Below, piece by piece: positions 1-64,000 of a DNA stretch of 64,000 nucleotides. This stretch comes from Cloeon dipterum (Eukaryota > Arthropoda > Insecta > Ephemeroptera > Baetidae), in the NCBI RefSeq assembly GCF_949628265.1, contig NC_088789.1, positions 20,267,883 to 20,331,882 on the forward strand. The letters are read 5' to 3'. The notes beneath the pieces are model-generated. The model saw only the letters and a list, made by a program, of their open reading frames with translations, was not told where the DNA came from and searched no databases. Both the position numbers and the translations under genes were made by a program. Positions within the stretch are counted from its first letter, which is position 1, and the number at the start of each line of letters is the position of its first letter.

Positions 1-250
1 TTAAAAATGAATAAAATGGTTCCATTTCAACTTAAAATAATTTTTATAAGAAAAAGACTGAAAAATTGCCTAAACTCAAATCCCTGAAAAAAAAAGATCA
101 AAAGTTCACCGAATTCTGACGATATTTCGCGACTGAACGTTTTTTTGTCAGACTTCACAAGCGATTAACCCGTTTTTATTTTTAGGAATTTTATTGGTCA
201 AAAACTCTCTGGTCGAATTTTAAACCACCGTTCGTCCTGAACTGTTTCAG

Positions 251-427
251 GGCGACTCTGGCGGGCCACTGCTGTGCCGGGACAAAGAACGCGACGGCGC
301 GTGGTTCGTGGGCGGCATCGTGAGCTGGGGCATCAAGTGCGCGCACCCCCGGCTGCCAGGGGTGTACGCGTACGTGCCGCACTTTGTACCGTGGATCAAG
401 GAGCAGATGGCGCTCTACTCTGACTGA
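251..427 (+). CDS. Trypsin-like (S1A) serine protease, last exon only
   Basis: The last 59 codons of a chymotrypsin-fold serine protease follow a clear acceptor (tgtttcag at 243-250). The exon opens with GDSGGP, which carries the catalytic serine. It continues through GGIVSWG and PGVY to an amphipathic end (WIKEQM) and a TGA at 425-427. Spacing from SWG to PGVY equals that of trypsin, and the Gly of PGVY that lines the S1 pocket is present, so the C-terminal half looks competent. The exon starts at the residue two before the active serine, so Asp189, which sets trypsin specificity, lies upstream outside the window. His and Asp of the triad are also outside. The tail resembles those of modular secreted or membrane proteases of the corin/neurotrypsin sort, but the subfamily cannot be fixed from this piece. 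Confidence 0.9.
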
Positions 428-3400
428 CAGCAGCAGCGAGGACGCGAAAGGGGCCGCCACTAAGCCCTCCGCAGGTCAGCCCTGCCGCTGGCCGGCGGGG
501 CTGCGGCCACTCTCATCGCACAAATTCAATCCAATCGGCGCTCCGACAGGTGTCTTTTCACTCTGCGTCGCGGCTCAACAAAAAGAAAATCATGTAAGCA
601 CTTTCTCCGAAACCAGCATCGCTCCGTTTGCTTTAGGCCTAATGGAAAGGAGTGATCAATTCTTTGTTCGATAGGAATGGGTTCGAAATTGGTGCAGATG
701 CAGAATTGGGAAATTTTCCGAATGATTGGGAATGAAAGAATTTGTTTATAATTTATTTAGCTTCATTTTTTTGGTGAAAAAATATTTAAAAAACATAAAT
801 GGGGTATGTCAGATTTTTTGTCCAAGAGGAACTTTATCCAAAATGATCAAAATTATGAATTTTTGTGCGATAAATTTTCTTAAAATGAACATTGATTTAA
901 AATTATTTTAATCAATTTGACGAAATAATCCTCTGGCCGGAAAGTTGATGAAATTTGTAATTTTTTATAGCACGAGGGAAATAATGTCCCCTCCTCAATA
1001 TCCTTGGAACGTCATGTTTTTAATTTACTTGCATTTTCCAACCAGCAAGCTATGCAACCCGTAAAAGAATTGAAGTAGGCAAAAGTTATAAGCTTTGATT
1101 TTATTAAAACTACCTTGGTAAAAATAAAAATTCCGTTACAAGTTACAATACGTTAAATTTCTGCACGCGATTTTCCCTGAAGACGTTTCTCTTGGAAAAT
1201 TTTGAAAAATCACGAAACTGGCTAAAGTTTAAAAATCGCACATAATTTCTAATCAAATTCCAAAAATGTAAAAAGTTCATTGAAATCTGACAGCTTTTCA
1301 AGAAATTATGGTAGTTCAAAATTTCTTAAAAATAAAATTGTTGGACGAATATCAAATCACAAATTTCGGACGGATTCTTTTCGGACAAAGTACAGGCTCC
1401 AAAGAAAAATTCGCCACTACGAGAGATATCATACAGGTCGAGTAACTACTGCTGCTGGCATATATATTATTTTTTACGAAATCATAATTGAAAAAAATAA
1501 TTCCATTTGATTGGTGCTGGCGTGAAGTAATGGGATTTAACTCTATGCATGTATGAAGAGCACTTTTTACACTTGAGAGCGACTGAAGTATTTTTGCAGA
1601 AAACGGTTGGTCGGACGGTCGGTTTTTGGTCTCTTTGTAGCGGGCGCTAAACTATAACTCGCAGCGCAACTCATCGTGAAGTAGTCTATCAAGGTGAGCG
1701 CGAGCGCAATCGATTTGGGGCCGCGCTCACCGTCAAACACGTCGATGTAATTGTGTACTACTTAAGCCTTATTGTGCTCAATAACCGCAGTTTATCCCAC
1801 AAATGTCGAGAGATCAACTATAACTAGTGCTATAATTCAGTAACTGGGTGTTTCAAAGTCGAGATTTACGCACAAACACGTTAAATTATACACGCAATCT
1901 GTTGATGTAATTGTGTAGACACGCAAGCAGGTGAGAGAACGAAAGTATTATTTCAAACAAATGTCCGCTTTGGTTGATCGCTTTAATCACATTGAAATCA
2001 TTCTGCAACTTAATGCGAATCTGGACTCGAAAACCTATCAAAGCGAATGCGTGCATGTGTTTCTAAATAAGCATTATAAATATTTTTGTAATGTGTGCAA
2101 GTGAAAAGCGACTCAAGACATTTAAAATGTGTACACAAAAATACCAATCTATAGCATTGCTATAGGGCTGGGAATTTTAGACGAGAAAAAAAACAGCAGG
2201 CTATTAACTATTTTCCCAATATTCTCCTAGTGAATTGCTTGAGAATATGAAAATAATTTAATTGTTTTAGTTATTCAGGTTTAAATTTGTATTCGGTAAG
2301 TGTAAACTGCTCTTTAAAAATAATTGTGAATTTGCCGGAATTTCTCAATCGAAAGACAACAGTGTTGAGTGACTAGAGCAACATGTGGACGGTTTTAGAC
2401 ATTTTTTAACACTTTTAAACGAATCGTCAACACCAATTTCGTGATTGTTTCAAGTTCAATAGTTCAATTTTTTACGTTGAAGTGATATCAGTAAAAATCC
2501 AGACGGTTTGTATGGTAAAAATTTGGCTGTTTTCGAAGGTTCATGGATCAGACAATAATTCCAATAATCCTGAAACTCTGAGGAAATGAAAAATAATTAT
2601 TTCAAATTTTTCATGGAAAAACCTATCCTACTGGATGATTTTTTTTATTTAATTCGACAACAATAGTAGTCTAATAAGATTTCGAACTTTCACGGTTTTA
2701 ACAATTGGTACAGATAAATTTTACATGATTGATTTTATCCCGCTAAAACAGAGTTTGCGGTGGCCAAAAAAGAGCCTGAAGAATTAAGTGCAAAAATTTT
2801 AAACCAATCTTAAAAAGTTAATCAGAAAATCGTCGAAAATTCCCACCCCTAAGTATTGCACACTAATTTGGGTTTATAATTTTTAGCAATGCAACTTCTT
2901 GTCGAGATGTTGGACAATACAATTTGTAAGACGCGGAAATGTCGAGAAATCCCAACTAAACACTTTTGTTGTAAGCTATAGCTGTAAGGCGCATCAATAT
3001 TGCTGTGAGATGTCGTAGTTTTGGCTGTAAATCAATCAATTAACTCTCATCGTAGGGTGTAATCATAAAACATAATCAACTCATGCTTCTCCCTCGGTAG
3101 GCGAGGCCGCGGAAAATCGCACAAAAAATCGATCAGAATATTGACACTAAATATCAACATATCGTTTGAGCAAAATTTTGTCGCTATTTTTTTACAGTGC
3201 GATTCGCCGTGCGTCTCAGGCGCATTAGGGTGCAATTATTGAGTTGAGAGAGCTGCTCAGTGACAGTGTTAGGCCTCTACGTTATAAGCGAATCTCTGTA
3301 TGTGGTCCACTAGCTGTTAACTAAGATGGAAAAAGGTGTTTGTAACGTGCATGCACTATACTCAATTATAACAAGCAAATCAACCAAGTAGGTTCAACTG

Positions 3401-4088
3401 AGACGCTTCCATTTCTGACCAGACGAGTCTTTTTCTCTAGCTCAGCACAATCCACTCTACTGATAAGTGTGTACATAATTATATAAAAGAGGGAAAGATG
3501 TGTGTTATTTAAAATTAAAACTACACACACGCGCTATGTATGATGTACACGTCGTACACTCTATATAGGTATATGATATATATGAGAAAAATACATAAGC
3601 ATTTGTCTTAGCGCCTGACCGATTTTAGACACATCACTTTTTGCCTCTTTCGCGCCCCAGAGTGGCTCGCAAATCTGAATAAAAAAAAAATAACAAAAAC
3701 CTAAATGCTCAACGTCCGCAAATGGCCTCTGGAGATATCCAAAAGTTTTCTTTTCGACGCTGTTTGCTTCTTGTTTGGTGTTGAGCCACCCTGGAGAACT
3801 CACTTAATTTTGACGGTTTTTCTAGGAAGAGCCCTAACATGCATTTAGCTCGTAAGGTTTTATACACTGGCTTTGGAAATTTTTAGGGCGAGCATATGTT
3901 TCAAAGTCGAAATCGCTTTTAATTATTTCGACACCTGTCTATAGACCTCCCTAAGGACGGCAAACAGATCAGATACCTGACACTATCAATCAATCACTTC
4001 AAATTTTTATCAAGTCGGCCGCTGCGTAGATGGTGTTTTAAAAAGAACAATTTGTGACTGAATTTGAGATGGGTTGTTTTTATATAGT

Positions 4089-4892
4089 GGGTGTTTCCGC
4101 AAGAGATTTCATATCGCTTGCAAATTTTAAATTTTAATTTGAGCACCATCCTGGTTTTTATCAGAGATGGCAAAATAGCCTAGCTTGACAGAAAAAAAGG
4201 GCTTTTTCCGGAAAATCTTGAAAAACAGGCCTCTCGGTGTTCCACAAAATGACAATATATTATCTTGAGTTTTAATAGAATTTTGTGCCATAAGATGCTT
4301 GTTTAGACAGCCAACATACTTTTTAAAGTTGAAACTAATCCTTTTTGTACATATAATTTTTCATTTTTAAAATAATAAAATTAATTGGTACATTAGGGTG
4401 ATTTCTGAGCACCCTGATGGCTCTCAAAGGGTCGAACCACACATATTCTGAAAGCTTGTGACTTGTGTTAAATTCACGGCGTGCAGATCTTTCAGATTTT
4501 TTAAAACTCAACTGAACTCAAAAGTATCCTTTATTACTATTCCTGAAAACTTCCTCGCATATTACACAGACTTAGGTTAGCATTTTATCCCAAGCTTGAC
4601 AAAATTTAAGATTCAGTTTGAAAATAAAAAAAATTAGAACAAATTGGTTTATATACGAATTTTTTGGCTGCAAAGCATGATATTTTAGCTTTATTAGAAC
4701 TTCGAGAAATTCTAATTTTTTTGAAAGCTGAGAGGCTGTTTATTTAGATTTTCCGGAACAAAATCATCAATTTTTCCCAGACTAGGTATTTCCACATCTC
4801 TATCAATATAAATACCAAAAAATATGATGTTATACTCCAATAAAAATTAAAATAAAATTTCAGGCCATTCAAAATCTCTGGTGGAAGCACCC
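4089..4892. mobile_element. MITE-like element, family 2, copy 1 (about 804 bp)
   Basis: The ends are imperfect inverted repeats about 50 bp long. The left end starts GGGTGTTTCCGCAAGAGATT. The reverse complement of the right end starts GGGTGCTTCCACCAGAGATT, and both run into an A/T-rich stretch containing ATTTTAATTT. There is no coding frame inside, so this is a non-autonomous DNA element. Two other places in the window carry the same terminus (29148 and 33734). The target-site duplication is unclear. The superfamily is not assigned. Confidence 0.65.
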
Positions 4893-6041
4893 TGTGACTT
4901 TTTCCTCTATTTCAATTATCACTCAGAATAACAAAAAGAGGAAAGAAGCGAGCTAAATGTCAATTGCAGTAAAACTAAAACTGTAGACGCACCTTACAAA
5001 ACTGTAGTCAATATTGGAAAAGACGGAGACCGCGTGCATAACCATTCACCGTTCTACATATTTATATTATAAATGAATTTCAGCAGCTGGTGTTGCGACA
5101 CTTCTAACTTTTGCTTCGCCTTTCGCGATAGAAAAAACATTTCCGGGCGAAATTCAGGTCGCTCTCGCAAAGGGGGAAGAAAGAAGTAAAGAACACACAC
5201 ACACAAAATGCTATATATTTTAGCGCTCACAACCTGCACTATTCGATTATAAGTAAATAGCGGCCCTATGCACGAGATGACATATCTATTTTGCTGGACA
5301 CTGTGTTGACTCAAAAGTGATTGTTGTTGATTGTTAGGCGGAGCTTCGCGAGGTCGAGCTTCACGCCAAAATACATGAAATAAATATGTACTCATTATGT
5401 TGGTTGCTTTTATATGTTTAGACTCTGCAGACAATAAAATATATATACTGAAATGAAACTAAAGTCGAGCCAATGGTCAGTGGAAAATAAAGTATGTATA
5501 TATAAATATACAAAATGTTGCGTTTCCATTAATTATTTAACCCTTTATGGCTAACAGATTAAGAACAAAAAATAAACGAATTATCAACAAAATCTAAATT
5601 AAAAAAGTAAATTGACACGTGTTTCAATCAAGGCAAGAGAAATTTTCGCTCAGACATGGCGGCGATCAGTGGACCATGGTTGTTAAACCAAAATGCACAC
5701 ACTGAAACAAATCTAATGCTCACTCGTGCAGCTTGCCTAGATTTAAATGTTGTTCAAATTCAAACTTAACCTGCCATGGATTAAAGAACAGACCAAAGTA
5801 GCATAATATTTTGAAGATGTCAAAGAAGGGGGAAATATTTATATGAAATGGTTGAAAATCTCACAAATTATTAAAAAAAGTCCTTATTTCATGTATTGAG
5901 ATTAATTTTCCTTTTTTTATCATTTTGGATGTATTTTAAAGGAAATTGAAACGCTGCAAAAAATTAAATTAAGTAAATACCTAGAGAATAAAATGTTCTC
6001 GTATTGAAACAAGTAAAAAGTCCAGTTAGTACAATTCAGAA

Positions 6042-6047
6042 TTTATT
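6042..6047 (-). terminator. Candidate polyadenylation signal for SNX17
   Basis: AATAAA on the minus strand about 710 nt beyond the SNX17 stop codon. Other A/T-rich candidates exist nearer the stop, so the true end of the transcript is not determined. Confidence 0.3.
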
Positions 6048-6760
6048 TTGCAAGAGAGGACACACAGCAAAACAGAGAGTCTAGATCTTCATTTCTTCGA
6101 GAACATCTTGTAGAATGTCGAGTAAATCAAAAGAAAAATATATGTAAATAAAGATAGAATCTCCTCAAAATATAAAGTCCTTTAAATTGCTCAATAGGAA
6201 AGAATAACAGTTTTCTACTAAGAGTAACAATTATTATAACGCGTCCCACATTCAGTCTATTCAATCCTGTACAAAAATATCCCATCCATGTTGCTTCCTC
6301 AAAAGTATCTTAAAATTATTGTTTTTTCTGTAGCTCATATTTTTTTGTATCAAACAAAATTGACATCTAGACAACGAGAGTAATAATCAATACACCTATA
6401 AACGATAATAATAAAAGTAGCCAAGGTTGCCGTGTGGTTATCGTGTCAAGTCATTGCACCCAAAGTATAATATCTACACATGTAAAGAGGTTCGGTTTTT
6501 AAGACCCCGCCTAAAATATTTATAAAAACGACGTTGGCACTAACTTAAGACGACACTATTGATATTTCATTTTTCAAAAATTTCAAAATCTGTAAAATAC
6601 GCAGCTCAAATTCTGTCTTTGGAAATTGTATTGGTCCGTAAGACAAAATTGAGACTGCAACCGGTGCACCAATTGTGAACAAAATGTTGGCAAAATTCAG
6701 TCCGTGAGCCGATCTAGGGACGGTAAAATTTTCGTGGAGGTTGCGACGCGGTCAGTCTGC

Positions 6761-9700
6761 TCAGAGGTCGTCATCGCCAATGCAGTCAAACGCGTGATTT
6801 TCAACGAAGGGGTTCGCGGGCGACGAAGGACTGTTTTGTCCCTTCACCGAGACGCCAGAGAGTCGGCCCGACAAGCGTTTAATTGACGACCTCCCTTCGT
6901 CGTGCCGGCTGACACTCGAGTCTTGCGACCGAACGCTCACATCCTTCAATCAAAACAATTTGATTTTAATTTTATTGTGTGATACTCACTGTCAGAAGGA
7001 AACCCAGCATGCCTTCCGAAATGAAAAGAAACTTTTCGCATTAGACGTGTCATTAAATTAGATTGAAATACGAATTACTTGATAAATTTTTTTATCCAGC
7101 TACATTAAAAGGAAAATTAAAAAATGGGATATTTTTGCCAAATCATGATGTTTTAAGGTATCTTCACATAGCTAATTTGGGTTTTTCCAATTAATGAAAA
7201 TTAATTAACCATTTACAATCAACAAATAATTTAAAATATTTTTTGTGAAATTAAAAAAAGCAAAATTCATCAGCTTTCTAAATTTTAGATGTAATTTTTA
7301 TATTTTATTACGATTTTAGGCTCAAAGTAATCTCAGCAAATCAATTCGTCCAGAGAGGGGGAATCTATGTACGAAAATAATCATCAAATTTGACAGGAGA
7401 CTAAATTTTTAAATATAATATATATAAAATGATTAGTGACTTCTGGAATTTGAAAAACAATTTCAATTGGTAATATAAGTTTACCATCTCAGAAATGTAC
7501 ACGTTGTATGGACAAAATAATTCATTTTAATTCGCTTGGTATACAGGGTTGCCATTGAAAAATATTTTCTCCAAAGAAATACTCGTGAATACTAAGAATT
7601 TAAAAAAGAATAATATGTACTCACCGATATTGCATCGTTGGAAATTGACCTCGTGACAGGTCTGACCCTGTGGAAGGTGCCATCTCTACGCATGAACGAC
7701 CAGGGTCTGTTTGGAAGTTTCGGAATTGTCGAGGGCCCCTTTTTAGCAAGAAGCTCGGCCACCATGGCCTGCAGACAAGCTGACATCAGAATTGCCTGAT
7801 CACTCACCACCGTAATCCACTGCAGTCTGGAAATTGTATCGAAATTGTTATTAACAAGTGAGAATATATCTATTTTCTCAGGACGTACCTATCCTTTGCC
7901 ATCAGGTATTCAAACGAAAGCTCGAGTCTCGGTCCAGGGCGGACGACGCCACCAAGGGCCTCGCTTTCTTCCTCAGCCTGTTAACGGAGAGAATTATGTT
8001 ATACAGTTGCTTTTACGTTTTTTTAGGTAGACAACAGTTTTGGAAGATAAAATCAAGCCATTAAATATACAATAATTGTACTTATCTAGGATCAGAGTAA
8101 ATTATAATCTTAATTTTTTACTTTTACTTGTTGGGTTCAATCAGAAAATCAATATGAAATATTGATTAAGTTTTAAAGAACGATGAAAACACTCGTCAAA
8201 TTTAAATTAAAATGATGCCTTAACACTGTGATAGTGGTTAGTCAATTTTAATATTACTATTTATCAACAAAACAATATTCAAGTTTTCAATCTTGACGAC
8301 AATTTCCAAATCGGTGTCGTTAATGTCATGTTCAGATCCATCAGCGTTAGATATACACATTCTTAAAATTTAGTAGACGCTCAGGAGCAATCTACAGCCA
8401 TCAGGCCAGGTTAAAAAAACTTAGATGATTGGCAATCATTTCACGATTGGCTTAAATCCATAAAATGATTTGAAACGGCATTCGTTGTCTTGGCCCATCG
8501 TGGCCAAGCCGCCTTCACTAGACGTGCCTGCTCTCGGCGAGCTACATACTCTCTCTACCAGTCTGAGCACACGCTACCGCTGGCTAATATGAATTTCAAT
8601 TTCATTAAGACGGTGATAATTATTTCTCATTAATAAATTCAGATGTCGATATAAAACACCTGACAAAAAAAAACAATCAACAAGACTCCCAAATACTCAT
8701 TATACCGTAATCGAAAATAAAAATAACAAATCTAAATTAACAGTAGTTAGAATTTTATGAAAGCGCGAAATTGAATATGCACTAAGTATTAAGTTAAACA
8801 CCAAACTGTTTAAAAATAAAATAACCTAACGAGTTTCACAAATTACATTTAAATTTCTATGAGAAAGCTGCATGGTTGGTCTTGAGAAGTAAAAATTTGG
8901 AAATGCTTAATCAGATGAGTTTTTCACGCGAGTTATGGTCGAAAATCAGGATTCAGCAGTTTAAACCAGTTTAAACTAACAACTCAGGACAAGATATAAA
9001 CAAACGTCTTGAATGCTACACGCAAAGTTATTGTTTTGTTTCCTGTCCAGCCAAAATTGTATAGTGAGTTACAAAAACAAATATTGAGGTTTTCTCCTTT
9101 AGATTACTTTTTATCTAATGTTCTCGCTTAGAAAATAGGAATTTTTATCTCAGCAATCCTGCCTTGAAGAACATGACATTTTAAAATGGAAAGTAAACAA
9201 TTTTTTTAATTTTTTTACAAATTACCAATGGAGCTAAATTGTCTGTTAAAAAGCACAGAAAATTGGAATAAATTTTTGTTTAATTTAAAAATACAAGTTC
9301 AATTAATATTATATAAATCAAATTACCAAAACTCAAAAACTAAAAAAAAAACGGTTTCAGTATTTAGTTTTAAAGCGTTTTCCATGTGAAATCCGATATG
9401 AAAATATTCTTTCAGAGAACCAGAACTCGTTAACTGTCAAATAAATATTCTTCCTGCTTATGTCTCTTTCAGAATAGTACTTTTAATAAGAGAATAAGTG
9501 TTTCCTTTTGAGAGCTACTTACATGAAGTGTGGTAATCCTCCAGCACCGCATTCTAGTAACTCTAAAGCTGCCCTCACTAAGTGTCTCACTGGAGTCGGA
9601 AGATGAGCTTGAGGAAGCGTCCGGTGTCTGCAGTCGCACTCGGAAATTTAGCTCCTTATTTCCAGCACCGATAAGCACTCTCATCCCTTTCTGCGGATAG

Positions 9701-10875
9701 TCGCACCAGCACTCCCCAAACTGCATGAAGCCGTAGTATTTCAAGCCCTTGGCCAGCTCCAAATACTAAAATTTTTAGAACATTTAGACCAAGTCTGTTG
9801 TTTTTTTAAAATTAAACTTTACTTCTCGCTTTTCGCCTCTCGATTGTAGGGACGACAGCTTATTTCGAATGTCATTAGAAGTCAAAATCCAACCTCTCTC
9901 AACCTCCCAAATCGCCTGAGTGTACAACAGGTTGAGCGCCACCCTGTCTTCCGCCAGCATTGTTTCAATTGACAGATCCCAAAAACTGAAACGTAGCAAT
10001 AAATAAAAATAAATGCACTATTTAATTTTTAAAATAAAATTACTTCTTCCGGAGAACAACGCGGTGAAGGCCTGGTAGACTTTTCATTGATATGTATGGA
10101 GATTCATAGTTTTCAAGTTTTTTAATCACTGAAAATCATAGATCAGAATAACGTAAATAATTCTAGATATCAGAAATTACCAGAAATTTCGCCATCTTCC
10201 TCTTTCCGGATTAAGAACAAGGAGAAGAATTTTACAAACTCTGGCGCCAGGTGAAGCTTTTGGCTCAAATTCTAGATAACATAAGAGAATGTCATAAGCA
10301 TACAAATTTAGTTTCACAAGCAAACCTCCAAGACTTCATCTGACGGGTCGGACGTGAGCACCTCAAGACCGATCTTCTGTCCGTTCATCAAATGAACGTC
10401 CAAAGTCACTGGCGTGCTGGTTTCCTTGCTACTTTCTAATTGAGCAGACAAAAGGAAGCCTTTGAACAGCTCGCTGTTTGACACCCGAGGATCTTGGCTC
10501 GCTGGACAAATAATAATGTTAATTCATGTAACTGTCACTTATAACATTTAACTCTCACCAGTTTGAAGGTATTTCTCGAGCATGAGTCTTCGTTCATCCA
10601 GCTGTCCTTGGGTGAGTGGAAGGAGTTTCTTAGGTGGGAAAGGGGGCAGACAATTTGGATGGTCCAGCTCTCGTTTCAGCTGCTCGTGGAGACAAAGGAG
10701 CTGTCGGTACCGCACACTACAATGGTACGTACCATTGATGTGTACATTGAACCCCTGACACGACAAAAAAAGCAGTAAATTATCGGGATAATTTAATGGA
10801 GTGGATTTATCTTACAACGAAAACGGAGCCCCCGCTGTTGGTGAACTCGACGGTGTCAGGAATCGCAAAATGCAT
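6761..10875 (-). CDS. Snx17: Sorting nexin-17 (PX-FERM endosomal recycling adaptor)
   Basis: Ten coding exons on the minus strand: 10816-10875, 10559-10754, 10326-10501, 10181-10271, 10044-10128, 9823-9985, 9523-9765, 7889-7977, 7625-7826 and 6761-6943. They give 495 residues against 470 in human. The start MHFAIP matches the family start. The PX domain covers roughly residues 1-105 (FPPKKL, LEKYLQTG). A FERM-like module follows (EFVKFFSLFLIRKEEDG, RVALNLLYTQ, ERGWIL, GSFRVTRMRCWRIT, FEYLMAKDRLQW). The C-terminus ends in CIGDDDL, like the vertebrate GIGDEDL tail that binds retriever. In the known family this protein sits on early endosomes through PI3P and recycles NPxY cargo such as LRP1 and beta-1 integrins. 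A serine-rich stretch (DASSSSSSDSS) inside the FERM F3 region is longer than in human. The gene is divergent from the dsRBD gene at 11782. Confidence 0.95.
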
Positions 10876-11781
10876 GGCAGCGATGGTTAAAAACTCTTTT
10901 CGAATCAATTCATAGGTGGTTTCAAGTTGATTGCGACAAAGCTAGGCTCATTTTGAGCTAGGCTTGCTTATCAAACCCTGGACTTTTCACTCAAAAGTAC
11001 GTCGACAGAGCAAAGAGAAAATGAATGGTGAAAGGGGCGTGACAACAGTGCCCTCAAATCTCGGCCACCTATTGGCATCGAGTGTATAAAATGCAGTTTT
11101 CACCGGCTGCCTTTTTCTTCGGTTCTTTGGCCATGCTTTTTTTCTCAATACCGGTCACCGTCACAAGACCAAACAATCAACCGGTTTGTTTCTTCAACTT
11201 TAAGGTTAATTGTACAACCAGGACCGGCTGATATGCCATGTTAAAAGCTAGACACGCCTCTCGATATCCTTTTGAAACGAAGTGAGCTGGACTGTAATCA
11301 GATTTATCGCACCCAACATGGCGTACTCGTGTATCCAAAGGTTCTAGTTTGATTGTACCGAATTCCAGTCTTAATTTTACTCCATTGTGCATTTCGACTC
11401 TACACTTTAACCATCTTCGATTAGTTTGGTAGAGACGCATTCTCTGCACCTACACGTGTGAAAGAAATAATATTTTCTTGCAATTAATACGTTATAAAAC
11501 AAACTGAAAGGCCATGAGCTACCAAACTAGAAACCGGGGTCGCACCACAGCTGGTAAACACACTGCTCGTATTTGCATTTATTTGGAATTTATACAATAT
11601 ATCACACATATAAGTGTTTTACCCAGAGCCACGCTGCTGGTGGCTTGCTGGCTAAGTTATGCGTCGAGTTTATTGATCGTAATATCGCATGAGTTACAGT
11701 CGAGTCCTGCATGGCTACATGACTTTTCTATTCACTTGTGTAGCAACCCTGACCTCGGGATATCATAATTTCGCAGCCCAG
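10876..11781. promoter_or_regulatory. Divergent intergenic region, SNX17 (-) / dsRBD gene (+)
   Basis: About 0.9 kb between two start codons facing away from each other, so it must contain both 5' UTRs and promoters. It is more GC-balanced than the surrounding intergenic DNA. It also contains a 46-codon plus-strand open frame with a signal-peptide-like start (11091-11231) and a 90-codon minus-strand frame (11177-11449). I could not identify either frame. Confidence 0.5.
11091..11231 (+). CDS. Possible small secreted Cys-ring peptide (speculative)
   Basis: An ATG opens a 46-residue frame. A hydrophobic start (residues 2-22, rich in F, L and A) looks like a signal peptide. The tail contains PVCFFNFKVNC and ends TTRTG before TGA. 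Two cysteines seven residues apart plus a terminal Gly are features of cyclic amidated neuropeptides, and the CFFN part faintly recalls allatostatin C (CYFNPISC, with a ring one residue shorter). Against it: there is no dibasic cleavage site before the peptide, the ATG follows a TATAAA directly, and a longer frame exists on the opposite strand. It could be chance. Confidence 0.2.
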   Translation: MQFSPAAFFFGSLAMLFFSIPVTVTRPNNQPVCFFNFKVNCTTRTG

Positions 11782-14700
11782 ATGATGATGCAGTCGGTTT
11801 CGGCCAGTCAGCCGGCCCAGCAGCAGCCGCAGGTCATGTTCACGCAGAGCGCACCCCAATGCCAGACGCAGCAGCCGATACCGGCACCGCCAATACCGCA
11901 TTTCCTGCAGGACGCCGACGTAAGTCCCCCACGAACCTCCCCAAGCGGGCCCACGCCAGAAAATATTTTTCTGGAGTATCGTGCACCTATTCCTCGTTAC
12001 TTCAGAGCTGTCCGAGGAAAAATTACAATTTAAAACCTTTTTTGCCTCTGTCCTTAGCTAATTGTGTTTTGCAGAGGCAAACAAAAATGTGTAAGTCGGT
12101 TGTAGTTTTTCCGCAACAGTCGATCTAGTCGTGGGCCACCCTCAACATTTACCCTCCAGACTTCACGCCGGATTGGCATGGTTCAAGACGCGATGGGCAA
12201 CCTTGCGACTGCTGGGAAATATGCCAGACACCCAATTTTAATCATTTTACAACTGTTAGCTTAACCGATTATAAAAATTAAAGCGGCAAACTCCTTAAAG
12301 TATGTAGTTAAAAAATTCAAGAAGGTTATTGTAGAAACAGGTAACTAATTTCTTGCCACCTAAAAATTGCATCAGTTCTTTGGTTTATCTTTTTAATTTG
12401 AAACTGCATGCTTCCATGATTCATTTAAATCTCCAATTTATTTCTTTAAAGTTGGATTTATTTTTTCATTTTTTACAGGATATTATGCTAATCAATGCTT
12501 AAGTAGGACAGGACTTATTTTTGACACTTCCAATCGATTCCTGCGGGTTGACTTTTGTTAGGCAGCCAAAACACTCAGTCGACAATTCGACATGACATGC
12601 CTGCAATCGGTGAAAACGTAAAAATCGTTACGTTGGCGGTTCTTCAGTCTGAAACAAGCAAAAAAATCCACAAGACAGAGAGCGAATTTTCTGAAAGGAC
12701 GAAGCGCTGGCCTAAGATCGAGACAGCGCTGTCTAGATCTTAAGCAAGCACCAATCTAAGAAAACCGCTTTCTTTTCTGATCGGCGTTCTTGTCACATTC
12801 TTTGCTAGGTCCAGACCAAAAACCGTTGAATTACCGATTTTCAGCATGTCTTGACGAATATTTGACCAAGTAATTCGACTGCCACACCTGATTTGACTGT
12901 GACGACTCGATTGGCAAAGTCAAAAACACAGCTACTTTGAATGATAGTCAAAGCAAAGAAATGAAATTTGGTGTCACTGGTTTCCACGTGGTCGTTGGGG
13001 TCAAGACCATGACATTCACTGCTGGTGTCGTTCACTAAACTCGTGAAGGAACCAAGGCTAATATAGCCTTTTGCCGACCCCGTCTTTCAGGGTTGATTAC
13101 CAATGATGTACATGGGTCGTCCCTGTGACCACGCCGCATTTGGAGGTGCTTTTCATTCTAAGCCAAGGCAAAATCTTGCTGGCAGAACGCATGCCGACGT
13201 TTGCATTTTGACTGGTCGTGAATGACGAGCGCTTCTTGCCACCACAATCCAACTTGGTGGTTGAGGGCGTGGGCATACCCCTTGTATGTTGAAATCACCC
13301 GGCCTGACGGCATTCGCAGGTTAAAATGGACGATGATGTCGAGGACGGATACGAAGACCTCCTCGATAATGATGAGACTGAGGTGAAGACCAAGAAGTGG
13401 CAGTCGAAGAAGAAGGACCCCTTGTGTAAGAATTGAGTGGAATCTATATTTCCTTCTACCTATGATGGCTTACAATTCAGAAATTTAATTATTCCCTCAC
13501 TCCCATCAAAAGACATAAATTGTAAGTCGGAGACTTGCTTATTAGATAATGAAAGCTGATTGTGAGCCAAGAAAGAGGCAATGACCAGATGTTGGAATTT
13601 TCCACGCAGCCTTATTGAGTTCGTGACTTGTGTAGCGTGACATGATGTGATCAAAGAGTTATGAGGTCCAAATTTTTCGATTTGGAAATTTAAACAATTT
13701 AACGAGTCTTGAAAAATTCCCTAAAATGTATAGTTTAGAGTTTTATAAATAGTTATGCATTGAAATAAGGGCAATTTTAGTGGAAAAACTAACCAGTCAG
13801 CTTTGACATTTTGAAAAAATTTGAATTTACTCTTCAGGGATAATTCAGGGAAAAAGTTCACACAAATATTGGTAATATTTTGACTGTTATTTGTTTCCAA
13901 ATATTTTAAAATACTTTGGACAATTAATTTTGTGCTGGGAGCTCTTGCGATTTTTTTAATTTTACTTGAAAACAAAATCAGGTTAGAAGCTGAAAATAAA
14001 TTGTCTTTATTCTTTATAATCGTAAGCATGAAATTTTGTTCCGAATTGCAGACAAAGTGTCTAAGAAAGTTCGCCGTAAGCGTATGAACGCTCGGCTGCG
14101 TCGACTCCTGCAGCCAAAGAATGCCATCATGGTGCTGAACGAGATGAGCGAATCTGTCAAGTTCACTTTCCACGAACCTCTCACTCCGACCACAACCTTG
14201 TTCCAAGTTAGCGTTGAGGTAATTTCGTCTAGCACTGCTTTGTTGCGTTTATTCGGACCAATTCCGCAGGTTGATGGACAAGTGTACAACGGGCAAGGAC
14301 TTTCGAAGCCAACTGCAAAACAGGCTGCTGCTGAGAACGCACTGCGTTCTCTCTTGATGGAGAAAATGGCCCAAGGGGAGGCTGGCACTGGCGAAATCGA
14401 CGAGTCTGGAACCAAGGAGGCGGAAAAAGAGGTGGGTCTTGAACCTAAAATGCCAAAATAGATACCTGAAATGAAAATAATTTTCTTGGTGTATTGAAAT
14501 TGAGTAAGATTTAGTAAAATAATTCCCGTGATAACTCCCTACAGGCCAACATCTCAGACGTGCCCCCTGGTGAGGAGCCACCACTGCTGGACCTGGAGGG
14601 TCGACCCGTCAATGGCCAGCCCGCGCAGCCTGAAGATGACGTGCCGTGGGGAAGTCTTGCGTCATTCGCACTCTTCAAACTCTTCACTGAGTGGCAGAGT

Positions 14701-15471
14701 CAGGGCATTAATGTCAACTTCAAGCCAAATGCCAAACCGAATGCAAACCTACACGAGGTAATAATTAGTCTTTTTCCCAATTTTTATTTTTTTATTACAT
14801 GACGTAACAGCTGCCTGTTTTATGTTAAAGGAATACAATTTCAAGCTGCATACTTAACAGTTCCATATATAGTAGGAAAAATAGTGAAAAAAACAGTTAT
14901 TGTTCTGTTTGGTGACAAAAGAAATGTTTATATAAGTATGGTATTAATCTTTTTGTTTTTAAATTTTAAAAGCTTTAAGTCTTGTGAAATTGTTTCACTC
15001 TTGTTAAATCATACCACAATTTTGAAATTGTTTCAAAAATTTTAACTTTTGCAATCAATCCCTTTTTTGAAATATGATCAAGCTATTTTCAAAACGTTTT
15101 TTTAAACACTATATTAGGTCAAAATTTATTAATGAATTATAATTGTGTATTTAGGGTCGCTCTACTCCGGCTCCAATGAAAAAATTGCCCGACAACCCCA
15201 CTGAGAGACATCCAGTTATGCTGTTGAATCAACTCCGGCCCAGCGCACTGTTCGAGGATGCAGGCCAGCAAGGCGTTCCCCCGAATATTATGTTTACCGT
15301 GACTGTATCGTTAGACGGAGCCTCATACCAGGGAATCGGTTTGTGAATTTTGATAATTAGTTGAATATTTTAAAAATGAATCAATCCACAGGCAAGAACA
15401 AGAAGGATGCCAAGAAGGAAGCAGCGAAACAAGCTCTTGCAAGCATCTTTAATGTGCACTATGACAACTAA
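11782..15471 (+). CDS. Two-dsRBD double-stranded RNA-binding protein (DIP1 / ADAR-like)
   Basis: Seven coding exons: 11782-11919, 13320-13425, 14052-14218, 14270-14431, 14545-14757, 15155-15338 and 15392-15471, giving 349 residues. The first 46 residues are rich in Gln and Pro. A basic stretch follows (SKKVRRKRMNARLRR, about 85-99). dsRBD1 covers about 103-171 (PKNAIMVLNE, then VDGQVYNGQGLSKPTAKQAA, the RNA-contacting C-terminal helix) and dsRBD2 covers about 281-346 (HPVMLLNQLRP, GKNKKDAKKEAAKQAL). There is no deaminase domain, so it cannot edit RNA. The pair of dsRBDs resembles those of ADAR2 and of Drosophila DIP1. The gene name is therefore a family call, not a firm orthology. The introns are very unequal: 1.4 kb after exon 1 but only 51 bp after exon 3. 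A second in-frame ATG at 13326 could serve a shorter isoform starting in exon 2. Confidence 0.85.
12540..13319. other. GC-shifted patch in first intron of the dsRBD gene
   Basis: Most of this intron half is close to 45-50% GC, unlike the AT-rich 12241-12540 stretch beside it. Several medium open frames exist on both strands, but none is recognisable. It may be an old inserted sequence or a regulatory segment tied to the alternative start at 13326. Confidence 0.3.
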
Positions 15472-16158
15472 TAAATTATCAGTAGCTGGAAATCCCATTT
15501 ACATCAAAATGCTACGCTATTAGCTTAAGTATCGCCGGTGAATTTAATTTCAATCGTTAGACTGTTTTTTGTATAATGCAAGCCCGTAAGCTTTATGATT
15601 TTGTTTAAGTGTCGACTATAATTAACAGTAATTCTAGGAGTTATTTCGCTTGAGGTTTATCCTTCCTAGGTGTTACAGTTTCACGACATTTGATGGAGCA
15701 TTTCATCACTTCTCTTTAAACAGCACCTGTCCTCCTCTTTAGTGTGTATTTCATTTAAAGTAGAGGCGTAAAGCATGTCTTGCTTTCTAGGTTTACACCT
15801 TTATACATTTTACTGGCTGCGTGGCCGTATGTGCATGGTGCACTATCTTTAATTACAGTGTCAAATTTTCAAGACTTATCACACTACATAGTAATTAAGC
15901 TTCCCTGCGCGCGATTCCCCCTTCCGAAACATTTGTGTACGCGGTCGTATATATCAAGTAAAATTAAAGTGCGTGTCCGATATACAAATCGTTTTATTAC
16001 TCTTACTTGACCAGCTCAATAATTACCAATAATTATTACATTAAAATGTTTATCTGTTTTGTTGCCGGTAGCCCGGTATTATAATTCCATTCGTGAGTCA
16101 TTCTCTGCTGTGCAACTAGTACAAAACTTTTCATCATGCAAGTGAACTGTTCCGCGCG
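15472..16158. other. 3' UTR of the dsRBD gene and intergenic DNA
   Basis: Follows the TAA at 15469-15471. It is AT-rich with no credible frame. ATTAAA-type polyadenylation variants occur near 15963 and 16040. The XBP1 promoter elements begin at about 16159. Confidence 0.5.
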
Positions 16159-16182
16159 TGACGTACGTTTGGGGAGTGACGT
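16159..16182 (+). promoter_or_regulatory. Two TGACGT (CRE/UPRE-core) sites upstream of XBP1
   Basis: TGACGT occurs at 16159-16164 and again at 16177-16182. This is the core bound by ATF6, XBP1 and CREB-type bZIP factors. Both copies sit within about 80 bp of the ERSE at 16223 and about 250 bp before the XBP1 start codon. Each copy is followed by A rather than the G of the full UPRE. Confidence 0.5.
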
Positions 16183-16191
16183 ATGTCCCAG

Positions 16192-16210
16192 CCAATGAAA
16201 ATCTACCACT
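16192..16210 (+). promoter_or_regulatory. Near-perfect ER stress response element
   Basis: CCAAT at 16192-16196, nine bases, then CCACT at 16206-16210. The ERSE consensus is CCAAT-N9-CCACG, so only the last base differs. It stands 31 bp before a perfect copy in the same orientation. Confidence 0.6.
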
Positions 16211-16222
16211 TGTACGCGACAG

Positions 16223-16241
16223 CCAATGGCGAAGCACCACG
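16223..16241 (+). promoter_or_regulatory. Perfect ER stress response element (ERSE)
   Basis: CCAAT at 16223-16227, exactly nine bases, then CCACG at 16237-16241. This is the ERSE consensus, bound by NF-Y on CCAAT and by ATF6 (or XBP1) on CCACG. It lies 166 bp before the XBP1 start codon. The placement fits induction of XBP1 by ATF6 during unfolded-protein stress, as known for vertebrate XBP1. Confidence 0.75.
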
Positions 16242-16407
16242 ACTTGTATTTTCCTCGCTGCTGAATTTCATTGTTGTTTATTCCACGCAGACAGCTCCGT
16301 ATGAAAAGGCTTAGCATGTGAAGGTCTTTCTTATTATCAAACAAACCTTCCACGGAAGACCATAGTCCCGTCTCACGAGTAACATCAGTGACCATCAATT
16401 ACCGGAC

Positions 16408-17593
16408 ATGGCTGCGAAGACCATCTTGATCGCCCTGCCCTGCGGACCAAGGGACAAGCTGCCCTTGCCTCCTAGGGTACCAGCGATTTCTAGAACCGTC
16501 GAACGTATCAAAGTGGAAGTTGATGACGAAGAAGGATATGGATTCGTGAAGGAGAGGAACAGGAAACGGAAATTGGACAATTTGACCACGGAGGAGAAAA
16601 TTTTAAGAAAGTGAGTACATACCCTGGAATTTTGAATTAAACTTTGAATTTTATTGTTACGTAACTGTAAATGTATTTCATGCAGGCATTTTCATCCACA
16701 TTATTTTTAAATCAACAATGTTGTTTGTAGATACCGTAAATTTTATTAAATAATTAAGTTATTTAAATTTAGTATTTAAATGCAAAAGATTTTTCATTTT
16801 TGTGGAATTAGAAAACAAATTAAAAACCGGCCAGCATGATGAAATCCAAGCTTCCCCTCCCACATTTTTAATCAATTTATCATAACAAGATTATTAAATT
16901 GTTCTCATCTAAAGTAATTAATTTAATAATATTAATTTCCAGGAAAATGAAGAACCGAGTGGCAGCCCAGAATTCACGAGATAAGAAAAAAGCAAGAATG
17001 GACGATTTGGAAAAGGCACTGGCGCTTGCACATGAAAAGATAAAACAGCTGGAGGCCAAGCAAAGTACGTGCACCAGGTGCGGCGAGAAGGTGTCGAGTC
17101 AAGGACCCCAGGACTTCGTACCTGCCGTGTCGAAACCCGATATCCCTCTGCAGAAGGGCAGGGGTCATCGGCTCGAGACCCTCTTGCCGGCTTGGTGTTC
17201 GGCTTGGGTATTACTACTGGCGCTGACGGCCAACAAACACCAGTTAAAACAGAAGATGATGCAAGAAATGATGACGCCGACCTTGAAGACTCGAGTGGAC
17301 AGGAGAGTGATGAAGGATACTCGAGTAGAGAGGATGAAGTGGTGGGGCTCTCACCAGAATATGTGGAACCCAAAGAAGAAAGTTGCTTGAGCCCTGCTGA
17401 GACCATTCCCCTGTCAAGCCCTTCGTCACCCAGTCTCTCGGTCGAGGACGAGCAGGAACTGCTGCAGCTCTTTTCACAACAGTTTTCAGAACCACCATCG
17501 GTTATTTCTGATAATGGATACCAATCAGAATCGCCCAGCAGTGTAATGCAAGGATTGGATGATTTATTGGTGTTATTTCCGGATCTCCTTTAG
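16408..17593 (+). CDS. Xbp1: X-box binding protein 1 (bZIP factor of the unfolded protein response)
   Basis: Exon 1 is 16408-16610 and exon 2 starts at 16943. The conventional mRNA reads to TGA 17388-17390 (216 residues, XBP1u). Removing the IRE1 intron 17125-17150 shifts the frame so that translation runs to TAG 17591-17593 (275 residues, XBP1s). The bZIP lies at about 66-115 (KKMKNRVAAQNSRDKKKARM, then a leucine-type zipper). XBP1u carries a hydrophobic segment (LLPAWCSAWVLLLALT, about 148-163) like the HR2 that brings vertebrate XBP1u mRNA to the ER membrane. The XBP1s tail is acidic and Ser-rich (DEGYSSRED, SVEDEQELLQLFS, LDDLLVLFPDLL), as expected of an activation domain. Upstream ERSE and TGACGT sites suggest stress induction. 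Confidence 0.97.
17125..17150 (+). other. IRE1-processed non-conventional intron of XBP1 (26 nt)
   Basis: Two hairpins, each with a 7-nt loop, flank 26 nt. The 5' loop CTGCCGT (17122-17128) is closed by TTCG(T)AC / GTCGAA, a 6-bp stem with one bulged T. The 3' loop CTGCAGA (17148-17154) is closed by CCCT / AGGG. Cutting each loop after its third base (CNG|CNG) removes 17125-17150. The joined codons read VP-AEGQG and open the long second frame. Length 26 equals the vertebrate intron; the Drosophila one is 23. Both cut loops keep the C at -3, G at -1, C at +1 and G at +3 that IRE1 needs. Confidence 0.92.
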
Positions 17594-17801
17594 AGTGCGT
17601 GCTTCTAAAAATACAGACCATTGTAAATAAGAAATAAGTGTTACATGTATTTGTAGTTTTGTTTAAACCGCATTTACTCCTAGTTGTTAACAATAATTGT
17701 TTTATATTTCTCTGGAAATATATATTATATTAACTTAGAGCACATCATGTATTAATCATGCAAATTATTCAACTCTAACGGCATAGTTCCTGTATCGTTG
17801 T

Positions 17802-17807
17802 AATAAA
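17802..17807 (+). terminator. Polyadenylation signal of XBP1
   Basis: AATAAA 209 nt after the XBP1s stop codon, the first canonical signal after it. Confidence 0.6.
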
Positions 17808-19002
17808 TATAAAGGGCTTGACAAATTATTGGAAATCCACTGTTTTTTTATTTCTAAATTTCCTCTCTGACTGTTTGTGGAAAGAAATAGATTCAAAATA
17901 CCATTTTCAGGTTTTGACAAACACCTAAAGACAGGAAATGTTTTTGTTTTTCTTTAATTTTCTAAATAAATAGTGTGTTTACTCTATTTTTTCCACATAT
18001 ATTTAATCAAAAATCAGATTAACGGGCACCAGGTGAAATTTATTTTCGAAAAGGAATTTTGATAATTTTCCATTTCGTAATTATTAAGATTGTCGGACAT
18101 AAAATCAGGGATTCACAATCAAAATTTTTATGATTGGTTCAAGATATATCATATTTTATTATGGAACTGGGACCAACTGATAAACAAAAGGAAGCAACGT
18201 GGGAAGTGGTGAAAAGTTTTTCATTTAAAAAAAAATATTGTCTTCTGAGCGTATAAGAATTAAATAAATTCGAAAAAGTTACTTCAATAGAGACCCTTTT
18301 TACTTCCATAGCCATTTTTTATCTCCTCTATCATTTTCCTTATTTTTAAGTTCTTGGGAGCTCCCTCTCATGCGAGATGCAAAAGCGGCCTTTGACCCTG
18401 CGCAGCGCAGTGGCGGAGCGGGGTCATTGGCCGTCGCCTTTGACACGAGCCAAGCCAGACCATGCGGCCAGCTGCTGCCCTACTTAGCGAATCAGGCAGG
18501 AGGGGCGCCACACTGCAATTTAAATATTCTAATCAAGAAAAGGGAAACAAAAAAAGCATCACGCGACTATTTAATGCTGCGTTCCCTCAATTATGATAAA
18601 GTTAAAGAATTTCCTCGATTTCGGGCAAGATCCGCGCTTATTTTGTGCATTCCACAGCATAATTTATTCCGGAGCAAGTTAATATTGTTCTGCGAATGCA
18701 GAGGGGTGCGCAGCCATGAGGGGCGGGGACGAGACCGAAGACCGAAACACAGACATACAAGTATCGGTTTTATTTTTTAACAAATCGGTAAATCAATTCG
18801 GCCTTGCACAGCTTTCCAACGAAGTGTAATGGTTTTGTCCGGTTTATTTGACTAAAACCGATTGTCCGCGTTGGAAAACCGGCTTAGATCAGTGAGCGAC
18901 CGGTGCGGAGTGGTAGAAAACACGCGAGCAGGTGGACAGCCAGACGGTCGGACGGACCAAAGACGACATGTTTAGTGCTTGATTTCGGACTAAAGGTGCG
19001 AA
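17808..19002. promoter_or_regulatory. XBP1-S6K intergenic region and S6K 5' leader
   Basis: AT-rich to about 18360, then GC-rich (about 18370-19000), the likely S6K promoter and 5' UTR. A tiny upstream frame (ATG 18968, four sense codons, TGA 18980-18982) lies 20 nt before the S6K start and could dampen its translation. Confidence 0.45.
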
Positions 19003-23663
<4,661 letters not shown>

Positions 23664-24905
23664 TAAGTAGTCCAACAATCTTTTGTTGTTCCATCGTGTC
23701 ACTTTTAATTTTTTTGTTCTTTTTGTTTTCGGAAACAGTTGGGATAAGCAAGTATATTTATAAATGTTGTGCTGCTAAAGGGAAACTTTTAAACCTCTGT
23801 CGGGAATTTAATTCAGTTGCGCGTTTAGAATGTTTAGAAAAATGATGAATAAATCATTGATTATTTTGGATTACGGCTCTGTGTTACTTTTAGCATTACT
23901 GATCACAAACACCACTTTGTTATAAAGGAAACTTCCATTTCTTGTTAGAAAAGTTTGTGTCGCCCGTCTTAAATTCACTTTCCATCAAAACAAACGTTCC
24001 AATCATTATTTTAATGTGTGTTTGCAGGCGGTGGCTCAACCTAGAGGAGTAACGAATTGATAGTTGGTTGACTGATTGGTCGGCAACCCTACGTTGTAGG
24101 GGAGTGTGCTCAGTCTCGAGGCTAGTCAGTCAGTCCGTCGGCCAAGGACTAAAGACGCCGGCTCAATTTTTGATACTTTGGTGTGCGTGTTCTGTTTTGT
24201 TTAAATTAAGTGCCTACACAGCGAGAAGATCGGGTCGCTTCCCTTGATTGAGATCGTTTGCAAATATTCACTCAACAAGTGCGAGACATACATTGTTTTT
24301 GCGTGTCCTTTTTTTGTCTTATTCCAAAACAAAGTTGAAAAGACGAAATTTCGATCTGGATGTGGGAGAACGAGTTGTTCAATTTTATAACGTCGAGGCC
24401 GTTTCGAACTCTGTGTCATTTTAGATGTGCAACAGACGTAACTCTTATCTTAAGAACGGTCTCAAAGAGAGTAATTGTACATGCCACAACTTATTGAAAA
24501 CAATACCTTTAGACAAAAAAAAAACACTCAGGATGGCGATTTCCCCCCTATCTTTTTCTTAATGGTGTCATACCCTCTGTTTACAAATACATGACTTGAG
24601 AGAGTGAGATAAGATTAAATAACGTTTCTTCGAATTTTGTATTTGAACACATCTCTCACGGTCAATCCACTCGGCTAAAATTGTGAAAGCGTCTTATTAT
24701 ATGTGTTATAATGCCTCATCATGTGAGTTTTCTTAAGTTTGTGTGGAAGACAGTTTGTTATAATTAAATTTATTAGCAATTAGGAGCTCTACGTTTTAAC
24801 CTGGCCCACAATTATCATCTGGTCACGATTTTTATACGATGTAACCCGGGAATTAAAGGAAATGGGATGAAAAAATTATTTGATGATATGTTCAGCTAAA
24901 AATTG

Positions 24906-25125
24906 TGAAAATAAGTGGCGTTGGAATTTTTGGAACGAACCGCCGCATTGTCCATTAAGCGTTGGACAAAAAGAGTGGCCATCTTATGACGTCATCAGTG
25001 TCATGGCCGCTGATATTTCTGTTGTTCGAAGCACGGACAATCAAAGAAAATCTAAAGAATTGACGCACCAATAAAGTCATAAAATGGCCAACTCTAAAAA
25101 TTCCAACGGCACCCTGATATTTTAG
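24906..25125. mobile_element. MITE-like element, family 1, copy 2 (about 0.2 kb)
   Basis: The left end has GTGGCGTTGGAATTTTTGGA. The reverse complement of the right end has GGTGCCGTTGGAATTTTTAG, so the ends are inverted repeats. The interior shares AAGCGTTGGACAAA and GACGTCATCAGTG with the larger copy in S6K intron 3. It is non-coding. Confidence 0.7.
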
Positions 25126-26099
25126 AATTTATAGCTTCAAATTGAAAATTATTTATTTTTTGTCATGTCCTTTAAATCCAGCCAAAGACCTTACCTTTGC
25201 AATTTGTCGCTCAAATTTGTTCAAAACGACGGTCTTTGAGTTGGAGTGGTTTATTTATTATTTCTGAATCAATTAATTTTGTACAAAGGAGATTACACCT
25301 TAGTAATTGCCCATTGTCATGCACCACCCTCTGTATTGCTTTTTAACCAAACCTCCGAACCAATGATTGATTAGTTAAGTGACTGGAATGCGATAATTTA
25401 TTTGTATTGCAATAATATCAACCATGATTCATATACTTTGTAAAGCTGCGTAAGCCTAGAAATTAAAACGCCCAGCCAGATATTTGTACATAAATACGCA
25501 CATTTTAACATGGTTGCCTGAAGTCTTGCATGCGAACCGAGAATGAATCGCCATTATTATTTATTGGTTGGTTGGGTTCGGTTTAGTTCATCAGAGTCTT
25601 CCGCCCAGCTACTGCTTTCGAGTGAAGCCGAGTTGATTATTTAGTTCTATTGTCAGTAACAGAAATAAACACAGCAGACTTCATTTGTCGATTTTAATAA
25701 ATTTTGGAAGAAAATAAAACGCCTGTCGAGTAGCTCGCATGCAAATAAATCAACACGATATTAAGAGGATTAACCAATAAAGTTAACTATTCAATACCAG
25801 AGTCTTTTTATTTAATTTTAAACACTAATTTTGAAATCTGATTAAGAATGATGCTCCTGTTGTGGTGCGTCTTATTGCACCCAATATTTTTTCGCCTCGT
25901 CCTCCTGGAGGAGGAAATCGTCGCATTCCTGAAAGGCGGGCTTGCTACGGCTCTTTCGATAGCAAAAGGTTTCCCAAGAAATTAGATGGGAGCTCTTGTA
26001 ACGCGGTCTAGGGGTGATGTAATATATTTATAGTATCTCTCTTCGAAAATCTTAACTTTTTTTGGTCTTTATCCCTGTCCTCTCGGACCGGGAAGGGCG

Positions 26100-26488
26100 C
26101 GCACTGCACTAGCACGAATGCTGAAACCCGGGTCCCAATAACACCGCGAACGGATAACATGGGCGCACCAGGCCGCACAGGGACCCAGCCCACTCAAGGG
26201 CCACTTGCCTCTGCACCGAGGACTGCATTGAAACGCTAGAAATTCGTCCCGTGAAGCCAAATCACGCATACACGCATGCTGGAAAGGTGCAAACCAGCAA
26301 GTATTAGCGAGTCGGCGCCGGCGCGCCTCCCAGCCCGTTGAGCAATTTGAGCATTTCGAGTCACTAAACTAACCACTTTTTGCCATCTCTGACATTGGGT
26401 AGCCAGTATTAAAATTCCGAATTGCTCAAATACCTCCCATTGCTTTGACACTCCTGAGAGTGCCTTAACAATGCGAGTCAACGGGCTG
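26100..26488 (-). repeat. GC-rich dispersed repeat, copy A (reverse orientation)
   Basis: The reverse complement of this segment aligns along its length with 55389-55750 and 56691-57020. Shared blocks include GGGAGGTATTTGAGCA, ACTCGAAATGCTCAA and TTGCTGGTTTGC. It is about 350-390 bp, not inverted-repeat ended, and of unknown class. Confidence 0.7.
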
Positions 26489-26888
26489 GTAAAAATTTAA
26501 AATCCAACGAAAAAAGTGCATACATCAAATAATTTATTTTTAATATTTTGTTCATGAATTTATGACTATTAATTTAACTTTATATCTTCTACTCAAGATC
26601 TATTTCCCTTTAACCTATCTTTCATTACTTGATCTTAATAATTCATAAAAAAAACATCATGAAACCAAAAAGCCTTACTGGAAAAAATATTTGTTAACTT
26701 TTGATCTTTGACCATCAGAGATTTATCAACTCATTTCGCAAGAGAGGCGTGGAAAACTCCCCGTTGGCTCCCTTGACTAGCTCCCTCTAAAGAGATATAT
26801 GTTACATAGACTAAGAAGTGAAGAAGTGAATTCTCTTTTTCCACCAGTCACGCGTTTCTGTCAGAGTGTGTTATAACAATTTCTGGCA

Positions 26889-27320
26889 ATGAAGATTTTG
26901 GGCTTCTTCTTATGGACCTCCTGGTTTTGCATCTCTGTCTCCTTGGCTTTGCATCCAAAATGTGAGCCCATCAGGATTCCTTTCTGCACGGAACTGCCGT
27001 ACAACAAGACCATCATGCCCAACCTGGTGAACCACCAGATCCAGGAGGACGCCGGGCTGGAGGTGCACATCTACTTCCCGCTGGTCAAGGTCAACTGCAG
27101 CCCCGACATGAAGCTTTTCCTCTGCAGTGTCTACACACCCAAGTGCAATAACCTAGGCGTGCCACTTCCGCCGTGCAAAGACCTTTGTCTGTCGGCAAAA
27201 AATGGTTGCGGTCCCCTGATGCAACGTTTTGGTTTCGCCTGGCCTGACGTCTTGAATTGTGACAAGTTTCCCAATCCAGGAGATGGAGTCCTTTGCTATG
27301 CTAAACCAACCTCCGTCTAG
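26889..27320 (+). CDS. Secreted Frizzled-type CRD protein, single exon
   Basis: An intronless frame of 143 residues. It has a signal peptide (MKILGFFLWTSWFCISVSLA) and then one Frizzled cysteine-rich domain with all ten cysteines (from CEPIRIPFC through to GVLCYA). It stops right after the CRD: there is no netrin domain, so it is not a classical sFRP, and there are no membrane segments. A free CRD can bind the lipid of Wnt ligands, so a Wnt decoy or carrier is a sensible inference. It is closest to the CRD of frizzled at 37258 in this window. The [10 protein letters not shown] to CSVY stretch is about 93% identical in DNA. AATAAA at 27556-27561 gives it its own 3' end. Expression is not shown by sequence, but the clean frame beside a decayed copy argues it is under selection. 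Confidence 0.88.
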   Translation: MKILGFFLWTSWFCISVSLALHPKCEPIRIPFCTELPYNKTIMPNLVNHQIQEDAGLEVHIYFPLVKVNCSPDMKLFLCSVYTPKCNNLGVPLPPCKDLCLSAKNGCGPLMQRFGFAWPDVLNCDKFPNPGDGVLCYAKPTSV

Positions 27321-27555
27321 CCAGAGATTCTCTTTATCTCTCTCTTTGCCAGTACAATTGATATACCAACTTGTGGTGGTCAGCAAATTACACACTTTAA
27401 AAATGTTTTTCCGATTCTAAACCAGTAATGTTTAATTTTATAACACTTGGTGCCTGTTTCAGATTGTAGTTGCCTGCTTGTATTTTCGATAAAATTGTTG
27501 TGAAAAAAGCAATTTAAAATTTTCAATTATTGTAAAATGTAAACGAGAATAGAGC

Positions 27556-27561
27556 AATAAA
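27556..27561 (+). terminator. Polyadenylation signal of the secreted CRD gene
   Basis: AATAAA 236 nt after the stop codon at 27318-27320. Confidence 0.55.
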
Positions 27562-27672
27562 AGTGTCTCATGTTTGGTTGATGCGAGAAAGTGACGCAAT
27601 TTTGACTCTTCTCCTTCACCCAATGCAAAAAAAGGCTGAACAAACAAGTTCAGCTATATCGAAAAATTAACT

Positions 27673-27687
27673 GGGGGGGGGGGGGGG
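27673..27687. repeat. Run of 15 G
   Basis: An uninterrupted 15-base G tract between the CRD gene and its pseudogene. It is unusual in AT-rich DNA, is likely to vary in length, and could also be an assembly weak point. Confidence 0.8.
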
Positions 27688-27854
27688 AAATTATCGTTTT
27701 TAACTTTTGATCTCTGATACGGTCATATTAATATGTATTTTAGCAAGTGATGCGAAATAAACTTTTCTTGTATAGTCCTTAGTGATTTCTCTTTTAAAAC
27801 TGAGAAGTATCCGTTCAAAAATATTCCACTTCACAACTTGCGACTCCTGTTGAC

Positions 27855-28185
27855 ATTCTGGCTTTGCATCACTTTCTAACGGACTTGTCATCAAAATTTT
27901 CAAAAACTTAAGATTAATTTCTACTTTTATATGGCATACAACAAGGCCATCAGCCCAACCTGTTAAACCAGACGCAAATAGAAGCCGAGCGACAAATGAA
28001 CGAATTTTATCCATTGGACAAAGTCAACTGCTGTTCCTCTGCAGCTATGTAAATTTTTGGGAGTGGAGATTTCTGTGCCAGGAGAAAAAAAGATGGTTGC
28101 GAATCGCTGATGAACTGTTTTGGGTTCCCTTGGCCAGAGGACCTAAGGTGCAAACAGTTAAACGATTCAGGCGTCCTACTAGGCT
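27855..28185 (+). pseudogene. Decayed copy of the Frizzled-CRD gene
   Basis: Aligns in order with the intact CRD gene at 26889. Matches include CTGGCTTTGCATC (signal peptide region), TACAACAAG.CCATC with CCCAACCTG (PYNK.IMPNL), GTCAACTGC, CTCTGCAG, GATGGTTGCG..TC.CTGATG, TGGCC.GA near its end and CAGG.G...GTCCT. Stop codons, frame changes and internal deletions break the frame many times. No open stretch covers the domain. It shares the signal-peptide region with the stand-alone CRD gene rather than with frizzled, so it probably arose as a tandem copy of that gene. Confidence 0.8.
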
Positions 28186-28311
28186 TGTTTGGCTTGGTGG
28201 TGCACATTAAAAAATATTTAAATTAATAATATGGTTTTTAATGCTTAATTGTAAAATTAATAATGAATCCTGTACAATAAAGTTACTAATAAAAGTAAGA
28301 TCGATTCTTTT

Positions 28312-29961
28312 TTAGTTGTAAATGTCCCACAAAAGAATGGAGCAAGCGTCGCCTGCAGCAGCCAAAATGGTTTTACCTCCAAAACTTTCAACAGGCTTAT
28401 CTGAGAAGGTTACACAACTGACACTCTTGTCTTCCACCAAGGTTGGAAGTACTGCCAAAGGCCGGAACACTGTTTTGCTGTCGATGCTGCGAGCTGAGAA
28501 GAGCCGCACCTTTGAGTCCCAACAAGCAGCCGCTAGAATCTAGAAAGAAAGTGTGAAAATTCTGTCAAATAATTGTTCCTTATTGAGAAAAAATTGTAAT
28601 GAGAGTAAAAATGATCACTATACCTTTTGGTCTGGTCTAAAGCAGAGGTGACTGGTACCCTCGTTAGTTATCTTGGTAGAAGGCAAGGTACGAAAGCCAC
28701 CGGCATCCAAAGCAAATGGATGCAAAGTGTTATCGGAGGAGCCGACTACCCCAAGGGACTTTGGTGCACTGAAGGCCAAACACATAGCAGCTGAGGGTGC
28801 TGTGTCATCGGCACCCAAATCCTGAGAAAAATAGTACAAATATTTCTGATTTTAAAGATTTTCCCAACAGTTTTGAAAAAAGAATTAGCAAAGAACATTT
28901 CAAGGAGAAAATATCTTTGCTTGGAAATAAAAAATAATAATAACAACGTAAAATGCGATTTTAACCTTTTCAAAGTGCTCGTACTTTTAACTTGACGTAT
29001 TATATCGCCTCTGAAACTCAAAATTCAAACAAAACCAGATATCAAATCATCAAAAAACAATTTTTTATTATGTATCCGTGAAAACATAATAACTCAAAGA
29101 AATGATTTAATTTAACCGGCCAAACGTAAAATATTAATTTTGGAAAAGGGTGTTTCCACAAGATTATAAATATCATCTGCAATTTTACAACTTTATGTTG
29201 AGCACCATTTCGATTTTTTCAGTATTATCGTTTGGCCAAGTCATGAGCTGTCAGAATATGCGAAACTTAGCCCTTTTTAAGCTATCAGGGTGTTCAAGGA
29301 GTGCCCTGATGTGCCCATAATCTCGCTCCAATAGCTTTCAAATGAGTTTATTTTTCTTGCAGCAGGTGTTAATTTGTTTAAAAGCGATGCTTACAATTCT
29401 GAAAGCACCCTGAGGTTTCCCTGGGTTCCTCAAATCCCACAGCAACAGGTCACCAGCTTCAAAAAGCGCCAACACTCGTCCTGCCCCAGCGTCAGACAGA
29501 GACATGATGTTTCCAGCACTGCCAGGGTAATTCATCTGGCTGACCACGCGTTCTTCTTGCTCAAAGCTGGCGACCTGAATGCTCCGTTCCTCTCCTCCAG
29601 GAAAAGCGACGAGTTGGGCCCTCGAGGCAGGCGCCTGCAGCAGTTTGGCCGCGCAGTACTGCAGACATTTGGTTTTAAACTCAAGTGTGCACTTCCAGTC
29701 AGTCCACTTTTTCACACAATCGCTCCTGTTGTGCGTGAGGAAATAATCCTGTTTGTCAGGCACGAGAACCGAGATGCAAGTGCCGTCGCCGGTTAGAAAA
29801 GAGTCACTCAAACTTTTTGTTGGCAAGTCCCACACAAAAACGTGGCCAGTCCTGGTGCCCGATATTAGTTTTTCAGAGCCTGCTTTGAGGAGGAAATTCA
29901 GACAGTGGACTTGGCTTTGGTTTCCTCGGAAGGAGTAGATCGGGTCTGGAGGCGCGGCCAT
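28312..29961 (-). CDS. Gnb1l: GNB1L-type WD-repeat protein
   Basis: Three exons: 29395-29961, 28624-28821 and 28312-28539, giving 330 residues against 327 in human GNB1L. Beta-propeller repeats are visible as FRGNQSQVHCLNF, SGTRTGHVFVWDL, ALFEAGDLLLWDL, LGVVGSSDNTLH, AACWDSKVRLFSAR and AAAGDACSILLWDIYN. The start MAAPPDPIYSFRG resembles the human PPDPQFVLRG. In vertebrates GNB1L (a WD protein from the 22q11 region) helps stabilise PIKK kinases with the TTT complex. The same role here is inferred only from orthology. Its ATG is 14 nt after the OTUD6B stop on the same strand. Intron 1 contains a family-2 MITE end. Confidence 0.93.
29148..29310. mobile_element. Family-2 MITE fragment in GNB1L intron 1
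   Basis: Starts GGGTGTTTCCACAAGATTAT and matches the left terminus and subterminal part of the 4089 element, including TTGAGCACCAT. The far end is not clear. It contains a small hairpin (ATCAGGG/CCCTGAT, 29286-29312). Confidence 0.55.
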
Positions 29962-29975
29962 GAGTATTTATTTGC
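29962..29975 (-). other. 14-nt intercistronic gap OTUD6B/GNB1L, with AATAAA
   Basis: On the minus strand the order is TAA (29976-29978), 14 nt, then ATG (29959-29961). The gap itself contains AATAAA (29967-29972 in reverse). Cleavage from that signal would fall inside GNB1L coding sequence. Confidence 0.9.
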
Positions 29976-31325
29976 TTAAACTTGGGCCACGGAGTTGTAG
30001 TGCTCGCCCAAGCCAAAGGCGTGTCGGTGGTAGGTGAGCACCAGTGCAGCCGTAGGTCTGTGGTTTTCGCCCAGAATCACAGGGGCGCCTTCAGCTTGGA
30101 GCACTTCGATTGGCGTCGAAAGAGCTTCGGACAAGGCTTGAAGCTGGGGGAAAATAAAAATTTCAACTTAACAAGGAAATCCCATATTTATACTTTCTGA
30201 TATTAAGTGGTTTTTTGCTTCAGACGTGTAGACTTTTATGAAATTAGAAGAAAATTACCAATGAAAAGTTTATATTATGTAAAACAAACAAAAATTGGAT
30301 TTTTAAATTGATGTTCATGTTTTTCCAATGTATAAATTGAAAACAATGCTAAATAGTAAAATTTTGACTGGTGGTTCATGTTTTCATCACAAAAGTGTAC
30401 ACGTTTGATGTTAAAAAATATGTTAGAGGCAGATGGACTTTACCTCCAGCTGTCCACCCCACTCTGAGCTGTCCCTCTCGACTCGATCACAGTACTGGCT
30501 GTACTCCTCTGAGGAGAATTCACACCCGGTGCTGGGGTTACAGGTGAACGGCCGCAGGTCGTCCTCGTGGCTGCGGAGGTACGCCGAAGTCACCCGTCTC
30601 AATTCAGACACGTCTTTCGACGGGCGGCTCTTTTCCTTCAGCTGATGCTCAATGGCCAGATATAAACTAAAGCAAATTGATTAATTTCATAATTATTTAC
30701 AATTGAAATTAAATTACCAGTCACCGTTGGAGGGAACTTCGAAGAGTTGCAGGTTCCTGGCCTTTAGGAGCTCTTTGATTGCGACTTCCTCTCTGTTCCT
30801 GGGGCCAAATTTGTTCTCCTGCTCCTGCTGGGCTATCTGAATTTCACGCTCTTTATCCTTTTCTGCCTTCTTGTCTCGCCGCTTCTGAGCCTTTGTTAAT
30901 CTGGGACCTTTTGAGCTTTCTTCCTCCAAAGCTAGCCCATCAATTTGACCAGTAACCTGCTCCAAAATGTTTTAAAAAATTGTTTTGGTGAAATCTAACT
31001 GAATGTATCTACCTCAGCAACTGGTGCTGGTTGTGCGCTCTCGAACTGTGAAATCTGCTCTTGCTGCCTCTTCTCCAAATCAGCTTCCAATTTCACTATT
31101 TCCTCTGCAACTTCCTTCTTTTTCTTCTTGTCACCCTTGGCACACGACTTCTTCAATGCTTGTATTTTAGCTGCAATTCATTACGATCACGTCCTATAAG
31201 TAATAAACAAAAAGCGCGTAAGTTTTCAACATACATTGCAAATCTTTCCGTTCCTTCTTGTGAATCTGCTCCAGTTCTTCCAGGTTTCCTATGGGAAGGT
31301 TGGAGGCGTCAGGATTGCCTGCCAT
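29976..31325 (-). CDS. Otud6b: OTUD6B-type OTU deubiquitinase
   Basis: Five exons: 31235-31325, 31013-31170, 30718-30956, 30444-30666 and 29976-30143, giving 292 residues against 293 in human OTUD6B. A Lys/Glu-rich coiled-coil N-terminus (ERKDLQSKIQALKKS, AKGDKKKKKEVAEEI) precedes a second basic helix (RLTKAQKRRDKKAEKDKERE). The OTU domain begins at about 155 (VPSNGDCLYLAIEHQL). The catalytic Cys163 codon is split by intron 3 (TG|T). The domain ends with RHAFGLGEHYNSV, whose final His (285) is the catalytic base. WGGQLELQALSEAL sits between. The start of exon 3 is ambiguous: the acceptor may be one codon earlier, adding a Gln. OTUD6B trims ubiquitin chains and affects translation initiation and proteasome assembly in mammals. 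Confidence 0.94.
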
Positions 31326-32410
31326 CCTTGCTTGCCGGTGCGGGATGCAACAGCAACGGCCCAAACCCCAAACAGGACAGAGAGCTGCTTGAAATTAGTT
31401 TAGGGCGTGCCAGCTGTTGCCGATGGTGCGGCTGATTTAAATTATTTGAGCGCGAAAGGTACGTGGAATAACATCCAGCGCTTGTCTTGTCATGCCATTT
31501 TCGCCCAAGACACTTTGCTATTTTTATGAAAAATGAAATGGGAATAATTAATTTTTAGTTAATTCTAGGGCTTCCTAAAATTGATAAAAATATTGAAAAC
31601 AAAATAGTTGTAATATCCAGTTGTATTGAAATAATTTTAATTTATACCATTTATTTCTTAGATTTTCTCGTATTATTAAACTATATATAGCAAAGCACCA
31701 TGTATGAATATTTTTTTGTTAAATGTCCGCTTTGCATAAGGATCTTGGCCTTTGTAATATAAAGTCATAATTTCTAGTGGTCTTACAAATCAGCTGCTTT
31801 AACTTAAGGCAGGGGCTGGCTGGCTGAAAATTTTTTAAAAGAGAAGTTTGATAGAGCATAACGTCCCGAAAGACCACTGATACTATTTTCCCAACACTTT
31901 TCGATTTTTATTTTTCCGTTTTACCAGCGGCTAGCGTGAATGGCGCAGCTTATTGTTAGCCGAAGTCATGGTGTGGCTGGCAGTTGACCACGTGACCCAA
32001 AATTAGCCAACTAGTGAGGCTGGCTTTTAGTCAAGACCTCTAAAATTATCCAATTTTATTTATCTGCCTTGCATTTGAAAAATTCTCCCCGGGAAGGTTT
32101 TTAAGGGATTAAATGCTATATTCAGATACACAGATAGGGCTTGCCAATTTTGCAATGTGCAAATATGCACCACTGTTGTGTTTACACAAAAGAGCCAGAA
32201 AACTCAGTTCTCACAATTCTGGCTACTCCAAGAAAGATAAAATTTTTCACATAATAAGTCAGAGAGTATAATAAAGAATCGATTCTCTGGAACATCGGCA
32301 AAACATCACCAATTATTTAATGGTTCGTCCATACATTTTAACATATATTTTGCAATCAAAGTAAAATATTTCATATATATCGTTCTCATCTATGATTGTA
32401 GTTTATAATT
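31326..32410. other. OTUD6B promoter side and doublesex-like 3' UTR
   Basis: About 1.1 kb between two minus-strand genes. It is GC-richer just next to the OTUD6B start (31326-31440) and AT-rich beyond. I saw no extra coding exon and no cluster of the Tra/Tra2-type repeat (TCTTCAATCAACA) on either strand, so a Drosophila-type splicing enhancer is not evident. Confidence 0.45.
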
Positions 32411-33519
32411 TCACATGAAAAAAGGAGAGTAAACATTGCCGGGGAATGTAGGTTTCCAAGAGATGCCACCCTCTTTGAAGTCAGGTAACTTGACTAATTC
32501 ATCGAGACCTAACAAAAAATCACAATATTTCATTAGCGTTTCTAATCACGAAAGGCCATACCTTCTTGAATTATTTTTGACGCATCCTCGACAGACCCAG
32601 AAATCTTCAACACGCACAACAGCAGTGCCATTGCAGCGTCAGGAATCTGGTAGCGGTCCCTCAATTTCAAAAGGTCCTCGAACATCAGATTGTTTCTCTG
32701 TTTTTCAGCTGAAAAAGGAGATTTTCTCGTCGTCAGTTTGAAAATATAGTTTTATTTAAATTCTCACCGTCGGCCGTGAGAAAGCCAGAAGTGACTGCTG
32801 CAGCCGCGACGCTGTTCGAGTGTTGGCAGTCGGGTATTATCATGGCTCTGTAGAAGTCGGGGTTGGACAGAAGGGGTGATCCACTCACCTGCATCGAGGG
32901 GATGGCCTCTTTTAGGGCTGCAGCGGCGGCCTCGGCTGCGTCCTCTTCCTGCTGCTGAGCTCGGCGCACGTAAAGGTGCAGCGCCACGATGCGTTGCCGC
33001 TCCTTTACCAAAAGACAGTTCTTGCAGTTGCACAGCCTGCCAAGATGAATTAATTAATTAAATGACTGAAAAAATTGGGATCGAACTGAAAAATAAAACA
33101 AAAAAATTGTTCTAAATTCGTCAAGGATATGATCAGGGAAAACGGGTCAAGAAAATGAGTCTGATATCAATGAAATTTAAATCTCAACATTTCAAATTGG
33201 AATTTTTCATTTTGTGAATAATATGTATTGAAAGCATTTGAAATGCAGATTTTTGATTAACAGTAAGAAGAAGAACACGAGTTTAAAATTTTCGTGTTTA
33301 CCTGTATTTGCAGTGTCGCTTGTGTCCGCGGACAGGCTCCTTGAGCCCGTGGTTCTGGCACTGGGCGCACATTCTCTTTGAAACGGGTTTGGGAGAAGAC
33401 CCTGACTGTGAGCTGTTGCTGCTGCTCGAGGAACGAGAGATGCTGCCGCTCGCCCTCGACAGGGTGCTGCTGCTGCTGGCGCTGCACGTCGCCTTCGCCT
33501 GCTGCGTTCGGTTTGCCAT
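32411..33519 (-). CDS. dsx: Doublesex-like DM-domain transcription factor
   Basis: Four coding exons: 33302-33519, 32768-33036, 32562-32708 and 32411-32508, giving 243 residues. A Ser-rich start leads to a full DM zinc module (51-80: CAQCQNHG, GHKRHCKYRLCNCKNC) with every Cys and His in place. A recognition helix follows (KERQRIVALHLYVRRAQ). Exons 3-4 encode a UBA-like Dsx dimerisation domain (LMFEDLLKLRDRYQIPDAA, LLLCVLKISGSVEDASKIIQEG), which ordinary DMRT1-type proteins lack. That domain is the reason for the doublesex call. The DM box is divergent from standard Dsx (QCQNHGLKEPV instead of RCRNHGLKITL, LCNCKNC instead of YCTCEKC), and the protein is short. It may be a diverged dsx or a dsx-like paralogue. 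The last exon adds 32 residues ending in FPGNVYSPFFM. Sex-specific alternative exons were not found. Confidence 0.85.
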
Positions 33520-36500
33520 GTTACTGCAAAAAGAAAATAAATTTTTTAACTTTGCTCCTATGCTTTTTCATTTTTCTTTATTTAATAAAAAAAATCCGAA
33601 AAATGCAGATGTGCGTATAGGGATTTTTTCATAAAACTCCAAAAGCACCCTTGTAACATAATAAAAATCAAATAAGGTGCTTTTCAAAAAGTCGAAAAAT
33701 TGCAGACCATATTAAATCTCTCGTAGATACACCCGAAGATAATTATTTTGATTTTGCAAAGCTTTTCATGAATGTTAACAACCGTTAATAAGATTCATTT
33801 CAATAATTTTTAGAGTATTTCATTACTATTCTATTATTAAAAAAACGCTATCAATTATTTTTGCTTTCATTTAGTGCATTTTGAAGTGCACGGTTTTTCG
33901 TTTTTCATCGTGTGCATTTGCAATAGCAAAAAGGTGAGGAAGCCGCGATTTATTCAGAAAATTCAAATTGTACTCTGGGAAAATGTTAGCTTGTTCCTGA
34001 TATTTAGATAAAAATTTTACCAATATTATTACTAGATTTAAATGAAAAAATCTTGCATTAAAGCGATGCTTTAATTACCTAAAATAACTTTAAATTGTAA
34101 TGTGTGATGCACTAGCTATTTTCCTTGTGTAGAATCGGTTCTAGTTGGACTAGATTTTTATAATTAATCAATAGATTTTGCACCTTAGTTTTTAAAACAT
34201 ACTTTTACAAACTATTTGTCACAATTATTGCTCTTGTTAACAAGTAAACCAATTGTATAACTAGGGCAATTGATTGCGCACCTATACCCAAAAACAGTAA
34301 ACTAACACGCGTTCTACACCAAACTTGTTATGGAATTTTTTATTGTCTTTCTGCGTAAGAGCGATGAGAGGAATACAGATTTAGAAAGGCGAGCATTTAC
34401 AACGAATAAACGGCAGTCACGTTAATAGTATTCATATATTCTCATTATTTTCAATGCTAATCGAACGCAGCTCCAGAGAAGTGCATAAATATGAGTTGCA
34501 GAAATGAGAAAGTTGGTCGATCGTTCAGTGCAGCGATGTTAACGGAGCGAAAATAGCAACGAGTGCGCTGCGCGCGCGTGCAGCTATCTACGCGCACATA
34601 GAATTGCAATTTTATCGCCTATGTACGTACATACGTCAGCCTGGCAGGCAGCGGGCATACACGTGCGGCAAAAACGACTGCAAAGTGCAGCAAACACACA
34701 CACGTATTATTTTCTCTTTGCTGCACTCTGGCAGTGGAAGAAGGGGTAAATTGGCAAAGCATCTCTCGACGCGCGTGCACCGCCGGCCGCGCTGAGACAA
34801 CTCTCGAGATTTCGCCTTGGCCTCTTTTCGCGCCAGTCTTAAGAAGAAAATATTTAATGATAATAACGAAGAGAGGATAGCAAGGATAATCCCAACACGC
34901 CAGCCGATGAACCCTATGACTCTGATAATATCTTAATCTATTTGCGTCTACGAGACGCCCTTCCCGACGGAATTTTGTTTTTATTTGCCAATTTTAAAAT
35001 TTCCTTGAGCTCTAAATAAATTTATTTATATTTAAATTGAATTGATTCAGCAAAAAAATTTAACAATCAGGTTTAATAACGGGCAAAAAGTTCAAGAAAC
35101 CCACTGAACAATTGATTTTTCGTCTTTGAATGAAGCAAAATGTCAGACTCACTTGGATCGGTGCCGTGGAAAATCGTCAAGAGCGAAATTGGCGAGTCGG
35201 GGTGTCGTGGACGGTGTGCGAGAGAGCGAGAGTTTGCAAACTGAGTGTGTGCGAAGGAGCGGCGATTCACTTGAACTGATCAACTCATTACCGCACGTGC
35301 AATTGCACATATATGCAACTCGTCGCCGTTGTGTGTGCTCTCCGAGTCATACCCCCCTCGTCCCCTTTGCGAGAGCGCCGCTGCTGCAAAGCTGTTCTGC
35401 TTTGTGAAAAAATCCAAGGTCGATTTGAAAAACCTGAACCGTTCGTTGTTGCCTGCGCTGCTTGTCGTCTTTTAGCACCACATTTTGTCTGCACCAGCAG
35501 CAGCCACTTTTATTTATTCCACTCGCGTCGATATAATCAATAATTGGCTTTCATATATATGATCGAATTTCGTTGCTCTCTGACAAAACGAGTTCCAACT
35601 TAATTGGAAAAATGCGCCCGACATCCGACTCGTCTGGCATTTCAACTATCTTCCTAGAGCGGTGTGGACGTTTTGAAATATTTCTACCTAGATTGTTATT
35701 GTGGTGAAATTATTTTTTTGCACTATTCTAGGTTTAATCTTCAATAGCGAAATTGCTGAACAGCTGCGTCATATACAAACGCTCCAAGTGGATCAGCACT
35801 GAACAATGATTTTTATCTTTTACGTAAAATGTGCTCTTTTGGGATGATGCTAGAATTTTCATAGGTTATTTTACTTTTAAATTTCTGAGAAAATCTGCTC
35901 CGATTTTTTATGCTAATCAAGCAGCGAGCACTGTCTCCTTATTCAACTATCGTGATTTGTATCGCCAGAAGGGAAATTTATAGCTCATGATTCGTACACC
36001 GTTGGATAGATCACGACGAGAGGAATCGAAATATGGTGAAAAATCGTTGACAAACCTATTAATATATCGATAAATTTGGCTAAATCTGAAATTTTACAGT
36101 TACTTCGTACGAATTCAATTACACCTATAATATATGATACTCTTTAATGCTCTTTAATATGCTCTTTCATTGTTGAGATATAACAATGATCATCTGCTTT
36201 TAGTTGAAAATTCGGAAAATTCCAATAAAACATTTAATTGTGGCCCAGTTGAGGACCATCTACTTTAAAGACATTTCAAGGATTTAAATTATAATGCTTT
36301 TGAGCCTCTCCAAAATGTGTTTTGAAATGATAATATATATAAAAAATAAGAAAAAATTTAACCATCGATCGTAAGGTTTTATTAAAAAATTAAAAAAATT
36401 AGTGTTTTTCTATTCATTAAGAAACTTTTATTAAAATCGACCTGCATAATATGACAATTCTCCCTTCCCTCAATCCGAGGAATCTGCAGTCACACAGCGA

Positions 36501-37257
36501 ATTTTGCGTATAAAATAAATTGAAAAATTAAAAAGCGCAACTCCTAATGCTCTCTGACGGGATGGGCACAAATCAATCGCAACCAGCGTACTCCGCCTGC
36601 ACCAGCGGGAAACATCAGGATCAGGAAAACAGATGGCGTGCTTGTGTTTATACCCGCGAGGTACATCCCCTCACAGAAATGAATAAACCGGTTTAATTAA
36701 GAAATCCTTCTAAATGATTCTTATATTTATTTAGATTTTAAATCATTTTAAAACTAAATAATTTTTAAAAAATCATAATATTTACATTATTAGGGAAAAA
36801 TCCCAATTAGAAGTGACTATAAAACTCAACTTCAAATTTTTGTTGAAACAAGAGCCTGGAGGTCCCGCCTATACCTCCCGCTTTAAAATTTTCAAAAACT
36901 GACCTGGGGAGTTGAGACCATCCCTAAAACTCGGATAGGTTAGCAGCGCTGGTCTAGGGATTGGTACATCAACTTTGATATATCAATTTTGAAATGATAT
37001 TTTAAATATCAGATTTTTGATTTCGTTTTTGGCGAGAGTACCGATCCCTACGCTGGTCTTTAAATAACCGGTTTTAACCGCCATCTGGCCATCTGGCCGC
37101 GACGCCGCGCATTCGCTGTGGCGCATTCCTCTGCACCTCTTCCCTACCATGTCTACATCCAATTTTACGAACATGAGCTAACCCAAACACACCAGACACC
37201 AGTTAACCAAGAGAATTTCGTGCACGCGGGCAGAGGCAGCCTCTACCTGCCGGAGTT
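33520..37257. promoter_or_regulatory. Divergent region between doublesex-like gene (-) and frizzled (+)
   Basis: 3.7 kb with no convincing exon. It should hold both promoters and possibly non-coding first exons. A GC-richer part lies at 34500-34860 and 35150-35560. A family-2 MITE fragment is at 33641-33734. Confidence 0.45.
33641..33734 (-). mobile_element. Family-2 MITE fragment upstream of doublesex-like gene
   Basis: The reverse complement starts GGGTGTATCTACGAGAGATT. It continues with TGCAATTTTT and AAGCACC, in the same order as the left end of the 4089 element. Confidence 0.5.
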
Positions 37258-40200
37258 ATGGAGTTGCGGACACCGAGCGGCCGGTCCGTGGTGTCCAGCA
37301 TGAAGGTGGCTTTCGTGTTGCTGATCATTTCGCTCAGTTCTATCAACTCGCTATCGACGCGCGTGTCCGACAAGGACAGCCTTCCACACCACGAGCGCTG
37401 CGAGCAGATCACCATCCCGTTCTGCACGAGCATGCCGTACAACAAGACCATCATGCCCAACCTGCTGAACCACCAGAAGCAGGAGGACGCCGGGCTGGAG
37501 GTGCACGTCTACTTCCCGTTGATAAAGGTCAACTGCAGCCCCGACATGCAGCTTTTCCTCTGCAGCGTCTACGCTCCTGTGTGTACCCTCCTGGAGCGGC
37601 CCATCCCCCCGTGCAGGTCGCTTTGCCAGTCGGCCAAGGATGGCTGCGAGGCCCTGATGAACCGCTTCGGCTTCCCCTGGCCCGAGGGGCTCGACTGCGA
37701 AAAGTTTCCCGTCACGATGAGTGGTGACGAGAAGGACATCTGCTTTGGAGAAAACAAGACCAGCTCGTCGGCGCCAACCTCAGGCAGCTCACCTGACGGC
37801 GGTTGGAACTTCCCCATGAACCCATACGAAAGCAATAAGCATCTTTCAGGTGGTGCTAAAACTTCATCAGGGGATATATATTCGAACCCTGCAGGGAACA
37901 TCCCTAGGATGCTAGAGCCAGGACAACGATTCAGGTTTGTTTATTTCGCACTTGATCGAGTTCCTTCTTCTTAAGACTTAATATAGTTTTCCAATATTGA
38001 TTTAACTTGATTTTATAATAATATTATGGTGAAAATTTATGATTTTGCGCTTATTTCTACAAGCTTCAAATAATGATATAAAGGCATACAAAAATGAAAA
38101 AAATTCGGTTGAATTGTTTGTAACAGCCTGTTCACCCCTTGATTTTTCATGAATTGCAAAAATTTGCATTTTTGGGCACTTACGTTTAAAAAATTTCAAA
38201 CTACTTTTCTTCAAGAGTTTTTGCTGCTGGTTAAAGTAATTAAATGGTTGAATTTTCATGTGGTAAAACTTTCTCCCATGTCAAGTTTAAATTTTTAAAT
38301 TCCTTGATTTTGAGGGAGGAGATAACGTAAAATTATACAGTTCTTGCTTATGATAGTGCTAAAATTGAGAACTACAAGAAGTGGGGAAATCCGAAAAATC
38401 GGGTGGTAATCTTGCAGTGAACATGCTTGAAATTAATTTTTAATCCTTACGCTATAAAGACAGACGTTAAGGCATCTACTCTGAGTAAAAGGCAAGAAGT
38501 TGCAATTTTTGTGAAAAAATTTTCTAATCATTTTTTCACTTCCCTGTAATTTTAATCAAAATAATCTCGATTCAATCGCATTATTGTGGCATTTTGGGAG
38601 GGTGTACAACACGCTTGAATTTTCGTTTCAATGCCAGCAGTCGTATTTGTATTTACTCTATTCCGTAGGGAACCCTCGCCACCTGGTCTTTGTAGTAGGT
38701 GAGTGCGGCTGCACAAAGGTTAACGGTTAACTAAAATGAGGGTTTAATACCAAAAACAGACCTTGTTAGTCAAGGTGCAGGAATTGAGAGAAAATTTAGT
38801 GCTTTTTCAGCTCATTCCAGTGCTTTGAGGTAATATTTAGAAAATGTATATTTTTTATAGATTTTACAGTATTTTAGCACTTTGTCACAAATCAAAACAA
38901 ATTCACGGCGAGTTAAAACTTTTAGGATTTAAGGGTTGTTTGCCGATCATCTAAAAAGTCTGACTAAAATCCGGCCTCATCGTCAAATTGACCTTGTCTC
39001 AAAAGGGGTAACTGAAGTGGTATCTTTCGTTATTCCACACCAAATATAAATTTGTAAGCACATAAAATTTAAAAAGCTAATTGCTTCGCTTTTTTATTTT
39101 ATTCATTCAACAGAGCTGTTCAATGTCACCTTTTCAAAATCTAAAAAGGCTTCTCATTTTTTGTCCTTTGTAACATATCACTTTCTGCTATCAATATCTC
39201 CATTGTTTACTTCCTCGGTTTGGCTGCCGTCTAACCTGGGTGGCTAGTCCAAAGTTTTTGACAGCTCTGACACTAGTTTCGTTTTCATCACCCACAAATT
39301 AGCCTGCTGCATTGCGATAGTCAAACATGCCCAGAAGTCAGGTGGTCCTTTGGATCAGGTTTCAAACTGGAAGGGTCAAAATTCCAAACATCAAAAACTG
39401 GTCAGCAAGTCGATAATCATAAAACTGGCTCATTTCAACCTGACCCCCTTCTCTGTGAGTAACCTGATCCAGGTTCAACCTTTGACTGGCTTCGCGAGTG
39501 TCGTTTGGCGCATTCCAACAGGGTTTTGTTCAGTTTTTTCAGTTATTGAGGACATAATAGAACATTGAGCAAATTATGAAGGCGAGGCGAGCTTAAAATA
39601 TTTTGACTTTATTTAAATCTCACTAATAAGGAACCCCCGCATTTTATTTATTATTTTTCGCCATTAGATGGAAAATGACCATTGATAAGTTTCTATATGA
39701 GCTATGTATGAATTTTTGTTATTTGAGATTTTTTTGCATAATTTGTAAATTGCGGCTCAACTACCCCACATTTGGGAACCGCTATGTAGGCAACCCTTAT
39801 TGTTAGGATGGCGGTTTGTGGCGGTTTTCCTGTTATATTTAAAAAAAATGTTACAAAATTACGAAGGTTTTATGCAAAAAAACGTAACGTTAGGTGTGGA
39901 AATGACCACAGTGACTCTTTTGCGATATATAATTGTTAAAAATTGTTACTTCCAGAGATTTTAATCCTAACTGACGGTGGCCTATGTTTGGTTCCTGTTT
40001 CCGCAGGTTCGGGTTCACCTGCCCGCGACAATTCGCGGTGCCGAAAGGCCTGGACTACACCTTCAGTGTGGGCAACGTCAGGGAAAAGAACTGCGGCGCT
40101 CCATGCGACGAGATGTTCTTCACGACCCAGCAGAAGCAATTCGCGCGCATCTGGATCGGCGTGTGGTCGACCCTGTGCCTGTTCTCGTGCCTCTTCACCG

Positions 40201-43200
40201 TGCTGACCTTCCTGTTTGACACGAACCGCTTCCGCTACCCTGAGCGACCCATCATCTTCCTCTCGGGCTGCTACCTGGCCGTGTCGGCCGCCTACGTAGC
40301 CGGTTTCCTCATGGGTGACCAGATCGCGTGCCGCGATCCCTTCCCGCCGCCTGCCAACATGCCCAACATCAAGATGGTGTCCACCGTGACGCAGGGCACC
40401 AAGCACGAGGCCTGCACCATCGTCTTCATGGTGCTCTACTTCTTCAGCATGGCCTCCTCCATCTGGTGGGTCGTGCTCACGCTCACCTGGTACCTCGCCG
40501 CCGGACTCAAGTGGGGCCACGAGGCCATCGAGGGCAGCTCGCAGTTCTTCCACCTGGCCGCCTGGGCGGTGCCTACGGTCCAGACCATCACCGTCCTGGC
40601 CATGGGAAAAGTTGAAGGTCAGTGTCTCGCTTATTTCTTCATTAATTTGAGCTATTTTTTGTGATCAAAAATGCTAAATCTTGAGATTGAATTTGATCTT
40701 GACTTTGATTTTTAGTTCAGTCGTAAAGAAAACTAAAAAATATTTTCAGAAATTCTGGGCGCGGCGAAAACTGATAAAATGGAGTTAGTTTTCATCTGTC
40801 TGGAGAATATTCCCTTTCGTAGGATTTTAAAAAAATGCCCTGAGTTGAAATCGAATTTATTAGATGTTACTGCAGGGTTTAATTTGATATTAAGAAAGAT
40901 TCCACCTCCCATATTTTTTTTTGTTTAAACAATGTTTTTAAAATCTTAACATTCAGAAACGATCTTTTGAATTTCCTCGAATGAGCCATTTTCATGCCTG
41001 TACTTTTATGGTAATTATTGCCATCTCCTTTTTAAACAATTAAAATTCAAAGAGGAATTGTTGCGGACTGGTGAGAACGTACAGCTTCATAATTAATTGC
41101 TACTGACTTTCAAATTATCCTTAAATATAAAAATATAATTTATTGCATATATGCGCCGTTAGCTCTGAGAGGCATGACTTCATACAGCTTACGCTAAAGT
41201 GGTGATAATTAAACTCAATCCAGTCTCTCCGTCAACATCTGGATATTATAATATTTTTGTTTTGCCTGGTCTAATTAATCATGCGTCGCGCCAAAATGAG
41301 AAATGTGGACGGTCGATAAGTCTTGGAACGTGTCGTGATGCGATTATACTCTTAATTATGCAGTGCCGGAGTGATAAATCACGGCAAGAACGTGATTTCG
41401 TTTCTTTCTCGCCGGCGTTGGCCACGGCTTGATGGTCTTGAGAAATCCAATTAAAACGCGGGTCAGAAGGCAACAATTCATTACTTCCCTCGGGGATGCA
41501 GATTCGATTCCGGCCGAGAACAAGAAGATGCTTGTCGGCGCTGACAATCTCGGCAGCATCTGGCTTTCAAATGTTTGAAACGACCAAAATAGAACTTCTC
41601 ACTCGGCACCACCCGCACGTCTCAAAGCAGGAAGCCGCCGAGAAATGCGCCGTGTGTGTACGCCGTACGCCTCCCTCATTAATTACACAACTCGCCGATT
41701 ATTTCGGCGCCGAAGTCGTGGCACAATCGGCGCGTCGTCGCCCGCCGGCGATAAATTTGTCAAGTGCGTACGAGGATCGAGCTGAGTGCCTCCGCCGGCA
41801 ACACTCACGGGTGGCTCTCGCTTATTTATTTGTTTCTATACGCCTCGAGAGGCCCGCGATAGGACGAGGAATCTCAGCCATTCGGCGCGGAAAATGATCC
41901 ACCCGACACGTGAACGACTCTATGGGTGCCCGACTCAAATTTCACGCCTGCTTTTTCGACACGGCAGTGTTGGCTTGATTTCAGCTGCAAATTGAGTCGT
42001 TGCTAGCGAAGAATTTTAGACACCAGCAAAGAGAAAAAAGTAAATTGATGCAAAATCAGTGGAGCTTTCTAGCTATTTGCTTGTAACTCTATCCTCAAAC
42101 TGTGTTAAAGCTTAAATTTACTTAGGTTGTTGTGAATAAAGCTTCTTCTAAGTATTATGTGCTTGTCTGAAGTGCTGCGGGAAAACGAGGATTTCCCTTA
42201 CAAGCCACATTCCGGTGAGCAGATATTAACAAGAAGAAAATAAAATGTTATTAAACAGTATTTTATTTTTTCCGGGTAAATTTTGCAAAAGACTTAATTA
42301 GAAAAATCATTCATTCATGCTCACACGTACACTGAAAAGCTATTCGCGGGAATTAGGACAGAAAAAAGCGTACTTGAAAATTGATAGCTCAAAGATAAGC
42401 AAACAATTATGAAAATAGTGCCGATTGAAACTAACTTAAATTTTATAGATTGCCACAAAATCTTGAAGCACTCTTGACTCGGAAAAAAGATAAATCCAAA
42501 TGTCGTGGCCTGGAAATTAAATCATCAGACTGTGTCTTTGATCTGGGAACAATTATTATCGTTAAATTTGGACCAGAAGAAAATGCACCTAATCCTCCTC
42601 ACTTAGTTTATCATTCATCTGTCTGCTGGATTAAGGTTCTCACGGCACGCAGCTGAATTAATTTCGAGGGCGATCACGTTCTAATTAATTGTGTTAGGAA
42701 TTGTTTGGCCATCGCCATCTGTGACTTGTTGTCGTGTCGCTTCAACAAACTGCTGCTTTTTATCAGCAGAATGAAAAGCCCGTCGCACTTGATAAGGTTT
42801 TTTTTATTTCGGGGCGACGCTATTGATCTGCACCGCCAGAGCTTTTTATCAGTCAATCAATACGCGACCATTCGAATTGTGTCTTAAATGTGCCGCGATG
42901 ACAGCCAAGTAGTGCTTTCGCCACGCGGAGAGAGGATGGTGTCTTTCAATATGTAATAAAATTTTATCCTTTCTCGCCCGCGCCGGAGAAATCTCTTTTG
43001 CACTCATTTTTTCGAAAATCGTCAAGCACCAGCCCATGGGCGTGCTGTGTTTGCTCGTAATGCCTGCAAAGCATGCGAGCAGATTTTGAATAATCGTTGT
43101 TTCTCATGCGAAGCCCTCATCTAATCTCGATAATGGCCCGAAAAACCAAATAATTCGCCCACGTGTGAGGGGAGAAACAGCGTGTTCAAATTTGTTGTGT

Positions 43201-46200
43201 TAAAAGAGCTATCGCGAGCCAAATCAGCAACTTTATTATCTTCCTCTGAGCAAAAGAAGAAAGAAAATGCATTGTGGCTTATCCCATTATCATCCTGTAT
43301 AGGGTGCCAGGCAGTTTATGAAATGTTCTTTGGGGTTTCGTGTTTTACAACGAATTTTTTTGCTCGTTCAAAAACGGTGTTCATTATTCCGCAGTTTCTA
43401 ATTATGGGAGGTTAAAAATAAGCATTATATACCGAAACCATGTTGGCATGGGTCCTATGATTTGGACGAAATATTCTGGAATTGCCCTAGAAGTCCTAAG
43501 TTACAGTCCAAAATGGAAGAAACATTCGGACACTCCTCGTTGCATAAGTCGCCGTTTTATTTATGTACCTGGGAGCTGAAGTTTTTGAGTTAAATCAGTT
43601 TTGTCAGAACTGAGAGTTCTTGGTGTCGTTTCTTAAGTTTTTCACCACGCCCAACTAAATTCTGTAGTAATTTTCATCGTTATCTTTCTTCTTTTGGTCG
43701 TCATCCCAATGGAACACCGACCAAAAAATAGTTTTTCTGATAACTTTTACGAATTAAATAATCTAACTGAGCTTCGTCTTAGAAGTAATCCTCTTTCATG
43801 CAATTTCGATTAAATATTTTTTTATAAAATTGGCTTTTTACAAATAAAGTGCGAGCCCCTGCTTGTCTACTATTTAACAAAAACGTAGTGGCATAAGTGG
43901 CATTCCGGAATATTATCATGTCGCAAGCACTTCTTGGAATGGATCGAAACTTAATTTGGAGAAACTTAGGCGTAAATATTAATCACCACTAAGCTTGTGC
44001 TTATTAAATGAACGCGAGACTTTTGAGGAAGCGAGGGAGCGGGAGCTCTTCCTTGCATACAAAACGATAAATGCCCCTCCAGGAAAAATAGGAGATAGAA
44101 AAAAATATGACCTTTGTTGGGAATTATGAGTGACACCCCACAGGAATGGGGGATATTTTGACGATGTTTATCTTGTGGTTTATAGCTGGTGCTGAGCTAG
44201 CCCTAAGTTTGGTTTGTCCGTTTGTTCGGGATGGTGATATATCATAGGAAACATACCGTTCCTTAAATACGGCTGTTAAAAAAATCGGAGTGCATTAAGC
44301 CGACGTAAAAGTGACATTTTACGTTTTACACGTTACATTCGCAGCAACGTGTCTATTTTTTCTGCTGCTTTAAATTACATAATTTATTTTTGTAGCCGCA
44401 GAAAGAGATAGTCTCAAACTGTATCAAGTTTTATTTCTCCGAAAGCGCTCCGAGTGAGAAATCCGAGGGATCTGTTTCTCTTCTTCGTAATTTCGTCAGT
44501 TCAATTTCCTCTACACGAGGAGTGCGAATAAATGCCGGCGCGAGCGAGCGAGCGAACGAGCAAGCAGCAGCTGAAGCAAAATGCCTACCTTGATCCACGT
44601 CTGGGGGAACGCAACGCACTGTTGCAAGCTCTACCTGAGCATCAAATAATGTTTATCTTTCTTCTCTGGCTTTTTGTCTCCTCTTTTTCTCTCTTGATAC
44701 CGCCTGCCTCTCTTTCAAATGCTAACAAGGTGCCGGTTGGAGGCTGGAGATCTTAGCCCCTCGGGAAGACGCCCTATGGATGCTGCAGTCCGAGAGCGAG
44801 CGAGCGACCGCAACCGCTGCTTTTTGTGCCCAATCAATTTTTCCCCTCGCGTTTGTTTATTCAAAATTCGGCCCGAGGCGAAATGATGGGCATCCAGGCG
44901 TAACAGATCAAAAAAATAATGTGTTTTACGCCCATTCATCGGACAGGCTGATCATTCAAATATTCCTAGAAAATCAGATAAAAGCTTTTTCCGCTTGTTG
45001 ACAATTTATCAGGTGAACCAAGCTTTTAAGTTTTAGAGTCTGTCGTGGTCCAACAAATTTTTCTCACACTTATTGGCACCGACCAGCAATTAATCCGGAT
45101 TCTAGCCTTCCACCTGGAGTGGAGTCGCACTTATTGGTAGCGGTGCCAATTTAAAGTGAGTTGGCTGAGAAGCCAAACCAGTTCGAGCCAAACAAAAAGA
45201 TCCACCCAGGAAAATAGGATTATTAATACACTAAAAGAGCGGATGATTAAAGCGAACGTTTTAAGGAAATTAACAGCACACAACAAACAACATTGGAAAG
45301 TGGTCGAGCGGCAGCAGCCAACCAGCCAGCCGCAGCCAAAGAGGCTACCGGTGTCTGTCCGAGGCAATAAAGCAGAGGCAACATTATTAATTCCGCTGCC
45401 GGCCGCACTTATTAAACAGGCAAGCGAGAGGGAATTCGCGAGGCGTGAAGCAAAAAACGCGTAATAATAAAACGCGCACGCAGCTGATAATGCGTCCCGC
45501 GCCAAATGAAGTTGTCCTGCCATTTTGCCGCGAGGAGGCTTCCGCGTTAGCCTCACAAACCCTCTAATTCGGACAATTCAATTTTAAAAATATATGAAAT
45601 CGTTGAAATAAAATCCTTTTGGGGCTTACGATGTCGAAACTAGTTGGTTGTTGCATTACCGATTTAGGCAAGAAGGAAATAACATGTATTGTCCTGATTT
45701 TATTTCAACAGAACATTCCTCTGATGAAATATCTCTAATCCCCACGGACAAAAAATCAGCATTAAAAATTATTGGAAAAAATACTTAAAGAGGATTGATA
45801 CTGGAAAAACCGAAAAAAAGGATAAAAATCATTGCTGCCAATGCATGAACCACTTTCTAAGGATTCAATTAATGACAAATGCGAATTTTTATAGTATCAA
45901 CTGCAAAGTTACCATGCTTTTCAAATAATTTCTAAACAAAGAGTTTCCCCAAAAAGCTTAAAGCACAGTTAGATAGATATCGATGAGAGGAATCGAAATC
46001 TGCAAAGTAAATGTGGTCAAGCGCTGAAAGTTTGAGGAAGATTTGCAAAAATTGAAATGGAATTAAAGTGAGGTCCTCTTTTGATGTAGGAAATTTTTTT
46101 AAAACTAACAATTCAGAGCCAACAATATTAATAATATTCTTTAGTTGCCCTACATCAAACTACTTTAATCAATTACCCAAGGCTTTTAATTTTTTACAAG

Positions 46201-49200
46201 AGTTCAACGCTTTCTGGCCCTCATACAATCGCAGAAAAGTGCGGAACTGTATTATTTTGGAATGAAAAATACGGGTTGCATTTTTTATTCGCTCTTATTT
46301 ACGCCGCCGTGGGGGCCCTCTTGCCAGAGTTATTATCTATCAGTGTGCCCTCGGGGACGATTTGATTGGTTTGGGCAAAAAGCGATTCAGGCAGACGAGG
46401 AGTTCTTCTCGCGCCCGGCCTTGGACCTGGAGAAGAAAAGACGGCGGTACAGGTGGTACCACGAGTTGCTGCCGCGCTGAGCACCAACCGCGGGACCCAT
46501 TAGCCGCTTGATTGATGATTTTTTCAAGCAGACCATTTTCTCATGCCTTGTTATTTTATCATGCGGAGTGCCCAAACATGCCAGTGCGTATACCGTAAGT
46601 CGCATCTCGCGGCGACTTTTATTGACTCATCGCACCTAAAATAAAACACGCTCACTTTCCAGTATTTTGCGGTGAGACAATTTTTAGAGTTGCGGCAGGT
46701 GCGTCTCCCGTTTTGACACCTGCTCGCACTTGACTCGGATTAACGCTAAGCTATAGAACGGCTGTGAATTTTAGACCTTTTTTATTTTTGGAAATGGTTG
46801 AATATTTTTAGACTGTTTTGGACAGTTCCTAGGCCGATTTAGATAGCTTTTGAGACATCAATTAACACGTTGTTATCGTTATTTTAAGGAGAACTGAACC
46901 AAACCCACGAAAAATTCAAGGAAAACATCTTGAAACAAAAAATTTGAGTAGTTTATATTTCCTTCTAAACTAGAAAGTATATTAACAAACAAAACAAAGG
47001 GTTGTATTTAGATTTAATTTTAAACCATTTTAATTATACCTAAATCATAATCTGTTGCTTTATATTTATTTCTTGCATTACCACCAAAACGAATTAGAAG
47101 CAAAATGTTCACCTTGCAAAATTATGTGTGAAGTGAATGATTTGAAATTGTTTAAAATTATCATCTGGAAAATGGAAAAGAAAAAAAGAAAAAGAAAACC
47201 GTCTAAAAATTTAAAACCAGCACGGGAACAGTTTCTGTCCATTTCTTAACAGGTCTAAAATAAACTGTCGCAAATTGTAACTTCACACACAAAAAGGTTT
47301 TTTTCTACTGAAAACCCGAAAAAATATATTTGTAAACTTGAAAATTCCACATCAAATGAAACTACACGAGAAATGTTTCCCAGCGTGTTGCATAACAATG
47401 TGTACTTTTTCTTGGTATTTGGCCAATTTAGACGAGCGGGCAGTTTTAAACGTGCGATTTTAGTATGTTTTAAAGGACTTTTATTTGCATGATTCGTGTT
47501 CATTATTTGATGATCCCGCAAGCTCAGAAATAAATAGATCGTCGCAATTTAACAGCCTTATAGCTATTTACATTCACGCCTATTTCGAATTTCGGATACG
47601 CCTCACGGGTGCGAGTGAACCATGCAATTTTCGGCTGAATTCGATGCCTACGTGATTTGTTTGGAAAAGCTTGAATTGCCGCGGCCGCGATCATGCAAAT
47701 TCCCACCTGGGTACGGTGTAATCGGTCGATAATTGCGAGCCAACCGTGTTTCGGAATTGAATTTTCCGAGCCACTCGAAAATCGGTCTGCTTTGTTAATT
47801 GGCAGTTGGCACCGAAATTGGGAGCCGTCAAGTGAGATTTATTCGGCTGATTTATGCGAGCGTTGACCCGCGCCTGTCATTACTCTGCGCAGCGGCTACG
47901 CAGGTGTAATTATCGACGCAAATTAGCGTTCACTGAAAGAGATTTGTGATTAGAGCCTTTTTCATCGGGCTGCCGAGCGAATTCGCCCGCAGGCCGCGGC
48001 TTTCGAAACGCACACCGCGCCTGAATTTTCCTCCCGATTTTCTTTTCGGCCGATTTGCCCAAGCGGAACTCTGCAGCGAGAGAGAAGTTGTCGTGACTCG
48101 TGACTGAAAATTGTGAGTGCAATAAAAGGTGGCGTGTTTGCGCCTGCACCGAGGCCGAAAAACCAGCACGCCCTGCAGGCGGATGAAATTATTTGGGCAA
48201 ACAAAGTCTTTGATCCCTCATTAGCGAGCAAAAAGCAGCCGTTTTTTGCATTCCTCGCAATTTGCAAGCGGATCCCCGTTGAAATGATATTTTCGTGCGG
48301 CGAGCGAAAAGCATCTTGATTTTATTGGCTGAGCGCGCTCGGCTCGGGATCTCAGATTGGAAAGCGCGCGGAAATCAGAAACTTCCTGCTGCTGCATTCA
48401 TTTTTCTCCACGCTCGTTTCTCACACTTGAGCTGCGTTTTGTTTGTTGAGCAGCCCCTTTTTTACTCATAATCAGAACCTCATGTTGCAGCACCGTGACC
48501 TCCTCTTTGTGGGCTCTCCGAACTTTCCAAAGTTTTTTCAAGGGTATTTCAAACCCGTAACCCATGAATCCCTCGCAAGTGTCTTTCAAAGTATTTTTAT
48601 GGCAGCTATTTGCTCTTTTAAAATTGTTGCCGATGGTCTTTGAGCCTTTATCCCGATTTTACTTTGAATAGAAATACCGCAAAAAGGTTTTACGTTGGCC
48701 AGAGGCCGCGTGCGTGTAAGAAGGCCCCAGCTTCTTCATTGCTCGCTCCCCTCGGCGCTTTAAGCAACAACTCTCATGCAATCTGGCTGGCTGGCTTTTT
48801 ATAATCCATTGTTAAGAAGGTGTAAAAGCAGCCAGCCGCCTCCGCTGCGTTGCCTGATGCTCAACGCCTAGTTTACGAACTGACGCGGCTCCTCGCTCTC
48901 CCGGCTGCTGATACCATTCGCGCTTCCAAGGTGATTCAAAAGCGTATTATTCGCGTGGGCCAAAGCAAATTTCATTCAGATCCCGCGTTTTCTCATCTTC
49001 CGAGAGGAAAAACGTCGAGTTCCAGGTTCCAGGGCGTAGGAGGCTAATAAAACGCCGGCTCGGAGAGAAGAGAAACGTGAGATACGGTTGGCGTCTTGTT
49101 AAAATATTTGGCTGCATTGTTGTCTTGACTTGACTCCAGCCAGGGAATGCGAATGCACACCTCGGCTTCTCGTACATATTATTATTTATCGATGCTGTCA

Positions 49201-52200
49201 TGGACTGAACGAACTTCTTTTGCCTCTCGAAAGGTTTTAGGTGACATCTGCCACTCCGGAAAGCATGAAAGAATATATTTAATAAAAGGCGGCCTAATCA
49301 CGCATTTCTTTCACCTGAACCCACGCGAGTTTTGTAACGCTTGACACCTTGACAGTTCTAAGAAAAATTCTTCCGTCAAGTCTTGATTATGTTCAATTCA
49401 GGCAATCGAAAAAAATCGAAAATATATATATTTAGCTCAGGATATTTTCAATTGTTGAATTTAATAAATGACTCTTGAAATTTTTGAATATTTTTAATTC
49501 AAATGTTTTAGTCTTTTTGAAGCAGTTAGTTTTTTTTTCTTAAAGGGTCGTAAGCAGCGTATTTTAAAAATTAATGAAAAAGATGCTAAAATAAATTAAA
49601 TAAAAATCCCTAGTTAGAAGAGGAAAAATGCTCCATTTTTTGCTGGATCGATCAGGAAGCCAAATTTAAAATTAAGCAAGGAGATCAGTATCATAATCAA
49701 TTAGAGCACTGAATTGTGTTGCAATTTCGGCTTATTCCAAGTGATCATTTCTAATAGAGGTGTAATGGTGTGAGCTGATGGTTTTACGAACCAATGAAGT
49801 GAAAATGAGCCCATTTGTGTGTTTTTGAAACACATAAAACGACACCAAAGTGACGCCAAGTTAGTTTGACCAAAAAAATTCAACCCCGCGACCGGCGTAT
49901 TTTTTATTCGGATCTGTAAGGAATTTTCGATTCAAAGAATATGTGGCATTCCGTGTCCACTTAAAGTATTATCAAACTCATAAAAATAATCCATCATGAA
50001 TACCCAACGGATAGTGGATAAGGTCGACACAAATCCTCCCAAGTCGATCTACAATTTTTTTCTTCTCGAATTAGCATGACAGTTAAAATTTCTAGAATTA
50101 AGTCTTTATTGTGTTTGGTCCAGAATTGAGACGGATGAGGATGAAATGTCATAGACAACATGACTTAACGCTTGCCTTTTGGGGGAATATAACGTTTGCA
50201 TCTCTGACATTGAGTCGCAAGCATCCTTTCTGCCCCGTGCACTCGCACGAGATGCAGAACCACCACAGGATATAATTTGAGAGCAGCCACTGAGAAATTG
50301 GGGTGTGTTTCACTTCTTGCGAGTGACGGAGCAGGGGGTGGAATTCTCGGAATGAGGACCGCCAGTGGATTTCCAACAAGGGCCGAGGGGTGCGCGACGG
50401 CCATGTGTGCGCCAGACTGGGCCATAAAACGCAGCCAGCGAGATGGATTTTAGCCGTTTTCGCTCGCTCCCGCGGGAATCCCGCTGCAAAGGCCTCAATA
50501 AAAGGGGCCGCCAATCGTAAAATTGTGCCGACGACTGGCTGCCGAATGGAATTAAAATACTGACGACTCCTCAGCGCTGGACTGGTTTTACGAACCTCGA
50601 GATATATGGCCGTCGCTCAACTGTGAAACTTTCTCGGCGATCGAGATAAAAAATTTGAATCTTAAAATGGCTCCTTTCATGACTGCTGACACTCTGTGAA
50701 TACTGATTGCGCATTACCCGGCATTACCCTAATAGAATTAGCATCTTCTGAGGTTAAGCGGATCTCACACAAAGAAAGTTGCTCATTTCGACCGGGAAAA
50801 GATTTAATTTGAATTAAACCAGCGCTTCCTTGTTTATCATTAATTTAAATTTTGATACCCCATCGCCTTAATTAAATTTCAAGCTTGCATTTGCGAAAGA
50901 TTTTCTCTAGAGGGTCACCCATAAAGATACGATCTTTTTAGAGCAACTGCCTCTGTCGTCTAGTTAATTGGAATTTAATTCAGATATTCCGTTTTGTACA
51001 CGCACATGCCTTGTTTGGCAGGGCAACCCCTGAAGGTCGATCGGTTGTTGAGCGAAAATCCGGCCATGTTTGGACGCGAAATTTAGTGCTGCCAAGACGT
51101 TTAAATCTGTTTACGCTTGCGAATTGCCGCTTTAACATCATGCAGTGGCCAAATTAGCCTAAAATATTTTAGCCGTTTCTGCAAAAGGGGATTACGTGAC
51201 TAATTTAACTTGGCTTCCACAGATCGTAAAACTTTCGAAATTCTTTTGCTCAGAATTACCAAATTGTGTATTTGATTTCTTTTCTAAAAAAAAGAGAAAA
51301 AACTGCAAACTACTAAATGTTTCCGCTTACCAATGTTAATTAAAAATATTAATTATATGAGTGGAATTTTTTGGCTACAGTAAAACGTTTAACATCGTTC
51401 TACAATGTGCAATAATAAAAAGAGCACCTTGCTACAGTTAAATTTCATATTTTGTCAATTTTCTCCCAAATTTAAAGCGCCTGAGTATATTTTTTGGGCG
51501 ATTTATATTCCTCTCGTCTAGATGACACTTTATAGAGACACCCTTTGTTGTGAAGAATGATAAGGTTTTAAGTAGGGATCGAGACATTCCTCTCCATTTG
51601 GCTAAAATTTTGCAGCCCCTTTTCTCAACTGCATTGGAATTTGTGGGGTTTTGCAGTAAGTTTCAGCAATTGAATTTTTTATTCTACTAAAATTTCTCGA
51701 TGAGAGTGTGGAGGTGGAGATGAAACTCCAATATTGGATCTCGAGGGCGTTTTTATTCCTGGCTGCACGTTCTCGAATTTCATCATTTCCACTTTTATGT
51801 ATAATGCCAGAGTAGGGTCGACAATGGCTGCCGCCTTGTTTGTTTTGAGCGGCCATCACAAATGGACAAGAATTGTCACCGGCGACGGAGCAGAGGGGCT
51901 TGTTCATAAGAGATGTGACAAGTCGCGTATTATGCAAATGCTGCTCGTAACCGGCTCTCTTCTCTCTTGAGAAAGTGTCTCTTGTGTTACAGTCGCCGAG
52001 GAGAGACGGAGAAAAGGCGTCTCTCACACAAACTCTCCAGCGTTTTATATTTATTTTGTCCGCTCTCTTATCGGGCGGCATCGCGACCAAATTTATTGCG
52101 CCCATTTTTGGCCACATAAAACCCCAGGATAAAAAATTAACGCCTCTGCTGATTCGGACGCGGTCGGCGTGTTTTACATTTTAATTCTCGCCTGAAGTGC

Positions 52201-54440
52201 AAACGAGAACAAGACGGCCGTAAATTCCGAGATGTTTGAATTCAAACGGCGGTAATGGAGACGTCGCAATTTATTCATTTTCCGAATGTATTTTTGGAGC
52301 CACTCGTCATCAGTCAGTTGTTTTGACACAGAGCACGGCCCGCACTCGGAAATTGATTTCTGCCCTATCTTGATAGCAGCAACACGAAATTATTAATGGT
52401 CTCCAGCGTTTGCCCCAAGGTCGGCTCGCGAGGGTTCACGTTTTTAACTGCGTTCGGTCAGGCATTTTATTTTCGGGGTGCCGGGACGTGTTCGGTGGGA
52501 ACAAGTTTGTTTACTCTTCATCGGAGGTTTCATTAACGCAAAAAATTGCTTTCAATGCCAATAAAACTCTTTTAGACCTGGGAAACACTAATTGCTTGAT
52601 TTATTTATCTTCGAGATTGATTTTTACTCGTTGTATGAATGCTGTTTAGAAAATGCTTCTGACAGTCTTGAAGGCCAAAATGAGAACAATTTTAAGAAAA
52701 CATTTTTAAGATTTCAATTAATATTTTTGGACGAAATTTTTATTTGTCTGTTCATAGAAATGCAATAGATGCGGTTTTGGTTCTGAATTGTCATACATTT
52801 TTTTCATTAAAAATATCAAATGGAAGTGTTATAAAAATTATTCACATTCTTTTCAAATTAGGAAAGAAATAGCAAATTAAAACTTGACTAAAATATTGTA
52901 TAATATATTAAAATTTAGTAATGTAGTCAAGGCTTGGTGTTCCAGCACTTTGGGAATAGGTAGGAGATTTATCTCACATTTTCAAAGGTACAGCTCACTG
53001 TCAGCCGACTTCTTTCCGGTTTTTTAAATTTAATATTCCTGAATAGCCACAGCCCTGAATATTTGAATATTTTGTCCTCCATTCAACCTTGTCACATATT
53101 TACTTCTCATCCTATTCTTTTCCCTGAAATATTTCTTTGAAAATCGTCCTTTTCATTTTTTTTTTCATTTTTCTAACAATAGTTAAAGTACAAACTTATT
53201 CTCTTCTTTTTACCATGCTCACTTCTTCTTTTCTGAAAGGTGATTGGTCAATAGAAACAAGCATTGTATTTTTACAAGGCCATACATTTTTATTGAAAAT
53301 GGTTTTTCTCTAACACGTGATAATATTATTTTAGGGGGTTGATAAGGGAGGGTGTTTAAAACCATTTTTTGGTATTTTAAAACATTCAGGGGCAGCTACA
53401 GTGCATTTGGCGCTTGTAAAATAAATTAATTCCTTTATAATGAGGGGTGGAAGAATGATGAAAAGGGGCTACCACCTTGAAATCTCTTTGGCTCGTCAGT
53501 CGATGTCAAGATGAGTTATTCAGTTTTTGCATTTATTTTCTGACCAGCTGAAACCGAGATCTCGTGTTCACTTGATATCTCGTTTTTTTTACCCTAAGCC
53601 ACGTTTTGACCTATAATTGATATATTGTGTTTAAAAACAAAATACAGGAAAGTGCTTAACATTTTAGTTAGAAAATTTTACCAAATATTCTCTTTGTCAA
53701 CACCACCAACGCATATTAGAAAATCAAGACGGGGATGTGACGGGAAAAATTGGGCTATTAACAAAATACTGCTGATATGTTCCCTGAATATACATATTAT
53801 TTTTGTTTGAAGCTCTTTTTATTAAGGCCTCAACAATTTATTAAAAATGTCTAACTTAATTTGTGATTAAAGAAACAAAATATTAACCGTCTTTCTTTTC
53901 ACAGGTGACGTGCCGAGTGGCGTGTGCACCGTGAGCTCGTGGGACTCGACGGCGATGTTGAGCTTTGTGCTGGTTCCTCTGTCGATTTATTTGGTCATCG
54001 GCACCAGCTTCCTGCTGTCCGGCTTCGTGTCGCTGTTCCGCATCCGCACGGTGATGAAGCACGACGGCACCAGGACGGACAAACTGGAGAAGCTGATGAT
54101 GAGGATCGGCGTGTTCTCGGTGCTGTACCTGGGGCCGGCGGCGTCGGTGCTGGCCTGCCAGTTCTACGAGTGGTACTACCACGACATGTGGATGGTCACG
54201 TGGAACTGGGAGAAGTGCAAGTCGCGCAATCCTTACGCCATCCCGTGCCCGCAGCTGCTGGCCAACGGCAAGCAGCCCGAACCGGTCAGGCCCACCTTCG
54301 AGGTCTTCATCCTCAAGTACGTGATGGCGCTGATCGTCGGCATCACCTCCAGCATCTGGGTGTGGTCCAACAAAACACTAATCACGTGGAAGAACTTCTT
54401 CCGCAGGTTCAGGTCGCACAAGGCCGAGGCCTATGTGTGA
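37258..54440 (+). CDS. fz: Frizzled Wnt/PCP receptor (Fz1 type)
   Basis: Three coding exons: 37258-37934, 40007-40617 and 53905-54440, giving 607 residues. A second ATG at 37300 starts right at the signal peptide core ([14 protein letters not shown]) and would give 593; Drosophila Fz has 581. The CRD with ten Cys covers about 48-162 (CEQITIPFC to KDICFG). After a Ser/Gly-rich linker come the Cys-rich FGFTCPRQF block and seven membrane segments ([20 protein letters not shown] is the first). [17 protein letters not shown] and [22 protein letters not shown] are family hallmarks. The tail has KTLITW (the KTxxxW Dishevelled-binding motif) and ends EAYV, like the QAYV PDZ ligand of fly Fz1. That ending and GDVPSGVC favour Fz1 over Fz2. 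Exon GC is far above that of the introns. Intron 2 is 13.3 kb. Confidence 0.97.
40618..53904 (+). other. Second intron of frizzled (13.3 kb), likely regulatory
   Basis: It has no convincing nested gene. Roughly 41160-49350 looks different from other non-coding DNA in the window: more GC-balanced, few A/T runs, and many homeodomain-like TAATTA/TTAATT and GATA-like TGATAAG/TTTATCAG words (for example 42755-42860). That look is common in clustered developmental enhancers, but this is inference. The flanks (40620-41150 and 52650-53900) are ordinary AT-rich intron. Confidence 0.4.
46391..46480 (+). other. GC-rich open patch, possible nested exon (weak)
   Basis: Inside frizzled intron 2. After an acceptor-like gcgattcag at 46382-46390 comes a 29-codon frame with 26 of 29 third positions G or C, containing [15 protein letters not shown] and ending at TGA 46478-46480. 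High GC3 is typical of the exons here. However, the other frames and the minus strand are also open across the patch, so the composition alone may explain it. Confidence 0.2.
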
Positions 54441-54579
54441 ATCTCCCCTGGAACCACTTCAGTGCCAACCCTTTGAAGTAAGAGAGGCAGTCCGGAAAAG
54501 CGTCAACTTTTCTCCCGTCGCCGCGCCGCCAACACGAGGCAAAGCGAAATCAGGTCCGCGGGTGAGACATGTTTGTTTG

Positions 54580-54857
54580 AATAAATGAAGACGCGTGGTT
54601 GGCAACTTGTCACAGGTTTGCAGCCAGAATTCAGTGTTATGAGACACGCTGCGTTAGAAATAATTTTGACAGCTCTAAACTCGATTTATTTAGAAACAAT
54701 ATTTTTTAATTGTTTCTCATGACAAGAATTTTCAATGTAATAGAGGGAAAAACAATCGCATTCTCGTATAGATGAGTGTACTACAATTTACCTTTGCGCA
54801 GTATTTGAATTGTTTAGTTCAAATATTCTTTGTATATTTTGGTGCATTCCCAATAAA
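54580..54857 (+). terminator. Polyadenylation signals of frizzled
   Basis: AATAAA at 54580-54585 (140 nt after the stop) and again at 54852-54857. Either could end the transcript. Confidence 0.5.
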
Positions 54858-55388
54858 CGAATATTTTACGGGAAAATTAAAAAAGGAAATTCCTTTACAA
54901 AATTAAATAAGAAGGAGATTTACATACGCAGCATAATTTTGAATCAACAGAGGCTAAAATGATTCTGTAGATGCCTTAAAATCGTTTAAATCAAACTTTT
55001 AAGGTTTTCATCTCACACAATTTACAAAATTAATAAAAAGTACATGATTGTCAATTTTACATTTGTCCTCGTGACCTCCATGATTTCGGCTGTAATTTTT
55101 AGATAGTGAGAAAAAATTACTTTTAATTGTTTCCTTTGGTTTTCTTGTTAGTAACGTATGCTACAAAAAAATTATTGATGGTCTGTATCATGTGGTTAAA
55201 ATTTTTGTTAACTGTGAAAACCTGTGCAACTTGCTAACCTTAATACTGTAGATAGAAGTTTGGTTGGCTAAATTTAAGTTGCCCCCACTTGTCCTTTTCG
55301 AGGAACCACCATCAGCCTTATTGCTGGGCTGGATCACGTCTTGGTTATGTGAAAAACGAGGCTCTATCATTGACACCACCTTTTAACT

Positions 55389-55750
55389 AGCCCGTTGGCT
55401 CGGATTGTTATGGCATTCTCAGGGGTGTCAAAGCAATGGGAGTTATATTTGAGCAGTTCGTGGATCTAATGCTGGCTACCCAATGGCAGAGATGGCAAAA
55501 GGTGGCTAAATTAGTGACTTGAAATGCTCAAATAGCTCGACGGGCTGGGAGGCGCACCGGCGCTGACTCGCCACTTGCTGGTTTTCACACCTTTCCAGCG
55601 GCTTTAGGGACAAATAAAAGACCTAAGTGCGTGGAGGCGAAAAGATGGCCACAATTAGGCCCAAGCTCCTCTGCGGCCACTCGGGCTCCATGGGTTATAA
55701 AACTCGGACCAGGCGAGCTCACAGCCCACGGGAAGTGCTGAGCAGAGGTT
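55389..55750 (+). repeat. GC-rich dispersed repeat, copy B
   Basis: Direct orientation relative to copy C at 56691, about 0.9 kb away. Shared blocks include GCCACTTGCTGGTTT, CACCTTTCCAGCGGCTTTA, GGCCCAAGCTCCTCTGCGGC and GTGCTGAGCAGAGGTT. It lies between the convergent ends of frizzled and meckelin. Confidence 0.75.
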
Positions 55751-56690
55751 CGGAAAGAATTAAATAAATAGTCTGATGTGAAAATGGAGTAATGTGTCGC
55801 CAACTAGAATAGATATCCGTTGCACGCCTGACGTTTTGAAATGTATATGTTAATAGAGTGACCATAAATTTAAATTTTGGTCATTTTAAAACGGTGCTGA
55901 TCACGGTGTTGGCCTGATCGTTACATATTATTACATTTATATATGTATTCATCCGCTTCTTCCACTTCTCCGGTCAAGTGAGTCTAAGCTAACCGATTCC
56001 GTCAAAAGAATTACACACAAAAATGGTTTTTAACAAACACTTTCTGCCCAAGCAAGACTGACTACAAGAGTAAAATGCAAAATTACTATAGACAGAGATA
56101 AATAAATTGTATTTTCCCTGTGGCAGCTGTGTTTGCAAAGTTGGTTAACAGTGCGTGTAATGTTTGGCTTAGCTGTCAAAGAGTGTGCGATGAGCTAATC
56201 GTTTGTTGCTTGCATGCCTTTTGCAAATATAATAACATGTATTATATAATATACACCAATCTGAGCGAAACGAAACTATATCTTGTGCATTTTTACTGTT
56301 GATCTGAGTGTGAGAGTTTGTCGACGCAAATAATGGTTGGTATTGTGCGAGCCCCAAAAAATCTTCAAGCACTGAGTATATTTTTAATCTGAAAGGTTGA
56401 TTATTTAACTATTCAATAAGTAATTTTGCATTGTATGGTTAGTATTAGGTTTATGGACTGTTCTCGACGAGTTTTGGGTTTTATAAACCCTGCATCTGCA
56501 CAAAACACAATTGAACATAATATAAACTATTTGTATGTTGGAAAATGCTTGAAAATAATTCAAAAGATTTAAAGAGGTTTAGAGCTTTAAGGAAAAAAAT
56601 TACTGAAATGTACGTTGCTTGATATTTTAAATATATTGTGCACATGTTTGCGCGAAAACCATAAGCATTGTGCGACTAGACCAAATTTAA

Positions 56691-57020
56691 CCAGCTCGCA
56701 TTGTTAAGGCATTCTCAAGAGTGTCAACGCAGTGGGAGGTATTTGAGCAGTTCGGGGATCTAATACTGGCAGCCCAATGTCAGAGATGTTTATCGACTCG
56801 AAATGCTCAAGTAGCTCAACGGGTTGGAACTCGCCACTTGCTGGTTTGCGCACCTTTCCAGCGGCTTTATGGACAAATGTCTGGCGTTTCAACGAAAGAC
56901 CTCGGTGCGGGGAGGCGAAAAGATGGCCACATTGGGCCCAAGCTCCTCTGCGGCCACTCGGGCCCCACGTTAACCGCTCGGCGGTGAGCTCACAGCCCAT
57001 GGGATGTGCTGAGCAGAGGT
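56691..57020 (+). repeat. GC-rich dispersed repeat, copy C
   Basis: Third copy of the family, with the same internal order as copy B but about 10% shorter, including a deletion near its start and in the GGCTGGGAGGCGC region. All three copies are divergent, so the insertions are not recent. Confidence 0.75.
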
Positions 57021-57326
57021 TTAAAAATTTTAAAGATGTGTTCGCTAGGAATTTAACAGTTATTATCTTGATAGCTGTTTTAAATGTGTGTCGTGACCTA
57101 TGTTTGACAAAAATTTTCATTCAGTTCTTTCATCGCGAATCAAAGCACTGAAAATGCCTCAAAACATCTGTCCGTTTTACAACCCTAGTTATTTAGCTAA
57201 ATGTAAGAAACTAAAACTCAAAAACGTGTTTATTTATAAAATTTAATATGTAAAAATAAAACAAAGTTTATAAATCCACAATAAAAATCGTTTTTTCATT
57301 TCTCAAGTCTAGATTCCCAGTTTGGA

Positions 57327-60300
57327 TCAAATGAGGAATCTCTCGTCAACCAAAGTCTTTCTCGCCACGTTACTCCGACCGCTGATTTGGCGAACCACCA
57401 TCAGGGCCTGCAATAGCAGAAAAAAAAATATTTTTACAAGGAAGGAAACCCCGCATGAATCAGACATGTGATAAAAAAGTACATACATTAGCAGCCAGGG
57501 CGGTGACAATGGCAGCCAGCAAAAAGTCGGAAAAGAGCATTTCGGTGCAGCAGAAGAGGGCCAAGTCGAAGGAGAAGAGCGTGAACTCGGCCCCGTGGAA
57601 GAGCACCCTGTCAAACGAGCTACCGTCGTCCGCGTACAAAATTGCCTTTTCCGTCGAGTCGGCAAGTTCGATATCCAGCACTTTCTCCAGGAACGCCTTT
57701 TCCTTAATTTCGTAGTCCAACTCGCGGATCGCCTGTCAGGCAGGAATTTAATTTGCGTTCGCACCGACCGTTGTAGAGTTAAAAATAAGCGAGCGACAAC
57801 TCACGTGTTGGAAAAAAGCGGCCAGGAATTTGTTCATAGTGTCGTAGGCTTGTGCGATTCTGTCCGCATTCCCCTGCCAGTGGATGCCGTTCTTACTTTT
57901 TGTCGACATTAATTGTCTGCTCCTGTGTCCCGACTTCAATCACAAAAAAATTAATTTATTACTTGGTTGGAATGGCAGAGCAGAAAAAATAAAAATTGAA
58001 GAGAATGATCCAATAATTTAAGGTCAAATTGAATTATCAGATGGCAAAATGATGAAGGAAAAATTTACACCAAAACTCACTCAGTCTCACTAGAAAAACT
58101 TTTCGACAAAACATTATTTTTTTCATTCTTTTTTCTGTGGTTTATTTTTCAATGAAAAAGTAAATAATAAAAATAAATACTCACCGTAGTGTCCAACGGA
58201 GCAGTGACCCGTCTGCAGAAGGCCCTCATCTTGGGCGGCAGGGCCATTTCAAAGGTCTGCTGTTCACACCCTGGCACCAATCCCCTGTGCGCACACATGT
58301 CCTCCTGCTCCCGTTTCAGCTGCTCGCCGAGCGATTGCATGTCCGTGTCCGCGGAGCCATGCGCTGATCTAATTTTAATTGCAGTACAATTAAAGCAACG
58401 AGATCTTATTGATCAAATAGTGCACACACACACACACACACACACACACCTCCCGTGCAGGTAGAAGCCGTAATTCTCGTGCGACATGATGAAAACGCTG
58501 ATATTGGCCACGGAGCACAGGTCTATAAACTGCTGCACGCTGTTCGACACGTACCGCTCGAAAAATCCAGTCACCACGAGCCACTGAAATTTTTTATCAC
58601 CGCACTGAGAGGTGGTAATTATAGTGATGGAGCTGTACCTGCACGACGTAGGCCACAATGTAAACGAGCAGGCCAACTGCAAACCTCAGGGCTAGGCTCT
58701 TGCTCTCTCCAAACTTCGATTGGGCCACCGTGTGCAGCTCTGGATCCGGAGTAGCCCAGTGCTCAATGCCAATTACCTTTAATTATTTTATTTTGAGTAC
58801 GTTAAAACTGGATTTATTTATTTGCAATTTTTAATGTCAAACAGAAGAGCGTGTAATGCACCTTTGCTATTTCAGCTAGCATAAAATAAATTTCGCTGCA
58901 AATAGCGGAATAAAATTAGTAATTACATCGAAAGAAAACCAATAATAAACGAAACTCAATACTTGTGCAGTAATAAATCATACTTAGCGACCAAGGATAT
59001 AAAAAAACTTTGCTAGCGAGAAGCGGTCACTATGATGTTCCAATGAAAGGAAAATATTTATTTAGAACAGCCAAACGATCCAGCATACAATAGTGCTTTG
59101 TTGCTTGTTTTGTGGTATAAAGGAGAAACTCAAAAGCCAACCGCCAGCCAATTTTTTGAAAAGAACCGAATTTGACGCGCACATCTGGCTGTGTATATCA
59201 ACAGCAATAACACATGAAGATTTATGACCCAAGTCTTTTATTTTTGGCTTTGAAACTTGACAAGACATCAATTGTGTGACAGTTGGAAATATATGATCAG
59301 CACCGAAGAGGGCAAATATTGGAAGAAAAAGAATGATGTGCCAGGAGGAGAGTATTAGTTAGCACTGCCTCTACTCATCACTAGGTGTGTGTGAAATTTT
59401 ACCTGTTTTTCTAGTGAAAAAGACAGTTTTTCAGTCCTGAATAATTTGCTATTTCTAAAAATAACATGTATTGATTTTTTAAATGTTGCATTGATTGTCC
59501 TAATAAATTTGAATAAAATATTTTTTAATTTAATTTAAAATTTGAATTTTGTATATATGTCTTCAGGAAATTACAAATATCTTGAAATTGGGACAGAAGC
59601 TTATGATTTCTCCGCGAAAATGCTAAATTTTGACAGTAAAAATGTGATGGTGGAGCAAAATTTATATTCCTCTAAAGCAGTCTAAGCTAAAAAACCATCT
59701 AATTTTCTAGGAAAAACAGTCTCAAAATAGCTGACCATTTTCCAGCAAAAAAACTGTCTAAAATCACAGCCCTGAATGCCCTGAAACTAAACTCAGTCAC
59801 CTAGCATTCTGGATTCGTGAATTAATTGCACACGATTTTTCTAGTCAAACATCAAAAAAATAAAAATCAGAAAGATGCAACACGCGTGACGGAATCGTCA
59901 GGCGAGTTGCCTAAATCCATTACCTGCAGGCAGAAGACGGTGACTAGCAGTTGGACAGTGACGCTGGTCCTCCTGGTGGCTTGGATCTCATTCCACTCGT
60001 TGGCCACCAAATAGGTTCGCCAGATGCTGACCCTGCTCGGCGGCGTTGGGGGACTTCCTGGGGGCGGGGAGGGTGCCACCTTGGGCCGCTCCCAGTCCAT
60101 GAAGAACAGGTCCACCTTGGTCTGCATCCACAGCAGGTGAAGCACCTCAACCAACTGCAACAATTGGCATTTTAATAAAACATGACGCAAAATATTTAAA
60201 TATTATGTTGAAAAAAAATTCTTTATTCGAAAATTCCTTAAAATATCATTTCAAAATTTTTGCGAATTTCACTGTCGTACCTTCAGGGAGGCGGCGCTGA

Positions 60301-62955
60301 TGACCAGGTCCCGGAGAAGCGTCTCATGTTCCTCGGTGGGCAGCAGCGTGTGTGGCACTGACTGCCCTTTGTAAAGAAGCAGCGTCAGCAGGGCGGACAC
60401 GCCGGACACGAGCAGGAACGAGCTGGCCACCGGTCCGCACGCCAGCAGAATCAGTCTGCCCAGGGTCAGCAGGTCGATAGAGGCGCCCTGAGCGCGGCCG
60501 TCCCTCCTGCTCCGGCTCCAGGCCGCAATCCCTGCCCAAATCACGCTGGCACTGCCCAGCACCGCGGCACTCACCTTTAAAAGAATTAATTTCGTGATTT
60601 TAAAATATTAATTATTCAGCTAATCAACAGTTTAAAGTGGTTATGTGAATCAATCGATTTCAAAATTAAAATTTTGTTCATACTCTACCATTTCGGTGCA
60701 AAATTTACATAAATTTCACATTTTAAATTAAATTGAAAAATAGGGCATCCCATTTTCCTATATTGTTCAAGGTTTTTTAATTTTTTTTTAATTTTCGGGA
60801 CTGGACTTATTTATGATTTTACCTGAACACTGTAGGTTGGCGTTTTTTCCATCTCCCAGGTAACCTCGAGCGAAACTGTCACTGCCGCATTTTCTTCCAT
60901 TTGTTCGCTGCTCAGTTCATCATAAGTCAACTCAATAATCGGGGGCCAAATTTGTCCAGCGTTTTCTTGCCCCAATGCTTTGGTTCTAAAATATAAATAA
61001 AAATCTCCGAAATCCAGAAAGAAGCCTAAAACTCACTTGACTGTGCAGGATTTCAAGTATCTAAGGACTTTTGGAATTTTATTGTCCCTGGAAGTGCGGC
61101 CCAATTCATTGTCGACCAAAAACATCCGTCTCACCAGCTGCCATGAAGTAGGATCTTTGGCCTGAAATTAAACTTAAAATAAAATAAATTCGCAAAATTG
61201 TAAATAAAAGCTCATACTTGATTTGCTTTCATGTTCCTAACTAAAATCGGGATTGGGTACAATTTTTCACTTCCGTCCGCCAGGGTGGCCTCCAAATACA
61301 GGTTCTGCAGAGTTGTTTGTTGCGCCAGAAGTTTTCGGGCCGAGATGGAACACGAAATTCGGTACTTGGCGCCGAATCTCAGCCCCGGCTCTTCTTCGTC
61401 GGTGGGACACAGCGTGAGCAATCCTGCGCCGCCGGCTGTCAAGTCCAGTAAATTGCCTTCCAGACTGAATTTTGCAGCCCGCAGACGCAGGAAGCTGGAC
61501 TAAAACTTTAAATTTAAAAATGAAAAAATAATAATTAGATCAATTTATTACATTGGAGTTTGGATGAAGGCTGAATTTGACCGGAGAAAGCTTTCTCCTG
61601 GCCAGGACGCTTGGAGCGTCGCCATCACCGTACAGCAGCCAGGGTCTGGCATCGCCACCTGACACCACAGCCCCTAAAATCGGAGTTCTTTTCGAGTCCC
61701 TGAAAGCTTTGCAAGCCGACGGACGCGGCCCATCGTCGGAATTTTCATCTTTGTACAATCCGAGAGCGCACAGGTTGGCCAAAAATTGGCACGCTGTTCG
61801 ATTATTCAGCTGCAAATAAATTTAATAGAAATTTAAGAACTGACTCCAAATTCCAAAGGATTATCATAGCATTATTTTTTACCAAGAAATATCTTTTTTA
61901 ATATTAATTTGGTCTGTTTTTGCTGAAAAGTAACTACTAGTAAATCAAATTTACGCGGAATTGCGGATATATTTAATTTAAAACCACAGTAAATACTTTT
62001 GTATCATCGAAAACCTAGAGTGTTCACCTGGCAGAGAACAACAGAGGGACGAAGCCGGTCTTTATACAGTTGCGAAAAGACAGATTCGGAGAGCGAGTCG
62101 AACTGGATCTGCGCGAATTTGTCCGTCACCAGCCAACTGGTCAGTCTGGTTTTCGGCACGCACAGGGCAGGCTCGTCCGGAGGCCGCAGCAGCTCGTGGC
62201 TGGCAGCAGGACAGTTGCAGGTCGCGGTGATTTCGGGAGCGGCCCTCCAGTCGCAAGGTTTGCACAGGCCGAACGAGCCGAATTCGCTTCTGGCTTTGAA
62301 CCCGGCCGCGCACTCGACGCAGCTCGGCTGCTGAGATATTGCTCCGTTCCACTCTCTACTAACTGAATTTTTGCAATTTATTGTTTGGCTATTTCTGAGT
62401 TTTTTTATATATATTAACCTGTGATTTGTCCAGATGGACAAGGGGAGCACTCATTTATGGCGGTGCTGTTTGGCTCTTCTGTAGAAGAGACGAGGTTTGG
62501 ACACGGGACGCACTCGCGCTGGTCAAATGTCGGCTCCTGGTCCTCAGAACACTTTTGACAGCGAGGAAATTCGCCGCCGATCGAAGGAATAATTGCGGTG
62601 TCTGCTTTGCATTTGCAGGAAAATCCTGTGCCAAAAATAACATCATGAAAAAATAAATATATAAAGATTAAAATATTTTTATGGAAATTTCTGCTTAGGT
62701 TACTTATGTGTTTTTCGGGTCTTTTAAATTTATATTATCACTAATTAATTTAATTTTTATCATACCGTCATCGGAAGGTACGAGGTTTGCAAGCGAACTG
62801 CACTTGACGCATTGAAGCAAATTAATATTGTAGTGCTCATCAGGAAGACATGTTCCAATGTCTGCAAACTTGAGAAGCTCTTCAGCTTCCGCAGGACCCA
62901 AACAAAAGGTCAGTAGCCCGATGGTGAGGACAACACTAATCGAAGAAAATGCCAT
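57327..62955 (-). CDS. Tmem67: Meckelin (TMEM67), ciliary transition-zone membrane protein
   Basis: Fifteen coding exons on the minus strand: 62766-62955, 62419-62625, 62028-62362, 61552-61809, 61218-61499, 61037-61161, 60823-60985, 60281-60574, 59924-60154, 58639-58776, 58450-58583, 58185-58368, 57805-57933, 57487-57732 and 57327-57407. They give 998 residues against 995 in human. A signal peptide leads into a Cys-rich ectodomain with CxxC pairs (CVKC, CKCK, CQKC, CVPC, CSPC, CVEC). A beta-rich part begins with NNRTACQFLANLC. Membrane segments and conserved VSIWRTYLVANEWNEIQ, RYVSNSVQQFIDLCSVANISVF and the terminal KTLVDERFLI follow. Human mutations in this gene cause Meckel and Joubert syndromes. 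In insects only sensory neurons and sperm are ciliated. The donor of exon 11 abuts a CA repeat. It shares a 221-bp promoter with MYG1. Confidence 0.97.
58423..58449. repeat. (CA)13.5 microsatellite forming a splice donor
   Basis: 27 nt of alternating CA. On the coding (minus) strand it reads GTGTGT.. and begins exactly at the first intron base after meckelin exon 11 (AG|GTGTGTGT at 58450|58449). Confidence 0.9.
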
Positions 62956-63176
62956 TGCAGCTAATTGAATGCCGCCGTGCGTGAGCGTGGACATCCCGTT
63001 TTCGCGGGCGAATTCCATCGCATTTGAATGCAGCGTTATCATTGGACCAAAAAATATAATGAAACGCCGGTGTAAACGGTAAACAAATCCGTGTGGTCTG
63101 CCTGGTGTGAGAATTTTCAAATTGTAAGGTTCTTTTCTCTTTCATCATTTCATTTGCATTCTGATTGAAGGAATTT
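62956..63176. promoter_or_regulatory. Bidirectional promoter, meckelin (-) / MYG1 (+)
   Basis: 221 bp separate the two start codons, so the genes must share a promoter region. The segment contains GTAAACA (63079-63085), a forkhead-type site. A second GTAAAC stands eight bases before it. No clear X-box of the RFX type was found. Confidence 0.6.
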
Positions 63177-63993
63177 ATGTACAGCTCAATCATTTTATTA
63201 ACGACTGCTCGTCGAGTTTCGCCGATTTCCTCGAGATTGTCAGGTGTGATCAGGAAAATGAGCGGAATCCCAAAGAAAATTGGCACCCACAACGGTGTTT
63301 TCCACTGCGACGAAGTTGTTGCTTGCAACCTTCTCAAACGTCTTCCAGAGTATAAGGATGCTGAAATTGTCAGGTTCGTGAAATAGAAACGCTGTTATAT
63401 TATTTTAATTTAAATCTCCGTATGTTTGTATTTTTAATCATTCACAGAACGCGAGACCCTAAAATTTTGGAAACCTGCGACATTGTGGTGGACGTTGGAG
63501 CTGTCTTTGACCACGAAAAGAAACGATATGACCATCACCAGAGGTAAGGCAAACTGATAGAATTCTGTATAAAAAATTTGAATTTTCTATTTTCCAGACA
63601 GTTCAACGAGACCATGAAAAGTTTGAGGCCCAACAAGCCTTTCGAAATCAAACTGAGCAGTGCAGGACTGGTCTACTGCCACTACGGAGAGCAGATTCTC
63701 AGGGACATGATCGGCAAGGACAACGAGAAGTTGTTGGACATCTTGTTCAACAAAATTTACGAGACCTTTATCATGGAAATCGACGGCATCGACAACGGCG
63801 TCAACATTTGCGACGGAGAGCAAAGGTCTGTTTTCGGACTATCATTTGAGTTCTGAGCCCTCTCATGCTCGTTATTCCAGGTACAAGATTCACACCAACC
63901 TGAGCTCCAGGGTGAGCCACCTGAACCCTCGCTGGAACGAAACAGACTACGACGAGAACGCCCTGTTCAGGTCCGCCATGGCTGTGGTTGGCC
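63177..63993 (+). CDS. Myg1: MYG1 exonuclease, 5' part (gene runs out of window)
   Basis: Four exons are visible: 63177-63373, 63448-63543, 63598-63825 and 63881-63993, the last ending in a GTGAGT donor a few bases before the window end. The first ATG adds a Ser/Arg-rich start ([19 protein letters not shown]), typical of a mitochondrial presequence. A second ATG at 63258 would give a form lacking it. DHH-type metal ligands are present: [33 protein letters not shown] and GIDNGVN. In animals MYG1 is a 3'-5' RNA exonuclease working in the nucleolus and mitochondria. The C-terminal half lies beyond the window. Confidence 0.93.
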
Positions 63994-64000
63994 GTGAGTT

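Follow-up and report, generated by a model that had tools for sequence, protein, structure and literature searches.

A gene upstream of frizzled (fz) in Cloeon dipterum, here called CRD1, encodes a stand-alone Frizzled CRD of secreted type, and gene conversion from fz is the probable source of the core of this domain. It lies in a stretch of 64,000 nucleotides from contig NC_088789.1 (the window, to whose positions the coordinates refer). Taking all parts of this reading together, we hold it to be reasonably probable that CRD1 is a working, old, stand-alone secreted-CRD gene with an fz-converted core, whose product would bind and modulate Fz-type Wnts. The most interesting part of the finding is the gene-converted receptor/decoy pair.

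The CRD1 coding sequence (26889-27320, + strand), identified by its frame and by Pfam and PDB matches, runs uninterrupted from its ATG to a TAG stop, encoding 143 residues. Its first 20 residues (26889-26948, +) look, by eye, like a signal peptide, making this probable. Residues 25-129 (26961-27275, +) match the Fz domain PF01392 over profile positions 1-108 of 110, with E = 4.2e-34 and a score of 117.9 bits, where the family cut-off is 32.1. PF01392 is the sole Pfam family matched at E≤1, and the frame has the full set of ten CRD cysteines (C25, 33, 70, 79, 86, 96, 100, 107, 124 and 136). The stop codon follows 7 residues after the tenth cysteine, with no netrin (NTR) domain, which places CRD1 outside the sFRPs where that domain is required of them; the SFRP criterion written down in a sponge study does not demand a netrin domain (PMC6386478). 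In all these respects the original prediction is borne out. Its description of the gene as intronless holds for the coding part; beyond it a 5′-UTR intron is possible, because a pyrimidine tract followed by AG, resembling a 3′ splice site (26826-26847, +), ends with its AG at 26846, 43 bases 5′ of the ATG. Downstream, an AATAAA poly(A) signal is located at 27556-27561 (+).

The solved structures closest to CRD1 are those of Frizzled-1 (E = 1.6e-46) and Frizzled-7 (E = 9.3e-46), from among 58 distinct PDB sequences that match at E≤1, and by homology the product is expected to adopt the CRD fold with five disulfides. An AlphaFold model of residues 21-143, made from two sequences with fz as the sole other row, has a mean pLDDT of 46.9, too low to be of use. 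An Rfam scan over positions 20000-42000 gave 0 matches, and a search of viral contigs gave 3 pattern matches and 0 relatives.

CRD1 lies on the same strand as fz and about 10 kb upstream, as predicted; the start-to-start distance is 10.4 kb, measured to the first ATG of fz at 37258. The first coding exon of fz (37258-37934, +), its start taken as the first ATG and its end inferred from the frame and a donor at 37935, encodes the signal peptide, the CRD and a linker. The first part of the 7TM domain is in coding exon 2 (40007-40617, +, with inferred borders, inside the open frame 39975-40664), and the last part is in coding exon 3, which is contained in the open frame 53871-54440 (+). Frames on the opposite strand with WD40-like and DM-domain matches sit between CRD1 and fz. 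A further CRD match 31 kb upstream of CRD1 (L016), considered as another copy of it, instead belongs to what we take to be a corin-like gene (about 1361-7005 of locus L026, in that locus's own numbering), which lies 30-35 kb upstream of CRD1 and in which LDLR-like exons come after those for an Fz CRD; some 42 kb from fz there is thus another CRD gene.

The gap-free alignment of CRD1 with fz spans 111 codons, with 71% protein identity over these 111 residues, but the likeness peaks in one 132-base block. In this core tract, codons 36-79 (26994-27125, +), the two genes are near-identical at synonymous sites: nucleotide identity is 93%, the residue is the same in 38 of 44 codons, just one of these 38 differs silently, and NG86 dS is 0.08. 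Over the C-terminal 49 codons, on the other hand, NG86 gives dN 0.28 and dS 2.05, with synonymous sites saturated; for the first 18 aligned codons dN is 0.56 and no dS was returned. The synonymous differences (27 among 84 degenerate same-residue codons) are strongly clustered, none of 100,000 shuffles reaching the observed segment score (P = 1e-5), and the longest run of identical degenerate codons is 27 (P = 4e-5, by shuffling). That codon bias explains the scarcity of synonymous differences is rejected by a control using codon usage from 504 fz codons, in which 35 of 36 degenerate same-residue codons in the tract are identical compared with 23.2 expected (P = 1.7e-8); outside the tract the figures are 17 of 39 and 21.5. 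The tract borders were chosen post hoc, a choice for which the shuffle test allows and the codon-use test does not. The CRD1 and fz tracts share the rare codons CTT and GGG. The tract is taken as codons 36-79 for NG86, the shuffles, the codon-bias control and the identity counts, and as 35-78 for the later trees and branch-omega models.

The GC3 values of the 5′ part, tract and 3′ part are 0.66, 0.98 and 0.50 in CRD1, and 0.86, 0.95 and 0.81 in fz. This pattern, the sole basis for a direction, points to fz as the donor, and the matching segment of fz exon 1, delimited by synonymous-site comparison (37432-37563, +), is the probable source. One conversion event from fz to CRD1 is supported by these comparisons. 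In the 77 residues outside the tract, CRD1 is identical to fz at 41/77 positions and to human FZD1 at 41/77, while fz and FZD1 agree at 47/77. Because the tract is near-identical while the C-terminal synonymous sites are saturated, and because the outside part is no nearer to fz than to FZD1, CRD1 is probably an old gene into which the core was copied from fz by gene conversion.

Not mentioned in the original prediction is a degenerate copy of the same domain 0.5 kb downstream of CRD1. This sequence, CRD2 (27847-28172, +), is interrupted by in-frame stops and a frameshift and has suffered deletions and the loss of cysteines; its broken frame marks it as a pseudogene. Upstream of it, 32 bases (27686-27717, +) are 81% identical to the upstream flank of CRD1 (26680-26711, +; blastn E = 0.001), and CRD2 is therefore most simply the decayed tandem sister of CRD1. 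CRD2 reads FYPL, like human FZD1/2/7, whereas fz and CRD1 both read YFPL, a difference that is in line with a conversion postdating the CRD1/CRD2 split.

Selection on CRD1 differs between the tract and the remainder. For the 77 codons outside the tract, with the signal peptide excluded, the CRD1 branch has an omega of 0.045-0.053, values that are extrapolated and rough in view of synonymous saturation. Omega = 1 is rejected for this branch on both topologies (2dlnL 7.20 and 5.94; P = 0.007 and 0.015) and in a separate fit (2dlnL 6.97; P = 0.008), and long-term purifying selection on CRD1 outside its core is thus supported by the likelihood test. In 20,000 neutral simulations, run with no indels, the outside part stayed free of stops with 7/8 CRD cysteines in 0.24% of runs at 0.24 substitutions/site, the value from the neutral codon-model fit, and in 6.7% at 0.1. 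Within the tract, the test does not reject omega = 1 for the CRD1 branch (2dlnL 0.55); the estimate ran to its bound and is significantly higher than on the other branches (2dlnL 10.52; P = 0.001). Since the conversion the tract has gained six residue changes against one synonymous change, which may reflect relaxed constraint, selection for residues specific to CRD1, or too few sites.

This high tract omega is the main result against a functional CRD1. With the decayed sister 0.5 kb downstream, it could mean that CRD1 is likewise a non-functional copy on its way to being lost, whose look was merely freshened by the conversion from fz; the changes in the tract since that event are compatible with omega = 1 and give a higher omega than is seen on other branches. 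We regard this as unlikely, since omega = 1 is rejected outside the tract and since, despite the synonymous saturation at the C-terminal end, CRD1 has kept its frame and its ten cysteines intact.

Secreted CRDs shape Wnt gradients, and the CRD1 product is probably a Wnt-binding modulator. In the mechanism we propose, the core would have been copied from fz by ectopic gene conversion across some 10 kb, and the secreted product would bind the same Wnts as Fz by means of the same lipid groove. CRDs bind other ligands besides Wnts, and the large divergence of CRD1 outside its core (a branch of 1.22, compared with 0.18 for fz, in the outside-tract tree) would suit a secreted CRD with a non-Wnt ligand. 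That reading seems to us quite improbable, however, as the tract makes up much of what we presume to be the Wnt lipid groove, and 38/44 of its residues are as in fz.

Our preferred reading, a Wnt modulator, has a parallel in the secreted Fz4 CRD, which in Xenopus is reported to act on Wnt/beta-catenin signalling in two ways, a low dose enhancing weak signals and a high dose being repressive, with the CRD reported as sufficient (PMC4077065; see also PMC1291380); a model has been put forward in which small amounts of a CRD mobilise Wnt and large amounts trap it (PMC4068752). The CRD1 product may act in the same way, mobilising Wnt when the product is scarce and trapping it when the product is abundant. 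Conversion from fz may in addition keep the ligand-binding core of the decoy matched to the receptor. A stronger version, in which fz repeatedly rewrites the Wnt-binding core of its neighbour while the remainder evolves independently, so that decoy and receptor are kept matched, we put forward only tentatively, as a good deal less probable than the preferred reading itself. There is precedent in the CEACAM receptors and their decoys, for which conversion is argued to keep the two alike (PMC2832619). As is proposed for fz and CRD1, it is the ligand-binding exon of CEACAM1 and its decoy or paired receptors that is kept similar by gene conversion (PMC2832619); the CEACAM1 pairs, however, are mammalian immune receptors with Ig domains, whereas fz and CRD1 would be a Wnt pathway pair. 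If conversion recurs, a morphogen receptor and its decoy would be evolving in concert, in the way argued for the CEACAM receptors, and a receptor that rewrites its own decoy, if true, would be a testable case of decoy-receptor matching. If CRD1 is both constrained and receptor-linked, it would add to Wnt control in an insect a layer that has been overlooked.

The origin of CRD1 was initially interpreted as a plain, lineage-specific partial duplication of fz exon 1 that gave rise to a new secreted gene. The stand-alone CRD gene of secreted type, with no netrin domain, stands; the simple duplication is not supported as it was put, as the likeness to fz is concentrated in the tract and elsewhere fz is as distant as FZD1. 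A recent partial duplicate with fast-diverging flanks could draw on the 71% protein identity over 111 residues and on the best outside-tract tree (13/14 rows, CRDo2 omitted), which joins CRD1 to fz with support 65/91, under the star threshold. Even so, a single recent event does not account for a block with dS 0.08 that adjoins saturated synonymous sites, nor for the equal likeness to fz and human FZD1 outside the tract (41/77 each), and we consider it very unlikely. The deeper relationships are less sharply drawn: the tract-only tree (13/14 rows, CRDo2 omitted) does not single out CRD1 with fz and does not reject this grouping (p-AU = 0.131), and a first tree of 11 rows places CRD1 beside the FZD4 group (90/94). 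With CRDo2, the second CRD-only gene described below, codon models on the outside columns prefer CRDo2 as nearer to fz than CRD1 by 1.8 log units, whereas with the tract counted in, on the full 115 CRDo2 columns, only 0.2 log units separate the two topologies. Fz-type ancestry of CRD1 is nonetheless likely on these alignments.

That CRD1 provides fz with an alternative 5′ exon, specifying a receptor isoform, is highly improbable: CRD1 has the same domain and strand as fz exon 1, 10 kb upstream, and stronger donor-like GTs occur within the CRD at 26962 (3.3 bits) and 27027 (1.1 bits), but use of these would cut the domain, the best GT from the eighth CRD cysteine to the stop reaches -2.7 bits (the 72nd percentile among GTs of the window) against 1.1 bits (94th percentile) and 4.5 bits (99th) for the donors of fz exons 1 and 2, a stop codon and the AATAAA come after CRD1, and the opposite-strand WD40-like and DM-domain frames intervene. 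With its separate frame, its own stop and poly(A) signal and, on the approximate matrix used for all these donor scores, no notable donor after Cys8, CRD1 differs from splice isoforms of the Fz4S type, and the lack of a seven-pass domain (PF01534) in its frame sets it apart from the Frizzled receptors.

The original prediction further saw in CRD1 a candidate for an undescribed component. As a kind, secreted CRD-only genes have already been described, with three in Platynereis dumerilii (fzCRD-1, -2 and -3) and one in Aplysia, all proposed to be Wnt modulators (PMC4669655). Like CRD1 these are separate genes, reported to encode an Fz CRD with a secretion signal and without an NTR domain, and their authors read them as lineage-specific CRD duplications (PMC4669655). 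With a signal peptide (judged by eye) and a single CRD in a separate frame that lacks an NTR domain, CRD1 is, as far as its predicted protein goes, built like fzCRD. It shares all ten cysteines with fzCRD-1, from which it differs in that the latter is 208 aa long, falls in the sFRP3/4 group and may retain a remnant of an NTR domain, and the Aplysia gene model is one that may be incomplete (PMC4669655). CRD1 is distinguished from the fzCRD genes by its 143 aa, its fz-like core, its position adjoining fz and its probably converted tract. Its C-terminal identity is 0.33 to sFRP3 and 0.53 to FZD1, and in sequence it is closer to Frizzled-1/2/7 than to sFRP3 or sizzled, although sFRP1/2/5 and sFRP3/4 share with it a secreted-type Fz CRD and modulate Wnt. 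The secreted Fz4 variants (Fz4-v1, FZD4S and Xfz4S) also have a secreted-type CRD without the membrane part, but are made by splicing of the receptor gene (PMC4077065, PMC1291380), whereas CRD1 is a separate gene. No arthropod CRD-only gene was found among the titles and abstract openings of the papers covered, which is no proof of absence.

The 190-Mb assembly that includes the window contains 16 Fz-domain matches, the genes being named here by sequence likeness and hence presumptively. They comprise fz, CRD1, the CRD2 tail, fz2 and fz4 (two exons each), an sFRP1/2/5-like CRD, a second stand-alone CRD, the corin-like gene, a smo-like gene, two Ror-like matches, one unplaced match (L019) and two weak ones (L023 and L024). 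The Ror-like, smo-like, corin-like, unplaced and weak matches were not counted as CRD copies. A parallel scan for the 7TM domain (PF01534) gave 10 exon matches, located at fz, fz2, fz4 and the smo-like gene.

The sFRP1/2/5-like CRD (L030) has two exons on the - strand of contig C5 (G000:C5, about 10522.9 kb and 10521.0 kb). It is present here although insects are said, in the account of PMC6162966, to have no sFRPs. The same genome has 5 odorant-receptor matches (best E = 8.7e-12), which mark it as that of an insect, and 1 odorant-binding-protein match, out of keeping with the 191 such genes reported for C. dipterum, although searching exon by exon may leave many undetected. A genome scan for the NTR domain gave 4 matches (best E = 0.025), one of which is just above the cut-off together with its neighbour; the Pfam scan placed none on contig C4 and none on C5, the contig of the sFRP1/2/5-like CRD. 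Since the genome also has this CRD, CRD1 fills no empty place.

The second intact CRD-only gene, CRDo2 (L028), is found by the Fz-domain scan outside the window, at G000:C4:28407183-28407611 on the - strand, 8 Mb from CRD1; it too is absent from the original prediction. Its 143 residues begin with a hydrophobic stretch and include ten cysteines, the frame stopping past the CRD, and over the CRD it is 58% like fz and 44% like CRD1. Estimates of omega for the CRDo2 branch over 115 codons, again rough because of saturation, are 0.049-0.116, and the tests on the two topologies reject omega = 1 (2dlnL 9.71 and 8.23; P = 0.002 and 0.004). The occurrence of two intact CRD-only genes in one genome suggests repeated use of the CRD-only route.
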